Origin: Terriglobia bacterium
Lineage (GTDB): Bacteria > Acidobacteriota > Terriglobia > Bryobacterales > Bryobacteraceae
Reading direction: 5' to 3'
Assembly (NCBI GenBank): GCA_020073305.1
Contig: JAIQFK010000011.1
Location: 1 to 64,000, forward strand
DNA: 64,000 nt
Shown: piece after piece, positions 1-64,000 of the stretch
How positions within the stretch are numbered: position 1 is the stretch's first letter
Layout of the letters: each line of letters starts with the position of its first letter
Notes under the pieces: model-generated
What the model saw: the letters and a program-made list of their open reading frames with translations, nothing else
Told to the model about the DNA's origin: nothing
Databases searched by the model: none
Translations under genes and position numbers: made by a program

Positions 1-477
1 CTGCAGTTCGTTTATCAAAAGGGAATCGCCTACGGGTTCCAGATGGGTCTGCGACCGCAGACATTATACGGAATCGCGGACTCACCCGTCGGCCTGGCGG
101 CTTACTTCCTTGATCACGACGCACGCAGCTACGAGTTGATCTCACGCGTCTTTCAAGGACAAGCCGAGGGCCTCACGCGCGACGACATCCTCGACAACAT
201 CACGATCACCTGGTTGACGAACACGGCGCTTTCTGGCGCCCGTCTCTATTGGGAGAACAAACTCGGGTATTTCAATGCCAAAGGCGTCTCCATCCCGGTT
301 GCCGTGAGCGTCTTCCCCGACGAACTCTATCCGGCCCCGCGGAGCTGGGCAGAGCGGGCGTTTCCCAAACTCATCCATTACAACAAGCTCGACAAAGGCG
401 GTCACTTCGCGGCTTGGGAACAGCCGCAACTCTTTTCAGAGGAGGTTCGCGCGGGCTTCAGACCACTGCGCAAATAG
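1..477 (+). CDS. Epoxide hydrolase, C-terminal part (cut by window edge)
   Basis: The reading frame is open from the first base, so this is the 3' part of a gene that starts outside the window. The visible 158 residues match the C-terminal half of alpha/beta-hydrolase epoxide hydrolases (the EHN-type family). They include a cap-domain stretch with LTRDDILDNITITWLTNT, a YWENK segment, and the catalytic-His region GGHFAAWEQP near the end. Such enzymes hydrolyse epoxides to diols; the substrate cannot be told. The nucleophile Asp would lie upstream and is not seen. A methionine at 43 is internal and is probably not the start. Confidence 0.8.
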   Translation: MQFVYQKGIAYGFQMGLRPQTLYGIADSPVGLAAYFLDHDARSYELISRVFQGQAEGLTRDDILDNITITWLTNTALSGARLYWENKLGYFNAKGVSIPVAVSVFPDELYPAPRSWAERAFPKLIHYNKLDKGGHFAAWEQPQLFSEEVRAGFRPLRK

Positions 478-527
478 TGGAGCGGAGGGGAGCCGTTGAG
501 CCCACTTCGTCCGAGTTCCGAAGTCCC

Positions 528-605
528 GTCCCTGATGTGGGCCACTTCGCGCTTGGCACAGCCGCGGATGAGATTGCCAAACTAGCCCGGAAGTTCATGA
601 AGTAG
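528..605 (+). pseudogene. Orphan 3' end of an alpha/beta-hydrolase gene
   Basis: Just after the epoxide hydrolase there are 25 codons plus a stop that read like the very C-terminus of another alpha/beta hydrolase: PDVGHFALGTAADEIAKL. This holds the usual GHFALE-like motif with the catalytic His, followed by a final amphipathic helix. Nothing upstream in this frame looks like the rest of such an enzyme, because the preceding frame is a shadow of the epoxide hydrolase. I read it as the leftover of a gene largely removed by deletion. The match is short, so confidence is moderate. Confidence 0.5.
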
Positions 606-660
606 CGGCGGCGAATGCACTCGCTGTCGATAACCGTCACTTAACAAAAGGAGATTGAAA

Positions 661-1206
661 ATGAGACTCAAAAGCATCCAGATAACGGTGGTCGTTGTCG
701 TATTCCTTACTGTCCTGGTAACACTGGCCCTTGCAGGCAAAGACCGGTTTACGGTGGTGGCGGCGAACGGTATCGCGTTTTCGGAATTCCGCGGATATGA
801 TACGTGGCAGCCGGTGGCGCCGAGCAAGACCGATGACGGGTTAAAGGTCATCGTGGGGAATCCGGTAATGATCAACGCGTACAGAGCAGGCATTCCCGCC
901 AACGGCAAGCCTGTTCCCGATGGCGCCAAGATGGCGAAGATCGAGTGGACGGGGAAAAAGAACCCTGAATCCCCGTATTCCGTGCAGGTTCCCGATACCC
1001 TCAAACGGATTGGGCTCATGGTGAAGGATTCCAAAAGATTCCCGGACACAAACGGATGGGGATATGCCCAGTTCGTGTACAATGCGGCATCCGATACCTT
1101 CACACCGGAAGAAAGCGACAGTTCATTCGGAAAGACACTTTGCCATCATTGCCATACGCTCGTGAAGGCAAAAGACTTCGTCTTCACGGCGTATCCGATG
1201 AGGTGA
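661..1206 (+). CDS. Cytochrome P460 family protein
   Basis: An exported c-type cytochrome of 181 residues. It has an N-terminal hydrophobic signal (residues about 7-25, ending ALAG) and a single haem-attachment motif CHHCH at residues 161-165, close to the C-terminus. The P460-like core has the FSEFRGYDTWQPVAPS and INAYRAG segments. P460 enzymes bind a modified haem and act on hydroxylamine or NO; many homologues are uncharacterised, so the reaction is not assigned. The start at 661 is preferred over an upstream TTG at 655 because AGGAG lies 8 bases before it. Downstream, another exported protein gene follows after 83 bp. Confidence 0.85.
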   Translation: MRLKSIQITVVVVVFLTVLVTLALAGKDRFTVVAANGIAFSEFRGYDTWQPVAPSKTDDGLKVIVGNPVMINAYRAGIPANGKPVPDGAKMAKIEWTGKKNPESPYSVQVPDTLKRIGLMVKDSKRFPDTNGWGYAQFVYNAASDTFTPEESDSSFGKTLCHHCHTLVKAKDFVFTAYPMR

Positions 1207-1289
1207 ACGGCGTAGCTCTAAGCGGTGCTCTCTGAATTCGCCAGTCCAGCCAAGGTAGCTCATCTGCAGTTTAGGAGGTCTGCTTTACT

Positions 1290-2156
1290 ATGCCAAGCCG
1301 AATCAATCAAAGTCGCTCGTGGTGTGTGAGTGCGCGGGTCATCATCGCCTGCCTGGTTGCTGCGTCAGCCGCCGCGCAAACCGCCAGGCAGGTGCGTGGA
1401 GCCGCGGCTGTCGAGCCGCTTCAAAACGAACCACCGGCGAAGATCGTCATCGATCCGCCTCTCGCCGAACCCCTTTCGCATGGCCGGGTGGTCATTCAAT
1501 ATCGCACGGAAAATCTGCACATCGTGCCGGTGTTCGGGCCTGCCGCGCTTGCCGTGTCTCCCCGGGTCGGACACATCCATGTGACTGTCGATGACGCCCC
1601 GTGGGTCTGGGCCGATGCGAGCGGAGAGCCCGTGATTCTCAACGGCCTGCTACCCGGGCCGCATAAGATCCTGCTCCAACTGGAGAGCGCGAACCATCAA
1701 CCGCTCGATCAAGGCACCGTCAAGTTCACGGTGCCTGAGGCTCTGATTGCTGCGTCAGCCGCTGCGCGAACCGCAAGGGAAGAGCGCGGAGTGGCGGCTG
1801 TCCAGCCTCTCCAGAACGAACCACCGGCGAAGATCATCATTGATCCTCCCCTTGCCGAACCGCTGTCGCGTGGCGTCGTGTTTATTCAATATCGCACGGA
1901 GAGTCTGCACATCGTGCCGGTATTTGGGCCTGCAGCGCTCGCCGTGTCTCCCCGGATTGGACACATCCATGTGACGGTTGATGACGCCACGTGGCACTGG
2001 GCAGACGCAAGCGGCAATCCGGTCATTATCAACGGCCTCGCGCCCGGGCGGCGCAAGATCCTAATCCAACTGGTGAATGCCAATCATCAACCGCTTGATC
2101 CAGGCGCGGTCCAGTTCACGGTGCCTGCCGCGAAGCCGCAACCGGAGGCGCACTAG
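1290..2156 (+). CDS. Secreted protein with tandemly duplicated DUF6130-like domain
   Basis: A 288-residue protein with a signal peptide (residues about 1-29, ending AASAAAQ) followed by two copies of the same roughly 108-residue unit, each matching what I know as the DUF6130 family. Each unit runs PLQNEPPAKI, YRTE.LHIVPVFGPAALAVSPR.GHIHVTVDD, NGL.PG, KFTVP/QFTVP. The two copies differ at about 19 of 108 aligned positions by eye. The offset is 390 bp and the duplication includes the AASAAA tail of the signal peptide. Family members normally carry one unit. Function is unknown; the repeated HIHVTVDD suggests a beta-sandwich possibly binding metal or ligand. GGAGG lies 12 bases before the ATG. 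Confidence 0.75.
   Translation: MPSRINQSRSWCVSARVIIACLVAASAAAQTARQVRGAAAVEPLQNEPPAKIVIDPPLAEPLSHGRVVIQYRTENLHIVPVFGPAALAVSPRVGHIHVTVDDAPWVWADASGEPVILNGLLPGPHKILLQLESANHQPLDQGTVKFTVPEALIAASAAARTAREERGVAAVQPLQNEPPAKIIIDPPLAEPLSRGVVFIQYRTESLHIVPVFGPAALAVSPRIGHIHVTVDDATWHWADASGNPVIINGLAPGRRKILIQLVNANHQPLDPGAVQFTVPAAKPQPEAH
1357..2136 (+). repeat. 390-bp direct tandem duplication
   Basis: Two adjacent direct copies (about 1357-1746 and 1747-2136) inside the DUF6130-like gene. They are in frame (130 codons) and begin at a shared string TTGCTGCGTCAGCC at 1357 and 1747. Many stretches are identical, for example AACGAACCACCGGCGAAGATC at 1425 and 1815. Confidence 0.9.
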
Positions 2157-2173
2157 CGATAGGAGTTATCGTC

Positions 2174-3208
2174 ATGAAGAATCTTGCCTTTTGGATTGGC
2201 GCCGCGGCTCTCATCTGCGGGGTCGTCGCGATTGCGTCAGGATTGGGAGACGAAGGACGAATGCCTGATTTGGATGGCGCGGTCGCCTGGCTCAACTCCA
2301 CTCCATTGAGCAGCAAGTTGCTGCGCGGAAAGGTTGTGCTGGTCAACATCTGGACCTACTCCTGCATCAACAGCCTGCGAGAGTTGCCCTACATGAAGAG
2401 CTGGGCAGCCAAATATAAGGATGCCGGTTTGGTTGTGATCGGCGTGCATTCGCCGGAGTTCGGGTTCGAGAAAGAACGTGCGAACGTAGAAAATGCCGTG
2501 CGCGATTTGAAGGTTGCCTACCCAGTCGCCATCGACAGCAACCACGGGATTTGGCAGGCGTTCAGCAACCAATACTGGCCGGCAGATTACATCATCGATG
2601 GGAAAGGACGCATTCGTTATCACCACTTCGGGGAGGGCGAGTATGACCAGTCCGAGCGTGTGATCCAGGAACTTCTGAAGGAAAACGGAGCCACCGGCCT
2701 GGATGGGAGCACGGTGAGCATATCTGCGGATGGGGTGGAGGCGCCACCTGGCGAAAATGAGCAATCTCCCGAAACGTACGTCGGCTATGGTCGCGCGGAG
2801 AAATTCGCATCGCCCGAACGAGTGGCTCAAGACTCACGAAAGACCTACAACCCACCCGCGATGCCCTCTTTGAATCAATGGGGATTGAGCGGATCGTGGA
2901 CCGTCGGCGCCGAGAGCGCTGTGCTTCAGGCAGCATCCGGCAAGATTGTGTTCCGATTCCACAGCCGCGACCTGCACCTGGTGCTAGGTCCGGCGAAGAA
3001 CGGTAATCCCGTTCGCTTTCAGGTGAAATTGGACGGCGCCGCGCCCGGCCACGCCTGTGGAGTTGATTCCGCCCCTAACGGCGCGGGGGAGGTTCGAGAG
3101 CCCCGCCTCTATCAGCTCATCCGGCAAAAGGGAAAAGTGGAAGACCGGACTTTTGAGATCGAATTCCTTGATCCCGGCGTTCAGGCTTTTTCGTTCACGT
3201 TTGGTTAG
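2174..3208 (+). CDS. DipZ-type redoxin, CxxS active site
   Basis: Extracytoplasmic thioredoxin-like protein of 344 residues. A signal anchor (residues about 4-22) is followed by a redoxin/AhpC-TSA domain (residues about 35-165). The C-terminal domain (about 220-344) resembles the carbohydrate-binding-like domain found at the end of mycobacterial DipZ. In this family the active site is normally WTYxCxNC; here it reads WTYSCINS, so C64 is kept but the resolving Cys is Ser67. A CxxS site usually abolishes two-electron disulfide oxidoreduction while still allowing mixed disulfides, so an isomerase, glutathione-type or chaperone-like role is possible. GATAGGAG precedes the ATG, and the gene follows the DUF6130 gene by 17 bp, so the two are probably co-transcribed. 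Confidence 0.8.
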   Translation: MKNLAFWIGAAALICGVVAIASGLGDEGRMPDLDGAVAWLNSTPLSSKLLRGKVVLVNIWTYSCINSLRELPYMKSWAAKYKDAGLVVIGVHSPEFGFEKERANVENAVRDLKVAYPVAIDSNHGIWQAFSNQYWPADYIIDGKGRIRYHHFGEGEYDQSERVIQELLKENGATGLDGSTVSISADGVEAPPGENEQSPETYVGYGRAEKFASPERVAQDSRKTYNPPAMPSLNQWGLSGSWTVGAESAVLQAASGKIVFRFHSRDLHLVLGPAKNGNPVRFQVKLDGAAPGHACGVDSAPNGAGEVREPRLYQLIRQKGKVEDRTFEIEFLDPGVQAFSFTFG

Positions 3209-3226
3209 CAAATTGAAGGAGTTTAC

Positions 3227-3546
3227 ATGTTAGATCAAATCAACCAAATGCAAACTGAACCCAAGACCATGATCGTGACGGGCGCGTCGCAAGGCTCACC
3301 TCGCGGCGATCAACGTCCTCGCCGTCGCGAGGCAGCATTTGGGATCGCTCGACAAAGTGACCCGGTCGTCCGGCTCGGCGTGTCGGTGGCCACTCCGGGA
3401 GATGTCCGCGATCAGCCGAAAGTCGCACGACGCTTCGGACGTGCTCGAAAACGCCTTTGGAAAAGACAAGAGCCCTTGCCGCCTGGTGTATGGCGTCGCA
3501 AGCCTTCCGCTCGGCACGCCGGTCGAGCTGGAAGTGATCTTTGAGT
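3227..3546 (+). pseudogene. Chimeric remnant: SDR N-terminus joined to a frameshifted RidA-family 3' part
   Basis: The ORF opening at 3227 starts like a short-chain dehydrogenase (MIVTGASQG at codons 15-23). From about 3291 the DNA instead encodes a RidA/YjgF-family C-terminal half spread over two frames. HLAAINVLAVARQHLGSLDKVTR is in frame 3, VVRLGVSVATPGDVRDQPKVA is in frame 2 after a lost base near 3363, and DVLENAFGKDK...RLVYGVASLPLGTPVELEVIFE is back in frame 3 after a second indel near 3430. No single frame gives a complete protein of either family. I read it as the scar of a deletion that fused two neighbouring genes, then frameshift decay. Sequencing error could explain the frameshifts but not the fusion. 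Confidence 0.6.
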
Positions 3547-3623
3547 GGCCGCCTGACGCCTGCCTCCTGGAATCGCAAGCCGCCGTCAGAGACATTCGAA
3601 TTCTCAATAAGGAGAAGCAGAAA

Positions 3624-4376
3624 ATGGGAACGTCAAATATTGCAGACAAGGTCGTAGTAATCACCGGAGCCAGCAGCGGCCTTGGAGAAAGCACTGCGAA
3701 GCTTCTTGCGCGACACGGAGCGAAGGTCGTAGTGGGAGCGCGGCGTAAGGACCGGATCGACGCAGTCGTGAAGGAGATTTCGGCCGCTGGCGGTAAGGCG
3801 ATCGGGTTCGCCGTCGACGTCACGAAGCGCGCTGAAGTGGAAGCGCTCGTCAAAGGTGCCATCGACAGTTTCGGCCGCGTCGATGTCATGGTGAATAACG
3901 CCGGTATTATGCCCATCGCACCGATCGCGCTCCTCAAGGTGGAAGAATGGGATCGGCAGATCGACGTCCATATCAAGGGAGTTCTATACGGGGTTGCCGC
4001 GGCCCTGCCTCAAATGCAGAAGCAGAAGAGCGGTCACATCATCAACCTTGCTTCCGTTTTCGGGATCAAGGTGTTTGCGCCCGGCGGAACGGTTTACTGC
4101 GCCACGAAAGCCGCTGTGCGCACGTTGACCGAAGGACTTCGCATGGAGCTGCATTCCCAAAACATCCGCTGTACGATAATCTCTCCCGGCGCGGTGGCGT
4201 CGGAACTCCAGAATTCAACGTCTGATCCGTCCTCGGCGAAATTTGTGAAGGATCTATACGAAAAGCTCGCCATTCCGGCGGATTCGGTTGCCCGCGCCGT
4301 GCTGTACGCCATTGAACAACCTGCCGATGTTGAAATCGATGAGGTGGTTTTGCGTCCCACGGCGCAGGATTTCTGA
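3624..4376 (+). CDS. Short-chain dehydrogenase/reductase (SDR)
   Basis: Classical NAD(P)-dependent SDR of 250 residues. It has the TGASSGLG dinucleotide-binding motif (residues 15-22), NNAG (91-94) and the catalytic triad S144-Y158-K162 in LAS and YCATK. The closest recognisable type is the YdfG/clavaldehyde-like group acting on hydroxy acids or small carbonyls; the substrate is not predictable. AAGGAG ends 9 bases before ATG 3624. The same frame stays open upstream to 3339, but that stretch is the RidA remnant, so 3624 is the real start. The adjacent SDR N-terminal fragment at 3227 suggests that a second SDR once stood here. Confidence 0.88.
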   Translation: MGTSNIADKVVVITGASSGLGESTAKLLARHGAKVVVGARRKDRIDAVVKEISAAGGKAIGFAVDVTKRAEVEALVKGAIDSFGRVDVMVNNAGIMPIAPIALLKVEEWDRQIDVHIKGVLYGVAAALPQMQKQKSGHIINLASVFGIKVFAPGGTVYCATKAAVRTLTEGLRMELHSQNIRCTIISPGAVASELQNSTSDPSSAKFVKDLYEKLAIPADSVARAVLYAIEQPADVEIDEVVLRPTAQDF

Positions 4377-4550
4377 GGGAGCCATGGACCTCGGAACCAT
4401 GACGTCCGAGAGCCTTGTATCAACCATCAATGCACCCATCGAAAACGTGGTTCTCCCTCCGGGTGCTTTACGCTGCCCGAGTCGGAATACCAATCCTGCT
4501 GCCCGGCTCACTGCTCCGTCGGTGCAACCACGGCGCCTGACGGCCGGCGT

Positions 4551-4799
4551 ATGTCGATTGATGTCGAAATACTGGGCGGAAGCCTGATGGTGCAGCACTA
4601 CATCGAGGAGATCGGCCGACCCGATCACCTGAGACTGGTTTCGAATTCAGACGTATTATGCCCGCGAACGATGGTGAAGGACGCGACCGCGAGCTACTCG
4701 GAAAAGGAGATGCATGCGGCTCTCGAAGTCAACATCCCAAACTACGCCACTACCATTGTGACGACAGATGACGTCGTCGACTCGATCTCTTCTCTCTAA
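4551..4799 (+). CDS. Hypothetical ORF, possibly a decayed gene end
   Basis: An 82-residue ORF I do not recognise. Its second half (EKEMHAALEVNIPNYATT) looks like real protein rather than a random frame, but there is no ribosome binding site before the ATG. The frame is open upstream back to the SDR stop at 4374-4376 without any other sensible start. In a different frame, 4384-4450 opens MDLGTMTSESLVSTINAPIENV, which resembles the first strand of an SRPBCC-type protein. The two pieces could be ends of one gene that lost its middle and its frame. Treat it as a doubtful gene. Confidence 0.25.
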   Translation: MSIDVEILGGSLMVQHYIEEIGRPDHLRLVSNSDVLCPRTMVKDATASYSEKEMHAALEVNIPNYATTIVTTDDVVDSISSL

Positions 4800-5236
4800 A
4801 ACATAGACGGCAGCGGTGTGGACGGTCACCGGAAAGACACGGAGAAACCTCAAATGTCCAGGGATCACTTCTAGCCCAAGCGCGTCCGATCACCGAAAAC
4901 CTGATCGAGGTTCGCCTTGCAAGATCTCTTCCGGCGGGCCGGTCCCGCGACAACCCAAGGGCTGCCACCTAACCACAACTACCGGAGCAGAGTATTCAGG
5001 AAGAGGAGGCCCGACTCCCTTTGTCGCAGGCGAGATTCGTTGCATACTCCCCCAGCTTCCTGCCGAAACCTACGGCTTGTGTCAGGCCGTCAGGCTGCCG
5101 GTCAACTGCACCGCCGGTGCCCATGTGGTCGCATCACATCTGACCGACCGGAGGATCTCTGGCTCCCGCACCCACGCTTCAGAACAGCTGGCCCATTCTC
5201 CGTTATAGACTTGATATTCGCCACGATGGTGCTGAA
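4800..5236. other. Intergenic stretch with no supported gene
   Basis: About 440 bp between the doubtful ORF and the GH16-like gene. A 130-codon frame at 4816-5208 has no domain, no ribosome binding site and a composition rich in Ser, Arg and Pro typical of a chance frame. No tRNA, repeat or convincing terminator was seen. It presumably holds the promoter of the GH16-kinase-regulator operon, but I could not pick a clear -35/-10 pair. Confidence 0.5.
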
Positions 5237-6316
5237 ATGAGGCTGCGCTCATGTGCTGCCCGGAGCGAACTCACCTGGAGACGAGTTTTCCTGGCAGCTA
5301 GCTGGATTCTGTTAAACAGTTGTCGATTGCAGCAAGCGAGCGTTGAACCTTCCATTGAATTCACCCGGGTCCCTCAAGCAGACGAGGGGGGCCGGGAGAA
5401 GCACGACATCATTCAAGGGCGGGTGGCCGGAGCTCGCCCGGGCCAGCAAATCGTTTTGTACGCCAGGAGCGGAGCGTGGTGGGTGCAGCCGCTGGTCAGT
5501 CAACCGTTCACAAAGATCGCACGGGATTCAAAATGGAGTAATGCGACCCACCTCGGAACCGAGTATGCTGCGCTGTTGGTCGAGCCCCACTATCGTCCGC
5601 CGGCGACGACGAATGCACTGCCGATTGTGGGCGGCGCTGTGTCCGCAGTCACGATCATAAAGGGCCAGAAGTCTCCACCCTCAATCTCAATTTCATTCAG
5701 CGGATATGAGTGGCGCGTTCGCGACGCGCCCAGCAGTCGCGGTGGCGGAAACGACTATGCTCCGGCGAACGCGTGGACGGACTCGGGCGGAGCGCTGCAT
5801 CTTCGTATTGCGAAAGCGTCCGGAAAATGGACGTGCGCGGAAGTGAGCCTCACGCGCAGCCTGGGATATGGCACATATTCGTTCGTTGTGCGGGACACCT
5901 CTCATCTGGAGCCCGCGGCCGTTTTTGGCATGTTCACCTGGGATTACTCGGGGGCAGACCAGAACTATCGCGAAGTCGACATCGAAATCAGCCACTGGGG
6001 CGATCCAGCCACCAAGAATGCGCAATACGTGGTGCAGCCTTATTACGTGCCGGCGAATGTGGCTCGATTCACAGCACCTGCCGGGGTGCTCACGCACTCG
6101 TTTCACTGGGAACCAGGACGCATTTCTTTTGCGACAGTCCGCGGATCTCAAACCGGCGCCGGAGCACGCACCGCTGCTGAACATGTTTTCACTTCGGGAA
6201 TCCCTTCCCACGGCATCGAATCGGTCCGCATGAACCTTTATGTCTACCGCAGTGCCGCAGTTTCTCTGGAAAACGGGGCCGAGGTTGTCATTGAGAAGTT
6301 TGAATACTTGCCGTGA
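5237..6316 (+). CDS. GH16-like lipoprotein
   Basis: A 359-residue exported protein. Residues 1-29 form a signal with a possible lipobox (LLNSC), suggesting membrane anchoring. The C-terminal two thirds (about 150-359) resembles a laminarinase-type concanavalin fold. It contains the GH16 signature E-V-D-I-E at residues 246-250, in which the two Glu are the nucleophile and acid/base. The Trp-rich strand TWDYSG lies before it and SFHWEPGRISF after it. GH16 enzymes cut beta-1,3 or beta-1,3-1,4 glucans and related polysaccharides. The region between (residues 45-140) is an unassigned beta-rich domain. No good ribosome binding site is visible. The stop overlaps the GTG start of the sensor kinase, so these genes are coupled. 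Confidence 0.65.
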   Translation: MRLRSCAARSELTWRRVFLAASWILLNSCRLQQASVEPSIEFTRVPQADEGGREKHDIIQGRVAGARPGQQIVLYARSGAWWVQPLVSQPFTKIARDSKWSNATHLGTEYAALLVEPHYRPPATTNALPIVGGAVSAVTIIKGQKSPPSISISFSGYEWRVRDAPSSRGGGNDYAPANAWTDSGGALHLRIAKASGKWTCAEVSLTRSLGYGTYSFVVRDTSHLEPAAVFGMFTWDYSGADQNYREVDIEISHWGDPATKNAQYVVQPYYVPANVARFTAPAGVLTHSFHWEPGRISFATVRGSQTGAGARTAAEHVFTSGIPSHGIESVRMNLYVYRSAAVSLENGAEVVIEKFEYLP

Positions 6317-9300
6317 TCCGAAGGTTTCAATCGCATTGCGTGCTCAAACGGCTCCTGGCCGGACTGGCGACGGCTTATTTGGCCAGCACGGCGCAAGCCC
6401 TGGATCCAAATCGAGAAATAGCACAGTACATACGCGACCAATGGGGCGCCGAGCAGGGGTTTCCTGGTGGGAACGTCTATGCCATGGCCGAAACAGACGA
6501 CGGGTACCTCTGGATTGGCGCAGAGCAGGGCCTGGTTCGTTTCGATGGGCTGAACTTTCGCCTGTTCAATCTGGCGAACTTAACTGCGTTGCCGCCTGGT
6601 CCCGTTCTGGGCTTGACGGTGGCCGCCGGCGGAAATCTATGGATTCGACCCCAGAGTGCGGGTCTGTTGCGCTATCGCGCGGGAGTTTTTCGTGACGTCT
6701 CGGCTCAACTCCCCCGGGCCGAGACCGGTGTTACGGCGATGTGCGCCGGAAGGAATGGCGAGATTCTACTGGCACGCCCAGGTGGCAATCTTAAGTCCAG
6801 CGGCGGGAAACTGGTACCACTCGGACTGACGGTTGAGTCGCTGGTAATTTCCATGGCGCAGACGGCCGACGGCAGAATCTGGATGGGTACGCGAGATGAA
6901 GGCCTGTTCTCCCCGAGCGAGGGCGGGGTCTCAAGCATTGCAGAGGGTCTGCCTGATAAGAAGGTAAACACTCTTCTAGCTCTCGGCGATCGGGAGCTAT
7001 GGATCGGCACCGACAACGGCCTCGTACGCTGGAACGGGACCGAACTCACGCAGGCCGGTCTGTCTCCCTCGCTTGAGCACGCCCAGATTCTCGCCATGAC
7101 CAGGGATCGCGAATCGAACATCTGGGTTGGAACGGCGCGCGGGCTCATGCGGGTCAATGCCAAGGGCGTTTCTTCCCTGGAGAAACGCGGCCGCCAGACG
7201 GTCGGGGCGGTGACGGCAGTGTTTGAAGATCGCGAGGGAGATCTCTGGGCCGGAAGCGCGGGAGGTATTGAGCGCTTTCGGGACAGCGTGTTTCTGACGT
7301 ATTCCACTTCAGAGGGGCCCCGGTCGGGGAACGGCGGACCGCTTTACGCCGACACGGAGAACCGAACCTGGTTCGGCCCCTCAGACGGCGGCTTGTTTTG
7401 GATAACGGGAGACCAGATTAGGCAGGTCAGCAGCGCCGGCCTGGACAAGGATGTGGTCTATTCGATCGCCGGCGGCCCGGGAGAATTGTGGATCGGCAGA
7501 CAGCGCGGTGGCCTGACGCACCTGACTACGAAGGAAGGCTCATTCACGGCCAGGACCTACACGCAACGGGAGGGGCTCGCTCAAAGCAGTGTTTACGCCG
7601 TTCATCGGAATCGTGACGGAACGGTGTGGGTGGGGACCCTCAGCGGCGGCGCCAGCAGATTCACCAACGGCCGCTTCACAACCTACACGACCAGCAACGG
7701 TCTGGCGTCTAACACCGTCGGCGCAATCGAGGAGGGGTCCGATGGCACGATGTGGTTTGCAACACCGAACGGTCTGAATGCGCTGTCGAAAGACCGCTGG
7801 CGGATCTATACCGGCCGTGACGGCTTACCCCCGGGGAACGTGAACTGCCTGTTGGAGGATCCCACTGGTGTGCTGTGGATCGGCACTTCCGAGGGAGTCG
7901 CGTACCTTAGTGCAGGCCAGATCCATGTTCCCCGGGATGTGCCCGAATCATTGGGCGAACCGGTATTCGGCATGGCGCAAGACAAGAATGGTTGGCTCTG
8001 GATCGCCACTGCCAGTCATGTGCTGCGAGTGAATCGCAAGGAATTGCTGGACGGCGCACTTGGCGAAGCCGATGTGCGTGAATACGGGATCGCCGACGGC
8101 CTGCTTGGCACTGGCGGCGTAAACCGGAACCGGTCCGTGGTGGCCGATTCGCTCGGACGGATCTGGTTTTCCTTGAATCGTGGGATTTCCGTCGCCGATC
8201 CGGTCCGGATGATGCATACTTCTGCCCCGGCGCCGGTTCACATCCAGGCGATTTCAGCGGATGGCCGTCCGATCGACCTGCGGGGTCCGATTCACATTCC
8301 GCCTGCCCGCCAGAGGTTCACGTTCAGCTATTTGGGGCTGAGTCTTTCAGCTCCCGATCGCGTCAAATACCGGTACATGCTGGATGGATTCGATCGCGGC
8401 TGGAGCGAGCCGACGGCGGCGCGTGAAGCTGTTTACACCAATCTCGGCCCGCGCTCCTATCGCTTTCGGGTGATTGCGAGCAACCCTGACGGCGTTTGGA
8501 ATAGCGCCGAGACCACGATCGGGTTCGCCATCGACCCCGTGCTCTGGCAGACGTGGTGGTTCCGCCTCTCGGGTCTGCTGACCTGCATTTTGGCATTCGC
8601 GGCGGTCTATCGTTTTCGGCTGCACCAACTGGCCAATCAGCTCAGTGTTCGCTTCGAAGAGCGGCTCGCGGAGCGGACGCGCATCGCGCAGGAACTGCAC
8701 GACACCTTGTTGCAGGGCTTTCTGAGTGCCTCCATGCAACTCCATGTCGCGGTTGACCGCTTGCCCGAGGACTCGCCTGCGCGGCCGCCGCTAAGCCGTG
8801 TCCTGGAATTAATGAGACAAGTGATTGATGAGGGCCGTAATGCCGTTCGAGGGCTGCGCTCGGCGCAAAGCGCCTCGCTGGATCTCGAACATGCCTTCTC
8901 CCTGATCCAGCAGGAACTCGGTATCCACCAGGAAATCGCTTTCCGCATCATTGTTGACGGCGAACCGCGTCCGTTGCATCCGGTCCTCCGGGATGAAGTT
9001 TACCGTATCGGCCGGGAGGCGGTGGTCAATGCATTTCGTCACTCTCGCGCGACGAGCGTCGAAGTCGAACTTGAGTACTCGATGAACCACTTTCGAATTC
9101 TTGTCCGCGATAACGGGCAAGGGATCGATTCCCAGATGCTGCAGTCGGGCCGTGAAGGCCACTTTGGGCTATCTGGAATGCGCGAGCGGGCAGAGCGCGT
9201 TGGTGCGCGACTCAAATTGTGGAGCCGCGCCGAGGCCGGAACGGAGGTGGAGCTGACCGTCCCAGGCCACATTGCCTTCCAGTTTCCATCTTCGAATCGC

Positions 9301-9381
9301 ATGCGGAAATGGTTTGCCAAATTGTATCCGCGAAAAGCCGGAGCACTGGCTTCAGAGCCAAGAACTGAGAGAGATCAATGA
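6313..9381 (+). CDS. Propeller-domain sensor histidine kinase (NarL/HPK7 type)
   Basis: A 1022-residue hybrid of the one-membrane-pass 'Reg_prop' type. It has a signal peptide (residues 1-29). A long periplasmic region of repeated two-component propeller units follows (about 40-650, with recurring LWIG, IWVGT, LWAGS). Next come a Y_Y_Y domain (about 665-735), one transmembrane helix (about 745-768), a HisKA_3 dimerisation helix with phospho-acceptor H796 in ELHDT, and a HATPase_c domain (N-box about 895, DNGQGI 933-938). There is no fused receiver, unlike Bacteroides HTCS proteins. Its GTG start overlaps the GH16-like gene and its stop overlaps the regulator (ATGA), implying one operon. A polysaccharide-derived ligand is a reasonable inference. 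Confidence 0.9.
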   Translation: MIRRFQSHCVLKRLLAGLATAYLASTAQALDPNREIAQYIRDQWGAEQGFPGGNVYAMAETDDGYLWIGAEQGLVRFDGLNFRLFNLANLTALPPGPVLGLTVAAGGNLWIRPQSAGLLRYRAGVFRDVSAQLPRAETGVTAMCAGRNGEILLARPGGNLKSSGGKLVPLGLTVESLVISMAQTADGRIWMGTRDEGLFSPSEGGVSSIAEGLPDKKVNTLLALGDRELWIGTDNGLVRWNGTELTQAGLSPSLEHAQILAMTRDRESNIWVGTARGLMRVNAKGVSSLEKRGRQTVGAVTAVFEDREGDLWAGSAGGIERFRDSVFLTYSTSEGPRSGNGGPLYADTENRTWFGPSDGGLFWITGDQIRQVSSAGLDKDVVYSIAGGPGELWIGRQRGGLTHLTTKEGSFTARTYTQREGLAQSSVYAVHRNRDGTVWVGTLSGGASRFTNGRFTTYTTSNGLASNTVGAIEEGSDGTMWFATPNGLNALSKDRWRIYTGRDGLPPGNVNCLLEDPTGVLWIGTSEGVAYLSAGQIHVPRDVPESLGEPVFGMAQDKNGWLWIATASHVLRVNRKELLDGALGEADVREYGIADGLLGTGGVNRNRSVVADSLGRIWFSLNRGISVADPVRMMHTSAPAPVHIQAISADGRPIDLRGPIHIPPARQRFTFSYLGLSLSAPDRVKYRYMLDGFDRGWSEPTAAREAVYTNLGPRSYRFRVIASNPDGVWNSAETTIGFAIDPVLWQTWWFRLSGLLTCILAFAAVYRFRLHQLANQLSVRFEERLAERTRIAQELHDTLLQGFLSASMQLHVAVDRLPEDSPARPPLSRVLELMRQVIDEGRNAVRGLRSAQSASLDLEHAFSLIQQELGIHQEIAFRIIVDGEPRPLHPVLRDEVYRIGREAVVNAFRHSRATSVEVELEYSMNHFRILVRDNGQGIDSQMLQSGREGHFGLSGMRERAERVGARLKLWSRAEAGTEVELTVPGHIAFQFPSSNRMRKWFAKLYPRKAGALASEPRTERDQ

Positions 9382-10007
9382 GCGAACAGGCCAGAATCCG
9401 GGTCCTCAGCGTCGATGACCACCCTCTTTTGCGTCAGGGGATCGCCGCGATCATCAACAGTCAACCGGATATGCTGTTGGTAGCAGAGGCAGCCAGCGGC
9501 GGCGAAGCCCTCCACAAATTTCGGGAGCATCAACCTGACGTTACGCTCATGGACCTCAGACTTCCCGACTTGAGCGGCATTGACACGATGATTGCCATCC
9601 GAACGGAGTTCTCCGCCGCCCGCATCATCATGTTGACCACGTTTGAAGGCGACGTTGAAGTCCAGCGTTCCCTCGAGGCGGGAGCTCGCGGCTATATGCT
9701 CAAGAGCATGCCCCCCAAGGATCTGGTCGAGGTGATCCGCCAGGTTCATGCAGGCAAGAAGCGTGTCCCCGCGGAACTCGCTGCCCAACTCGCTGAGCAT
9801 CTGAGCGACGAAGCCCTGACGGAGCGCGAGGTAGATGTGCTCCGGCACGTCGCGGGCGGGAATCGGAATCGGGACATCGCAGAACGGCTGTTCATATCTG
9901 AGGAAACCGTCAAGGTTCACGTCAAGCACATCATGGAAAAGCTCGGCGCCAACGATCGCACACAAGCCGTTGCGATAGCCGTCAGGCGAGGAATTATCCA
10001 ATTGTGA
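9378..10007 (+). CDS. NarL/LuxR-family response regulator
   Basis: A 209-residue two-domain regulator. The receiver domain (about 7-123) has the acidic pair D13-D14, phospho-acceptor D59 in MDLRLPD, Thr in MLTTF and Lys in MLKSM. The C-terminal LuxR-type helix-turn-helix (about 145-205) has LTEREVDVLRHVAGG and ETVKVHVKHIMEKL. It overlaps the kinase gene by 4 bases, so it is the cognate partner. Phosphorylation from H796 of the kinase would drive DNA binding. Targets are unknown; the upstream GH16-like gene in the same operon is an obvious candidate. Confidence 0.92.
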   Translation: MSEQARIRVLSVDDHPLLRQGIAAIINSQPDMLLVAEAASGGEALHKFREHQPDVTLMDLRLPDLSGIDTMIAIRTEFSAARIIMLTTFEGDVEVQRSLEAGARGYMLKSMPPKDLVEVIRQVHAGKKRVPAELAAQLAEHLSDEALTEREVDVLRHVAGGNRNRDIAERLFISEETVKVHVKHIMEKLGANDRTQAVAIAVRRGIIQL

Positions 10008-10146
10008 AACCGAGATTACTGCCACGAAAGTGGTACTAAAAAACGCCTAGCCCTGGGGATTCGCCTTGCCGTTACAGTCGTTACTCTGGATTTGGGTATG
10101 TCCGAAATAGTACCAACGGATACCCAGGAGACCCAAGCTGCAACGG

Positions 10147-10557
10147 TTGTTTTCCACTTTTCCGGGCGGGTGGCCCGGCGCTGGCCTGCTGCTGCTGAGA
10201 GCCGCGATCGGCGTTACGACGATCGTTCAAGGGGCACTCTATTTGACTGACCCCGGCAATCTGACTCTCGAAACTGGGACAGTCGGCTTGGCCGCGATCG
10301 CGAGTGGTGCCTTGCTATTGATGGGGTTTCTGACGCCTGTCGCCGGCGCCCTCGTTGCGGTAGGCACTCTCGGCGTCGGGCTAGCATGGTTTCCGGCGGC
10401 CACACGGAACCTGTTCGACGCGAAGCTGCCGACGGTGTTTGCGGTGATTATAAGCGCCGCTATCGTCTTTCTGGGTCCTGGGGCCCTTTCGATCGATGCC
10501 CGCCTGTTCGGACGTCGTGAGATCATCATCCCTCCCGTTTCTCGTTCGCCGAGATAG
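10147..10557 (+). CDS. DoxX-like small membrane protein
   Basis: About 136 residues with four hydrophobic segments (about 10-30, 45-65, 68-85, 98-115), which is the size and layout of the DoxX family. The function of most DoxX members is not known; some link to thiosulfate or quinone chemistry and to redox stress. The start is uncertain: TTG 10147 sits 16 bases after AGGAG (10126-10130), while an in-frame CTG at 10138 has better spacing but is a rare start codon. The gene lies 140 bp after the response regulator and is probably a separate unit. Confidence 0.6.
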   Translation: MFSTFPGGWPGAGLLLLRAAIGVTTIVQGALYLTDPGNLTLETGTVGLAAIASGALLLMGFLTPVAGALVAVGTLGVGLAWFPAATRNLFDAKLPTVFAVIISAAIVFLGPGALSIDARLFGRREIIIPPVSRSPR

Positions 10558-10742
10558 TGCGCAAGCGCTCGCTTGCAATTGCCACCAGTGACTCTTGGCT
10601 ACCACGATCGTGGTATCCGTGCCCGCCGCCGTCAGTGGTAGCAAAAAACCATTCGATCTCGTGATGGTTCTTCCGTTCTGATCCGGCATAGTGTGGAGTA
10701 ACGATTCCGACGGATCGAGGTTCAGACGAAGGAGCGACGACA

Positions 10743-11231
10743 ATGACAAGCCCTGTTCCATTCAGCACGGTGTTGATGCCAGTCCCCGAGTGCCCCTCAA
10801 GTATCCATGTGGAGCCGCAAGACCTGCACCACATGGTCAGCACGGCGTTTCTTACAGCGCTTCTGCTCACGGGAAGCGCGGAGCGGGCCGAGGCTGCACT
10901 CTTGCAAGCGAAGGGTGTCCTTGGTCTCGACAATACGTCGGGCGAAGCGCTGCTTAGGAGGGCCGTGAATGCTGCGATCGAGCCGCCGCTTGAAACCGTG
11001 GAGCAGCCATCGGAAGACTTGGAGCGCGCTTCCTCCAGTCTCCCGTGCGAACTGCGGCGGGTGTTGCATCTCCGGCCGGCTCTTCGCCACTGCTTTGTGT
11101 TGCGTTTCCTCGTGGGTTTGCCACGCGAGGTCTGCGCCCGATTACTGCACTTGGAAGTCCCTCAAATCGACGAGCGCGCGCGCACCGCCATGCTGGAGCT
11201 GCCAACGATTCAGAAGAACGGAACGTGTTGA
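10743..11231 (+). CDS. Orphan sigma-70 region-4-like protein
   Basis: A 162-residue soluble protein. The C-terminal half (about 100-155) looks like a divergent sigma-70 region 4 helix-turn-helix: LPCELRRVLHLRPALRHCFVLRFLVGLPREVCARLL, then a recognition-helix-like segment. The N-terminal half has a short helical stretch AFLTALLLTGSAERAEAALLQA, similar to the region 2 start of acidobacterial ECF-like proteins. The -10-binding part of region 2 is missing. It may act as an atypical sigma-like or regulatory protein rather than a working sigma factor. AAGGAG stands 9 bases before the ATG. The dps gene follows 33 bp downstream. Confidence 0.55.
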   Translation: MTSPVPFSTVLMPVPECPSSIHVEPQDLHHMVSTAFLTALLLTGSAERAEAALLQAKGVLGLDNTSGEALLRRAVNAAIEPPLETVEQPSEDLERASSSLPCELRRVLHLRPALRHCFVLRFLVGLPREVCARLLHLEVPQIDERARTAMLELPTIQKNGTC

Positions 11232-11264
11232 CAAACCTACGGAGGCCGAAAGTGAGGAACAACC

Positions 11265-11783
11265 ATGAGAAACAGTGATGCAACTCAATTAGACGAACGG
11301 ACGAAAGAAACTGCCACGACGGATCTGGATAGCGATGCTGTGGTGGAGATTCCAGGCGCCCTGCGCCCGCTGCTTGCCGACGTATTTGCGCTGTATGTGA
11401 AAACGAAGAACTTCCACTGGCACATGAGCGGGCGCCATTTCCGTGACTACCACCTCTTACTGGACGACCACGCCGACCAGATCTTCGCTATGACGGACGT
11501 CATTGCGGAGCGGGCGCGCAAAATTGGCGGCAGCACGCTTCGCTCCATCGGCGATATCTCTAGGCACCAACGCCTGCAAGACAACAACAATGAATTCGTC
11601 ACCCCGAAGGACATGCTGGCAGAGCTTCTTGCCGACAACCGGGAATTGACACGATCCCTGCGTTCCACGCATGAGGTCTGCGAACGGCACAACGATGTCG
11701 CTACAACCAGTTTGATTGAAGTCTGGATAGACGAAACTGAGCGCCGGGCCTGGTTCCTGTCAGAGATCGTGCGCGACATCTGA
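11265..11783 (+). CDS. dps: Dps-family ferritin-like protein
   Basis: A 172-residue mini-ferritin that stores iron and protects DNA from peroxide. All five residues of the inter-subunit ferroxidase site fall at the same numbering as in E. coli Dps: H51, H63, D67, D78 and E82, in KNFHWHMSG, DYHLLLDDH and MTDVIAER. The hydrophilic N-terminal tail (about 1-28) is acidic rather than lysine-rich, so direct DNA binding through the tail is doubtful. The gene lies between the sigma-like gene and a DUF305 gene with short gaps, suggesting a small stress operon. Confidence 0.9.
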   Translation: MRNSDATQLDERTKETATTDLDSDAVVEIPGALRPLLADVFALYVKTKNFHWHMSGRHFRDYHLLLDDHADQIFAMTDVIAERARKIGGSTLRSIGDISRHQRLQDNNNEFVTPKDMLAELLADNRELTRSLRSTHEVCERHNDVATTSLIEVWIDETERRAWFLSEIVRDI

Positions 11784-11835
11784 CGTACGCATGAAAAGGA
11801 GAATCATACGATGAGTCAACAGGAAGGAGATTTCG

Positions 11836-12195
11836 ATGAAACACCGATGGAAGGTTTACGGTTTATTGATCGCCGCCACAGCACAGGCTCAGATCCAACC
11901 GGCCATGAAAGCGGCCGGGGCGAAGTTTAGGCAGGAGATGGCCGCCGGCATGACACGTATGGACCGCGATATGGCGGCGGCACCGATGAATGGCAACGAG
12001 GATCACGATTTCGCAACCATGATGATGCCTCATCACCAGGGCGCCATCGACATGGCGAAGGCGGAACTGAGCTTCGGTAAGGACCCCGTAATGCGCCGCC
12101 TCGCCCAGGAGATTCTGGTCGATCAGCAATCGGAGATCGACGCCATGCAGTTATGGCTGGACAAGAATGCAGGTCGAATTCATAAGGACAAATAA
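11836..12195 (+). CDS. DUF305 family exported protein
   Basis: A 119-residue protein with a short signal peptide (residues 1-18, ending AQA) and the DUF305 hallmark MMMPHHQGAIDMAKAEL, followed by the helix with QEILVDQQSEIDAMQ. The family is a ferritin-like helical bundle that often sits with copper-handling genes; the His pair in MPHH is a likely metal ligand. Copper binding is inferred from family context, not shown here. AAGGAG lies 8 bases before the ATG. The stop at 12193-12195 nearly touches the next start. Confidence 0.8.
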   Translation: MKHRWKVYGLLIAATAQAQIQPAMKAAGAKFRQEMAAGMTRMDRDMAAAPMNGNEDHDFATMMMPHHQGAIDMAKAELSFGKDPVMRRLAQEILVDQQSEIDAMQLWLDKNAGRIHKDK

Positions 12196-12196
12196 C

Positions 12197-13630
12197 ATGC
12201 AATTGGGCTTCATCACGTTACTGCTTGCGAGTGCGGCGACCACTGCCCTGGCTCAAAGTGGCGACCGCGTGTATACGGCGGACCAGACATCAAACACGGT
12301 CTCGGTGATCGACCCTGCAACGGACAAGCTGCTCGGCTCCATCCACTTGGGTGAAGACGTGCCGGCGGCGCTGAGTCCGCTGTACGGCGGGGAACTGCTG
12401 GTACACGGCCTGGGATTCTCGCCAGACCATAAAACACTGGCTGTGGTCTCGATTGGCTCGAACTCCGTCACACTGATCGACACCGAGGCCAACCAAGTCA
12501 AAGGCAAAATCTACGTGGGTCGGTCGCCGCACGAGGCGTTCTTCCGCCCTGACGGGCGGGAACTTTGGGTCGCCGTGCGCGGCGAGAACTACGTCAGCGT
12601 GATCGATCCTGCGCAGCGAAAAGAAGTCCGGCGTATTGAGACAGCAAACGGTCCGGGCATGGTGCTGTTCCGCCCCGATGGTAAGTATGCGTTTGTGCCA
12701 TCCAGCTTCACTTCGGAACTGGACGTGATCGACGCTTCCACCTACCGGGTGATCGCCCGCGTCCCGCAAACGAGTCCGTTCTCGCCGAATCTTGCCGTTG
12801 ATCAGGACGAGGTCTGGTTCACTCTCAAAGATTCAGGCAGGACACAGGTAATCAGTGCGAAGCCGCCCTTCCGCACGCTGGCGGTACTTGATACCGGACC
12901 CATCACGAATCACGTCACCTTCATCACGAACGCGGCAGGCCGCTTCGCTTACGTCTCGGTCGGTGGCAAGGATGAGGTGCTGGTATATCGGCGCGAGCTG
13001 GGTTCCCCCCCAAAGCCGGTTGCGACCGTCAAAACCGGCGATCTACCGCACGGCTTGTGGGGGTCCGGTGACGGCCGGCGCGTCTATGTCGGCTTGGAAA
13101 ACGGCGACGCAGTACAGGCGATTGACACTGCCACCAACCAGATCGTCTCCACAATTCCGGTAGGGCAATTGCCGCAGGCTCTCGTGTATGTTCCCAGCGT
13201 AACTGCGTCTAACGAAGGCACGGCGAATCTGAAACCGCTCGGCCAGGCGACTGAGGCACTGCACGTCGAGTTAGTTCCGCCGACTGGGACCGCTTCGAGC
13301 GCGCATGCCAGCGTTTCCATTAACTCTCTGGGGCCGATCGATAACCTGCAGATCGCCGCTACTGGACTCGAACCTGGCAAGCAGTACAGGCTGGTTCTGG
13401 TTGGAGGCGCAGAACCACAGGATCTGGCGATTATCAACGCCGGCATCGGCGGAGCGGCAATCGCGCAAACCCTGGGCCCACTGAAGCGCGCGGTGGCGCC
13501 GCCCCAAGCCACACATGCGATGAAGTTGGAGGTCAGGGCGACCGCAAGTGGATCGAGCGACCTGGTGCTTGAGCAGGCCGCCACCGCGGCGCTTCCAACG
13601 GCGGCCGTAGCGGCTCCTCGGCCTGAATGA
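12197..13630 (+). CDS. YVTN-type beta-propeller exported protein
   Basis: A 477-residue secreted protein. The signal peptide ([20 protein letters not shown]) supports ATG 12197 rather than the upstream in-frame ATG at 12167, which lies inside the DUF305 gene. Residues about 22-340 carry repeated blades of the type [21 protein letters not shown], as in YVTN/surface-layer and cytochrome-D1-like propellers. Residues about 365-470 are a separate Ala-rich beta domain with no clear family. These proteins are commonly periplasmic and often lie next to redox or metal genes. The gene starts 1 base after the DUF305 stop, so it is translationally linked. Confidence 0.78.
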
Positions 13631-13683
13631 TGCTTGAAGCCCGCGAGCCATTACCATCAACCCATTCAAAAGGAGAAAACATT

Positions 13684-14523
13684 ATGCCGGCGATTACGGC
13701 CAAAGATGGAACCGAGATCTATTACAAGGATTGGGGCGAAGGGCAACCCATTGTCTTCAGCCACGGCTGGCCCCTCAACGCGGATGCGTTCGAGGACCAG
13801 ATGATCTTTTTGGCTGCTCGCGGATACCGTTGCATCGCGCACGATCGCAGGGGGCACGGGCGGTCGGGCCAGCCATGGAATGGCAACAATATGGACACCT
13901 ATGCGGACGACCTCGCTGAACTCGTCAAAGCGCTGGACGTGCAGAACGCGATTCATGTCGGTCACTCCACGGGTGGAGGCGAGGTCGCCCGCTACATCGG
14001 CCGCCACGGAACTAAACGCGTGTCCAAGGCCGTGCTCATTGGCGCCACACCACCGTTGATGTTGAAGACGCCGGCAAATCCGGGCGGATTGCCAATAGAA
14101 GTGTTCGACCAGCAACGGGCAGCCGTTCTTGCCGATCGCTCGCAATTCTTCAAGGATCTGAGCGCGCCGTTCTATGGCGCCAACCGGCCAGGTGCCAAAG
14201 TCTCACAAGGATTACGGGATTCGTTCTGGCTGCAAGGGATGCTTTGCGGACATAAAGCCGCCTACGATTGCATCAAGGCGTTCTCTGAGACAGATCTTAC
14301 CGAAGACCTCAAGAAGTTCGACGTGCCGACCCTGATCCTTCACGGCGACGACGACCAGATCGTGCCGACCGGCGCCTCGGCCCTTCTCTCATCGAAGATC
14401 GTTAAGGGAGCCATTCTGAAAATCTATCCGGGGGCGCCTCACGGAATGTGTTCGACGCTCAAGGACCAGGTGAACGCGGAACTGCTCGCCTTCATGCAGC
14501 AGGATAAGAAGGCAGCGGCTTAA
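13684..14523 (+). CDS. Alpha/beta hydrolase, non-haem chloroperoxidase type
   Basis: A cytoplasmic enzyme of 279 residues. The fold shows [10 protein letters not shown] (oxyanion region), nucleophile S95 in GHSTGG, the acid Asp in HGDDDQIVP and His in PHGM, which is a complete triad. It matches the cofactor-free haloperoxidase/esterase group; these act mainly as esterases or perhydrolases. AAGGAG precedes ATG 13684 by 8 bases, so the 19 codons open upstream are not used. It lies 53 bp after the propeller gene and in the same direction. Confidence 0.88.
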
Positions 14524-14682
14524 CTGGTAGAGTGCTCGCCTCACATCGGCCCGGCGACATGGAACTCAGGGTGGGGCCACCACCTGGTGCGTTTCCGTTC
14601 GGATGCAGACCGAGGAACTCGAACCCAACACCGGTCCTCGAGCATCAACTAGCGAAATGCACACGTGCGAGGGAGGCATTCG

Positions 14683-15978
14683 ATGAACGTACAAGTGCTG
14701 TCCAAACACCAGATATGGGTCATAGTTTGCGCGATCCTTTTTATTGCGCTTGCCACCGGGTGCTCGCAAGGAACCTCTGCCGCAAATCCAGGCCCGTCCG
14801 GCGTCGAGGTGGTGGAGGTTCAGCAGAAGGACGTCCCCATTTACGGCGAATGGATCGGCACGCTGGACGGTTTGGTAAACGCCGATATCAAAGCGCAGGT
14901 TTCGGGCTATCTGCTCAAGCAGGACTACACGGAAGGCTCCTTCGTCCGAAAAGGGCAGCAACTGTTTGAGATCGATCCGCGTCCGTTTCAGGCAGCGGTG
15001 GATCAGGCCCAGGGGCAATTCGCACAAGCCAACGGAGGTTTAGCACAGGCGAAGGCGCAGCTGGTCCAATCGGAAGCGCAGGTCGCCGCGGCGGAAGCGA
15101 ATCAGCGCAAAGCGCAGCTCGATGAAGACCGGTACATCCCGCTCGCAAAGCAACAGGCCATCACCCAGCAAGACCTTGACAACGCCATTCAAAACAACCT
15201 TGCCGCCAAGGCGCAGGTTCAGGCGGCAAAAGCCGGAGTGGAGACGGCCAAAGCCCAGATTCAGGCAGCCAATGCGGCCGTGGAAGCGGCCAAGGCGGCA
15301 GTGGCAACCGCGCAACTCAACCTCGGCTTTACGCAGCTCACTTCGCCGATTGACGGCATCGCTGGTCTTGCGCAACAGCAGGTCGGCGCGCTGGTCAGCC
15401 CGGCCAGCGGAGCGGTGACCACCGTCTCAACCCTTGATCCCGTCAAAGTCTATTTCACGGTCAGCGAGCAGGAGTATCTCGACTTCAACCGGCGCTTCCC
15501 CACTGAAGCCAGCCGCAACGCGGAAACGGGACGATTACCCTTCGAGCTAATTCTTGCGGACGGCACTACCTACCCGCATACGGGAAAATTCTTCTTCGCC
15601 GACCGCCAGGTGAATCAGACCACGGGGGCGATCCGGCTCGCCGCGTTGTTTCCCAACCCGGGAAATATTCTGCGGCCGGGACAGTATGGCCGCGTCCGCA
15701 CCTCGACGCGAATTCATCAGGGTGCACTGCTGGTTCCTCAGCGCGCCGTCACCGAGTTGCAGGGCACGTATCAGGTTGCCGTCGTCGATAACGAGAACAA
15801 GGTCAACATACGAACCGTGAAAGTGGGCGAGCGTTCCGGCAGGATGTGGATCATCGACGAAGGTTTGAAACCGGGCGAAAGAGTCGTGGCGGAAGGAGTG
15901 CAGAAGGTTGGACCGGGTATGCCGGTGAAGCCGCTACCCTACGCGGATGCCGCGGCCGGGCAGGGTGCGGGCAGGTAG
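14683..15978 (+). CDS. RND efflux periplasmic adaptor (AcrA/MexE type)
   Basis: A 431-residue membrane-fusion lipoprotein. The signal ends in lipobox LATGC. It has a lipoyl half-motif (DIKAQVSGYLLKQDYTEGSFVRKGQ), a long helical hairpin rich in Ala and Gln (about 100-215), the second lipoyl half (LTSPIDGIAGLAQQQVG) and beta-barrel/membrane-proximal domains. It bridges the inner-membrane pump and the outer-membrane channel. GGGAGG lies 6 bases before ATG 14683. The pump gene starts 5 bp downstream and the outer-membrane factor follows, so this is a complete tripartite operon. Confidence 0.92.
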   Translation: MNVQVLSKHQIWVIVCAILFIALATGCSQGTSAANPGPSGVEVVEVQQKDVPIYGEWIGTLDGLVNADIKAQVSGYLLKQDYTEGSFVRKGQQLFEIDPRPFQAAVDQAQGQFAQANGGLAQAKAQLVQSEAQVAAAEANQRKAQLDEDRYIPLAKQQAITQQDLDNAIQNNLAAKAQVQAAKAGVETAKAQIQAANAAVEAAKAAVATAQLNLGFTQLTSPIDGIAGLAQQQVGALVSPASGAVTTVSTLDPVKVYFTVSEQEYLDFNRRFPTEASRNAETGRLPFELILADGTTYPHTGKFFFADRQVNQTTGAIRLAALFPNPGNILRPGQYGRVRTSTRIHQGALLVPQRAVTELQGTYQVAVVDNENKVNIRTVKVGERSGRMWIIDEGLKPGERVVAEGVQKVGPGMPVKPLPYADAAAGQGAGR

Positions 15979-15983
15979 CGCGT

Positions 15984-18900
15984 ATGTACAAATTCTTCAT
16001 CAACCGGCCCATCGTGGCCATGGTCATCTCGATTCTGTTGGTGATCATTGGCGCAGTCACCATCGCGGGGCTGCCCGTAGCCCAGTTCCCCGCCATTGCG
16101 CCGCCGGAGATCCAGATCCAGGCGAACTACGTCGGTGCCGACGCGCAGACGGTCGAGCAGTCCGTCGCCACTCCTATTGAGCAGCAAATGAGCGGCGTGG
16201 ACAACCTGAATTACATGTATTCCTTGAACGCGGCCACCGGTCAGATGACCATGATCGTGGACTTCGACGTGAAGACGGACCCCAACACCGATCAGATTCT
16301 CACCCAGATGCGCGAGTTGCAGGCCGCTTCCCAGCTTCCGGTGGAGGTTACGAACTTTGGCGTCACGATACAGAAATCCGTCACCGCCCCGCTAATGATC
16401 ATCGGCCTCTACTCTCCGAAGGGCACCTACGACGCCCGGTTCCTGGCCAACTACTCCTACATCAACCTCAACGACCAGTTCACACGCGTGCCCGGCATCG
16501 GCAGCGTGCAGGTTTTTGGCGCAGGCCAATATGCCATGCGGCTCTGGGTCAAGCCGGACCAACTGGCGAAGCTCAAGATCACCGTGCCGGAAATTGTGAG
16601 CGCCATTCAAGCGCAAAACACGGTGAATCCCGCTGGACAAGTGGGCGGCGCGCCTGTGCCTAAGGGCCAGGAGTTCACTTACTCAGTTCGCGCACAGGGC
16701 CGCCTGACATCACCGGAGGAGTTCGGGCAAATCGTGGTGCGCGAGACTCCGGACGGCGGCATCGTACGCGTAAAAGATGTGGCGCGCGCCGAACTGGGCG
16801 CGCAGGACTACAGCATCATCGGCCGACTCAATGGCAAACCGAGCGCCATTATCGCTCTGTACCAACTGCCCGGCAGCAACGCGGTGGAGGCGGCGGCAGG
16901 CGTCAAGAAGCTGATGGCCGAGGTGAAGAAACGGTTCCCGGAGGACATGGATTACGCGATCTCTCTCGACACCACCCGCGCCGTCACCGAAGGCATGAAA
17001 GAGATCGTCATCACACTGGTAATCGCGATCCTACTGGTAATTCTCGTGGTCTACGTTTTTCTCCAAGGCTGGCGCGCCACGCTGATTCCACTGTTGGCCG
17101 TGCCGGTTTCGCTGATCGGCACGTTCGTCTTCTTCCCGCTGTTCGGATTCTCCATCAACACGCTTTCCCTGTTCGGCCTGGTGCTGGCGATCGGCCTGGT
17201 GGTCGACGACGCCATCGTGGTGGTCGAGGCAGTGGAGCGCTATATCGAAAACGGCTTAGCGCCCAAGGAAGCCGCCTTGAAAGCCATGGAAGAAATCTCC
17301 GGGCCCGTCGTCGGCATTGCGCTAGTTCTCTCAGCTGTATTCGTGCCCACAGCCTTCATACCGGGAATCACGGGCCGGCTCTACCAACAATTCGCCGTTA
17401 CCATTGCGATCTCTGTGATCCTTTCGGCGTTCAACGCGCTCACACTTACCCCCGCGCTCGCCGCATTGCTCCTCAAGCCAAGGGAAGAAAGCCACGGGTT
17501 GCTCCGGCGTTTCTTTAATTGGTTCAACCGTGTATTCGGCGGCGCCACCGAAGGCTACGTCCTTCTCTCCGGAGCGCTCATTCGCAAGAGTGCGGTCGCG
17601 CTAGTCCTGCTAGTGGGCTTTGGCGTGGCAGCCGCCTTCTTTGGCAACCGCGTCCCGTCGAGCTTCCTGCCCGACGAAGATCAGGGCTACATGTTCCTGC
17701 ACCTTCAGCTTCCTAACGCCGCGTCGCTCCAACGTACCGACGAGGCGTGCAGAAAGATCGAGAACATCCTGGCGAAAATGCCGGGAGTGAAATACACCAC
17801 CACCGTCGCCGGCTTCAGCTTGCTGAGTTTTGTGCGCACCAGCTACAACGGGCTGTTCTTCATCAACTTGAAGGAGTGGGACGATCGCAAAAGCCGCGAA
17901 GAGCAATATCACGAGATCTTGCACCGCCTGAACTACGAGCTCAGCAAACTCCCGGAAGGCTTCGCCTTCAGCTTCTCGCCCCCGGCCATTCCGGGTGTTG
18001 GCACTTCTGGTGGATTTACGTTTGTGCTCGAAGACCGCGCCGGCAAAGACGTGCAGTTCCTTTCCACCAACTTAGGCACGTTCATGGGCGCTGCCAGGAA
18101 ACGTCCGGAAATCGGTGGCTTGGTAACTACTTTCCTCCCCAGCGTGCCGCAACAATTCGTGGATGTGGATCGCGACAAAGTCATCAAGCAGGGTGTACCC
18201 CTCAACGATGTCTACCGCACCATCCAGGCTTTCATGGGCGGACTCTTCGTGAACTACTTCAATCGCTTCGGACGCCAGTGGCAGGTCTACATCGAGGCCG
18301 AGGGCGATTACCGGACGAAGGCGGAAAACGTCGGCCAGTTCTACGTGCGCAATAGCGGCGGAGAAATGGTGCCCCTTTCTGCCGTGACCAAGTTCGAATC
18401 GCGTTCCGGACCCGAGTTCACCATGCGCTACAACCTCTACCGCTCCGCCCAGATTATCGGCAGCGCGGCGCCGGGGTACAGCTCGGAACAGGCCACGAAC
18501 GCTCTCGAAGAAGTCTTCGCGCAAACCATGCCGCGCGAAATGGGTTACGACTACCTGGGCATGTCATTTCAAGAGAAGAAAGCTCAGCAAGGCGTGTCGT
18601 CAACTGTGATCTTCGGGTTCTCGCTGCTGTTTGTTTTCCTCATCCTGGCGGCGCTGTACGAAAGTTGGACATTACCCTTCAGCGTGTTGTTGAGTACGCC
18701 GGTAGCCGTCTTCGGCGCATTCGGCGTGTTGTGGCTGCGCCGTGTGGTCCTCGGCTGGTTCTATCCGGCCTACATGGTGCAGATCGAAAGCGATGTCTAC
18801 TCGCAGATCGGTCTGGTTATGCTGATCGGCCTGGCCGCCAAGAACGCGATTCTGATTGTCGAGTTCGCCAAAGACGAATTCGAGAAAGGCAAACCGCTGG

Positions 18901-19184
18901 TAGACGCGGCCCTGGAAGGGGCCCGGCTCCGTCTTCGGCCCATCCTGATGACGTCGTTCGCTTTCATACTGGGCTGCGTGCCGCTGTGGACGGCGACCGG
19001 CGCAGGCTCGGTGGCCCGTCAGATTATGGGTACCACCGTGATCGGAGGCATGCTGGCTGCGAGTATCATCGGCATCTTCTTCATTCCGGCTATTTTCTAT
19101 GTGGTGGAGAAGCTGTCGGGCGCCGGCCGCGAAGCCACGCCTGCGGTACTACCGCGGGGGCCCGCGCCGGCGGAAGGAGATTGA
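15984..19184 (+). CDS. RND multidrug efflux permease (AcrB/MexF, HAE1 family)
   Basis: A 1066-residue inner-membrane proton-driven pump, normal in length for HAE1. It has TM1 at MYKFFINRPIVAMVISILLV, porter loops with SVATPIEQQMSGVDNL, a TM2-TM6 block, and the TM4 proton-relay Asp pair in GLVVDDAIVVVE. A second set of six TM segments follows, ending with GCVPLWTATGAGSVARQIMGTTVIGGM. Extrusion of hydrophobic drugs or solvents is the family role; the substrates cannot be predicted. It sits between its adaptor and its outer-membrane factor. Confidence 0.94.
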   Translation: MYKFFINRPIVAMVISILLVIIGAVTIAGLPVAQFPAIAPPEIQIQANYVGADAQTVEQSVATPIEQQMSGVDNLNYMYSLNAATGQMTMIVDFDVKTDPNTDQILTQMRELQAASQLPVEVTNFGVTIQKSVTAPLMIIGLYSPKGTYDARFLANYSYINLNDQFTRVPGIGSVQVFGAGQYAMRLWVKPDQLAKLKITVPEIVSAIQAQNTVNPAGQVGGAPVPKGQEFTYSVRAQGRLTSPEEFGQIVVRETPDGGIVRVKDVARAELGAQDYSIIGRLNGKPSAIIALYQLPGSNAVEAAAGVKKLMAEVKKRFPEDMDYAISLDTTRAVTEGMKEIVITLVIAILLVILVVYVFLQGWRATLIPLLAVPVSLIGTFVFFPLFGFSINTLSLFGLVLAIGLVVDDAIVVVEAVERYIENGLAPKEAALKAMEEISGPVVGIALVLSAVFVPTAFIPGITGRLYQQFAVTIAISVILSAFNALTLTPALAALLLKPREESHGLLRRFFNWFNRVFGGATEGYVLLSGALIRKSAVALVLLVGFGVAAAFFGNRVPSSFLPDEDQGYMFLHLQLPNAASLQRTDEACRKIENILAKMPGVKYTTTVAGFSLLSFVRTSYNGLFFINLKEWDDRKSREEQYHEILHRLNYELSKLPEGFAFSFSPPAIPGVGTSGGFTFVLEDRAGKDVQFLSTNLGTFMGAARKRPEIGGLVTTFLPSVPQQFVDVDRDKVIKQGVPLNDVYRTIQAFMGGLFVNYFNRFGRQWQVYIEAEGDYRTKAENVGQFYVRNSGGEMVPLSAVTKFESRSGPEFTMRYNLYRSAQIIGSAAPGYSSEQATNALEEVFAQTMPREMGYDYLGMSFQEKKAQQGVSSTVIFGFSLLFVFLILAALYESWTLPFSVLLSTPVAVFGAFGVLWLRRVVLGWFYPAYMVQIESDVYSQIGLVMLIGLAAKNAILIVEFAKDEFEKGKPLVDAALEGARLRLRPILMTSFAFILGCVPLWTATGAGSVARQIMGTTVIGGMLAASIIGIFFIPAIFYVVEKLSGAGREATPAVLPRGPAPAEGD

Positions 19185-19185
19185 C

Positions 19186-20601
19186 GTGAAGACACCGTTC
19201 ACCCTTTCTGTCCTGGCGGCGAGCTTGCTCACCGGTTGCTCGGTCGGCCCCAACTACCACCGGCCCGCCGTGCAGACGCCATCAGCGTTTCGCGCGCCAA
19301 CTGCTCAGCCGGCACCCGAGGCGGCATCCTTGGCGGATCTCAAGTGGTGGGAAGTGTTCAAGGATGAAAAACTGCAAGAGCTGATTCGGGCGTCACTGGT
19401 GGAAAACTACGACCTTCGGGATGCGGTCACGCGCGTCGAAGCGGCCCGGGCCAACCTGGGCATCACGAGGTCCGAACAATTTCCGAATGCGGCGGTGGGC
19501 GGGAGTCTGACCACCACGCGACTCTCCCGTGATGGACAATTGCCGCTGCCGGCATCGTTTGTCCCCTCGCAAAATCGGACCTTTGGCCAGGCCACGCTCA
19601 ATTTGCTCTCCTTTGAAGTGGACATCTGGGGGCGGTTGCGCCGGGCGACCGAAGCGGCCCGGGCCAATTTGCTCGGCGCCGAAGAGAACCGCAAGGCCGT
19701 CGTCAAGACGCTGGTGAGCGATGTGGCCACCTCATACTTCAGCCTGCGCGAGCTGGATTACGAACTGGAGATCTCCAAGGAAACGCTGGCCACTCGCCAG
19801 GAGTCGCTGGGCCTCATTCAAACCCGCCAGGGGGGCGGGGTGGCGACGCTGCTCGACCTGCGCCAGGGAGAACAACTCGTGGACACCGCCGCCGAAACGA
19901 TTCCACAGCTGCAGGAACGGATCGAACAGACCGAGAACCAGATCAGCCTGCTGCTGGGGAATAATCCGGGCGAAGTTGTCCGTGGACGCAGCCTGACCGA
20001 GCAGGAGTTGCCACCCGAAGTGCCCACTGGTTTGCCGTCCGCCTTACTGCAGCGGCGGCCGGACGTTCGCGCGGCGGAGCAGAATCTGATCGCAGCGAAC
20101 GCTGAGATTGGAGTTGCGAAGGCCGCGTATTTCCCGCAAATCAGTCTGAGCGGATTCCTGGGTGGACAAAGCACGCAACTCTCGAGCCTCTTCAGCGCGC
20201 CAAGCCGCGTGTGGACGCTGACTCCGCAGGTTGCACAGCCGGTCTTTACCGCGGGTCGTCTCAAGTCGAATGTGAGATTGACGGAGGCCCAGCGCCAGAG
20301 CGCGCTGATTCAGTATCAGAAGGCGGTTCAAACTGCATTCACGGATGTCTCAAACGCACTCGTCGCCCACCAAAGGGTCCGGGAAAGCCGCGTGCAGCAG
20401 GAGTTGTTGGTCACTGCGCTTGCCGACCGGAAGCGGCTGGCCTACGTTCGGTATCGCGGTGGTGTGGACACGCTGCTGAATGCGCTCGATGCTGACCGGG
20501 ATCTTTTCCAGGCCCAGCTCGCGCTTTCGCAGATCCGGTTGAATGAGGTACTCAGTGTGGTACAGCTCTACAAGGCTTTAGGTGGAGGCTGGCAGCAGTG
20601 A
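19186..20601 (+). CDS. Outer-membrane efflux lipoprotein (OprM/NodT family)
   Basis: A 471-residue TolC-like channel for the preceding pump. The GTG start at 19186 follows GAAGGAGA. The signal ends in lipobox LLTGC, then the family hallmark SVGPNYHRPAV, WWEVFKDEKL and two internally duplicated TolC-type helical segments, with RRPDVRAAEQNLIAANA in the middle. The start lies one base after the pump stop (TTGACGTG), so the genes are coupled. It differs clearly from the second outer-membrane factor at 34148, so the two pumps are independent sets. Confidence 0.92.
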   Translation: MKTPFTLSVLAASLLTGCSVGPNYHRPAVQTPSAFRAPTAQPAPEAASLADLKWWEVFKDEKLQELIRASLVENYDLRDAVTRVEAARANLGITRSEQFPNAAVGGSLTTTRLSRDGQLPLPASFVPSQNRTFGQATLNLLSFEVDIWGRLRRATEAARANLLGAEENRKAVVKTLVSDVATSYFSLRELDYELEISKETLATRQESLGLIQTRQGGGVATLLDLRQGEQLVDTAAETIPQLQERIEQTENQISLLLGNNPGEVVRGRSLTEQELPPEVPTGLPSALLQRRPDVRAAEQNLIAANAEIGVAKAAYFPQISLSGFLGGQSTQLSSLFSAPSRVWTLTPQVAQPVFTAGRLKSNVRLTEAQRQSALIQYQKAVQTAFTDVSNALVAHQRVRESRVQQELLVTALADRKRLAYVRYRGGVDTLLNALDADRDLFQAQLALSQIRLNEVLSVVQLYKALGGGWQQ

Positions 20602-20718
20602 TCAGAACCCCGAGATTTTCGCCCAGAGAATCCAGCCGGCAAACAAAGTGGCCACACCCAATAGCGCCATCAGAGCCCACACTCTGACTTCGTGACCTTT
20701 CGCTTCAAGCGGCGGCAT
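20602..20718 (-). CDS. 38-residue single-pass membrane protein
   Basis: A short ORF that abuts the end of the efflux operon on the other strand. It has GGGAGG about 8 bases before ATG 20718. The product has a charged N-terminus (MPPLEAKGHEVR) and then one hydrophobic helix (residues about 13-34) ending WAKISGF. The strong ribosome binding site and the clean amphipathic-plus-TM layout argue that it is translated. Small membrane proteins of this kind often modulate larger membrane complexes; no partner can be named. Its stop is immediately next to the stop of the outer-membrane factor. Confidence 0.55.
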   Translation of the reverse strand: MPPLEAKGHEVRVWALMALLGVATLFAGWILWAKISGF

Positions 20719-21126
20719 ATCTGAACCTCCCTCGCCACCTGAGCTACCGCACGCCACGAACCAGCTACGGCATTAGTGCGATAAACCCCTCAATGCTAAG
20801 GGGATGTGGGGCGACGGCATTTCCAAACGGCGGGGTCGCGGCTGCGGCATTTCACACAACTTCGCCAAAGCCCGCAGGTCGGAGCCGGAGCGAATCTGCA
20901 AGGCGTTGTAGTTGGCCCAACCAATGTTGGTCGCGATAAACAGGTCTGCAAATCCCTGTAGCGGCCGGAACGCGTTCGCAGCGAACCACACGCCGAATCA
21001 AGACCACCCTTACAACTATATTCAGTCGGAAATCTTTAACCAGAACAACACGCAGTGGATGTCGCACTACGATGCGCCGCTCTCGGGGAAATGCTAAGCT
21101 TCTAAGCGGCTGATTTTAAACCCTCG
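20719..21126. other. Gene-poor stretch with protein-like scraps
   Basis: About 400 bp before the tRNA without an intact gene. On the plus strand 20988-21098 reads TPNQDHPYNYIQSEI...WMSHYDAPLSGKC and stop, which looks like a genuine protein end with no beginning. On the minus strand there is a receptor-like scrap, listed separately. I see no terminator of clear quality. Confidence 0.4.
20875..20991 (-). pseudogene. Possible TonB-receptor fragment
   Basis: Minus-strand codons read NAFRPLQGFADLFIATNIG, then WANYNALQIRSGSDL. Oar-like TonB receptors of acidobacteria repeatedly show RP(Y/F)PGY...T..G.SNYNALQ at a barrel strand, so this looks like a single strand-pair of such a receptor. Both sides quickly lose similarity. 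It is either a remnant of a deleted receptor gene or a chance frame; the length is too short to be sure. Confidence 0.35.
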
Positions 21127-21202
<76 letters not shown>

Positions 21203-21220
21203 GTTGCCCCCAGGAACCGT

Positions 21221-22299
21221 TTACCTTTGAATGCGCGCCGAGCCGCCTTTAGCGAACGCTCGGACTTGATCGAGGGTGGCCATGGTGGTGTCGCCGGGGA
21301 ACGTGGTGAGCAGCGCGCCGTGCGCCCAGCCGAGTTTCATTGCCTCGTCGGGCGCTTCGCCGGCGAGGATGCCGTAAATAAATCCAGAGGCGAAACCGTC
21401 GCCGCCACCCACGCGATCCAGAACGTGAAGTTCGCACGTGGGCGCGACGTGAGTCGTGCCGTTGATCCAGGCCACGGCGCCCCAGTTGTGCCGGTTGGTC
21501 GAGTGCACTTCGCGCAGCGTGGTCGCCACGATCCTGACTTGCGGATGCTTTTCCACCACCCGGTCGATCATGCCGAAGAAAGCGCTCGGGTCGAGCTTGG
21601 ACTTCGCCGCGACCTCCGGCCCCGGAATCCCCAGCCCCTTTTGCAGGTCTTCTTCGTTTCCGACCAGGACATCGACGTTCTTGACGATGCGCCCGATCAC
21701 CGATACCGCGCGATCCTGGCCGCCGGAGATTTTCCAGAGCTTCTCCCGGAAGTTCAGGTCGAAAGATACTACCGCGCCCGCTGCTTTCGCGGCCTGCATC
21801 CCTTCGATGATCAGCTCCGCGGTCGACTCGGAGAGCGCCGCGAAGATTCCGCCGCTGTGGAACCAGCGGACGCCGCCCGCGAAGATCGCGTTCCAGTCAA
21901 AATCGCCGGGCTTCAAAAGCGCGCCCGCCTCGTTGCAGCGGTTGTAGAAAACCACCGGCGCGCGCACGCCGCAGCCTTGGTCACTATAGACGGCGGCGAT
22001 GTTCGGGCCGTTGACTCCGTTGTGCTCGAACCGCTTGAAGAACGGCCGGACACCCATGGCTTTCACACGCTCGCCGACCAGGTCGCCAATCGGATAGTTG
22101 ACCATCGCGGTGGCGATGCCGGTTTGCATCTGGAAACAGTCCGCCAGGTTCGCCGCCACGTTGAACTCGCCGCCGCTGACATGAATGGCGCACTGCGTCG
22201 CCTTGCGAAACGGAATGATGCCCGGATCCAAGCGGTGGACCAGCGCGCCGAGAGACAGGAAATCGAGCGCGCCACTTTCGCGAATGTTCAGACCATAGC

Positions 22300-22303
<4 letters not shown>
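21221..22303 (-). CDS. kdgK: PfkB-family sugar kinase (KDG kinase-like)
   Basis: A 360-residue ribokinase-fold kinase. The N-terminal PfkB region has GGEFNVAANLAD (sugar-binding GG), and the C-terminal signature VGGGDGFASGF holds the catalytic Asp near residue 302. Length and similarity fit 2-keto-3-deoxygluconate kinase, which phosphorylates KDG to KDPG in the Entner-Doudoroff and uronate routes. Its start overlaps the stop of the 6-phosphogluconate dehydrogenase gene (ATGA at 22300-22303), so both are in one operon and belong to the same gluconate-level metabolism. Exact substrate is inferred. Confidence 0.75.
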
Positions 22304-23757
<1,454 letters not shown>

Positions 23758-23889
23758 AGAATCTTCCGGAGTCGAAAAACTATTATCGCGTACTGCGGGG
23801 CGGGTTCCGCGCCGAACCCCTTCTCCATCGTTAGCGTCGAGGATTTCCCGGAGGCTTCCTGATATCATCTAATCCGATCGGAATAAATT

Positions 23890-24828
23890 ATGCTCCGGCG
23901 TACCTTCGTATTCGGCACCGCGGCATCGATGCTTCGCGGCGCCGCCCTCAGCCCCAAAGAACGCGTGGGCCGAGCCCTGGAAGGCCGCGATGTGGACCGG
24001 CCGCCGTTCTCTTTCTGGCACCATTTCGGGTTGAAGACCGCGGAAGACCACGCGCGCGCCACGCTGGACTTCCATCGCCAATACCGTACGGACATCGTCA
24101 AGGTGATGAGCGATTTTCCGTATCCCCGTCCGGCGGGTAAATGGTACGAGTTGAAAGTCGAGCCCAATCCGTTTCCGGCGCAGATCCGCGCGCTGGAGCT
24201 GATTAGGAGCGGCCTCGGCGGGCAGGCGGACTTCGTCGAGACCCTCTTCAATCCCTTTAACGTCGCCGAGAAGTTGTCTTCACCCGAAGACGTACGCCGG
24301 CTGAAGGATGAAAAACCGCAGGCCCTGCTGGATGCCCTCGACGTGATCACCCAATCGGAGATCCATCACGCCAAGCGCGCTCTGGCAACCGGGGCAGCGG
24401 GTATTCTTCTGGCGGTGGCCAACGCGAACTCCACGGCTCTTTCCCGCGAGGATTACGTGCGCTTCAGCGCGCCCTTCGACCGGAGGATTCTCGAAGCCGC
24501 ACCCGGGGCCCGCCTGAACATCCTGCATTTGCACACCGACCGCGGCCAGTTGGCTATCTTCCGGGATTTTCCGGCCGCCGTGATCAACTATTCGCTTCAC
24601 GTGACGGGAATTCCAATCGCAGAAGTCCGGCGCGATTTCTCCATGGCCATCATGGGCGGCATCGATGAAGTGAATTACCGCAAACTGGAAAGGGCGCAGA
24701 TCGAGGCTCAGTGGAAATCGGCTGCTGCGGCCGCCGGGCCGAAATTTCTGCTCTCGCCCGGCTGCTCGGTTCCCAATGACAGCGCGCCCGCGGAACTGCT
24801 ACGGTTGCCGTCAGTGATCGGAGCGTAA
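23890..24828 (+). CDS. URO-D superfamily protein (possibly exported)
   Basis: A 312-residue TIM-barrel protein of the uroporphyrinogen-decarboxylase superfamily, with SPKERVGRALEGRDVDRPPFSFWHHFG at the N-terminal end. The N-terminus MLRRTFVFGTAASMLRGAAL looks like a Tat-type signal (arginine pair then a hydrophobic stretch). True HemE is cytoplasmic and has different active-site motifs. Many acidobacterial members with such a leader are of unknown role and may be methyltransferase-like (MtaA/CmuA group). Function is not assigned. The gene is divergent from gnd with a 132-bp gap. Confidence 0.65.
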   Translation: MLRRTFVFGTAASMLRGAALSPKERVGRALEGRDVDRPPFSFWHHFGLKTAEDHARATLDFHRQYRTDIVKVMSDFPYPRPAGKWYELKVEPNPFPAQIRALELIRSGLGGQADFVETLFNPFNVAEKLSSPEDVRRLKDEKPQALLDALDVITQSEIHHAKRALATGAAGILLAVANANSTALSREDYVRFSAPFDRRILEAAPGARLNILHLHTDRGQLAIFRDFPAAVINYSLHVTGIPIAEVRRDFSMAIMGGIDEVNYRKLERAQIEAQWKSAAAAAGPKFLLSPGCSVPNDSAPAELLRLPSVIGA

Positions 24829-24839
24829 CGCGCTGGCCA

Positions 24840-25346
24840 CTATGGCGTAGTGCCAGTCGATGCCCCGGCTTGTTTCGCGGCAGCTGGGCCGACGATCGGA
24901 AGTTGGTACCATTCGCCGTTGTAAGCCTTATACATACAGAACAGCCAAAGCAAGAAACCGGCAAACCCGATGAGCATGCGCAGTGGCAGGAAAATGAGCC
25001 ACATGTGCATGGCCACTCCCACGATGGTGAATGCAATGCTTAGAGCAATCGACAATCCGATCCATCCCACGCTGAAAAAGATGGACTGGAAGGCGTGGAA
25101 GCGGACAAACGGGCGCCGGCTGTAGGGCTCCATGACGAGGAACAAAATACCGGTAATAAAGCCGACTAAGTAGCAGAGCGCTCCTGCCAGGTTGTCGTTC
25201 ATGCCAGCCGCGGCCACAGGGCCAGGCGACGGCGGGTTCGGTGCCGGCGTGGGGCCGCTACCTCCCGGCGCCGCTCCCATTGGCGCGCCGCACTTGGGAC
25301 AGAACCGCCCCTCTACGGGCGATCCACAACTCGCACAGAATGGCAT
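24840..25346 (-). CDS. Zinc-ribbon DUF4870-like membrane protein
   Basis: A 168-residue protein. A double CxxC zinc ribbon is at the N-terminus (CASCG, CPKCG), followed by a Pro/Gly-rich linker (about 27-50). A membrane part has about three hydrophobic segments: LAGALCYLVGFITGILFLV, IFFSVGWIGLSIALSIAFTIV and MLIGFAGFLLWLFCMYKA. This matches the DUF4870 group, of unknown function. ATG 25346 is chosen because GGAGGGTGA precedes it and the zinc ribbon starts there. Confidence 0.75.
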   Translation of the reverse strand: MPFCASCGSPVEGRFCPKCGAPMGAAPGGSGPTPAPNPPSPGPVAAAGMNDNLAGALCYLVGFITGILFLVMEPYSRRPFVRFHAFQSIFFSVGWIGLSIALSIAFTIVGVAMHMWLIFLPLRMLIGFAGFLLWLFCMYKAYNGEWYQLPIVGPAAAKQAGASTGTTP

Positions 25347-25450
25347 CGTCTCACCCTCCGGTTGCCTAACTGTACCTAAACTCTCGGAGACGCGCAACAG
25401 TTTCCGCGTGCCGCGTCGCTCGTCGGCACATACAATATCAAATTCAAAGA

Positions 25451-26248
25451 ATGCTCCGAGACGATCTCTCCCTCAGCGAGGCACGCCGCATCGCGCTTGC
25501 CGCCCAAGGCTTCGATCGCCCGCGGCCCAGTCGGCCCGGTGACGGCGCAACATCTCCGCCGCGTGATTCGCCAGCTCGGACTGCTGCAAATCGACTACGT
25601 CAACGTCCTTGTCCCGGCGCAATATCAGGTCCCGTTTTCGCGGCTTGGTCCTTATGCGCGGTCGCGGTTTGATGACGTGGTCTACCGGAAACGCGAGTTC
25701 ACCGAGCAATGGGCCCACGAAGCCTCCATCATTCCCGTTGAGACGTGGCCGTTGCTGCGCCACCGTATGGAAACGCACCGGGTCCGGCCGTGGGGCTTCG
25801 AGAAGTTGATGGAGCAGCATCCGGAATATGTGGAACGCGTGCTCGATGAAGTGCGCGCGCGTGGCCCGTTGGCGGCTGAGGACCTCCCTGAGGCGGACGG
25901 TGTTCCCCGCCCGAACTGGTCGAGGCGCGCGAATTGCGTCCGGTGAGGGTCGAAAACTGGCGGGAAACCACCGAGATCTGGGTTCCCAGAGAGAAACGGA
26001 AATGGGGCTATTACGTGTTGCCGTTCCTGCTCGGCGATCGCCTGGTGGCCCGGGTCGATCTGAAGGCGGACCGTGGCAATCGCCGTCTGCTTGTTCTTGC
26101 GGCGTACGCCGAAGCACATGCCAAAGCCGCCGCCGAAGCTCTGGCGCTCGAACTGCAGACCATGGCCGGATGGCTGGGGCTGGACTCCGTTCTCGTGGGC
26201 CGTCGAGACAGCTTCTCGCGGGCGATTGCCGCCGCTCTCAGGCAGTAA
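25451..26248 (+). pseudogene. Broken AlkZ/YcaQ-like DNA glycosylase gene
   Basis: Three pieces of one winged-helix protein (HTH_42, AlkZ/YcaQ family) lie in two frames. LSLSEARRIALAAQGFDRPRP is in frame 2; PVTAQHLRRVIRQLGLLQID...EFTEQWAHEASIIP is in frame 3 after an extra base near 25520; [19 protein letters not shown] and the C-terminus are in frame 2 again. Together they give about 265 residues against about 400 in the family. The missing part lies between the N-terminal repeat domains and the C-terminus, at a junction near 25905. AlkZ unhooks DNA crosslinks; with the central domain gone the product should be inactive. Confidence 0.75.
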
Positions 26249-26440
26249 TGCCCGCCGCGGACTAGCCCTTTAGAGGCATCCTGGGTAACATCCACCCCTG
26301 CCGGGACGTCCTAACCAACATGTGGGCCATCAACTTGCGGTACCCCACTCGTCATTCCGGTTAAATAGCCCGAAAGATCCGTTTGTAGGGATGTCGTTCC
26401 AAGTGATGGCTGTATATACTGATAAGGCTCGTCGAAACGT

Positions 26441-27733
26441 ATGAAGCCGCCACCGTCTCCATCGGCGCTTGACCCCTTCGAAAGGTCTCCGACTGCACTG
26501 GAACATGTGGCGCCCACTCCCGCCAAGAAAGATGGGCACGGTGGCACAGCCCCGCCTTCACACCGGAGCAGCGCTTGGATCTGGTTAGTCGTTCTTGCCT
26601 TGGCAGGGGCAGGCGCCTATTTCCTGTGGCCGAAAATCGCCGGCAAAAAGTCTGACACTGCGCCCGCGTCCGCCGCCGGTAGAACCGGCAGAGGTCCTCT
26701 GGTCACTCCGGTGGTCGCGGTCAAAGCCCGAAGGGGTGACATCGGGGTTTATTTCAACGGTCTCGGCGCGGTCACCCCGATTTATACCGTGACTGTGAAG
26801 AGTCGGGTGGACGGGCAGTTGATGAGCGTTCACTACAACGAAGGCGATCTCGTCCATCAGGGAGATCTGCTGGCGGAAATCGACCCGCGGCCTTTTCAGG
26901 TTCAGTTGGAACAGGCCGAAGGGCAAATGGCCCGGGACCAGGCCAATCTGGCGAACGCCCAAACAGATCTCGCACGCTACGAAACGCTGCTAACGCAAAA
27001 CGCGATTCCGGAGCAGCAACTGGCAACGCAGCGGGCGCTAGTCGCGCAGGACCAGGGCGCGGTGAAAGTCGATCAGGGACAGATTGACGCCGCCAAACTC
27101 AACCTCGTCTACTGCCAGATCGGGGCTCCGATTACCGGCCGTGTCGGCCTCCGCCTGGTGGATCCCGGCAACATCGTTCACGCCACCGACTCCAATGGCT
27201 TGCTGGTCATCACTCAACTTCAGCCGATCAGCGTGATTTTCACTATCGCCGAGGACCAGCTTCAGGCCGTACTCAAGAGGTTTAACGCCGGGCAGCATTT
27301 GCGCGTGGAGGCTTACGACCGGGCCATGACCCGGAAAATTGCGCAAGGAACATTGAAGACGATCGACAATCAGATCGACCCTTCGACCGCCACTCTCAAG
27401 CTCCGGGCCACCTTTGAAAACAGGGACAGTGGGCTATTCCCGAACCAATTCGTGAATGCGCGGTTGCAGGTGGAAGAGAAGCACGGCGTTACGCTGGTTC
27501 CTACCGCCGCCATTCAGCGAAACTCACAGACCACCTATGTATATCTCGTGAAACCGGATTCCACGGTGACCGTGCGCAACATCACGGTGGCCACAGCCGA
27601 AGGGAGTGACACCGAGATCGTCTCCGGTCTCGCCCCCGGCGACACCATCGTCATGACCGGCGTCGACAAGCTGCAGGAAGGGAGTAAAGTCAGCGCGCAC
27701 CTCGAGGGCGACAAGACCCAGAAGGGGAGTTAA
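26441..27733 (+). CDS. mdtA: RND efflux adaptor (MdtA type)
   Basis: A 430-residue membrane-fusion protein of the MdtA branch. It has a cytoplasmic Pro-rich N-terminus (about 1-45), one TM anchor (WIWLVVLALAGAGAYFLWP) and no lipobox, unlike the adaptor at 14683. It has the lipoyl halves TVKSRVDGQLMSVHYNEGDLVHQGD and CQIGAPITGRVGLRLVDPGN around a short hairpin. It starts the four-gene pump operon. No strong ribosome binding site precedes ATG 26441, and the 190-bp gap upstream presumably holds the promoter. Confidence 0.9.
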   Translation: MKPPPSPSALDPFERSPTALEHVAPTPAKKDGHGGTAPPSHRSSAWIWLVVLALAGAGAYFLWPKIAGKKSDTAPASAAGRTGRGPLVTPVVAVKARRGDIGVYFNGLGAVTPIYTVTVKSRVDGQLMSVHYNEGDLVHQGDLLAEIDPRPFQVQLEQAEGQMARDQANLANAQTDLARYETLLTQNAIPEQQLATQRALVAQDQGAVKVDQGQIDAAKLNLVYCQIGAPITGRVGLRLVDPGNIVHATDSNGLLVITQLQPISVIFTIAEDQLQAVLKRFNAGQHLRVEAYDRAMTRKIAQGTLKTIDNQIDPSTATLKLRATFENRDSGLFPNQFVNARLQVEEKHGVTLVPTAAIQRNSQTTYVYLVKPDSTVTVRNITVATAEGSDTEIVSGLAPGDTIVMTGVDKLQEGSKVSAHLEGDKTQKGS

Positions 27734-27742
27734 GCGGGTTTC

Positions 27743-30700
27743 ATGAGCCCCTCACGGACGTTCATTCTCCGGCCGGTCGCCACCACGCTGCTGATGGTTG
27801 GCATTGTGCTCGCGGGCGTCGTCGCCTACAAGCAGTTGCCCGTCTCGGCGCTGCCGGAAGTCGATTATCCGACCATTCAAGTCGTCACCTTCTATCCGGG
27901 CGCCAGCCCGGACGTGATGGCCTCTTCGGTGACCGCACCCCTCGAGCGTCAATTCGGCCAGGTGCCGGGGTTGCAGCAGATGACCTCGACCAGCTCGGAT
28001 GGCAGCTCGGTCATCACGCTGCAGTTCAATCTCAGCCTGAACATCGACGTCGCTGAGCAGGAGGTGCAGCAGTCGATCAACGCTTCGGGGACTTATCTGC
28101 CCCCGGATCTTCCCACGCCGCCCATCTACAGCAAGACCAACCCCGCCGATGCCCCGATTCTCACCCTCGCGCTGACGTCGAAAGACCTTCCGCTCTCCAA
28201 GGTGGAGGACCTCGCGGACACCAGACTGGCGCCCAAGATCTCGCAATTACCTGGCGTGGGTCTGGTGAGCATCAGCGGGGGCCAGAAGCCGGCCGTGCGC
28301 ATCCAGGCGAACCCCACGGCGCTGGCCTCCAACGGTCTCAACATGGAAGACCTGCGCAGCACTCTGGTCGCCGCCAATGTCAACCAGGCGAAGGGCAGCT
28401 TCGACGGCCCCCACCAGGCGTACCAGATCGGCGCCAACGACCAGTTGCTCTCGAGCAGCGATTATGCTCCGCTCATCGTCGCTTACCGAAACGGCGCGCC
28501 GGTCAAGCTGAGTGACGTGGCCACGGTGGTGGACGACGCGGAGAATGTCCGGCAAGCCGCCTGGATGAACAACGTTCCGGCGGTCATCGTCAATATTCAG
28601 AGGCAGCCGGGAGCGAACATCATCACCGTCGCCGACCGCATAAAAATTCTGTTACCGCAACTCACGGCGAGCCTGCCTAAATCGGTTCAGGTCAGCATCC
28701 TCACGGACCGGACGAATACCATTCGGGCGTCGGTGAGCGATGTGCAATTCGAGTTGATGCTGACGGTGGCGCTGGTGGTGATGGTCATTTTTCTCTTCCT
28801 CCGCAATGTCTCCGCCACTATCATTCCGAGCGTCGCGGTGCCGCTCTCGCTCGTCGGAACCTTCGGCGTCATGTACATGCTCGGCTACAGCCTGAACAAC
28901 CTGACGCTCATGGCTTTGACTATCTCCACCGGATTCGTGGTTGACGACGCCATCGTAATGATCGAGAATATCGTCCGGTATATCGAGGAAGGCGAACACC
29001 CGCTGCGCGCGGCGCTCAAAGGTTCGGCGCAAATCGGCTTCACCATCGTCTCCCTTACCATTTCTTTGATCGCGGTTCTGATCCCGCTGCTTTTCATGGG
29101 CGACATCGTGGGCCGGCTCTTCCGCGAGTTTGCCGTCACGCTCAGTGTCACCATCCTGGTATCCGCCGTGGTTTCGCTGACGCTGACGCCCATGATGTGC
29201 TCCAAACTGCTGAAGCACCGACCGGAAGCGGAGCAGGGACGCGTTTTCCGGGCGTCAGAGCGCGCGTTCAATGCGGTGATCGCCTTCTATGGCAGGACCC
29301 TGCAATGGGTGTTGCGCTGGCAGACAGCCACGCTGCTGGTGGCGGCTGGGACTCTGGCCCTGACCATTGCTCTTTTTATCTACATTCCCAAGGGCTTTTT
29401 CCCGATTCAAGACACGGGCGTCATTCAGGGCGTCTCGGAATCCGCCCAGACCGTTTCCTTCCGGCAGATGGCTGAGGAGCAGCAGCAGCTTGCGGAGGTC
29501 ATCCTGAAAGATCCCGCCGTGGAAAGCCTCTCGTCGTTCATCGGAATCGACGGCACCAACACCACGCTCAACAGCGGGCGCATTCTCATCAACCTGAAAC
29601 CGCTCGACGACCGGAAAATCAGCGCCAGCGACGTGATTCGCCGCGTGCAGCCGCAACTGGCGCAGGTGGCGGGCATCACCCTGTTCATGCAGCCGGTACA
29701 GGACCTCACCGTAGAGGACCGCGTGAGCCGCACGCAGTTTCAGTACACACTCGAAGATGCCAGCGCGGACGAACTGAACACCTACGCCCCGCAAATGCTG
29801 GCACGGCTGCAGAAACTGCCGGAGCTGCGCGATGTCGCGAGCGATCAGCAGGTGCAGGGCCTGCGCGCCACACTGGTGTTTGATCGTGACACCGCTTCCC
29901 GCCTCGGGATCACGCCCTCCAGCATTGACCAGACTCTTTACGACGCTTATGGACAGCGCCAGGTGTCGACCATCTTCACGCAATTGAACCAGTACCATGT
30001 GGTGCTGGAGGTGAAGCCAGATTTTCAAAAGAACCCAACAGATCTGAACCATCTCTTCATTCGAACCGGCGCGGCCTCGGGCCTGGTGTCGGGCGGATCC
30101 TCGGCGTCCCAGATCTTTGGCCCGTCCAGCTCGCTAACCGCGGCGAACGCCAGCCTGGCTTCGAACGCGGCTGCGTCGGCTCTGGCGGCCTCATCTCCTG
30201 GTCCAATGGGTAGTGCATTCGCCGGGGGGCCCACATCGTCAGCGTCAGCGTTTCCGAATGCAGGCCAGATTCCGCTCAACGCCTTCACGCACGTGGAGAC
30301 GGCTGCGGTCCCCATCACCGTCAATCATCAAGGCCAGTTCCCGGTGGTCACGCTTTCTTTCAATCTGGCTCCGAACGCATCCCTGGGGGAGGCGGTACGG
30401 GCCGTCAACCAGGTGAAGACTGAGATCGGCCTGCCGCCCAGTATTCAGGCGGAGTTTCAGGGGACGGCCGAGGCCTTTCAGGCCTCGCTGGCGAACGAGC
30501 CGGTTCTGATTCTAGCGGCCCTGATTACCGTCTATATTGTGTTGGGCGTCTTGTACGAAAGCTACATTCATCCCATCACCATCCTGTCCACGCTGCCTTC
30601 GGCGGGCGTCGGCGCGCTGCTGGCTCTGATGATCTGCGGCAGCGATTTCAGCGTCATCGCGCTGATCGGCATCGTGCTCCTCATCGGCATCGTGAAGAAG

Positions 30701-31039
30701 AACGCCATCATGATGATCGACTTTGCCCTGGACGCCGAACGCAAGGAGGGAATGGAGCCCGAACATGCCATCTATCAGGCCTGCCTGCTGCGTTTCCGTC
30801 CCATCATGATGACGACCATGGCGGCGCTGCTGGGCGCGGTTCCGCTGGCATTCGGTAGCGGGACCGGTTCGGAGCTGCGCCGTCCTTTGGGCATCACCAT
30901 CATCGGCGGGCTGCTCATCAGCCAGTTGCTGACGCTGTACACTACGCCCGTCATTTACCTCTGGTTCGACCGGCTGGCCCGGCGCTTCGCGCCACAGCAC
31001 GAGATGCCGCCGGGTACCGAGCCGCTTCCGGCGGACTGA
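27743..31039 (+). CDS. mdtB: RND efflux permease (MdtB type) with Ser/Ala-rich insert
   Basis: A 1098-residue inner-membrane pump, longer than the roughly 1040 residues usual for MdtB. It starts with [41 protein letters not shown] and has the TM4 Asp pair [12 protein letters not shown], ending with [17 protein letters not shown]. About 70 extra residues (about 774-846) of low complexity, rich in Ser, Ala and Gly, interrupt the second periplasmic docking loop just before PLNAFTHVE; the partner MdtC is compact there. MdtB and MdtC normally form a mixed B2C trimer. It starts 10 bp after mdtA. Confidence 0.92.
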
Positions 31040-31043
31040 AGTC

Positions 31044-34000
31044 ATGAATATCTCAGAGCCATTCATCCGCCGGCCCGCCGCCACCACGCTGCTGACCATC
31101 GCCATCGCGCTGGCCGGCGCCGTGGCGTTCCGGCTGCTCCCCGTATCCCCGCTGCCGCAGGTGGACTTCCCAACCATCTCGGTGGGCGCCGGCTTGCCCG
31201 GGGCAAGCCCCGAGACCATGGCCTCGTCCGTGGCTACACCCCTCGAGCGCCAGTTCGGCCGCATCGCCGCCGTCACCGAGATGACCTCGTCCAGCAGCCT
31301 CGGATCCACCAGCATCACGCTGCAGTTCGATCTGAACCGCAATATCGATGCCGCGGCGCGCGACGTGCAGGCAGCGATCAACGCCGCCCGCGGCTATTTG
31401 CCGTCCAATCTCCCAAACAACCCCAGCTACCGCAAAGTAAACCCGGCCGATTCCCCGATTTTCATGCTCGCGCTCACTTCGGACACGCTCAGCAAGGGCC
31501 AGATGTATGATGCGGCGTCGTCCATCATGGCGCAGAAGCTGGCGCAAGTCGCCGGGGTGGGCCAGGTGGTCGTAGGAGGGAGTGCGCTTCCCGGTGTTCG
31601 CATCGAGTTGAATCCCACCGCTCTGAATAAGTACGGCATCGGCTTCGAGCAGGTCCGCGGTGTGCTGGCTGCGGCCAACGCCAACACGCCCAAGGGGCAT
31701 TTTTCAGACCCGCACAGCATGGCTGAGGTAGGCGCAAACGACCAGCTCTTCAAGGCCATCGACTACGAACCGTTGCTCGTCACCTATCGCAATGGAACGG
31801 CCGTGCGCATCTCCGATATCGGGCGCGCGACGGACTCGGCGGAAGACATCCGGAATTCAGGTTATGCCAATGGCAAACCATCCGTTTTGGTGATCATCTT
31901 CCGGCAGCCCGGCGCCAACATCATTGACACCGTAGATCGTGTCCGGGCCCTGCTGCCGCAGTTGAAAGCCTCCATACCGCAGTCGATCGATATGAGAGTC
32001 GCCATGGACCAGACCGTCACCATCCGGGCTTCGGTCCATGACGTCGAGAGATCGTTGAGCATCTCCGTGTTGCTGGTCATCCTGGTGGTTTTCTTTTTTC
32101 TCCGAAACCCGCGAACCACCTTCATCCCCAGCGTCGCCGTTCCCGTGTCCCTCATCACCACGTTCGGTGTGATGTATCTGTTGGGCTACAGCATCGACAA
32201 CCTGTCCTTGATGGCCCTGACCATTTCAACCGGATTTGTCGTCGATGACGCCATCGTCGTCATCGAGAACATCACCCGCTATCTCGAGCAGGGAATGCAT
32301 CCGTTCCAGGCAGCGCTGCGGGGGGCGCAAGAGGTCGGTTTTACCGTCATCACCATCAGTGTTTCATTGATCGCGGTTTTCATTCCGCTGTTGATGATGG
32401 GCGGTGTCGTGGGCCGGCTGTTTCGCGAGTTCGCGGTGACGCTTTCGGTTGCTATTGTCGTGTCCATGGTGGTTTCTCTCACCACGACTCCCATGATGTG
32501 CGCCTACCTGCTCAAGGAACAGAAGACCCACGGATGGATGTACCGGATGAGCGACCGCCTGTTTACCTGGAACGCCAATGCGTACGGGCGAACGCTGTCG
32601 ATCGTGCTGCGACATCCGGCGGTCACGCTGGCCGTCTTGCTGGGCACCATCGGGCTGAATGTTTACCTGTTCATTCGCGTGCCAAAAGGCTTCTTTCCGC
32701 AACAGGATAACGGACGCATTATGGGGGCCATCCTGGCCGACCAGGATACTTCGTTTCAAGCCATGGACAAGCTAATGCTGCGGATGAACAAGATGGTCGC
32801 CGCCGATCCTGCCGTGGACACAGTCCAGGGCTTTACAGGCGGCGGATGGGCCGGGACATCCAACACCGCGCGCATGTTCATCTCTCTGAAACCGCTCGCC
32901 GAGCGCAAAGTCACTGCCGACCTGATCATTGCGCGGCTGCGTCCCAAGCTGGCGCGCGTGCCGGGCGCCACGCTCTACTTGCAGGCGTCGCAGGATGTTC
33001 GCGTCGGCGGACGGATGAGCAACGCGCTCTACCAGTTCACCATGCGGGGCGACAATCTCCAGGATCTCACCGACTTTGCACCCATTATGCTTCAGGAATT
33101 GAGAAAAATCCCTATCATTGCCGACGTGAGCAGCGATCAGCAGAATCGCGGGCTGCAATCCATGATTCAATATGACCGCGCCACAGCCGCGAGGTTCGGT
33201 ATCTCGCCCCAGTTGATTGACAACACCCTCTACGACGCATTCGGACAGCGCCAGGTGTCCACCATGTACAAGGCGATCAATCAATATCACGTGGTGATGG
33301 AGGCGGCGCCCGAATACTGGCAGGATCCGCAATCGCTGAAACTGATCTATGTGCGTTCGCCCAGCGGACAACAGGTCCCCTTGAGCGCGTTCAGCAAATT
33401 CGCCCCGACAACCGCTCCCCTGGCGGTGACGCATCAGGGTCTCTTTCCCGCGGTGACCATCTCTTTCAACCTCCAGCCGGGCATCGCTCTGGGAGACGCC
33501 GTCGAAGCCATCAGCGCCACCGCAGCCAGGGTCGGGCTTCCGCCGACGATCCACACTGGCTACGCCGGTACCGCCCAGGCCTATCAGGATTCGCTTGGCA
33601 GCGAGCCCCTGCTGATCGCCACCGCTCTTGCGGCAGTCTACATCGTGCTGGGAATGCTCTACGAGAGCTATATCCATCCCATCACCATCCTCTCCACTCT
33701 GCCGTCGGCCGGAGTTGGGGCGTTGCTGGCGCTGATGCTCACGCGCACCGATCTCAGCGTCATTGCGATCATCGGCATCATTCTGCTGATCGGGATTGTG
33801 AAGAAGAACGCCATCATGATGATCGACTTCGCCATTGCCGCCGAGCGCAACGAGGGCAAGAATTCCCGCGACTCCATTTTCGAGGCGTGCATGCTGCGCT
33901 TCCGGCCCATCCTCATGACCACGATGGCCGCCATGCTGGGCGCCCTGCCGCTGGCGCTGGGAACCGGCACTGGATCCGAGTTGCGCCGTCCGCTGGGGAC

Positions 34001-34151
34001 CACCATCATCGGTGGGCTGCTGGTGAGCCAGATGTTGACGCTCTACACCACGCCGGTCGTCTATCTGTATTTCGATCGGATCCAGCGCTGGTGGCATCGA
34101 GTTCGCAACCGGCCCCAAAGCGAAGACGATCCGCTCATCTCAGAAGCATGA
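31044..34151 (+). CDS. mdtC: RND efflux permease (MdtC type)
   Basis: A 1035-residue partner pump, of usual length. It begins ISEPFIRRPAATTLLTIAIALAG and contains LPVSPLPQVDFPTISV, the TM4 Asp pair [12 protein letters not shown], and the C-terminal block [19 protein letters not shown]. It starts 5 bases after mdtB, and its stop overlaps the next ATG (ATGA). In MdtBC systems one subunit conducts protons and the other moves substrate; both here keep the proton-relay Asp pair. Bile-salt- or novobiocin-like substrates are known for E. coli MdtABC; none can be claimed here. Confidence 0.92.
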   Translation: MNISEPFIRRPAATTLLTIAIALAGAVAFRLLPVSPLPQVDFPTISVGAGLPGASPETMASSVATPLERQFGRIAAVTEMTSSSSLGSTSITLQFDLNRNIDAAARDVQAAINAARGYLPSNLPNNPSYRKVNPADSPIFMLALTSDTLSKGQMYDAASSIMAQKLAQVAGVGQVVVGGSALPGVRIELNPTALNKYGIGFEQVRGVLAAANANTPKGHFSDPHSMAEVGANDQLFKAIDYEPLLVTYRNGTAVRISDIGRATDSAEDIRNSGYANGKPSVLVIIFRQPGANIIDTVDRVRALLPQLKASIPQSIDMRVAMDQTVTIRASVHDVERSLSISVLLVILVVFFFLRNPRTTFIPSVAVPVSLITTFGVMYLLGYSIDNLSLMALTISTGFVVDDAIVVIENITRYLEQGMHPFQAALRGAQEVGFTVITISVSLIAVFIPLLMMGGVVGRLFREFAVTLSVAIVVSMVVSLTTTPMMCAYLLKEQKTHGWMYRMSDRLFTWNANAYGRTLSIVLRHPAVTLAVLLGTIGLNVYLFIRVPKGFFPQQDNGRIMGAILADQDTSFQAMDKLMLRMNKMVAADPAVDTVQGFTGGGWAGTSNTARMFISLKPLAERKVTADLIIARLRPKLARVPGATLYLQASQDVRVGGRMSNALYQFTMRGDNLQDLTDFAPIMLQELRKIPIIADVSSDQQNRGLQSMIQYDRATAARFGISPQLIDNTLYDAFGQRQVSTMYKAINQYHVVMEAAPEYWQDPQSLKLIYVRSPSGQQVPLSAFSKFAPTTAPLAVTHQGLFPAVTISFNLQPGIALGDAVEAISATAARVGLPPTIHTGYAGTAQAYQDSLGSEPLLIATALAAVYIVLGMLYESYIHPITILSTLPSAGVGALLALMLTRTDLSVIAIIGIILLIGIVKKNAIMMIDFAIAAERNEGKNSRDSIFEACMLRFRPILMTTMAAMLGALPLALGTGTGSELRRPLGTTIIGGLLVSQMLTLYTTPVVYLYFDRIQRWWHRVRNRPQSEDDPLISEA

Positions 34152-35659
34152 AAAACTCATTGCCAATCCGTCGTGGGGCAAACTCCCCGGTCCGCGGCCC
34201 GCTTTCGACGCTCACGCTTACCTTCTTGATTCCTGCCATGCTTCTGTCGACCGCTTGCATGGTCGGCCCGAGATATCAGCGGCCCGCCGCTCCGGCTTCC
34301 CCTGCCTTCAAAGAGCCGCTTCCCCAGGGCTGGAAAGAAGCCCAGCCCAACGACGGAGCCATTCGCGGGAAGTGGTGGGAGATCTACAACGATCCTGCCC
34401 TGAATGCGCTCGAGGAGCAGGTGAATCTCTCCAACCAGAACGTCCTGGCCGCCGAAGCGCAATTTCGCGAAGCCCGGGATGCCGTACGCATCGCGCGTTC
34501 CGGCCTGTTTCCAACGGTCAGCGGGAACGCGGGCATTGTGAACTCGAAAACCTCCGGGACTCTGGTGAACAACCGTGTGGCTGCTTTCGTTCCCGGAGTC
34601 CGCACCGACTACAATTTGCCTTTGAGCTTGTCCTACCAGGCCGATATCTGGGGAAGCATCCGTCGGACGGTGAGGCAGAGTGCGGAGAACGCGCAGGTGA
34701 GCGCGGCGCAACTGGAAAACGCCCGGCTGACCTTCCAGGCGGAGCTGGCCCTCGACTACTTCCAGTTGCATGGCGCCGATAGCGCGCAAGACCTGCTGGA
34801 ACGAACCGTCAAGTCCTATCAGGAGTATCTCGATCTGACGCAAAACCGCGTGAAATCCGGCGTCGCATCTGGTTCGGACGTGGCTCAGGCGCAGGCGCAA
34901 TTGGAGACCGCGAGGGCTCAGTTGATCGACCTTGGAGTGGCGCGCGCCCAATTTGAGCACGCCATCGCCATCCTGATGGGAAAACCGCCCTCCGAACTCA
35001 CGATTCCGCGCGCCTCGCTCAAATCAGAACCCCCGCTGACCCCTCCGGGCGTTCCGTCCGCTCTGCTGGAACGGCGTCCTGACATCGCGACCGCGGAGCG
35101 CCAGATGGCTGCGGTGAACGAACAGATCGGACTTGCCCGAGCCGCGTATTTTCCAACGTTGGTGCTTAACGCATCCGCGGGGCTCGAAAGCTCCAGCTTC
35201 GTCAACTGGTTCACCTGGCCCAGCCGCTTCTGGTCGGTGGGCCCTCAGATGGCGGAAACTTTGTTTGATGCAGGGAAGCGCCGCGCCCAGTCAGCCGAGG
35301 CGCAGGCCGCGTTCGACGTTACCGTAGCCAACTACCGGCAGACGGTGCTGACCGGTTTCCAGCAAGTGGAGGACAGCCTGTCGGCCTTGCGAGTTCTCGC
35401 CGAGGAAGCGCATGCCGAGGACGCCGCGGTCCAGGCCGCCGAGGAGGCCTTAAAGATCTCGACGTATCAGTACAAAGCCGGTACCGTTAGCTACCTGCAG
35501 GTGATCACGTCACAGGCCATCGCACTCCAGGACGAAAGAACCGCCGTGGACCTTCTCACCCGCCGCATGGTGGCCAGCGTGGCTTTGATCCAGGCCCTGG
35601 GCGGGGGCTGGGATGCTTCGAAGCTGCCCTCAGTGGACGACATCATCCACGGCAAGTAG
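34148..35659 (+). CDS. Outer-membrane efflux lipoprotein of the MdtABC pump
   Basis: A 503-residue NodT/OprM-family channel. The ATG at 34148 overlaps the mdtC stop by 4 bases. The N-terminal signal ends in lipobox LSTAC, followed by MVGPRYQRPAAP and KWWEIYNDPALNALEEQV, with the two TolC repeats around LLERRPDIATAERQMAAVNEQIGLARAAYFP. It completes the tripartite system. An intrinsic terminator begins at the base after its stop codon. Confidence 0.93.
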   Translation: MKNSLPIRRGANSPVRGPLSTLTLTFLIPAMLLSTACMVGPRYQRPAAPASPAFKEPLPQGWKEAQPNDGAIRGKWWEIYNDPALNALEEQVNLSNQNVLAAEAQFREARDAVRIARSGLFPTVSGNAGIVNSKTSGTLVNNRVAAFVPGVRTDYNLPLSLSYQADIWGSIRRTVRQSAENAQVSAAQLENARLTFQAELALDYFQLHGADSAQDLLERTVKSYQEYLDLTQNRVKSGVASGSDVAQAQAQLETARAQLIDLGVARAQFEHAIAILMGKPPSELTIPRASLKSEPPLTPPGVPSALLERRPDIATAERQMAAVNEQIGLARAAYFPTLVLNASAGLESSSFVNWFTWPSRFWSVGPQMAETLFDAGKRRAQSAEAQAAFDVTVANYRQTVLTGFQQVEDSLSALRVLAEEAHAEDAAVQAAEEALKISTYQYKAGTVSYLQVITSQAIALQDERTAVDLLTRRMVASVALIQALGGGWDASKLPSVDDIIHGK

Positions 35660-35687
35660 TGGCCGGTCATGCCCGGCCAGATTTTTT
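35660..35687 (+). terminator. Intrinsic terminator of the mdtABC operon
   Basis: Stem TGGCCGG/CCGGCCA (7 bp, perfect, GC-rich) with a 6-base loop at 35660-35679, then GATTTTTT. It starts directly after the outer-membrane factor stop. Confidence 0.88.
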
Positions 35688-35712
35688 CGCACCCTCCCCT
35701 GCGCGTGGCCGG

Positions 35713-36636
35713 CTACCGCGTAAACCTCCCCAGCAAGCCGGACGCGAACGAAAGCAGGCAGATACCCGCCGCGAACGCCGTCGCCTCTGAGACATCTTTA
35801 GTCGGATCCATCTCCACCAGATCCATCACCCGCACTTTCGGATGCGCGCCGCACAGTCTGGCTGCGCTACGCACCTCCGCTGGAGTGAGCCCTCCGGGAC
35901 GCGAGCCCGGTGTCGCGGGTGCAAATGCCCGGTCCAGCACATCCAGGTCGAGATCGACATAAATCGCGTCCACCTGCTGGTCCAGAGAATCGAGAGCTGC
36001 TTCCACCGCTCTCTCAATCCCCAAGACCCGCACCTCCGCTGCCGGGATCACTCTGATCCCGGCCTCGCGGGCCACCTGGAAATACGCGCGCGAGTTGGCG
36101 AAGGGCTGGATGCCCACCTGCACGATCTGCTCCCCGGGCAGGCCATCCGCCAGCAGCGCGCGGACTGGATTCCCATTGGTGAGTTCCGGCTTCAAGTCCC
36201 GAAGGTCGAGGTGCGCATCGAGCGTCAGCAATCCCACGCGTTCGAGTCCCGCCGATATTCCATGGCAACCCGGCCGTGTGATGCTGTTGTCCCCGCCCAG
36301 CAACACCAGCGCATCCGCCCCGGAAAGCGCGTTCCGCACGGCGCTGGCGATGGGTTCGAGCGCGTCAGCGGGCCGCGTGTCCGCCAGAGCCAGATCGCCG
36401 AGATCGGCGGCGGCAACCTGGCCGAGGTCGCGATCGAACTCGAGGTCATAGGTGCTCAGCCGCCGGAGTACCGACCGCACCGCGGCCGGCGCCAGGTCGG
36501 CTTGTCCCGGGCTGATGGAGCCGAGATGAAGAGGCGCACCCAGAACGGCCAGGCGGCACGCCGGTTGGGAAGCGTGCTCTCCACCCAGCCACGCGCTGGC
36601 TCTCGGCCAGTTGGGATCATCGGGCATCTGCCGCAT
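35713..36636 (-). CDS. hutG: Arginase-family ureohydrolase, probable formimidoylglutamase
   Basis: A 307-residue arginase/agmatinase-fold protein, last in the histidine-degradation operon, where HutG converts formimidoyl-glutamate to glutamate. Two Mn motifs are intact: LDAHLDLRD and [22 protein letters not shown]. The first, normally GGDHS, reads GGDNSIT, so one metal-ligand His is Asn. Members of the family with this change exist to my knowledge, but activity with one metal ligand altered should not be assumed. It overlaps hutI by 20 bases. Agmatinase is the alternative, made less likely by the neighbours. Confidence 0.75.
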
Positions 36637-37921
36637 TCTCCTTCGCTGTACCGCCCGAAACCTGGCCCTGCCGGTAAATCACCGCGCCGCGCTTAATCGT
36701 CATTGCGACCAGGTTGACGCCGAAATGGTAGGGGATCTCGCGATAATCCGTGGCGTTCACCAGGATCACATCGGCCAGCTTTCCCGGCTCGAGCGAGCCC
36801 ACTCGCTCCGCGCGCCGCACAGCGTGTGCGCCGTTGATGGTGGCTGCCGAGATCGCCTCTGCCGGCGACATGCGCATGAACGTGCACGCCAGCGACAGCA
36901 CCATGGGCATGCTGCAAGTCGGGCTCGTCCCGGGGTTGAAGTCCGTAGCCAGCGCCACCGCGGCGCCATTCGCGATCAGTGTGCGGGCCGGAGCATAACG
37001 ATCCAGGCCCAAATGAAAAACCGAACCCGGCAGTAACGTCGCCATCGTAGAAGAGCGCCCGAGGATCGCTGCATCGTCGGTGTCGGCTTGTTCCAGATGG
37101 TCCGCGCTGGTGGCCTCCAGTTCGACAGCGAGCCGGGCCGCTCCGGTATGTGAAAATTGCTCGGCGTGAATCTTCAGATCAAAGCCCCGTGCCCGCGCCG
37201 CCGAGAGGTAGCGCCTGGCCTGCTCGATGGTAAATGCGCCGCGATCGCAGTAGGCATCGGCGAACCGCGCGAGCTTCTGCCGCTTGATGCGTGGCATCAT
37301 CTTCTGGCTCATCCAATCGATATAAGCGTCCGGGTCCTTCTGATGTTCGGGAGGAATGACGTGCGCGCCCAGGTACGTGGAGACGATGTCGAGGGGTCGG
37401 CCGTCAATCGCCGCCAGCACCACCAGGGTCTTCATCTCGCCCTTCTCGTCGAGACCGTAACCCGATTTCGCTTCGACGGTGGTGGTGCCGTGCTGCGCGC
37501 ATTGGTGAACGGCGCGCCGCGCCTGAGCTTCCAGGTCTTCCGGCGCCGCGCTGCGCACCGCGTTGACGCTGGAGAGAATGCCGGCGCCCGCCTCGGCGAT
37601 CTGGTGGTAGTCCGCGCCGCGGATGCGCATTTCGTAGTCGAGCAGCCTGGGCCGGCTGAATATCAGGTGCGTGTGGCTGTCTACAAAGCCCGGCATCACC
37701 ACGCGGCCGTCGGCGTCCACCTCTGTGACGTTGTCCGCGTCGCGGGCCAGCCGCTCGACTTCATCCGCAGGGCCCGCTGCTTCAATCAGCCCGTCGCGCA
37801 TTAAGACGGCGCCATTCTGAATGAGGCCAAGGTCGCTAAGAGCCGCGCCGCGCCGCGCGCCGTCGTCGCCGCGCAAGGTCAGCAACTGGCCGGCGTGCCG
37901 GATCCACAAAGATTCGCTCAT
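36617..37921 (-). CDS. hutI: Imidazolonepropionase
   Basis: A 434-residue metal-dependent amidohydrolase of histidine degradation (imidazolonepropionate to formimidoyl-glutamate). It has the HxH metal site in DSHTHLIF, the substrate region [39 protein letters not shown], the [14 protein letters not shown] segment, and the late Asp in [11 protein letters not shown]. Its start overlaps the hutU stop (ATGA at 37918-37921) and its 3' end overlaps hutG, so the three genes are translationally coupled. Confidence 0.95.
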
Positions 37922-39600
37922 GTGCGGGGAGATTCTTGGATCGGTACCCGTAGCCCGGCGCTCTCGGCAAATCGAGTAGCCGGCTCATAGCCCGCGTCCG
38001 CATGGCGCAGCACGCCGATTCCCGGGTCGCAGGTGAGCACCCGTTCCAGGCAGCGCGCGCCGCTCGCTGTGCCGTCCGCCACCGTCACCTGTCCGGCGTG
38101 CAGTGAGTAGCCGATGCCTACGCCGCCGCCGTTATGCACGGAAACCCAGCTCGCGCCCGCGGCCGTATTCAACAGCGCGTTGAGGATCGGCCAATCGGCA
38201 ATTGCGTCGCTGCCATCCGGCATACCTTCGGTTTCCCGGTAAGGCGACGCCACCGAGCCGCAATCCAGATGATCGCGCCCGATGACGATGGGAGCTTTCA
38301 GCCGGCCATCCGCCACCATGCGATTCATTTCGAGCGCGAAGCGCGCCCGCTCTCCATAGCCCAGCCAGCAGATGCGGGCGGGCAGGCCCTGGAAGCGCAC
38401 GTGTTCGCGAGCCAGCGCAATCCAGCGCGTCAGACTTGGATTGTCCGAAAACAACCGGCACACCAGTTCGTCGGTAGCGGCGATGTCTGCCGGATCGCCC
38501 GAAAGCGCCACCCAGCGAAACGGCCCCCGGCCTTCGGCGAACAGCGGCCGGATATACTCGGGCACAAAACCCGGAATCCGGAAGGCGTCGCTCACGCCGC
38601 GATCCGCAGCCATGCGCCGGATATTGTTTCCGTAGTCAAACGCTATCGCCCCGCGCCTCTGCAATTCCAGCATGGCGCGTACATGCGTGGCCATCGAGTC
38701 GAGCGCCCGGTCGATATACTGCTTCGGATCTGCCGCACGAAGCCTCGCGGCCTCTTCCACTGAATAACCAGCCGGAATGTAACCATTCAGCGGATCGTGC
38801 GCGCTGGTCTGATCGGTCACAAGATCGGGAATGATCTCGCGGCGCACCAGCTCGGGGAGAACCTCGGCGCAGTTGCCTACCAGGCCCACTGAAATGGCCT
38901 GCTTCCGGGCCATGGCTTCGCGCAGGATGCCCAGGGCTTCATCCAGGTCGCCGGTCATCCGGTCGCAGTAGCCGTTTTCGATGCGACGCTCGATCCGCTT
39001 CGCGTCCACTTCCACGCACAGAAATGCCGCGCCGTTCATGGTCGCGGCCAGCGGCTGCGCACCACCCATGCCGCCCATTCCGCCGGTCACCACCAGCCTT
39101 CCCGCCAGCGATCCCGCGAAATGCTTCCGCCCCGCCGACGCGAAAGTTTCATAGGTGCCTTGCAGGATGCCTTGCGAGCCAATGTAAATCCAGCTTCCCG
39201 CCGTCATCTGCCCATACATGATGAGCCCGAGCTGTTCCAGCCTGCGGAACTCGTCCCAGTTCGACCAGTGCCCCACCAGGTTCGAGTTGGCGATCAGCAC
39301 ACGTGGCGCTTCCTCGTGCGTGCGAAACACACCCACCGGTTTGCCCGATTGCACCAGCAACGTCTCATCGTTGCCCAGAGCTTCGAGTTCGCGCACGATA
39401 GCGTGATACGCCGCCCAGTCGCGCGCGGCTTTCCCCGAGCCTCCGTAAACCACCAGGTCCTGCGGCCGCTCCGCAACTTCCGGATCCAGATTGTTCATGA
39501 GCATGCGCAGCGCAGCTTCCTGCTTCCAGCCCTTCGAGCGGAGCGTGGAACCGCGCGGCGCGCGAATTTCGGAGGGTGCGACAAGTTCCGTGGTCGGCAT
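37918..39600 (-). CDS. hutU: Urocanate hydratase
   Basis: A 560-residue NAD-dependent enzyme converting urocanate to imidazolonepropionate. Recognisable blocks are [50 protein letters not shown] (NAD site) and [18 protein letters not shown]. The usual family length is about 555. ATG 39600 has GGAG 7 bases upstream; ATG 39618 six codons earlier has a poorer site. It is first gene of hutUIG. A histidase gene (hutH) is not in the window, so entry from histidine must be encoded elsewhere. Confidence 0.94.
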
Positions 39601-39667
39601 TAGAGACTCCAGCTTCATCATATCCCGCTGGAGTAGACTTGATCTCATTGCTGAGGATACTGATCAG

Positions 39668-42112
39668 TTGAATGGGATCGCGCTTCTAGAGACCCTCTCG
39701 CAGGACACCGGCTATGCGCTGCGCACCATGCGCCGGAACCCGGTTTTCGCGACGACGGCAGTGCTCGTCCTGACGTTAGGCATTGGAGGCAATGCCGCGA
39801 TGTTTACCGTTATCCGCGCGGTGTTGCTGAAGCCGCTCGGTTATCACGATCCCGACAGGCTCGTTGAGATCACGGGCGGCGCAACGTCCGTTCGGTTCGA
39901 GGAGATGAAGGCCAGTGCGCACTCCTTCACCGGGATCGGAGCCTTCAGCGGCCAGGAAGATCTAACGCTAACTGGCGGAGCCGAGCCGGAGGTGTTGAAC
40001 GGCGCACGCGTATCGGCTGGTTTCCTTCGCATACTCGGCGCCGCTCCAATGCTGGGCCGCGGATTTCTTCCGGAGGAGGATTCCCCTGGCGCCGCACCCG
40101 TTGCCATCATCAGCGCGGAGCTATGGCAGCGCCGGTTTGCCGGCGATGCACAGATTGCCGGTAAGACGGTGACTTTGGCGTCGACGCCGTACACTATCGT
40201 CGGAGTTCTTCCGCCGCGCTTCCAGTTCCCTTTTCCGGGCGTGGACGTGTGGATCACACGGCCGGCGGATTGGCCGCTCATCCCGCCCAAGTCCCGCCCA
40301 CTTAGCCCGTTCTTGAGCATCTTCGGCCGTCTGAAGCCGGGGCTGACCCTGGAACAGGCCAGTGCGGAGATGGTGGTGCTTCGCCACCAATATGCCGCTG
40401 CCCATCCCGCCATGCTGGATGCCAAGCCGAAATCGCCCGAGGGCGTAACACCCATGAAGGAGGCCCTGGTCGCCGATGTCAGCGCCATGCTTTGGATGTT
40501 GTTCGGCGCCGTCGGCTTCGTGCTGCTCATCGCGTGCGCTAACGTGGCCAGTCTGCTCCTGGCGCGCGCCACGTCTCGTTCCAGGGAATTTGCCGTTCGA
40601 TCCGCGCTTGGAGCTGCGCGCACTCGCCTTATCGGACAGCTGGTGGGCGAGAGTGTTCTCTTGTCCCTCGCCGGTGGAACACTGGGCGTGCTGCTGGCCA
40701 ACTGGAGTTTGCGCTGGATTCCCAAGATGGCCGCTCTGGATCTGCCGCGTGAGGCGGAGATCCATCTCGATGGCACGGTGCTCGCGTTCAGCGCGATCCT
40801 GTCCATCGTCACGGGCGTGCTCTTCGGTCTGGTCCCGGCGCTTGGTGCGTCCCGGCCCGATCTTATGGCGGTGTTACGAGCGAGTGGGGAAACAGCCGGC
40901 CGGGGAGTCACGAAGCGCTTCCTGATACCTCTTAGCGTCCGCGGACTGTTAGTCGTCGGACAGGTGGCGCTCTCGATCGTGCTGCTCATCGGCGGCGCGC
41001 TCTTGATGGAGAGCGTGGTTCGTCTTCGCGGCGTCAATCCCGGATTCAATCCGGCGAACCTGTTGACGATGCGGATTTCGCTACCGGAATCGCGCTTTGA
41101 CACAGACCAGAAAAAGAACGCGTTCTATGAAGAACTCTTGCGGCGTGTAGGATCATCGCCTGGCGTCCGCAGCGCAACGATGGCCGTTACCCTCCCCCTG
41201 ACTGGCTTTGCAGGCACCCCGGTACAGGATGCCGCGCAACCACCATTGAAATTGAACGAACGTCCTATTGCGACAGCGTTGACCGTCTCGCCGGGATATT
41301 TCCGCACGCTCGAGATTCCCTTAAGACGGGGAAGGGACTTTACCGAGAGAGACACCGTAAACGCGAAGCGCGTGACCATCATCGATGAAAGGTTGGCCCG
41401 CCAGCTCTGGCCGGCCTATCCGAGTGGACAGGACCCCATCGGTCATAGCCTTTTGATCGGCGCCAATCCTCAACCCGTGGAGATCGTGGGCGTCGTAGCC
41501 AACGCGCGTCAAAGCCTGGAAGACAGCGGGTGGCCACGGAGTGTGTACACTCCATTCGCCCAGAGTCCTCCGCCCTCGGCCATGCTGGCAGTTCGGACCG
41601 AAAGTTATCCCCTTCGGCTTGTCAGCACCGTTCGCGCTCAGGCGCTCGCCATAGATCGCGATCAGCCCATCTCAGCCGTCAAAACCATGGAGGACCTAAT
41701 GGAAGAGGAAGTGGGTCCACGCAAATTGACCGTGATGCTGCTCGCTTCGTTTGCCGGCATCGCGCTGCTACTGGCTCTGGTTGGAATCTACGGCGTTATT
41801 TCGTACTCGGTCGCGCAACGAACCCACGAGGTGGGCATTCGGCGCGCGTTAGGCGCGCAGCAGGCCGACATCCTCCGCCTGGTGATGGGCCAATGCCTCG
41901 GATTGACACTGGCCGGCATCGCGATCGGAATCGCCGGTGCGCTCGCGTTGACGCACCTGATGGAGAGCCTGCTCTTCCAAGTCAGCAACACCGATCCGGC
42001 AACATACATCGGTGTCGCCCTGCTGTTTCTCCTGGTGGCGCTCGCCGCCAGCTACATTCCCGCGCGACGCGCCACCCGAATCGATCCGATGTCGGCGCTT
42101 CGAGTTTGGTGA
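39668..42112 (+). CDS. Orphan FtsX/MacB-type ABC permease (ADOP family)
   Basis: An 814-residue protein of the family duplicated in acidobacteria: two MacB periplasmic-core plus FtsX units in one chain with no ATPase next to it. Unit 1 has ALRTMRRNPVFATTAVLVLTLGIGGNAAMF and CANVASLLLARATSRSREFAVRSALGA. Unit 2 starts near residue 450 and ends with YSVAQRTHEVGIRRALGAQ and YIPARRATRIDPMSALR. The start is taken as TTG 39668 with GAGG 10 bases upstream, because the family begins with a short LxQDxxYALR lead; ATG 39728 would lose it. Role unknown: lipoprotein or peptide mechanotransmission is a guess. It is divergent from hutU. Confidence 0.85.
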   Translation: MNGIALLETLSQDTGYALRTMRRNPVFATTAVLVLTLGIGGNAAMFTVIRAVLLKPLGYHDPDRLVEITGGATSVRFEEMKASAHSFTGIGAFSGQEDLTLTGGAEPEVLNGARVSAGFLRILGAAPMLGRGFLPEEDSPGAAPVAIISAELWQRRFAGDAQIAGKTVTLASTPYTIVGVLPPRFQFPFPGVDVWITRPADWPLIPPKSRPLSPFLSIFGRLKPGLTLEQASAEMVVLRHQYAAAHPAMLDAKPKSPEGVTPMKEALVADVSAMLWMLFGAVGFVLLIACANVASLLLARATSRSREFAVRSALGAARTRLIGQLVGESVLLSLAGGTLGVLLANWSLRWIPKMAALDLPREAEIHLDGTVLAFSAILSIVTGVLFGLVPALGASRPDLMAVLRASGETAGRGVTKRFLIPLSVRGLLVVGQVALSIVLLIGGALLMESVVRLRGVNPGFNPANLLTMRISLPESRFDTDQKKNAFYEELLRRVGSSPGVRSATMAVTLPLTGFAGTPVQDAAQPPLKLNERPIATALTVSPGYFRTLEIPLRRGRDFTERDTVNAKRVTIIDERLARQLWPAYPSGQDPIGHSLLIGANPQPVEIVGVVANARQSLEDSGWPRSVYTPFAQSPPPSAMLAVRTESYPLRLVSTVRAQALAIDRDQPISAVKTMEDLMEEEVGPRKLTVMLLASFAGIALLLALVGIYGVISYSVAQRTHEVGIRRALGAQQADILRLVMGQCLGLTLAGIAIGIAGALALTHLMESLLFQVSNTDPATYIGVALLFLLVALAASYIPARRATRIDPMSALRVW

Positions 42113-42137
42113 TCGCATTTGTGCTGACACCTGGCAC

Positions 42138-43367
42138 CTATTTCGACTCCCCCGCCAGCCTCTCCATCCCCCCAGCCTGCCGCCGGATGAACGCGTTCTC
42201 CTCTTGCGTGAGTCTTTCATGCAGCGCGTGCTCGGCTTTGGCTTCATCGGCCTTGCCCAGCCGGTCGTAGACCCGGGCCAGCCGGTAATGCACGCCAGGA
42301 TTTTTTGGGTTGAGTTCCGCAGCGCGGGCGAACTCGCGCGCCGCCCCGGCGAAATCTCGCTTGGCTTCGAGCACCCCGCCTAACTCGAAAGGGGACTCCC
42401 AGAATGCTGCATTCTCCGCAATCGACTTCCGCAACAAAGCTTCCGCCTCGTCCCGCTTCCCGCCGAATGCCAGAGCCTTTCCGTAGAGGAAATTCGCCGT
42501 GTAGTTTTCCGGATTCGCTTTCGCGAGCGCGGCAAACGCGGAGGTCACATCGGGCAACTTGCCCTCGGTCTGCTCCAGCATGCGGCCCAGGAATACGTAA
42601 GGCTGTTCCACTCCCGGGTCGATGCGGATGACACGCAGGAAAGCCTCCACCGCGTCCGGAAACCGCCGCATGCTGTAGTAAGCCACACCCAGCGTCAGCT
42701 CCATCTGTGCGCTCCGGGCGAAAATCTTTTTGCCGTCTTCCAGAACCTGGATCGCCTCCTGGGCGCTGTTGTGCTTCAGCAGGTCGCGAGCCAGTTCGAA
42801 ATAGTAAGACTCTTCGTAGGGATTGAGCTTGATAGCCGCATGCATCTCGCGGAATGCTTCCACCGGCCGGCCGTCCATCTCGTACGCCTTCCCCAGCAAA
42901 TACCTCACATCGGCGCGGTTCTCCGCGGCCAGCGCCGCTCGCGCAAGATCGATTGCGGGTTTGGGTTTCCCGGCCTGTACGTAAAGCTGGATGGCGCGCA
43001 CATAAGCTCCCGCATCGCCCTGCGTCTTCGACGCATACCCGGCCGCACACTCCGCCGCCTTTTCGTATTTGCCGGTCTCGGAGTAGAAGATGCTTAGCGC
43101 TCGCAGAACCACGGGATTGCCGGATGCAAGCTGCTCGGCTTTCACGGCGGCCGATTCGGCCAGCTTCGATTCGTGCAGCTTCCAGTACGTCTGCGCCAGC
43201 CCCAGCCACACCTGCGGCTGATCGGGGCGCATCTTCGCCGCCGATTCGAGCGAGACGCGCGCGACCGCGAGATCGTTGCGCTCGAGCGCCTCCAGCCCCG
43301 CACGCAACGCCGCTTCGAACGAAGGCGATTGCGCCAACAGCATGATCAACCACACCGCCAACATCAC
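42138..43367 (-). CDS. TPR-repeat protein
   Basis: A 409-residue protein with a short N-terminal hydrophobic leader (MMLAVWLIMLLAQS) and TPR helices over most of its length, with clear repeats around residues 20-110, 120-200 and 215-400 (for example PDQPQVWLGLAQTYWKL, PYVFLGRMLEQTEG, PGVHYRLARVYDRLGKADEA). It is likely exported to the periplasm and used in protein-protein contact. Its ATG overlaps the stop of the upstream FG-GAP/ASPIC/TPR gene (43364-43367), so the two are co-translated and may act together. Confidence 0.8.
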   Translation of the reverse strand: MMLAVWLIMLLAQSPSFEAALRAGLEALERNDLAVARVSLESAAKMRPDQPQVWLGLAQTYWKLHESKLAESAAVKAEQLASGNPVVLRALSIFYSETGKYEKAAECAAGYASKTQGDAGAYVRAIQLYVQAGKPKPAIDLARAALAAENRADVRYLLGKAYEMDGRPVEAFREMHAAIKLNPYEESYYFELARDLLKHNSAQEAIQVLEDGKKIFARSAQMELTLGVAYYSMRRFPDAVEAFLRVIRIDPGVEQPYVFLGRMLEQTEGKLPDVTSAFAALAKANPENYTANFLYGKALAFGGKRDEAEALLRKSIAENAAFWESPFELGGVLEAKRDFAGAAREFARAAELNPKNPGVHYRLARVYDRLGKADEAKAEHALHERLTQEENAFIRRQAGGMERLAGESK

Positions 43368-46300
43368 CGCGAGTCCAACTCCCGCAACGCCCGCGCCGCC
43401 ACCGCGTCGCCGGGTTTCTTCGCCAAAAGCTGGCGCATCAGGTCCCGAGCCTTCTCCCGGTCTCCCATCTGCACGTAGAGCCGCCCCAGGTTCAGGTAAA
43501 GCTCGTCATCCTCGGGCGCAACCTCAATCCCGTACCGGAAAGCCGCTATCGCATCGTTCGATTGCCCCAGTTCCGCGTACAACACCGCCAGATTGTTGAT
43601 CGCTCCCGTGTGGTCGCGATGAATGGCGATCGCCCGCTCGAACCATTGCTTCGCTTCCGCGCTGCGATTCTGTTTCGCGCAAACCAGCCCGAGTTGATTG
43701 GCTGCGTCTGCGCTCTTGGGATCGGCTTCGATCGCCTGTCGAAGAAGCTTCTCCGCCGCCGGCAAATCATTCAATTTTGCCGCAACCTCGCCCGCACCTA
43801 GCAGGGCATCCGAATGATTGGGCCGCAGGGCCAGCACCTTCTGGAAATTCTCGAGCGCCGGCCGCCACCGCTCCGCCTCGTAATGAATGCGTCCCAGCGC
43901 GAGCAGCGCCTTCCAGTTGTCGGGCGCGTTCCGCACGGTTTCTTCCAGATAAGGAATGGCCTGGTCCGGATATCCCGCCCAGTAAAACGCCGAGCCCAGC
44001 TTGAAGTAATTGCGATGTGGCGGAGAATAGTAGCGCCCCGCGAACGGCAGCGCCAGCTCCGCGCTCCGCCCCGCGCGCAGAGCTTTCAAGTCCGCTTCCA
44101 GTACGCCGTCTGCTGGCATTTTCGCATAGATCTTGTGCGCCCGGCTTCGGTCGTCGATCAGCAGAAGCAGCGGCAGTTCCAGATCCGTGCGCAGTTCAAA
44201 CAGGTACCGGCGGAAGACGGAATACTGCGCCGCCAGATCCTGCGTGGCGCGACTGACATCCACCACTTCAAAGGGCAGGGAAGCCGGTGTTGCCGGGCCG
44301 CCCCCGGCTGTCAGCAGCAGAAATCCCGGACCCTTACGGGTCTCCGGCAGCGGCACCGGATCATGCAGCCACGTTGCCGCGAATTCCGGTTGATTCACGG
44401 GTTGAACGGGCACGGTCGAAAGGCTCGTTCGCTCGCGGAAGGGCGTTGCCTCCACCTTCTCCGACCCTTCCTCGATCTCGTACCGGACGCCTGCGCGCAG
44501 CCCGGCGAACTCCTGCTTCTCACCCGACGGCCACGTGATCTTGACCGCCGCCTCACCGGCTTCCCCCAAACCGAAATGCAGTTGCTTCGAGTGCTGTGAC
44601 AGGTAGCCGCTTCCCGCATTCAAATATTGGACTCGCCCGTTGACCTCGACCCTCGCGCCGATCCCGTCGCGATTGGATTTCGTCCCCTTGAGGCGCAGCG
44701 CAATCGCGCGCTTGCCGAGGCCACAGTTGTTCCGTAGGACCCGCACCTGTGGCGCCAGCCGGCTCTTCAGCACGATGTCCAGGTTGCCGTCGCCGTCGAT
44801 ATCGGTTACTGCAAACGCGCGGGTATCTTCCGCGAAATCCAGGCCGCTGACGCCCGAGAAGTCATAGAACTTCGCCGTGCCGCCGCCCGCGGGCGTTACT
44901 CGCTTATAGAAAACGTTGGGCTCGTGCCCGCACCAACTGTAATCCTGGCGGATGAGCTGGTTGATCGCATTCCAGCCGTCTTCATAATCCGGCGCGGGGC
45001 TCTCGGTGACCGGAGACTTCGCCACCACTTGCCGCCAGAAGAAACTGTTCACGTCCTTCTCAGACGCGTTCGTCAGCATTCCCGTTGTGATGAAGATCTC
45101 GGGCGTCCCGTCGTTATCGAAGTCCAGCCCGTCCGCGCACCAGGCCCACCGTCCCATGGACACGCCTTCCAGGCTGTCCGTTTCCTCGAAGCGGCCGTCG
45201 CCCAGATTCCGGTAGAGCGAATTGCCCTTGGTGTGGCCATGGTACGCAGCCTTCAGTTCTCGTCCCGGTCGAAACGCAGGATCGTTGACTACGCGCTGCC
45301 CCGCCTCCGTCCACATGTTCGATACGTACAAATCGGGCCGGCCATCGCCGTCATAGTCAAACCACGCCGCGCTCATCCCTGGGCCGACGTTGCCCACTCC
45401 CGCTTCGGCCGCTTCGTCGCGAAACTTTCCCTGCCGGTTCCGGTACAGGTTACTTCTCCCGAAATCGTTGGCCACGTAAAGATCCGGCCAGCCGTCGCCA
45501 TCCAAATCGCACCAGGCCGGCGCAAAGCTGAAGCGATTGTTGTTGTGATTGATTCCCGTCTCTTCGGTGACGTCCAGAAAATATCCGCCGGATTCCGAAA
45601 GCTGGTTGCGAAACAGGTAATTGGGCGGTCCGTTGCGCGCGTCGTGGTACGGGACCGCGTAACGATACTGGTCTTCGCTCTGGAAATAGATATAGGTGCA
45701 GAGATACAGATCCACGCGCCCGTCGCGGTTGTAATCCGCTGCGGCCATACCGGTAAACGAGCCCTGCGGCGCCGTGCGGAAGTGGAATGCATCGGGCACA
45801 TGCGTGAACGTCCCGTCGCCCTTGTTGATGAACAGCAGCGGGCCCCCGCTCCCCAAGACCACCAGGTCCTGATGCCCGCTGTTGCGGAAATCGGCAAACA
45901 GCGCGCACGTGGTGTCATCGAGCATGCCCACCCCGGCTTTTTCGGTGATGTCGGCGAGCGTGCCGTCGCCCCGGTTCTTGTACAGCCGGTTCGGCAATCC
46001 CCCAGCCTGGCAGACGTAGATTTCGTCCCAGCGGTCGTTATCGATGTCTCCAACGGCAACACCATTGTTGCCGTAGATGTCGATCCCCGCGGCGGAATCG
46101 AGCCGCGACCTCCACCAGACGTTGCCTTTCAGCAACTGCTCATGAAACGACCTGACACCCTGGAACGAAGCCCCGGTGATGTCTTCGAACCACGGAGCTT
46201 TCGCTGCGGCCAGCGTCTCACTGAGCGGTTGCGATTCACGGAGCCGGCCGTCCCTCCACACCTGCCTCCACGAACCTACGCGATACCCTCCATCGCTCGC

Positions 46301-46714
46301 AATCTCGTAGCGGACCAGGTTATCCGGCAAAACGAAAAAGCGGGCCCGCCGGATGCGGCCGAGCGACGCGATCCACTTCTGAAAATCGGTCTCCGCGCCG
46401 AATTCCGCCTCCGCAACGCCCTCACCAACCGGCCTGTACCGGCGCGCCAGCGGCACAGTGCCCGCAAAATCGCTTGCCAGCGGCAGCGCCTGCCCCTGCA
46501 GCATCGCCGACAGCCGCCCTTCGATCTCCTGAGCATCTTTCTCGAAGCGAAACTCGTCCGTCCCCGCCTCGATATGCGCAAGAACGGGGTCGTAAGGATT
46601 TGCTTTTCGGAATTGGACTGGGTATCGGGCCGAGCCTGAGCTCTTGGAAGGAAGGATCCCTAAAGAAGCGAGCGCCGCGAGAAACTCCCGGCGCCCAATC
46701 GGAAATACTGCCAC
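43364..46714 (-). CDS. FG-GAP/ASPIC (CRTAC1-type) protein with C-terminal TPRs
   Basis: An 1116-residue exported protein. The N-terminus GRREFLAALASLGIL resembles a Tat signal. FG-GAP/VCBS beta-propeller repeats run from about 200 to 630, with many Asp-rich calcium-type loops (DIDNDRWDEIY, DYNRDGRVDLY, DLDGDGWPDLY, DYDGDGRPDLY). An ASPIC/UnbV domain follows (about 660-740). The C-terminal third (about 930-1116) is TPR, with PDNWKALLALGRIHYEAERW and similar. CRTAC1-like proteins of acidobacteria commonly accompany Oar-like TonB receptors, as here. Substrate and mechanism are unknown. It lies 140 bp downstream of the receptor gene on the same strand. Confidence 0.85.
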   Translation of the reverse strand: MAVFPIGRREFLAALASLGILPSKSSGSARYPVQFRKANPYDPVLAHIEAGTDEFRFEKDAQEIEGRLSAMLQGQALPLASDFAGTVPLARRYRPVGEGVAEAEFGAETDFQKWIASLGRIRRARFFVLPDNLVRYEIASDGGYRVGSWRQVWRDGRLRESQPLSETLAAAKAPWFEDITGASFQGVRSFHEQLLKGNVWWRSRLDSAAGIDIYGNNGVAVGDIDNDRWDEIYVCQAGGLPNRLYKNRGDGTLADITEKAGVGMLDDTTCALFADFRNSGHQDLVVLGSGGPLLFINKGDGTFTHVPDAFHFRTAPQGSFTGMAAADYNRDGRVDLYLCTYIYFQSEDQYRYAVPYHDARNGPPNYLFRNQLSESGGYFLDVTEETGINHNNNRFSFAPAWCDLDGDGWPDLYVANDFGRSNLYRNRQGKFRDEAAEAGVGNVGPGMSAAWFDYDGDGRPDLYVSNMWTEAGQRVVNDPAFRPGRELKAAYHGHTKGNSLYRNLGDGRFEETDSLEGVSMGRWAWCADGLDFDNDGTPEIFITTGMLTNASEKDVNSFFWRQVVAKSPVTESPAPDYEDGWNAINQLIRQDYSWCGHEPNVFYKRVTPAGGGTAKFYDFSGVSGLDFAEDTRAFAVTDIDGDGNLDIVLKSRLAPQVRVLRNNCGLGKRAIALRLKGTKSNRDGIGARVEVNGRVQYLNAGSGYLSQHSKQLHFGLGEAGEAAVKITWPSGEKQEFAGLRAGVRYEIEEGSEKVEATPFRERTSLSTVPVQPVNQPEFAATWLHDPVPLPETRKGPGFLLLTAGGGPATPASLPFEVVDVSRATQDLAAQYSVFRRYLFELRTDLELPLLLLIDDRSRAHKIYAKMPADGVLEADLKALRAGRSAELALPFAGRYYSPPHRNYFKLGSAFYWAGYPDQAIPYLEETVRNAPDNWKALLALGRIHYEAERWRPALENFQKVLALRPNHSDALLGAGEVAAKLNDLPAAEKLLRQAIEADPKSADAANQLGLVCAKQNRSAEAKQWFERAIAIHRDHTGAINNLAVLYAELGQSNDAIAAFRYGIEVAPEDDELYLNLGRLYVQMGDREKARDLMRQLLAKKPGDAVAARALRELDSR

Positions 46715-46776
46715 GGTGCTTTCATTGTAAGGGCAGGACCAGGATTCCTGCCTGCCCTCTGACCTATCAGCTTCGC

Positions 46777-46852
46777 CGCCGGAGGCCCGTGCCTCACCCG
46801 GGTGTCCCCGCGTCTAAACCCGCGTCAGGGGATTCGCAAGGGCGAAGCCCTT
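46777..46852. repeat. Interspersed repeat element, copy 1
   Basis: Between the TonB receptor and the FG-GAP gene. Its first 30 bases (46777-46806) match 54860-54889, inside ilvN, at 28 of 30 positions, with shared core CGCCGGAGGCCCGTGC. The element continues with CG-rich direct-repeat scraps and ends in a 6-bp hairpin AAGGGC-GAA-GCCCTT at 46838-46852, next to the receptor stop. There is no T run, so it is not a standard terminator. Confidence 0.65.
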
Positions 46853-46854
46853 TC

Positions 46855-49800
46855 CTAGAACTGCAGCCGCAGCGCAAACTGAATGTGCCGCTCCGAGCCG
46901 GGCTGCGTGCCCGTGATCCTGCCGAAATTCGTGCCGTCCGACAGGTTATTGTCTGGCGTCGTGAACTGCGGCGTGTTGGTCAGGTTGAAACTCTCGGCGC
47001 GGAACTGAACCTTCCAACGCTCGGTCAATGCGAAATCCTTGAACAGGGAAAAGTCGAGAGTCTTTGCCCCGGGAGCGTTATTGCTCTGCATGCCGAGGTT
47101 GCCGCCGGTGAGAGCGGCCGGACCGGTGACGGCGCTGGTATCAAACCACTGCGTCGGCGTCCGCCCTCCGGAAGGCGCATTGTTCGGGTTCTTCCCGGAA
47201 ACCAGGTCGGGGCGGCAGATGTTCCACTGCCCTTGGCAGCCGCTCGCGCGGAGCGTGAACGGGTTGCCGGTGTGAAGCGTAATGACGCCGTTCATCTGCC
47301 ATCCGCCAACCAGGATGTCGGCTGCGCGATTCATGCTCGAGCCGAACTTCTTGCCCCGGCCGAACGGCACGTCGTAGGTAAGGCCAGTGGTGAAGTTGTG
47401 GCGGACATCCCAGGAAGCGCTGGTGTAGCTGGTGCCGTAGTTCGTTGGATCGATAGTGCCCAGTCCGTTGGACCCGCTCAGCGTGGTGCCGCTATTCGCC
47501 AGCGCGTGGCCGTAGGTGTACGCCGCTATGAACTGCAGCCCCGCCGAGTAGCGCTTCGTGAGCGAGGCAGTCATCCCGGCATAGTTGCCGAAACCGAACG
47601 ATGCGGTGCCGTTCAATCCATAAATGTACGGGATCGGCCGCAGGCTGTCGCAACTGACTCCAGTGGCGGAGGCGAAATTCGGACAGGCGTTTTGATCCGG
47701 CTGCAGCAGCGCATGCGCTGTGTGATTGCCCACGTACGCCAGCTCGATCGCCATCTGGCCGGGCAACTCGTGTTGCACAGCGATGTTCCACTTGTGAACC
47801 AGCGTGTTGCGGAAGTCGACCGCCAGGCTCCGGAAACTGATCGGCGCCGGAAGCGTGAAGACGTTCGACGGGAAGCCTGCCTGGAAGCCGCCCGTGAAGT
47901 ATGGATTGGTGCCCCAGACGCTCTCGTCGGGCGTGCGGAACAACTGCGGGGATTCGTTGAACGGAACGGACTCACCGCGGTTCGGATTGCCACCTTGGTT
48001 CTCCTCGCCGCCGTAGAAGATTCCGTAGCCCAAACGGACCACCGTCGTTGGTCGCACCTGGTAGGCGATGCCAAGGCGCGGGGCAAAGTTCAACTTGTCC
48101 CACGGGATCAGGTAGCTGGAGGTTTGGCCCCGCGAGACGCTCACATTCGGGAAGGCGGTGGCGAAGTTGGGCGGCAATGGTGCGCTCTGGTTCGGTCCTT
48201 TCGGAATGACCAAAGTCAGCTTGTCGATATCGAAGTTCGATTGGTGGCCGAAACCCTCGTTGATCGGCGAGAACAGCTCATAGCGCAGGCCCAGGCTCAC
48301 GGTGATTTTTGGAGTGAGCTTCCAGTCGTCCTGGCCATAGAACGCATACGCCCATTTCTGAGACGAGATGAAGTTGGTGGTCGAGATCTGGCCCCAGTTG
48401 ACGGTGCCGAGCAGGAAGGACGCCATCTGGTCGCCGCTGTTGGTGGCGTTCAGGGTAGACGCGTTTGCCGTTTCATTCTGCGTGAAGTACAGCTCACCGT
48501 GCGGGTAAGGCACCTGGAAGAAGGGGAAACGGATCTGCCGCACTTCCGCTCCGAACTTCATGGCGTGGCTCCCCTTATTGATAGCTACGTTCTGGATGAA
48601 ATCCCAAACGTTGCTGTACTCCTTGGAGGGCAGCCAGGAGTTGGCTCCAATCTGGCTATAGGTCTGACCCGCGTACTGCTGCTGGCTGGTGGTCGTGAAC
48701 TGGATTTGAGGAAGACCTCCGTTCAGCGGTCCCGTGGGATCGTAACCGCCGAGGTTTAACGCCTTAAATAGGTCCGTGTTGGAGTTGTTCTGGACACGGG
48801 AAGTCACCAGCCGGGTGAAGCCAACGCGGGTTTCGGAGAGAATCGCGGGACTCCACACACGCGTCCAACTGAGCATCGCGTTGCGGCTCAGGTCCACTTC
48901 GGGAACCCCGGCGAAGGTCGCCCCATCCAGCGCGCCCGGCAGCGGCGGGCCACTGGTCTTGTTCGTGTCGGCCCAGCTCAACGTTCCGAAAAGGCTGTCC
49001 TTCTCCGTCAGCCGGTGGTCAACCCGGACATCCCCCTGGTCGGTGGTCTGATTGCCGGGAGTAGAAACGAACAGGTCGTTCCGCGGGTAGCCGCCGGCGA
49101 TGATCGGCTGATTCGTGGCCGGGTATAATGCCATGATCGCTTTGGCGACCGGATCCATCCGGTTCGCGGGAATGATATTGCCCGCAAACGGCGTGCGCGT
49201 GGTCTGGCCGTTGACCGTCGTGGTGCTGGCCGGATCGTAAAGCTGCACCGCAGGAAGCAACGATGAAAAATCGCCGTTCTTCATGGCCGCCGTGGCAACC
49301 GTGTAAAACCCGCCATTGCCGAGGTTCTGGATGACCCCGCCGGAGGAGGCGATCCGCGTGCCCTGGTAATCGCCGAAGATGAAAGTCCGATTCTTGATGA
49401 TCGGACCGCCCGCCGCCGCGCCGAACTGATTCTGGCGGAAAGGGCCGGGTGGCGTGTCGGACAGGTTGTTTTCCCAGCGATTGGCATCCAGATTCTTGTT
49501 CTGCAAGATTTCGAAGAGCGTGCCATGGATCTGGTTGGTGCCCGACTTGAGATTGACGTTGACGACTCCGCCGGCGCCGCGCCCGTACTCCGCGTTGTAG
49601 CCGTTGGTGAGCACGCGCATCTCGCCAATGGCTTCCACCGACGGGCCCACCACGAAGGCGGTCTGGTTCAGGAAGTCGATGACGTTGACGTTGTTGTCGA
49701 CACCGTTCAGCAGGAAGTTATTCTGCCCGTTCGAGCGCACACCGTTGGCAGAGAAGCCGCCGCCCACAGCGTCCCGCGCGCCCGGCTCGGCTGCCAGCAC

Positions 49801-50292
49801 GCCGGGAGAAAGACGGGCCAGGAACGTGAAGGTGCGCTGGCCGCCCAAAGGCAGATCCGACATGTTCCGGCTGTTCAGGGAGGCGCCGAGCGTTGTGTTC
49901 TCGGTTTGCAGCAGCGGCGCCTGCGCCGTCACTTCAACCGATTCCGTCACATCGCCCACTGGCAGAGTCAGAGGAACGCCGATGCGGTCTCCGCCGGTGA
50001 CCACTACGTTTTCCTGCGCCACGCGCCGGAAGCCTTGCGCCTCCGCGCTCACGGTGTAGATGCCCGGCTTCAAAGCTGGGCGCACATATTCACCGCTCTC
50101 GTTGGTCGTCACCATATAACTGAGGTTGGTGGCGACCTCCGTAATGGTGACCTTGACATTCGGAATGGCCGCTCCCGACTGGTCGTTGACGGTACCGGCG
50201 ATGGTACCCAGGTCTCGTTGGGCAAGTGCCGTACTGCCCGCGAGCAAGAAAAACATCAGCGTAGCGACAAGGTAACGCATATGCCTCCTCAT
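46855..50292 (-). CDS. Oar-like TonB-dependent receptor with carboxypeptidase-regulatory domain
   Basis: An 1145-residue outer-membrane receptor. It has a signal peptide (ending ALAQ), an N-terminal carboxypeptidase-regulatory-like beta-sandwich (about 28-110, GTIAGTVNDQSGAAIPNVKVTITE), and a plug domain (about 120-250, GVDNNVNVIDF and MRVLTNGYNAEYGRGAGGVVNVNLKSGTN). A large barrel follows to the terminal aromatic ALRLQF. Such proteins import large oligosaccharide or peptide ligands with TonB energy. Either ATG 50292 or ATG 50280 may be used; AGGAGG falls between them, only 3 bases before 50280. An upstream LacI-type operator suggests regulation by a sugar. Confidence 0.88.
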   Translation of the reverse strand: MRRHMRYLVATLMFFLLAGSTALAQRDLGTIAGTVNDQSGAAIPNVKVTITEVATNLSYMVTTNESGEYVRPALKPGIYTVSAEAQGFRRVAQENVVVTGGDRIGVPLTLPVGDVTESVEVTAQAPLLQTENTTLGASLNSRNMSDLPLGGQRTFTFLARLSPGVLAAEPGARDAVGGGFSANGVRSNGQNNFLLNGVDNNVNVIDFLNQTAFVVGPSVEAIGEMRVLTNGYNAEYGRGAGGVVNVNLKSGTNQIHGTLFEILQNKNLDANRWENNLSDTPPGPFRQNQFGAAAGGPIIKNRTFIFGDYQGTRIASSGGVIQNLGNGGFYTVATAAMKNGDFSSLLPAVQLYDPASTTTVNGQTTRTPFAGNIIPANRMDPVAKAIMALYPATNQPIIAGGYPRNDLFVSTPGNQTTDQGDVRVDHRLTEKDSLFGTLSWADTNKTSGPPLPGALDGATFAGVPEVDLSRNAMLSWTRVWSPAILSETRVGFTRLVTSRVQNNSNTDLFKALNLGGYDPTGPLNGGLPQIQFTTTSQQQYAGQTYSQIGANSWLPSKEYSNVWDFIQNVAINKGSHAMKFGAEVRQIRFPFFQVPYPHGELYFTQNETANASTLNATNSGDQMASFLLGTVNWGQISTTNFISSQKWAYAFYGQDDWKLTPKITVSLGLRYELFSPINEGFGHQSNFDIDKLTLVIPKGPNQSAPLPPNFATAFPNVSVSRGQTSSYLIPWDKLNFAPRLGIAYQVRPTTVVRLGYGIFYGGEENQGGNPNRGESVPFNESPQLFRTPDESVWGTNPYFTGGFQAGFPSNVFTLPAPISFRSLAVDFRNTLVHKWNIAVQHELPGQMAIELAYVGNHTAHALLQPDQNACPNFASATGVSCDSLRPIPYIYGLNGTASFGFGNYAGMTASLTKRYSAGLQFIAAYTYGHALANSGTTLSGSNGLGTIDPTNYGTSYTSASWDVRHNFTTGLTYDVPFGRGKKFGSSMNRAADILVGGWQMNGVITLHTGNPFTLRASGCQGQWNICRPDLVSGKNPNNAPSGGRTPTQWFDTSAVTGPAALTGGNLGMQSNNAPGAKTLDFSLFKDFALTERWKVQFRAESFNLTNTPQFTTPDNNLSDGTNFGRITGTQPGSERHIQFALRLQF

Positions 50293-50305
50293 GATCGGAC
50301 CCCAA

Positions 50306-50321
50306 TGTAAACGATTTCACA
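50306..50321. promoter_or_regulatory. LacI-family/cre-like operator upstream of the TonB receptor
   Basis: TGTAAACGATTTCACA, an imperfect palindrome centred on CG, begins 14 bases before the receptor ATG. Its first 14 bases fit the cre consensus TGWAANCGNTNWCA at every position, and LacI-family operators share this form. Lying in the leader, it is placed for repression of the receptor gene. The regulator itself is not in the window. Confidence 0.5.
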
Positions 50322-50419
50322 GAATAATATCACCACCTCTCCCATCTGTAAAGAAAAATTAATACGTTTGCATTACTGCTCTGTTCGACTTCGAACATGC
50401 CGTAGAATGTTGGAAATAC

Positions 50420-52087
50420 GTGCTCTCACGCCTCGCTATCGGGTTCGCCCTACTCTCCTTTCTGGCCCTTCCTTATGCTCTCGAGCTGAGCTTCTCTGAC
50501 ATCGCCGCATCCTCTGGCCTCAGGCTTCCCAACACCTATGGAGGCCGCACGCACAAGGAATACATTCTGGAAACAACCGGTAATGGCGCCGCTATTTTTG
50601 ACTATGATGGCGATGGGTTTAACGATATTTTCATCGCCAACGGCGCCACGCTGGAGGGCCAGCCGCGCGCCACCCATCCCCAGCTTTACCGGAACAATGG
50701 CACAGGCCATTTCACCGAAGTTTCCGAGCAGGCCGGCCTGACCCACGAAGGCTGGGGGCAAGGGGTTTGCATCGGCGATTACGATAACGACGGCCACCCC
50801 GATCTGCTCGTCACCTACTACGGCCACAACGTCCTTTACCGCAATCTGGGCAATGGAAAGTTTGCAGATGTTACGAAAGCCGCGGGCCTTCCCGTGGACG
50901 GCACGCGCTGGGGCACCGGCTGCACCTTTGTCGACTACGACCGCGACGGCAAACTCGACTTCTTTGTCTCGAATTATGTCGATCTCGACGTGAGCAAGAC
51001 GCCCCGGCCCGGCGAGCAGCCGACTTGCTTCTGGAAAGGCGCGCCCGTCATGTGCGGTCCGCAGGGTTTGCCGCTCGCGCACAACGCGCTCTACCACAAC
51101 AACGGCGACGGGACTTTCACCGACGTTTCGGAGAAGGCCGGTATCCTCAAGCCCGGCGGACGGTACGGCCTGGGTGTGGTCGCGGCGGATTTGGCTAACG
51201 ACGGCTGGCCGGACATCTACGTTGCTTGCGATATGACGCCCAGCCTTCTCTATCACAACCGCCATGACGGCACTTTCGAGGAGCGCGGCGTCGAGGCGGG
51301 CGTCGCCTACAATTTCAATGGCGCGCTGCAGGCCGGCATGGGCGTGGCGGTGGCGGATTTCGATGGCGATGGTTTGCTCGACATCGCGAAAACCAATTTT
51401 TCAGGCGACCTCTTATCGCTCTACAAGAACGAAGACGGCAAATTCTTCACCGATATCGCCCAGCAGAGCGGGTTAGGAGTCCATCAACTCCTCGGCTGGG
51501 GCATTGCGTTTCTGGATGTGGACGAGGACGGCTGGAAGGACCTGATCGTCGCCAACGGTCACGTCTACCCGGAAGTAGAGCGCGTCGATACCGGTGAAAA
51601 ATACGCCCAGCCCACCCTGGTCTACCGCAATCTGGGCAACGGCCGCTTTGCGGATATCACCGCGCAGGCAGGTCCGGCTTTCCAGCAGTCGCGTCCCGCG
51701 CGCGGCTTAGCGGTGGGAGATCTCGATGGAGACGGCCGCCCGGAGATCGTCATCGTGAACATGAATCAGACACCCAGCCTGCTCAAGAACACCGGCCCGC
51801 ACCAGAATTTCATCTCTATCCGATTAGTCGGGACGAGGTCCAACCGCAGCGCCATCGGCGCGCGCGTCACAATCGAGGCCGGCGGCCGCCGCCAGATCGA
51901 CGAAGTCCTGGGCGGCTCGAGCTTTTACTCACAAAACGATCTGGCGCTGTTTTTCGGGTTGGGCAAGGCGGAAACGGTCGACCGCATCGAAGTGCGATGG
52001 CCCAGCGGTGCGGTCGAAAAGTGGGAACACATCGCGGCCAACCGGAAAATCACGCTTACCGAGGGGGACGGACACCTGCGTCCCTAA
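50420..52087 (+). CDS. CRTAC1-family FG-GAP/ASPIC protein
   Basis: A 555-residue secreted protein with a signal peptide (ending LPYALE) and seven or so FG-GAP/VCBS repeats (IFDYDGDGFNDIFIANG, IGDYDNDGHPDLLV, FVDYDRDGKLDFFVSNY, VADFDGDGLLDIAKTN, VGDLDGDGRPEIVIVN). A C-terminal ASPIC/UnbV domain follows (about 465-545). It is likely a beta-propeller that binds calcium through the DxDxDG loops. It is divergent from the TonB receptor across 127 bp, so a shared control region is possible. GTG 50420 is the start. Its 3' end runs into the hairpin at 52063. Confidence 0.85.
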   Translation: MLSRLAIGFALLSFLALPYALELSFSDIAASSGLRLPNTYGGRTHKEYILETTGNGAAIFDYDGDGFNDIFIANGATLEGQPRATHPQLYRNNGTGHFTEVSEQAGLTHEGWGQGVCIGDYDNDGHPDLLVTYYGHNVLYRNLGNGKFADVTKAAGLPVDGTRWGTGCTFVDYDRDGKLDFFVSNYVDLDVSKTPRPGEQPTCFWKGAPVMCGPQGLPLAHNALYHNNGDGTFTDVSEKAGILKPGGRYGLGVVAADLANDGWPDIYVACDMTPSLLYHNRHDGTFEERGVEAGVAYNFNGALQAGMGVAVADFDGDGLLDIAKTNFSGDLLSLYKNEDGKFFTDIAQQSGLGVHQLLGWGIAFLDVDEDGWKDLIVANGHVYPEVERVDTGEKYAQPTLVYRNLGNGRFADITAQAGPAFQQSRPARGLAVGDLDGDGRPEIVIVNMNQTPSLLKNTGPHQNFISIRLVGTRSNRSAIGARVTIEAGGRRQIDEVLGGSSFYSQNDLALFFGLGKAETVDRIEVRWPSGAVEKWEHIAANRKITLTEGDGHLRP

Positions 52088-52144
52088 CACCGATAATCCC
52101 AACCTATCCGACATCCACACCGTGGACGCGGGTGTCCGTCCCCC
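52063..52144. terminator. Long hairpin between convergent genes
   Basis: Arms of 21 bases at 52063-52083 and 52124-52144 pair at all positions except one, which is G-T wobble in one orientation; the loop is 40 bases. The left arm is inside the last codons of the CRTAC1 gene and the right arm is 12 bases from the cimA stop. It may serve as a bidirectional, T-tract-free terminator or be a mobile repeat. The inner sequence GGACGCGGGTGTCC recalls the CACCCGGGTGTCC run at 46795. Confidence 0.6.
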
Positions 52145-52155
52145 ATTTCGAGCAG

Positions 52156-53766
52156 TCACACGCCCCAGCAATAATCCTCGACCGCCCGCTCCACCGATTC
52201 ATCCTGCTCCGTCAGCCGCATCAACTCCAGCCGGATCGCGTCCACTAGCGCGGACCAGCTCGCTTCGATGACGTTGTCGGAAACGCCGACCGTCGACCAG
52301 CTCTTGCGGTGATCGGACCACTCGACCAGCACGCGAACGCGCGCGGCAGAACCTTTCTTCGGCTCGAGGACACGCACCTTGTAATCGGTGAGACGGACTT
52401 CGGAGATGCGCGGATAAAGCGCGGACAGGCACTTGCGCAGGCAGACATCGAGCGCGTGCACGGGTCCGTGGCCGCTGGCGGTCGCCGAATGCACGCCATC
52501 CTGCGCGCGCAGATTCACCGTGGCCGTGGAGCGCGACCCCACCGTGCCCGCTGATTTCGTCGTTACCTCGTAGCCCTCGACGTCGAAGAAGTGCAGCCCG
52601 GGATACAGCGCCTCGCGCACCAGCAGTTCGAAAGTTCCCTCGGCGGCTTCCAGCTCGTAGCCGAGATATTCCATTTCTTTGATGCGCTCGAGCAGTTCGC
52701 GCCGCGAATCCTCGCTCAACCGGTCGGCCAGGCCGTGCTGCTTGAGTTTATAGAGCACGTTGCTGCGACCTGAGAGATCACTCACCAGCACGCGTTGCCG
52801 GTTGCCAATGAGCTCCGGCGCGATGTGCTCGTAGGTCGAATTGTCCTTCAGCACCGCGCTCACGTGCACGCCGCCCTTGTGCGCAAACGCGCTGTGGCCC
52901 ACGAACGGCTGGTCACCGCGCAGCGGCAAATTCGCGAGCTCCGCAATGAAGCGCGCCACAGTCGAAAGGCTGGTCAGCTTCTCCGGTCCGACCGTGGTGT
53001 GCCCGAGTTTCAATTCCAGGTTGGCGATGATGGAGGACAAATTGGCATTGCCGCAGCGCTCTCCATACCCGTTCATGCATCCCTGCACGTGGGTGCATCC
53101 CTGCTCGACCGCGGCCAGCGTGTTCGCCACCGCCACATCGGAATCGTTGTGGGTATGGATTCCCAGCACGCCATCGAATCGCTTGCGCACTTCCGACACG
53201 ATCTCGGCCAGCCGTCCGGTGAGCGTACCGCCATTGGTGTCGCAGAGCACCAGCACATCCGCCCCGGCTTTCTGCGCGGCTTCGAGCGTGCGTAGCGCGA
53301 AGGCGGCGTTCGCCAGATACCCGTCGAAGAAATGCTCGGCGTCGTAGACAACCTCTTTGCCGTGGTCTTTCAAATACTTCACGGTCTCTGAGATCAGCGT
53401 CAGGTTTTCTTCTTCCGTGATGCCCAGCGCGCGCTTGGTGTGCAGCTCCCAGCTCTTGCCGAAAATCGAGATCACCGGGGTTCCGGCGGCCACGAGCGCC
53501 GCCACGTTGCGGTCCTCGCCGACCGGATTCTTCGCGAAACGGGTCGCGCCAAAGGCCGTCAGCTTGGCATGATGCAGCTTCAGTTCTTTGGCGCGCTCGA
53601 AAAACTCTTTGTCTTTGGGATTAGAACCCGGCCAGCCACCTTCGATGTAGTCGATTCCCAGCTCGTCCAGCTTCTGCGCGATGACCAGCTTGTCATCGAC
53701 AGAAAACGAGATCGACTCGCCCTGTGTGCCGTCGCGCAGCGTGGTGTCGAAGGTGAAGATTTTCAT
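52156..53766 (-). CDS. cimA: Citramalate synthase
   Basis: A 536-residue HMGL-like acyltransferase of the CimA/LeuA family. It starts [22 protein letters not shown], has the metal-binding [21 protein letters not shown] and [25 protein letters not shown], and a C-terminal LeuA allosteric domain (about 400-520). Length and the GTQGE motif favour (R)-citramalate synthase (pyruvate plus acetyl-CoA), the first step of threonine-independent isoleucine synthesis. It is last in ilvBNC-cimA, and its start overlaps the ilvC stop. With the ilv genes it can feed 2-oxobutyrate to isoleucine. Isopropylmalate synthase is less likely. Confidence 0.85.
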
Positions 53767-54806
53767 TTGCGGGCGGCCAGCGCCGGCTGGTCCTCCGGTA
53801 CCCCGACCTCTTTCTTCTTCTTGAGGAACGTCATCATTTCACGCAGCTCGCGGCCCACCTGCTCGATCTTCTGATTCCGCGCGGCTTCGCGCATGGCGAG
53901 GAAGTTCTTGCGTCCGGTCTTGTTCTCCGTAATCCACTGGCGCGCGAACTCGCCCGACTGCACCTCGGCCAGGATCTTGCGCATTTCGGCGCGCGTCTGC
54001 TCATTCACCACTCTCGACCCGCGCGTGTAATCGCCGTACTCGGCGGTGTCCGAAACCGAATACCGCATGTAGCTCAGACCGCCTTCCTGGATCAGATCGA
54101 CGATCAGCTTCAGCTCGTGCAGGCACTCGAAATAAGCGATCTCGGGCGCGTAACCGGCCTCTACCAGCGTCTCGAACCCCGCGCGGATCAGTTCGCTCAC
54201 GCCGCCGCACAGCACGCTCTGCTCGCCGAACAGGTCGCTCTCGGTCTCTTCGCGGAAATTCGTTTCGATGACCCCGGCTTTCAAACATCCCAGCGCCAGC
54301 GCATAGGCCAGAGCGCGCTCGAGCCCCTTCCCAGACGGATTCTGATGCACCGCCACCAGCGCCGGCACTCCGACGCCTTCGGTGAACAGCTCGCGCACGC
54401 GGTGGCCCGGAGCCTTGGGGGCAATCATGGAAACGTCAACGCCGGCCGGCGGCACGATCTCCTTAAAGTGGATGCAAAAGCCGTGAGCGAACATCAGTGT
54501 CTTGCCCGCCGTCATGTGCGGCGCGATCTCGTTGCTATAGAGGTCGGCCTGCAGGTGGTCCGAAACCAGAATCATGACGATGTCGGCGGCTTTTGCGGCA
54601 TCACTCACGGTCATGACCTTCAGACCGGCTGCTTCGGCCTTGCCCCATGATTTGCTTCCCTGGTACAAGCCCACCACCACATTCACGCCCGAATCGCGCA
54701 GGTTGAGCGCATGCGCGTGTCCCTGGCTGCCATAGCCGATAATGGCCACCGTGTGGCCCTTCAGATTCGCCAGACTCCCGTCTTTTTCGTAATATCGTTT
54801 CGCCAT
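53763..54806 (-). CDS. ilvC: Ketol-acid reductoisomerase, class I
   Basis: A 347-residue enzyme of valine/isoleucine synthesis. It has the NADPH site [20 protein letters not shown], catalytic [18 protein letters not shown], and metal-binding [20 protein letters not shown] and [19 protein letters not shown], i.e. the short class I form. It starts at the base after the ilvN stop and overlaps cimA by 4 bases, so translation is coupled. It carries a Lys-rich tail of about 15 residues after the last core helix. Confidence 0.96.
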
Positions 54807-55439
54807 TTAACTCTCCTCAGTAACTTCAACTTCGTCTTCTTGCCGCGTCGCCCCATCCCCGCCGGAGGCCCGTGCTTCACCCGGGCGTCGCCCCGTATGC
54901 GATACGCCATTGGCATCGCGGGACCCCGTTGGGGTCGCTATCGGTGGCTGCAGCCGCAATTTCTTCGCCTCCAGCGACATCGCCACAGCGCCTGAACGGA
55001 TCACTTCGATATCGCCGTAACTGCGCATTACCTGAACGAATTCGTCGACCTTTTCCGGATCATCCGTCGCTTCGAGAGCAAATCCTTCGGTCGAAGAATC
55101 GATTACGCGCGCTTTGAAGATCTCGGCTTCTTTCAGGATGGCAGTCCGCATTTCGAGCGGCGCTCGCACCCGGATCAGCACCAGCTCGCGGCACACCGCA
55201 GGCGATTCGGTGAGGTCCACCGCCTGCAGCACGTTGACCAGCTTGTTCATCTGCTTGATCACCTGCGCGCGCAGTATGGGATCGACGTCCACCACGATGG
55301 TCATGCGCGACAGCTCGGGGTCGAGCGTGCGCGCGACCGTGAGCGTTTCGATGTTGTAGCCTCGCGCGGTCAGCACCCCGGTGACGCGCATCAGCGCGCC
55401 GGGCTTGTTCTCGAGTAACAGCGAGATCACCTGCAGCAT
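54807..55439 (-). CDS. ilvN: Acetolactate synthase small subunit with extended C-terminus
   Basis: A 210-residue regulatory subunit, with an ACT domain at residues 2-75 (LLLENKPGALMRVTGVLTARGYNIETLTVA) that senses valine and a second domain to about residue 165. Usual proteins end there (about 160-175 residues); this one adds about 40 residues, GRRPGEARASGG and an acidic end, encoded by repeat-like DNA at 54810-54940. The gene follows ilvB by 10 bp and abuts ilvC. The tail could affect feedback inhibition or just be tolerated. Confidence 0.92.
   Translation of the reverse strand: MLQVISLLLENKPGALMRVTGVLTARGYNIETLTVARTLDPELSRMTIVVDVDPILRAQVIKQMNKLVNVLQAVDLTESPAVCRELVLIRVRAPLEMRTAILKEAEIFKARVIDSSTEGFALEATDDPEKVDEFVQVMRSYGDIEVIRSGAVAMSLEAKKLRLQPPIATPTGSRDANGVSHTGRRPGEARASGGDGATRQEDEVEVTEES
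54860..54936. repeat. Interspersed repeat element, copy 2, inside ilvN
   Basis: 54860-54889 matches the intergenic copy at 46777-46806 (28 of 30). It is followed by a 6-bp hairpin GACCCC-GTT-GGGGTC at 54922-54936. Together they fill the extra coding part of ilvN. Confidence 0.65.
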
Positions 55440-55449
55440 GGCAATTTCC

Positions 55450-57180
55450 TCATTTCGGCATGGCCACCGGCTCGGGCGGCCCCATCACCATCTCGTTGAC
55501 CGCGGCGCCTGCCGGAATCATCGGGTAGACGTTTTCAAAGGACGAGACTTTCACATTGAGCAGATACGGACCGGGCTCGCGCACCGCGGCTTCGAGCGCG
55601 CCGGCCAGTTCGTGCGGCTTCTCAATCGTCCGCCCTTTGAATCCATACGCGCCCGCGAGCTTCTCGGCGTCGGGGAAGCATTCCAGTTCCACCGCGCTCA
55701 GCCGGTTGTTGTAGAACAGTTCCTGCCACTGCCGCACCATCCCCAGATAGCCGTTGTTCATCACCACGATCTTGATGGGCAGCCCGTAATTGGCAATGGT
55801 GGCAAGTTCGGGAATGGACATCTGGAAGCCGCCGTCGCCCACCACCGCGAACACCAGCTTGTCGGGCCGCGCAAACTGCGCTCCGATCGAGCTTGGCAGT
55901 CCGAATCCCATTGAGCCCAGTCCGCCCGAGTTGATCCACAGGCGCGGCTCGCTGAAACGGATCAGTTGCGCGGCCCACATCTGGTGTTGTCCCACATCCG
56001 AGCACACAATGGCCTGCCCGCCGGAGAGCCGGTCGATTTCGGCCATCAGGTGTTGCGGCTTGATTTCGGTATCGGAGTAAGAAGGCGCCAGCGGAAATTC
56101 CTGCTTCCACGCGCGCACCTGCGCAAACCAGGCCTTGCGCGCCGCGGCGTTCTTGGCTTTCCGTTCCGGAGTCGCCTCCGCCAGCATCTTGTTCAACCGC
56201 TCGAGCACGCGCTTCACATCGCCCACAATCGGCAGATCCGGCACCCGGTTCTTGCCGATCTCCGCCGGATCGATATCCACGTGAATCACTTTGGCATGCG
56301 GCGCGAATGCGGAGATCCGGCCGGTCACGCGGTCGTCGAAGCGCACGCCCAGTGCGATCATGACGTCGCAGTTCGACATCCCCATGTTCGCCGCGTAGCT
56401 GCCGTGCATCCCCGGCATGCTCACAAAATTCGGGTGCTCAGCCGGCAGTCCGCCCAGTCCCATCAGCGTGCACACCACCGGCATATCCACAATCTCGGCC
56501 AACTCGCGCAAATCCTGTGTTGCGCCAGCCGCGATGATGCCGCCACCCGCATAGACCCAGGGACGCTCGGCGTCCCAGATCATCTGCGCCGCACGCTTCA
56601 CTTGGCCGGTGTGGCCTTCGGTGAACACTTTATAACCAGGGAGATGAATGCTGGTCACCGGCGTGTAGTGCCCTTGCGCCTGGAAAACATCTTTGGGGAC
56701 ATCCACCAGCACCGGGCCGGGCCGGCCGCTCGCCGCGATGTAAAACGCTTCGTGCACGATCTGCGGCAACTCCGCCAGCGTCTTCACCAGGAAATTGTGC
56801 TTGGTGCAGGAGCGCGTGATGCCGAACGTGTCGGCTTCCTGGAAGGCGTCGCTGCCGATCAGCTTGGTCGAAACCTGCCCCGTGATAGCCACAATCGGAA
56901 TCGAATCCATCATGGAATCGACCAGGCCAGTGATCAGGTTGGTCGCTCCCGGACCCGACGTCGCGCAGCAGACCCCCACTTTCCCCGTGGCGCGCGCGTA
57001 CCCTTCGGCCGCAAAGCAGGCGTTCTCTTCGTGGCGCACCAGGATGTGGCGGATGTGGTGGTCGTACATGGCGTCGTAGAAAGGCAGCGTCACGCCGCCC
57101 GGATACCCGAAGAAGCAGTCCACTCCTTCGCGCACCAGACATTCCAGAAGCATCTTCGCGCCACTCATTAAATTCGACAT
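55450..57180 (-). CDS. ilvB: Acetolactate synthase large subunit
   Basis: A 576-residue ThDP enzyme making acetolactate or acetohydroxybutyrate. It shows the N-terminal GVDCFFGYPGGVTLPFYDAM and RHEENACFAAEGYARATGKVGVC with the ThDP-activating Glu, the FAD/central domain (DVPKDVFQAQ), and the C-terminal ThDP motif GDGGFQMSIPELATIANYGLPIKIVVMNN. The start at 57180 has GAGG 8 bases upstream; 11 more in-frame codons upstream overlap the attenuator and are not expected to be used. It is first gene of ilvBNC-cimA, preceded by the leader described below. Confidence 0.95.
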   Translation of the reverse strand: MSNLMSGAKMLLECLVREGVDCFFGYPGGVTLPFYDAMYDHHIRHILVRHEENACFAAEGYARATGKVGVCCATSGPGATNLITGLVDSMMDSIPIVAITGQVSTKLIGSDAFQEADTFGITRSCTKHNFLVKTLAELPQIVHEAFYIAASGRPGPVLVDVPKDVFQAQGHYTPVTSIHLPGYKVFTEGHTGQVKRAAQMIWDAERPWVYAGGGIIAAGATQDLRELAEIVDMPVVCTLMGLGGLPAEHPNFVSMPGMHGSYAANMGMSNCDVMIALGVRFDDRVTGRISAFAPHAKVIHVDIDPAEIGKNRVPDLPIVGDVKRVLERLNKMLAEATPERKAKNAAARKAWFAQVRAWKQEFPLAPSYSDTEIKPQHLMAEIDRLSGGQAIVCSDVGQHQMWAAQLIRFSEPRLWINSGGLGSMGFGLPSSIGAQFARPDKLVFAVVGDGGFQMSIPELATIANYGLPIKIVVMNNGYLGMVRQWQELFYNNRLSAVELECFPDAEKLAGAYGFKGRTIEKPHELAGALEAAVREPGPYLLNVKVSSFENVYPMIPAGAAVNEMVMGPPEPVAMPK

Positions 57181-57210
57181 AATCTTTGCCTCAAAAAAGT
57201 ACCCATATAA

Positions 57211-57253
57211 CAAAAAAGGCCATCAGCCGGTTTCTTTTCCCCGCTGATGGCCT
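57211..57253 (-). terminator. Intrinsic terminator in the ilvB leader (attenuator)
   Basis: On the minus strand, stem AGGCCATCAGC/GCTGATGGCCT (11 bp, perfect; 57243-57253 with 57217-57227) has a 15-base loop and is followed by T6 (57212-57217). It ends about 31 bases before the ilvB ATG. Its 5' arm shares 57249-57253 with the competing upstream hairpin. Confidence 0.9.
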
Positions 57254-57274
57254 CGGAACCCTATCCGAGCGGCC
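57249..57274 (-). promoter_or_regulatory. Antiterminator hairpin candidate
   Basis: TCGGA plus flanks pairs as 6 bp (57252-57257 with 57264-57269) and, past a 2-base bulge, 3 more (57249-57251 with 57272-57274). It uses five bases of the terminator's 5' arm, so both cannot form fully at once. It begins right after the leader-peptide stop codon at 57275-57277. Confidence 0.65.
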
Positions 57275-57361
57275 TCAAGCGGGGCCGGATACGATGACCA
57301 GAATAATAATGCTGACGAGAGATTCGGAGCGAACGGAACGAGATGTGGAGCCTTCGAACAT
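57275..57361 (-). CDS. Branched-chain amino acid leader peptide of ilvB
   Basis: A 28-codon ORF, ATG 57361 to TGA 57275, that ends in S-I-I-I-L-V-I-V-S-G-P-A with L-V two codons earlier: four Ile, three Val and two Leu in residues 15-24. The run occupies 57319-57290, ending about 13 bases before the stop codon, where a ribosome stalled for lack of charged tRNA would leave the antiterminator free. A ribosome reaching the stop would cover it and let the terminator form. This is the logic of E. coli ivbL. The Shine-Dalgarno site is weak, and the predicted transcript start lies only a few bases upstream. Confidence 0.8.
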   Translation of the reverse strand: MFEGSTSRSVRSESLVSIIILVIVSGPA

Positions 57362-57372
57362 CACAAACTCAA

Positions 57373-57401
57373 AGTGTAGCCGGAAAGAATCGCAAATGCA
57401 A
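57373..57401 (-). promoter_or_regulatory. Candidate promoter of the ilv operon
   Basis: Minus-strand TTGCAT (57396-57401) and TACACT (57373-57378) are 17 bases apart, each 4 of 6 to the sigma-70 consensus. A start site about 7 bases after the -10 would lie near 57366, giving a 5' end almost at the leader ATG (57361). Confidence 0.5.
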
Positions 57402-57438
57402 GAGGCCGGGATTATTAAAACCGCTTATAGGTAGATTA

Positions 57439-57774
57439 TCACTTGCGCCGCCGCGCCCACCACGCTCCCAGGCAGAACCCGATGAGCGCAGCGCCGGCCA
57501 GTCTTCGCTTATCGCTGAGCGGGATGAAGCGGGTTTCAGCATCTGACACTTCCAGCACGCCGATCGGCACGGCATATACTCCACCGCCACCGCCCTCGCC
57601 TTCCGGTGAGTCCGGCTCTTGATGTTTGCGGCCCCGTCCGCCGCCGAACCCGTAGGCGACGCGCGCCACCGGGATGATGGTCTTGCCGTTTGCGGAAATC
57701 GCCTCGCCGTAAACGGATTTGACACTGGCGCTCCGCGTGAGCGGCTCGAACATGGATTCCAATTTGGGCGACAT
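57439..57774 (-). CDS. GerW/YtfJ-family protein
   Basis: A 111-residue protein of the GerW (YtfJ) family: a compact beta domain with SVYGEAISANGKTIIPVARVAYGFGGG, a Gly-rich loop, GVYAVPIGVLEVSDAETRFIPL, and a C-terminal hydrophobic helix (AGAALIGFCLGAWW) with a basic end. In Bacillus it is needed for spore germination, but the family is wide and non-spore formers carry it; the role here is unknown. ATG 57774 follows GGAGGG. The longer open frame upstream overlaps the cupin gene and is not used. Confidence 0.75.
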   Translation of the reverse strand: MSPKLESMFEPLTRSASVKSVYGEAISANGKTIIPVARVAYGFGGGRGRKHQEPDSPEGEGGGGGVYAVPIGVLEVSDAETRFIPLSDKRRLAGAALIGFCLGAWWARRRK

Positions 57775-57800
57775 ATGACCCTCCGTCACATAATGATGAC

Positions 57801-58166
57801 TTACGGTTCGTCCCGATGCACGCTTTCCATGGAGAAAGCAGGCAGACACACCGCGATGTACTCCGCGCCTTCCGGTTCCGGCGTGCTGTAACGCACCCAT
57901 TCCCCCTTGTGCGCGATCACGGCCTGTCCGGTGCGCACCTCCATGGCGCCGCCGCGATACTCGATTCGCAGCACGCCCTGCAGCACGATGGTGAATTCAT
58001 CGAACTCAGGTGTTTGCCCCGGTTCCTGCCAGCTTCCGGGACTGCGCATGTGCGCAATGCTCACGGCCTCATTGTTCGAGTTGAGACGGCCGATATACTC
58101 ATCGATAAGCTTGGGCTTATTGCCGGCGGCCTGGACGCGCGTCGGCCTGGAAAGCAAAGTGGGCAT
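57801..58166 (-). CDS. Cupin-domain protein
   Basis: A 121-residue single-domain cupin with the two conserved barrel motifs in weak form: PEFDEFTIVLQGVLRIEYRGG (motif 1, with one of the His positions occupied by other residues) and KGEWVRYSTPEPEGAEYIAVC (motif 2). Cupins bind metals or small ligands and include many enzymes and binding proteins; the activity is not assigned. It lies 26 bp upstream of the GerW-like gene and is divergent from the next ORF. Confidence 0.7.
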   Translation of the reverse strand: MPTLLSRPTRVQAAGNKPKLIDEYIGRLNSNNEAVSIAHMRSPGSWQEPGQTPEFDEFTIVLQGVLRIEYRGGAMEVRTGQAVIAHKGEWVRYSTPEPEGAEYIAVCLPAFSMESVHRDEP

Positions 58167-58253
58167 GCGGGTTTTCCGAATCTATAGTAAGTCTAAAACT
58201 ACTTGCCGGAACCCAATCTCCACCGCTATACTGTCATTTTCGCTGAGATTGTT

Positions 58254-58520
58254 ATGACGGCGAGAGATGATTTCGATCCCCTGGCGCCGCAAAGGGAGGC
58301 GGCGTTCTTCTACGGATTATTTCTGCGCGGCCACTCGGTGGAGACGCTGCGGCAGGACATTGACGTGCCCCCCTCGCTCCTCGATAAATGGCTGAAAGCA
58401 AGAGACTTCGAAGAGCCTTTCCGCGAATCTCTGCAACGCGTTTACGCCTACCGCAAACAGGTGCTCGCCATCTTCGACGGCTTGGTCTGGAACGAACAGA
58501 GCCGCCCCCAACTGCAATAG
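58254..58520 (+). CDS. Small conserved-looking hypothetical protein
   Basis: An 88-residue protein, with ATG at 58254 chosen over the TTG opening at 58203. It is mostly helical, with a region (about 28-55) that resembles a helix-turn-helix: LRGHSVETLRQDIDVPPSLLDKWLKA. Charged residues and aromatic repeats follow. I recognise the pattern as a recurrent acidobacterial hypothetical but cannot name a family. It is divergent from the cupin gene and convergent with the glutamine-amidotransferase-like gene. Confidence 0.55.
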   Translation: MTARDDFDPLAPQREAAFFYGLFLRGHSVETLRQDIDVPPSLLDKWLKARDFEEPFRESLQRVYAYRKQVLAIFDGLVWNEQSRPQLQ

Positions 58521-58547
58521 CCAAACCTCAACGAAATAGCTGACTTT

Positions 58548-59225
58548 TCAGGCTTTTTGCCCGTCCACAGCAGTCGCGAACGCGCGAAATAGTTTCAACT
58601 GCGTTTCATCCGTGCGCACCTGGTCTTCCGGATGCCATTGCACGGCGACGGCGAACTTCTTGTCGGGACGCTCCAGGCCCTCGATGACGCCGTCCTTTGC
58701 GGACTTCGCGGAGACGCGCAAATCGTTCCCAGGCCGATCTACCGCCTGATGGTGCCGCGAATTCACCGGGTGCTGCCCTTCGCCCAGGATTCCCGAAAGT
58801 TTCGTATCCGGCGCCACGCTGATTTCGTGTAACGGCTTCGCGGGATCTGCCGGCGGCTGCTTGGCACGATGAGGGTCGCCCGGGAGGTGCTGGATTAGCG
58901 TGCCCCCATGGTGCACGTTGAACAACTGCAGGCCGCGGCAGATGGCCAGAACAGGCAGGTCGCGGTCGAGGGCCTCGCGGAGCAGCCGCATTTCCATCCG
59001 GTCTCGCTCCGGATTCGGCGGCTGCGTTTCGGGTGCGGGCTCTTGTCCGTAAAGCTTGGGTTCGATATCGGTGCCGCCGGTCAGCAGCAGGCCGTCAACT
59101 TCCGCGAGGGACGCCGGCTCGCCCGCCTTGATGGGCACGGGCTCAAGACCCACCAGGCGCAGCGCTGCATTGTAGCGTTCGACCTTCTTTGCGTCCTCGT
59201 AAGTCACTGCAACCTTCTTGGGCAC
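58548..59225 (-). CDS. Peptidase C26 / gamma-glutamyl-GABA hydrolase-like protein
   Basis: A 225-residue class I glutamine-amidotransferase-fold enzyme. It has TGGTDIEPKLYG, nucleophile C96 in AICRGLQLFNV, and catalytic H198-E200 in QWHPED, a full triad. PuuD cleaves gamma-glutamyl-GABA in putrescine breakdown, but no other puu gene is near, so only the family level is safe. It is divergent from the enolase-superfamily gene. Confidence 0.85.
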   Translation of the reverse strand: MPKKVAVTYEDAKKVERYNAALRLVGLEPVPIKAGEPASLAEVDGLLLTGGTDIEPKLYGQEPAPETQPPNPERDRMEMRLLREALDRDLPVLAICRGLQLFNVHHGGTLIQHLPGDPHRAKQPPADPAKPLHEISVAPDTKLSGILGEGQHPVNSRHHQAVDRPGNDLRVSAKSAKDGVIEGLERPDKKFAVAVQWHPEDQVRTDETQLKLFRAFATAVDGQKA

Positions 59226-59316
59226 TTTTGCTATTCTGAGTTGATCCGGGTGAAGATCGCAAGCTGGCCCGCCATTTGATACCGTTACAGCAGGCGAACC
59301 ATACTATCTGCAGGCA

Positions 59317-60564
59317 ATGAAAATCTCCAGCATCCGCTCGTTCCTCCTTTCTTACCCGTTCCGCGAGCCCATCAAGCTCCCGTTCTACGGGGGCGAGCGC
59401 ACAATTCTGAAACGCGATGCCATGCTCATCCGGATTGACACGGATAACGGCCTGGTCGGTTACGCACCCGGTCCTGGCAGCGAGCGGGCCCATTCCGCCA
59501 TCCAGGAAACCATCGCGCCGTTCCTACGCGGCCGCACCCTGTCCGATCCCGATGCCCTGCGCGTGCAATTTCTGGATGGGCCGGGCCAGAATCCGGATCT
59601 CGCCAAGGTGTATTGCACCGTCGAGATTGCTTTGTACGATCTGGTGGCGAGAGCCCTCGGCGTGCCGCTTTCCGAAACCGTGGGGGGCCGGGTTCGCGAC
59701 CGCATTCGCCTCTATGGCAGCGCAGGCATGTACATGTCGCCCGAGAAGTATGCCGAGGAGGCCGCCGCCATTGCCGACCTGGGTTTTCGCGCCTACAAAA
59801 TGCGTCCCGGGCGTGGGCCCGACCAGGACCTTGAAACCGTGCGCCTCATGCGCAAAGCCGTGGGTCCGGATTTCGATTTGATCGTGGACGCACACACCTG
59901 GTGGCGCATGGGCGACCGCAGTTACGACTTCGCGACCGTCGAGCGTCTGGCTAAGGAAATGGCAGCGTATCGCGTGGCCTGGCTCGAAGAGCCGCTACCG
60001 CCCGACGACCACGAGGCCTATCGCCGCCTGAAACAGCAGGATCTGCTGCCGCTTGCGAGTGGTGAACACGAGCCCAACGAGCTGCGCTTTCTCGACCTGG
60101 TCCTGACCCAGTGCGTGGATTACGTACAGATGGATGTCTGCTGCCAGGGCGGCTTCGCCATGGCGCGCCGGCTGTTCGGAGAGATCACCCACGAAGGCCT
60201 GAAATTCGCCTTTCATAGCTGGGGCACGGCGCTTGAAGTTTTGGCCGCCGCTCACCTGGGTATCTGCTGGCCGGAGATGGTGGTCGAATGGCTGGAGTAT
60301 CCGTGCTACTCCAACGAAGTCCGGGCCGGGATGTATCCGTTTCCGCTCGCCGAGGAGATGTTCAAAGAGCCGCTTGAAATCTCGCACGGCGACCTGATTG
60401 TGCCGCGCAAGCCCGGGCTGGGCATCGAGATCAACGAGTCCGTCATCGACCGCTACCCCTGGATTCCGGGCCCCTGGTCCTATTTCCGCATCGACTCTCC
60501 CGCCGAAACCCTCGCCGTTACCTCCGATCACAGCGTGAAATGGGAAGGTAAAGCGGCTGGATGA
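59317..60564 (+). CDS. Enolase-superfamily (mandelate racemase/muconate cycloisomerase-like) enzyme
   Basis: A 415-residue two-domain protein: an alpha+beta capping domain (about 1-130) and a barrel (about 140-370). The metal ligands are Asp in LIVDAH, Glu in WLEEPLPP and Glu in SGEHE. The catalytic base region is AYKMRPG, and the opposite side carries FHSWG, placing a His where many acid-sugar dehydratases have it. A sugar-acid dehydratase or epimerase is plausible; substrate unknown. The stop overlaps the next gene (ATGA at 60561-60564), so it is coupled to the transporter gene. Confidence 0.82.
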   Translation: MKISSIRSFLLSYPFREPIKLPFYGGERTILKRDAMLIRIDTDNGLVGYAPGPGSERAHSAIQETIAPFLRGRTLSDPDALRVQFLDGPGQNPDLAKVYCTVEIALYDLVARALGVPLSETVGGRVRDRIRLYGSAGMYMSPEKYAEEAAAIADLGFRAYKMRPGRGPDQDLETVRLMRKAVGPDFDLIVDAHTWWRMGDRSYDFATVERLAKEMAAYRVAWLEEPLPPDDHEAYRRLKQQDLLPLASGEHEPNELRFLDLVLTQCVDYVQMDVCCQGGFAMARRLFGEITHEGLKFAFHSWGTALEVLAAAHLGICWPEMVVEWLEYPCYSNEVRAGMYPFPLAEEMFKEPLEISHGDLIVPRKPGLGIEINESVIDRYPWIPGPWSYFRIDSPAETLAVTSDHSVKWEGKAAG

Positions 60565-61256
60565 AGGCCCGCCAGTTTCGCTACTACGACCTTCTGGTCC
60601 ATATCTTCGTCGTCGTACTGTTGATTTCGAACCTGGTCGGCCAGAAGATCACCGCCGTCGGGCCGTTCCGCGTGAGTGGAGCCCAACTGCTGTTCCCCAT
60701 CACTTACATCTTCGGCGACGTGTTCACTGAGGTCTACGGCTACGGCGCATCCCGGCGGGCCATCTGGATCGGCTTCTTCGCGTCGGCGCTGCTGGCGGGG
60801 ATGGGGCTGTTTACAGTCTGGCTCCCCCCCGCCCCGGACTGGCACGGCCAGGAGGCCTTTGCGAAAGTGTTCGAATTCGTCCCGCGCCTGGTCGCTGCGA
60901 GCCTGGTCGCCTATTGGTGCGGCGAATTCGCCAACTCTTTCGTGCTGGCGAAAATGAAGCTCTGGACAAACGGCAAATATCTCTGGACTCGCACCGTCGG
61001 TTCCACCGTGGTCGGGCAGGCCGTCGATACCGCGGTGGTCATGACGCTCGCCTTCGGTGGTTCGCTCGCGCCATCGCTAATCGTTAACCTCATCCTCTCC
61101 GGGTATCTGTTCAAGGTGACTTACGAAGTGCTCGCGACTCCCCTGACTTATGCCATTGTGAACTCTCTCAAGCGCAGCGAGGGCGTCGATACCTTCGACC
61201 GCGCCACCAGCTTCAACCCCTTCCGTCACGCCCTGGAAGAGCCGGGACTAGAATAA
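60561..61256 (+). CDS. Queuosine-precursor transporter family (YhhQ/VUT)
   Basis: A 231-residue membrane protein with six or so TM segments. It has the family motifs [32 protein letters not shown] and [14 protein letters not shown]. YhhQ members import queuine or preQ0/preQ1 for tRNA modification. It overlaps the enolase gene at its start, and thiG follows 4 bp after its stop, which is an odd mix for one transcription unit. Function is taken from the family. Confidence 0.85.
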
Positions 61257-61260
61257 GGTT

Positions 61261-62040
61261 ATGTCGGATAACTTAACTATTGCCGGCCGCGAGTTTCATT
61301 CGCGCCTGATCGTAGGGACTGGAAAATACCGCAGCTTCCAGGAAATGGCGCGATGCCACGCCGCCTCCGGAGCGGAAATGGTGACCGTCGCGGTGCGCCG
61401 CGTGAACCTTACGGATAAATCCAAGGAATCGCTGCTCGATTACATCGATCGCACGAAGTTCTTTATCCTTCCCAATACCGCCGCCTGCTATACCTCCGAC
61501 GACGCCATTCGCACGGCGCGTCTGGCGCGCGAAGTCGGCCTTTCCAACTGGATCAAGCTGGAAGTCATTGGCGACCAGAAGACCTTGTTCCCGGACAACG
61601 AAGGCCTGCTCGAAGCCACGCGCGTCCTGGTGAAAGAGGGCTTCGTCGTGATGCCCTACACCAATGATGACGTGGTCAACGCCCGCAAGTTGGTGGATGC
61701 CGGCGCTGCTGCCGTCATGCCGCTGGCCGCGCCCATCGGATCCGGTCTGGGCATTCAGAACGTCACCAACCTGCGCATCCTCCGCGAGATAATCACCACC
61801 GTGCCGCTCATTGTGGATGCCGGCGTGGGCACCGCGTCCGACGCTGCCATTGCGATGGAACTCGGCGCCGATGGCGTGCTCATGAACACCGCCATTGCCG
61901 AGGCAGAAGACGCCGAGAAGATGGCGCGCGCCATGAAGCTCGCGGTCGAATCCGGCCGCTTGGCCCACGAATCGGGCCGCATGCAAAAGCGCCTCTACGC
62001 CAGCGCATCGAGCCCCATGGCGGGCGCGGTGGGACGATAA
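61261..62040 (+). CDS. thiG: Thiazole synthase
   Basis: A 259-residue TIM-barrel enzyme that builds the thiazole phosphate of thiamine from DXP, dehydroglycine and ThiS thiocarboxylate. The Schiff-base lysine K99 is in [10 protein letters not shown], and the phosphate site is in [12 protein letters not shown] and [12 protein letters not shown]. Length is normal. No thiS, thiH/O or TPP riboswitch is visible nearby; it is simply fourth in a row with the enolase and transporter genes. It is separated from the methyltransferase by 46 bp. Confidence 0.95.
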
Positions 62041-62086
62041 GAGACTGTCCAGCCGGACCATCGCTGAACGCCGGAAAGAGAGACAA

Positions 62087-62950
62087 ATGCTGGCTCGCCG
62101 GAGCATCCTTTCGATCCCAGCGCTCCAGTTCCTTCTCGGCCAGACCCAGAAATTGGAAATGTTCGGGGATGCCGAAGCCTACGATCGGTTCATGGGCCGC
62201 TGGAGTCGTCTCATGGCTCCATTACTGGTGGATTTCACCGGCGTTCCGGACACAGGCCGGGTGCTTGATGTCGGCTCTGGTACCGGTTCCCTGGCGTTTG
62301 CGATTGGAGATCGGAAGCCCGCGTCTCATGTGGTAGGAATCGATCCATCGAAAGAATACGTTGCCTCTGCGAATCGTAAAAATCCCCTTCCCGCCCGGAT
62401 CAGCTTTCAGGTTGGCGATGCTCAGAAGTTGCCGTTCCCGGATGCATCTTTTCAGGCCTGCCTCTCCTTGCTGGTGTTCAATTTCATCCCTGATCCCGCG
62501 AAGGCGTTGCGGGAGTTGCGGCGCGTAACGAAACCCGGGGGCACAATCTCAGCCGCGACCTGGGACTACGGTGACGGGATGCGGATGCTGAGGGTGTTCT
62601 GGGATGCTGCGGCGAGTCTGGACTCCAGCGCGGAGAGACTGGACGAGCGCCACATGCCGCTGTGTCACGCCGGCGACCTGTCGCAGCTATGGAAGCAAGG
62701 CGGCCTCGAGGAGGTCGATGAACGGCCACTTGACATCACCATGCGATTTACGTCCTTCGCGGATTATTGGGATGCCTTTCTCCTCGGGCAGGGACCCGCA
62801 GGGGCCTACGTGCGAAGCCTGAATCGCGATCAGTTACAGCAACTGCGCGGCGAGGTGAAACGTCGACTGCCCCAGTCTGAGGGCGAAGGGCCTTTTGTTC
62901 TTCCGGCGCGCGCCTGGTCAGTACGCGGCACTGTTCCGACGCGCGCTTAA
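62087..62950 (+). CDS. Class I SAM-dependent methyltransferase
   Basis: A 287-residue protein with a Rossmann methyltransferase core at residues 55-165: motif I VLDVGSGTGSLAFAI, motif II VVGIDPS, and FPDASFQACLSLLVFNFIPD, then KPGGTISAATWDY. The first 20 residues are hydrophobic-rich (LARRSILSIPALQFLLGQ) and could be a leader or simply an extra helix. The family resembles UbiE/Methyltransf_11 types; substrate is not known. Confidence 0.82.
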   Translation: MLARRSILSIPALQFLLGQTQKLEMFGDAEAYDRFMGRWSRLMAPLLVDFTGVPDTGRVLDVGSGTGSLAFAIGDRKPASHVVGIDPSKEYVASANRKNPLPARISFQVGDAQKLPFPDASFQACLSLLVFNFIPDPAKALRELRRVTKPGGTISAATWDYGDGMRMLRVFWDAAASLDSSAERLDERHMPLCHAGDLSQLWKQGGLEEVDERPLDITMRFTSFADYWDAFLLGQGPAGAYVRSLNRDQLQQLRGEVKRRLPQSEGEGPFVLPARAWSVRGTVPTRA

Positions 62951-62983
62951 GAGGGGCTCCAGACATCGTGGGAAGATGGGGGC

Positions 62984-63595
62984 ATGCAAGTCACTTTGCA
63001 CGAGATCGATGAACGCGGGCCGGTCCGCATCCGGCAGCAGGGTCGCATGACCCACGATGAATTCTACGAATTCTGCGCTGCCAACCCCGATCTCCGCATC
63101 GAGCTCACCGCCGAGGGAGTCATCATCATCATGCCGCCAACGGGAGTCGAAACCGGCTCCCGAAACAGCGAGCTTGCCCGGCAACTTGGAAATTGGTCCC
63201 GGCAAGACGGACGCGGCCGTGCGTTCGATTCAAATACCGAATACCTGCTGCCCGACGGGTCTGCTTTATGCCCCGACGCATCATGGGTTGACCGCACCCG
63301 TTTGGCCCGGCTGACACGCGAGCAAAAGCGCAAATTCCCGCCATTGGTACCCGATTTCGTCGTTGAATTGACTTCGCCCAGCGACCGCCTGCCCCGCGTC
63401 CGCAAGAAAACGGATGCCTGGATCGCCAACGGCGTCAGGCTCGGCTGGCTTCTCGACGCCGACCGCCGCACGGCGTACATCTACCGCCCCCGCCGCGACC
63501 CCGAAAAGCTCAATGCGCCGCCAAAACTCAAAGGCGAAGGCCCCGTCGCCGGGTTCCTGCTCGATCTGGCTGAGATCTGGGATCCCGATATCTGA
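62984..63595 (+). CDS. Uma2-family (DUF820) nuclease-like protein
   Basis: A 203-residue protein of the Uma2 family, with a restriction-endonuclease-like fold. It has the PD-(D/E)xK-like pieces PDASWVDRTRL and DFVVELTSPSD, then the basic motif VRKKTDAWIANGVRLGWLLD. Many cyanobacteria and acidobacteria carry families of these genes; no function is established. It is likely a single gene, with 33 bp to the preceding methyltransferase. Confidence 0.85.
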   Translation: MQVTLHEIDERGPVRIRQQGRMTHDEFYEFCAANPDLRIELTAEGVIIIMPPTGVETGSRNSELARQLGNWSRQDGRGRAFDSNTEYLLPDGSALCPDASWVDRTRLARLTREQKRKFPPLVPDFVVELTSPSDRLPRVRKKTDAWIANGVRLGWLLDADRRTAYIYRPRRDPEKLNAPPKLKGEGPVAGFLLDLAEIWDPDI

Positions 63596-63601
63596 TCGCG
63601 C

Positions 63602-63932
63602 ATGTCCCCCATGTCCTTTCGTGTGGCGCCCTATCTGGCCTCGCTGCGGCGCAGGAACACGTTTCCTTCCCTGCTCAGGACGGCGGGCTTATCTATGCCG
63701 ACGTCTATGGATATGGCGACCGCGGCGTCGTGCTCGTGCACGGGGGCCGGTTCAACAAGGAGAGTTGGGAAAAGCAGGCGCGCGTGCTGGCGAACGCAGG
63801 ATTCCGGGTCGTATCCATCGACTCGCGGCCGGGCGAGATGGATCGGCTGGTGTTGTTCCCCTTCCAGACCGATCAGGGCGAGCGCGTCATGCGCGAGATC
63901 CTGAACGTTTCTTTCGAAGAAGGAAAGGCATC
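63602..63932 (+). pseudogene. Alpha/beta hydrolase with central deletion
   Basis: Frame 2 opens with ATG 63602 and a signal-like MSPMSFRVAPYLASL. A lost base near 63644 moves to frame 1: QDGGLIYADVYGYGDRGVVLVHGGRFNKESWEKQARVLANAGFRVVSID. Next, where FRGYGQS and the nucleophile region should follow, comes SRPGEMDRLVLFPFQTDQGERVMREIL, which is the normal C-terminal end of this enzyme group. The Ser, Asp and His parts are all lost. It appears to be one gene missing perhaps 130-150 codons near 63833, plus a frameshift, and would be inactive. Confidence 0.65.
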
Positions 63933-64000
63933 ACGGGTAGCCGATCGCCGCGCGTCTCAGCGACGAATGCAGTGTTTCTTCACAATCAGCGCACAAGAGA

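Follow-up and report, generated by a model that had tools for sequence, protein, structure and literature searches.

The ilvBNC-cimA locus and its leader

In the window, the whole 64,000-nt stretch of Terriglobia DNA analysed, a promoter-like site, a leader ORF, an antiterminator (57284-57239), a terminator and the genes ilvB-ilvN-ilvC-cimA follow one another in this order on the minus strand. Acetolactate synthase is encoded by ilvB (large subunit, 55450-57180, TIGR00118) and ilvN (small subunit, 54807-55439), ketol-acid reductoisomerase by ilvC (53763-54806), and citramalate synthase by cimA (52156-53766; TIGR00977, 702 bits with a cut-off of 450). An ilvBNC-cimA operon had been proposed in an earlier sequence-only reading of this DNA, and all four gene identities were confirmed by profile matches. 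Since ilvN and ilvC abut (54807/54806) and ilvC and cimA overlap by 4 nt (53763/53766), the arrangement fits a single operon. Among the family genomes with both genes, cimA was located 3' of ilvB, on the same strand and within 4 kb, in 94 of 106, and in 11 of the remaining 12 it was on another contig. The nearest matches of IlvB among named records were from Bryobacterales and other Acidobacteria MAGs (74-78% identity). IlvN extends about 50 C-terminal residues past the small-subunit model (match 3-161 of 210). The gene immediately upstream (57439-57900, minus strand) has a weak match to the GerW/YtfJ sporulation family (TIGR02874, 35.9 bits, cut-off 116.3); we know of no spores from Acidobacteriota. 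In the same genome, nine leuA-like or ilvD-like loci were found, and leaders like that of ilvB were absent before the six that were scored (L278-L280, L283-L285; best 5/10).

The leader ORF (57275-57361, minus strand) encodes MFEGSTSRSVRSESLVSIIILVIVSGPA in 28 codons, from an ATG at 57361 to a TGA stop codon (57277-57275), and ends in ESLVSIIILVIVSGPA, its tail also being given as LVSIIILVIVSGPA; an alternative GTG start at 57364 lies one codon upstream. The 28-codon ORF with an LVSIIILVIV run had been noted in the sequence-only reading and is present where it had been placed. By sequence and position profile, this run represents the control codons -14 to -5 (57290-57319), with Ile encoded by three ATT and one ATC and Val by two GTC and one GTA, and seven of the nine Ile/Val/Leu codons are at -7 or farther upstream.

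In the leaders of the family, 63% of the in-frame codons -16 to -4 encode Ile, Val or Leu, against 20% and 3% in the other frames. The description as an Ile/Val/Leu leader holds as regards richness in branched-chain codons, but needs modification in that the totals for Val (572) and Ile (399) are far above that for Leu (134). Rare codons were preferred in the family leaders compared with 12 window genes (ATT, 63% against 23%; GTA, 57% against 5%; CTT, 41% against 9%), and likewise in the leaders compared with ilvB of the same 30 genomes (ATT, 65% against 22%; GTA, 49% against 5%). Codon -5 is GTA in 102 and codon -7 is GTC in 84 of 135 family leaders, and codons -9, -10 and -11 are ATT in 62, 63 and 50 of them. 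A rationale for rarely used, sensitive codons as control codons is given in the excerpts of PMC1183508. The C-terminal end of the 135 leaders is mostly Gly-Pro-Ala, with Ala at -1 in 117, Pro at -2 in 110 and Gly at -3 in 78.

The promoter-like site (57373-57401, minus strand) consists of TTGCAT (57401-57396), a 17-nt spacer and TACACT (57378-57373), and the distance from the -10 box to the start codon is 8 nt for GTG or 11 nt for ATG. An exact TTGCAT-N16-18-TANNNT was found upstream of 128 of the 135 family leaders. In these 128, the first in-frame start after the -10 box came within at most 10 nt in 61, at 11-20 nt in 57 and beyond 20 nt in 9, with none in 1, and a Shine-Dalgarno-like tetramer or longer was present between the -10 box and the start in 16, pointing to a transcript that is probably leaderless or nearly so. 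Conservation of the promoter (57373-57425, minus strand; 115 aligned family promoters) is not confined to the -35 and -10 boxes: it includes positions 13-16 and 24 nt before TTGCAT as well as part of the spacer, the conserved elements being T.AT (16-13 nt before TTGCAT), CTTGCATTT and CTT.T (spacer). This wider composite pattern, with up to three mismatches, had a single occurrence in the 7-Mb genome of the window and no second copy there, and the reversed-pattern control gave 0. From the pattern, a dedicated activator or an unusual sigma factor is possible at this promoter.

The terminator and its occurrence among relatives

The intrinsic terminator (57212-57254, minus strand) is composed of a hairpin (57254-57216) with the stem AGGCCATCAGC/GCTGATGGCCT and a run of six T (57217-57212), the 11th pair taking the first T of the run, and from the end of the T-run to the ATG of ilvB at 57180 there are 31 nt. 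The 11-bp stem, the T6 and the distance to ilvB had been described in the sequence-only reading and were all found in place. A simple terminator scan listed no site here, presumably because its loops were limited to 3-8. The 101 nt from 57205 to 57305 fold at -46.6 kcal/mol (z -4.2), and 0 of 200 shuffles were as good.

The 261-nt region had a DNA match in 11 of 41 genomes, its own included. IlvB was found in 111 of 121 family genomes, in 115 of 120 genomes of the order sample and in 141 of 297 of the phylum sample. Of the 111 family genomes, 106 upstream regions were obtained first, four had no ilvB start, and G090, which was split, was added later. In total, the upstream regions of 143 family loci were scored, together with 1 of f2, 17 of f3, 7 of f4 and 18 of other families.

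Leaders in which 6 or more of 10 residues are Ile, Val or Leu were present in 131 of 143 family loci, 0 of 1 in f2, 8 of 17 in f3, 0 of 7 in f4 and 8 of 18 in the other families, these last 18 being drawn mostly from the top of a similarity list; the dinucleotide-shuffle controls gave 62/1430, 0/10, 3/170, 0/70 and 5/180, respectively. Among 13 further loci of other families, scored without shuffles, such a leader was found in 3. When a leader (at least 4/10 Ile/Val/Leu) was combined with a terminator below -15 kcal/mol, both were found in 135 of 143 family loci, 1 of 1 in f2, 8 of 17 in f3, 10 of 18 in other families and 1 of 2 named loci, and in 13 of 286 family shuffles put through the same procedure. 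Under stricter limits (at least 6/10, below -20), the numbers were 126 of 143 real and 1 of 286 shuffled loci. The pair was missing in 8 of the 143 family loci. Of the four loci with an Acidobacteria or Bryobacterales name (L118-L121), L120 had the element, none was found in L119, and the other two were at contig ends. In G113 (locus L068), where leader and terminator are present, ilvB (TAG) and cimA (TGA) are each read with one in-frame stop codon.

In the f4 genomes, which belong to the same class, no leader rich in Ile, Leu and Val was found before ilvB in any of the seven, and a search 2 kb farther upstream gave one weak ORF each in two of them. In f4 loci (L216, L217, L273, L275, L276) and in L208, L214, L298-L302 and L307, ilvB comes right after the end of another ORF, without a leader of its own. 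The last residues of the preceding ORF may be those of IlvD, and the head of the operon is apparently changed in these loci.

Pairing of the leader end with the terminator arm

The 5' strand of the antiterminator (strand 2, 57271-57284, minus strand) is made up of CCCCGCT from the last codons of the leader, the TGA stop codon and GGCC, and it pairs with 57252-57239, GGCCATCAGCGGGG, which is the entire 5' arm of the terminator (strand 3). Between them is the apical hairpin (57253-57268; TCGGA-TAGGGT-TCCGA, with TCGGA at 57268-57264 and TCCGA at 57257-57253). This is the hairpin that the sequence-only reading had placed before the terminator, and it is present as seen there; the five-base overlap between the two hairpins is rejected, because the complete terminator 5' arm is shared. 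The idea of a switch between alternative hairpins stands, with conservation and compensatory changes, in the modified form that the antiterminator starts inside the leader ORF.

In the family, the terminator 5' arm continues into GGCGGGG and pairs with the Gly-Pro-Ala codons, the stop codon and the following bases, and the conservation of Gly-Pro-Ala-stop is explained by this predicted RNA pairing, not by the peptide. Where the leader departs from this ending, the arm has often changed as well, as in L059 (TTCGCC/GGCGAA), L079 (CCTCGCC/GGCGAGG), L087 (TCCGCC/GGCGGA), L107 (GTCCCGCC/GGCGGGAC) and f3 (GCCCCGG/CCGGGGC). When cognate pairing was compared with permuted pairing in 134 family loci, the terminator (3:4) had a z of -23.8 and the 2:3 helix a z of -12.1, and the cross pairs 1:3 and 2:4 had z -1.0 and 0.1, permutations and shuffles alike leaving the relatedness among loci in place. 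The mean cognate 2:3 energy was reached by 0 of 10000 permutations, both in all 153 loci and in the 75 off-consensus leaders. This is a group effect, since for a single off-consensus leader a median of 26% (mean 35%) of other arms pair equally well. The pairing tests covered 153 of 155 loci: L117 was dropped for a wrong ORF pick in one scan (the pick was good in another, and the locus is included in the alignment below), L207 was dropped for a poor pick, and L028, also a poor pick, was kept.

On alignment A1, which holds 56 of 99 candidate references picked by eye for like geometry, 97.7% of the terminator cells were paired, against 14-51% in slid controls, and 93.6% of the cells of the antiterminator core, against 43-58%. 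In the core, three pairs changed on both sides and 0 of 500 shuffles reached the covariation score; its outermost pair was unpaired in 14 of the 56. In the 134 family loci, the antiterminator hairpin had a mean z of -3.2, and at least 6 pairs between leader or stop codon and the terminator arm were found in 133. A protector helix 1:2 of the trp type had a z of -4.1, yet one of four control pairs was at -3.4, and the 1:4 helix of the minimum-energy fold was reached by 0 of 10000 permutations but its covariation score by 43 of 500 column shuffles; neither helix is established by these comparisons.

Leaders of the same layout and unrelated sequence were found before ilvB in other families of the phylum. 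Outside the order, the leader pairs with its own arm in L205 (GGATGACGG), L210 (CCGGGTGACGG), L200 and L206 (GCTCGCCG), and L297, L304 and L305. For the arms of these seven loci, the fraction of other leaders pairing as well was 0.00 (two decimals), and for the arms of L198, L201, L203, L213 and L215 it was 0.13, 0.39, 0.05, 0.04 and 0.01. In the reverse direction, the leaders of nine such loci gave 0.02 to 0.93 with other arms, a wide range due to the GC-rich arms of the family. Plain folding from 12 nt before the stop codon gave at least 6 leader:arm pairs in seven of nine such loci outside the order.

The attenuation model, its rivals and related systems

The region very probably acts as a transcription attenuator controlled by a translating ribosome, with charged tRNA-Ile and tRNA-Val as the main signals sensed and charged tRNA-Leu as a lesser one. 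Attenuation had been proposed in the sequence-only reading and is supported, as the conservation of the leader frame and of the hairpin pairing was tested among relatives without contradicting it. The transcript would begin at the leader start codon or only slightly upstream of it, so that a ribosome would load on an RNA whose 5' UTR is very short or absent. When Ile or Val is scarce, the ribosome would stall in the run of Ile/Val/Leu codons, at least seven codons before the stop, leaving the last codons, the stop codon and GGCC free to pair with the emerging terminator 5' arm, and with the antiterminator formed, the polymerase would continue into ilvBNC-cimA. When amino acids are plentiful, a ribosome at the stop codon would cover strand 2, the terminator hairpin would form and transcription would end.

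The masking model assumes that the leading edge of the ribosome is at +15 from the first P-site base, giving a cover of 15 nt past that base. In the model, a stall at codon -7 or farther upstream frees strand 2, one at -5 hides most of it and a ribosome at the stop codon hides all of it. With the leader masked at codon -10, -7, -5 or the stop codon, the antiterminator was predicted to form ahead of the terminator 3' arm in 128, 127, 61 and 0 of 134 loci, respectively. At equilibrium on the whole leader, the terminator was favoured (P(T) >0.5) in 114 and 108 of the 134 loci with a ribosome at -10 and -7, and P(T) was 0.95 for the window leader with a ribosome at codon -10. Because a stalled ribosome does not keep the terminator from prevailing at equilibrium in most loci, the switch would have to be kinetic, a matter of timing, as in other attenuators.

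A variant in which the antiterminator forms without a ribosome, so that the operon is on by default and termination requires translation as far as the stop codon, is unlikely. In its favour, strand 2 of the ribosome-free window leader makes 14.8 pairs with the terminator 5' arm while the 3' arm has yet to be transcribed, the equilibrium P(terminator) is 0.12, and the minimum-energy folds of the whole window leader consist of the antiterminator and the 1:4 helix. The variant depends on that helix, however, which beats permutations but not column shuffles, and a calculation without it prefers the terminator state in all 134 loci, with -53.9 against -44.3 for the window leader. Across the family, the ribosome-free leader is predicted to form the antiterminator ahead of the 3' arm in 92 of 134 loci, but P(T) is above 0.5 in 116 of 134, and in Corynebacterium glutamicum, loss of the leader start codon cuts expression by 80%, according to the excerpts of PMC11857589. 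The broader proposal is equally doubtful that an old Acidobacteriota class of leaderless two-hairpin attenuators exists in which strand 2 consists of the last part of the leader ORF including the stop codon, termination, at least here, needs a ribosome at the stop and the operon is on when the leader is untranslated, with the C. glutamicum ilvBNC attenuator being convergent.

It is very improbable that the terminator is constitutive or under another signal (riboswitch, T-box, RNA-binding protein) and the ORF incidental. Conservation of the terminator is expected under any signal, and the promoter region is also unusually conserved, but the Ile/Val/Leu codons are frame-specific and rare codons are used, the pairing strand is at the leader end even among unrelated sequences, and the only Rfam match of the window at gathering score is a tRNA elsewhere. 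A riboswitch, T-box or known RNA family at the locus was rejected, as no Rfam match reached the gathering score there; the leader matches in the window were two weak sub-threshold ones, one of them on the opposite strand. Among 18 related loci none was at gathering score either, the nearest in kind being a sub-threshold match in L201 (380-497) to the threonine operon leader (Thr_leader, RF00506; 32.1 of 55 bits). An independent origin of the attenuator, put forward in the sequence-only reading, does not follow from the lack of an Rfam match. Control by the leader of Rho-dependent termination or of ilvB translation, instead of intrinsic termination, is scarcely credible: the short spacing to ilvB (31 nt) makes translational effects possible, but the hairpin and U-run are far above shuffles and show covariation, and the antiterminator pairs with the terminator 5' arm.

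Attenuators of the E. coli type have a protector helix, and most of their antiterminator strand is located 3' of the stop codon. The attenuator proposed here differs in that strand 2 extends over the final leader codons and the stop codon itself, and in that the 5' UTR of the leader seems to be very short or absent. The proposed attenuator resembles E. coli ilvBN (ivbL) and ilvGMEDA in having a branched-chain leader and alternative hairpins before acetolactate synthase genes, as far as the excerpts of PMC1183508 describe them. Ribosome-mediated attenuation at ilvB has been described in E. coli and Corynebacterium (excerpts of PMC10272879, PMC11857589, PMC1183508).

The closest described case is the ilvBNC attenuator of C. 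glutamicum (IlvL MTIIRLVVVTARRLP; ilvB-II motif), which likewise heads an ilvBNC operon. According to the excerpts of PMC11857589 and PMC10272879, its transcription starts one nucleotide from the leader start codon, its control codons are CUU and GUA, and its antiterminator pairs 36-38 with 76-78, which by the coordinates given would put 36-38 inside the leader ORF. An antiterminator strand at the end of the leader ORF, found here by pairing and covariation, would be a shared feature. Unlike the present case, the leader peptide is another one, the operon is described without cimA in these excerpts, and the C. glutamicum model has a third hairpin (antiantiterminator), which is not established in the Terriglobia leader.

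The ilvB-OMG motif (41 representatives in various phyla) and the Leptospira ilvB motif have uORFs rich in branched-chain codons before ilvB (excerpts of PMC10272879); both were absent from the Rfam matches of the window and of the 18 related loci, although Rfam may not hold them. The leader peptide IlvL of Streptomyces lividans ilvBHC is leaderless and accompanied by hairpins and a U-rich region (excerpts of PMC8079986); unlike the present leader, it (MRTRILVLGKRVG) has few control codons. In S. coelicolor, substituting possible control codons had no effect (excerpts of PMC1262725).

In the literature searched, with most subscription papers and supplementary lists outside its scope, no described Acidobacteriota case was found, in agreement with the statement in the sequence-only reading. 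Of the attenuators that a 2010 survey predicted in phyla such as Acidobacteria, hardly any were associated with a function (excerpts of PMC2965389); the present locus is an attenuator of this phylum with a likely function. The design, with two hairpins, is simple and testable; of note are how deeply it is conserved, an antiterminator strand that spans the stop codon, and a default state open to testing. The citramalate route to isoleucine would be tied to the sensing of Ile and Val, and leader-peptide control of branched-chain amino acid synthesis would extend across a family and an order of a large soil phylum that is difficult to work with, similar arrangements being present in other families.
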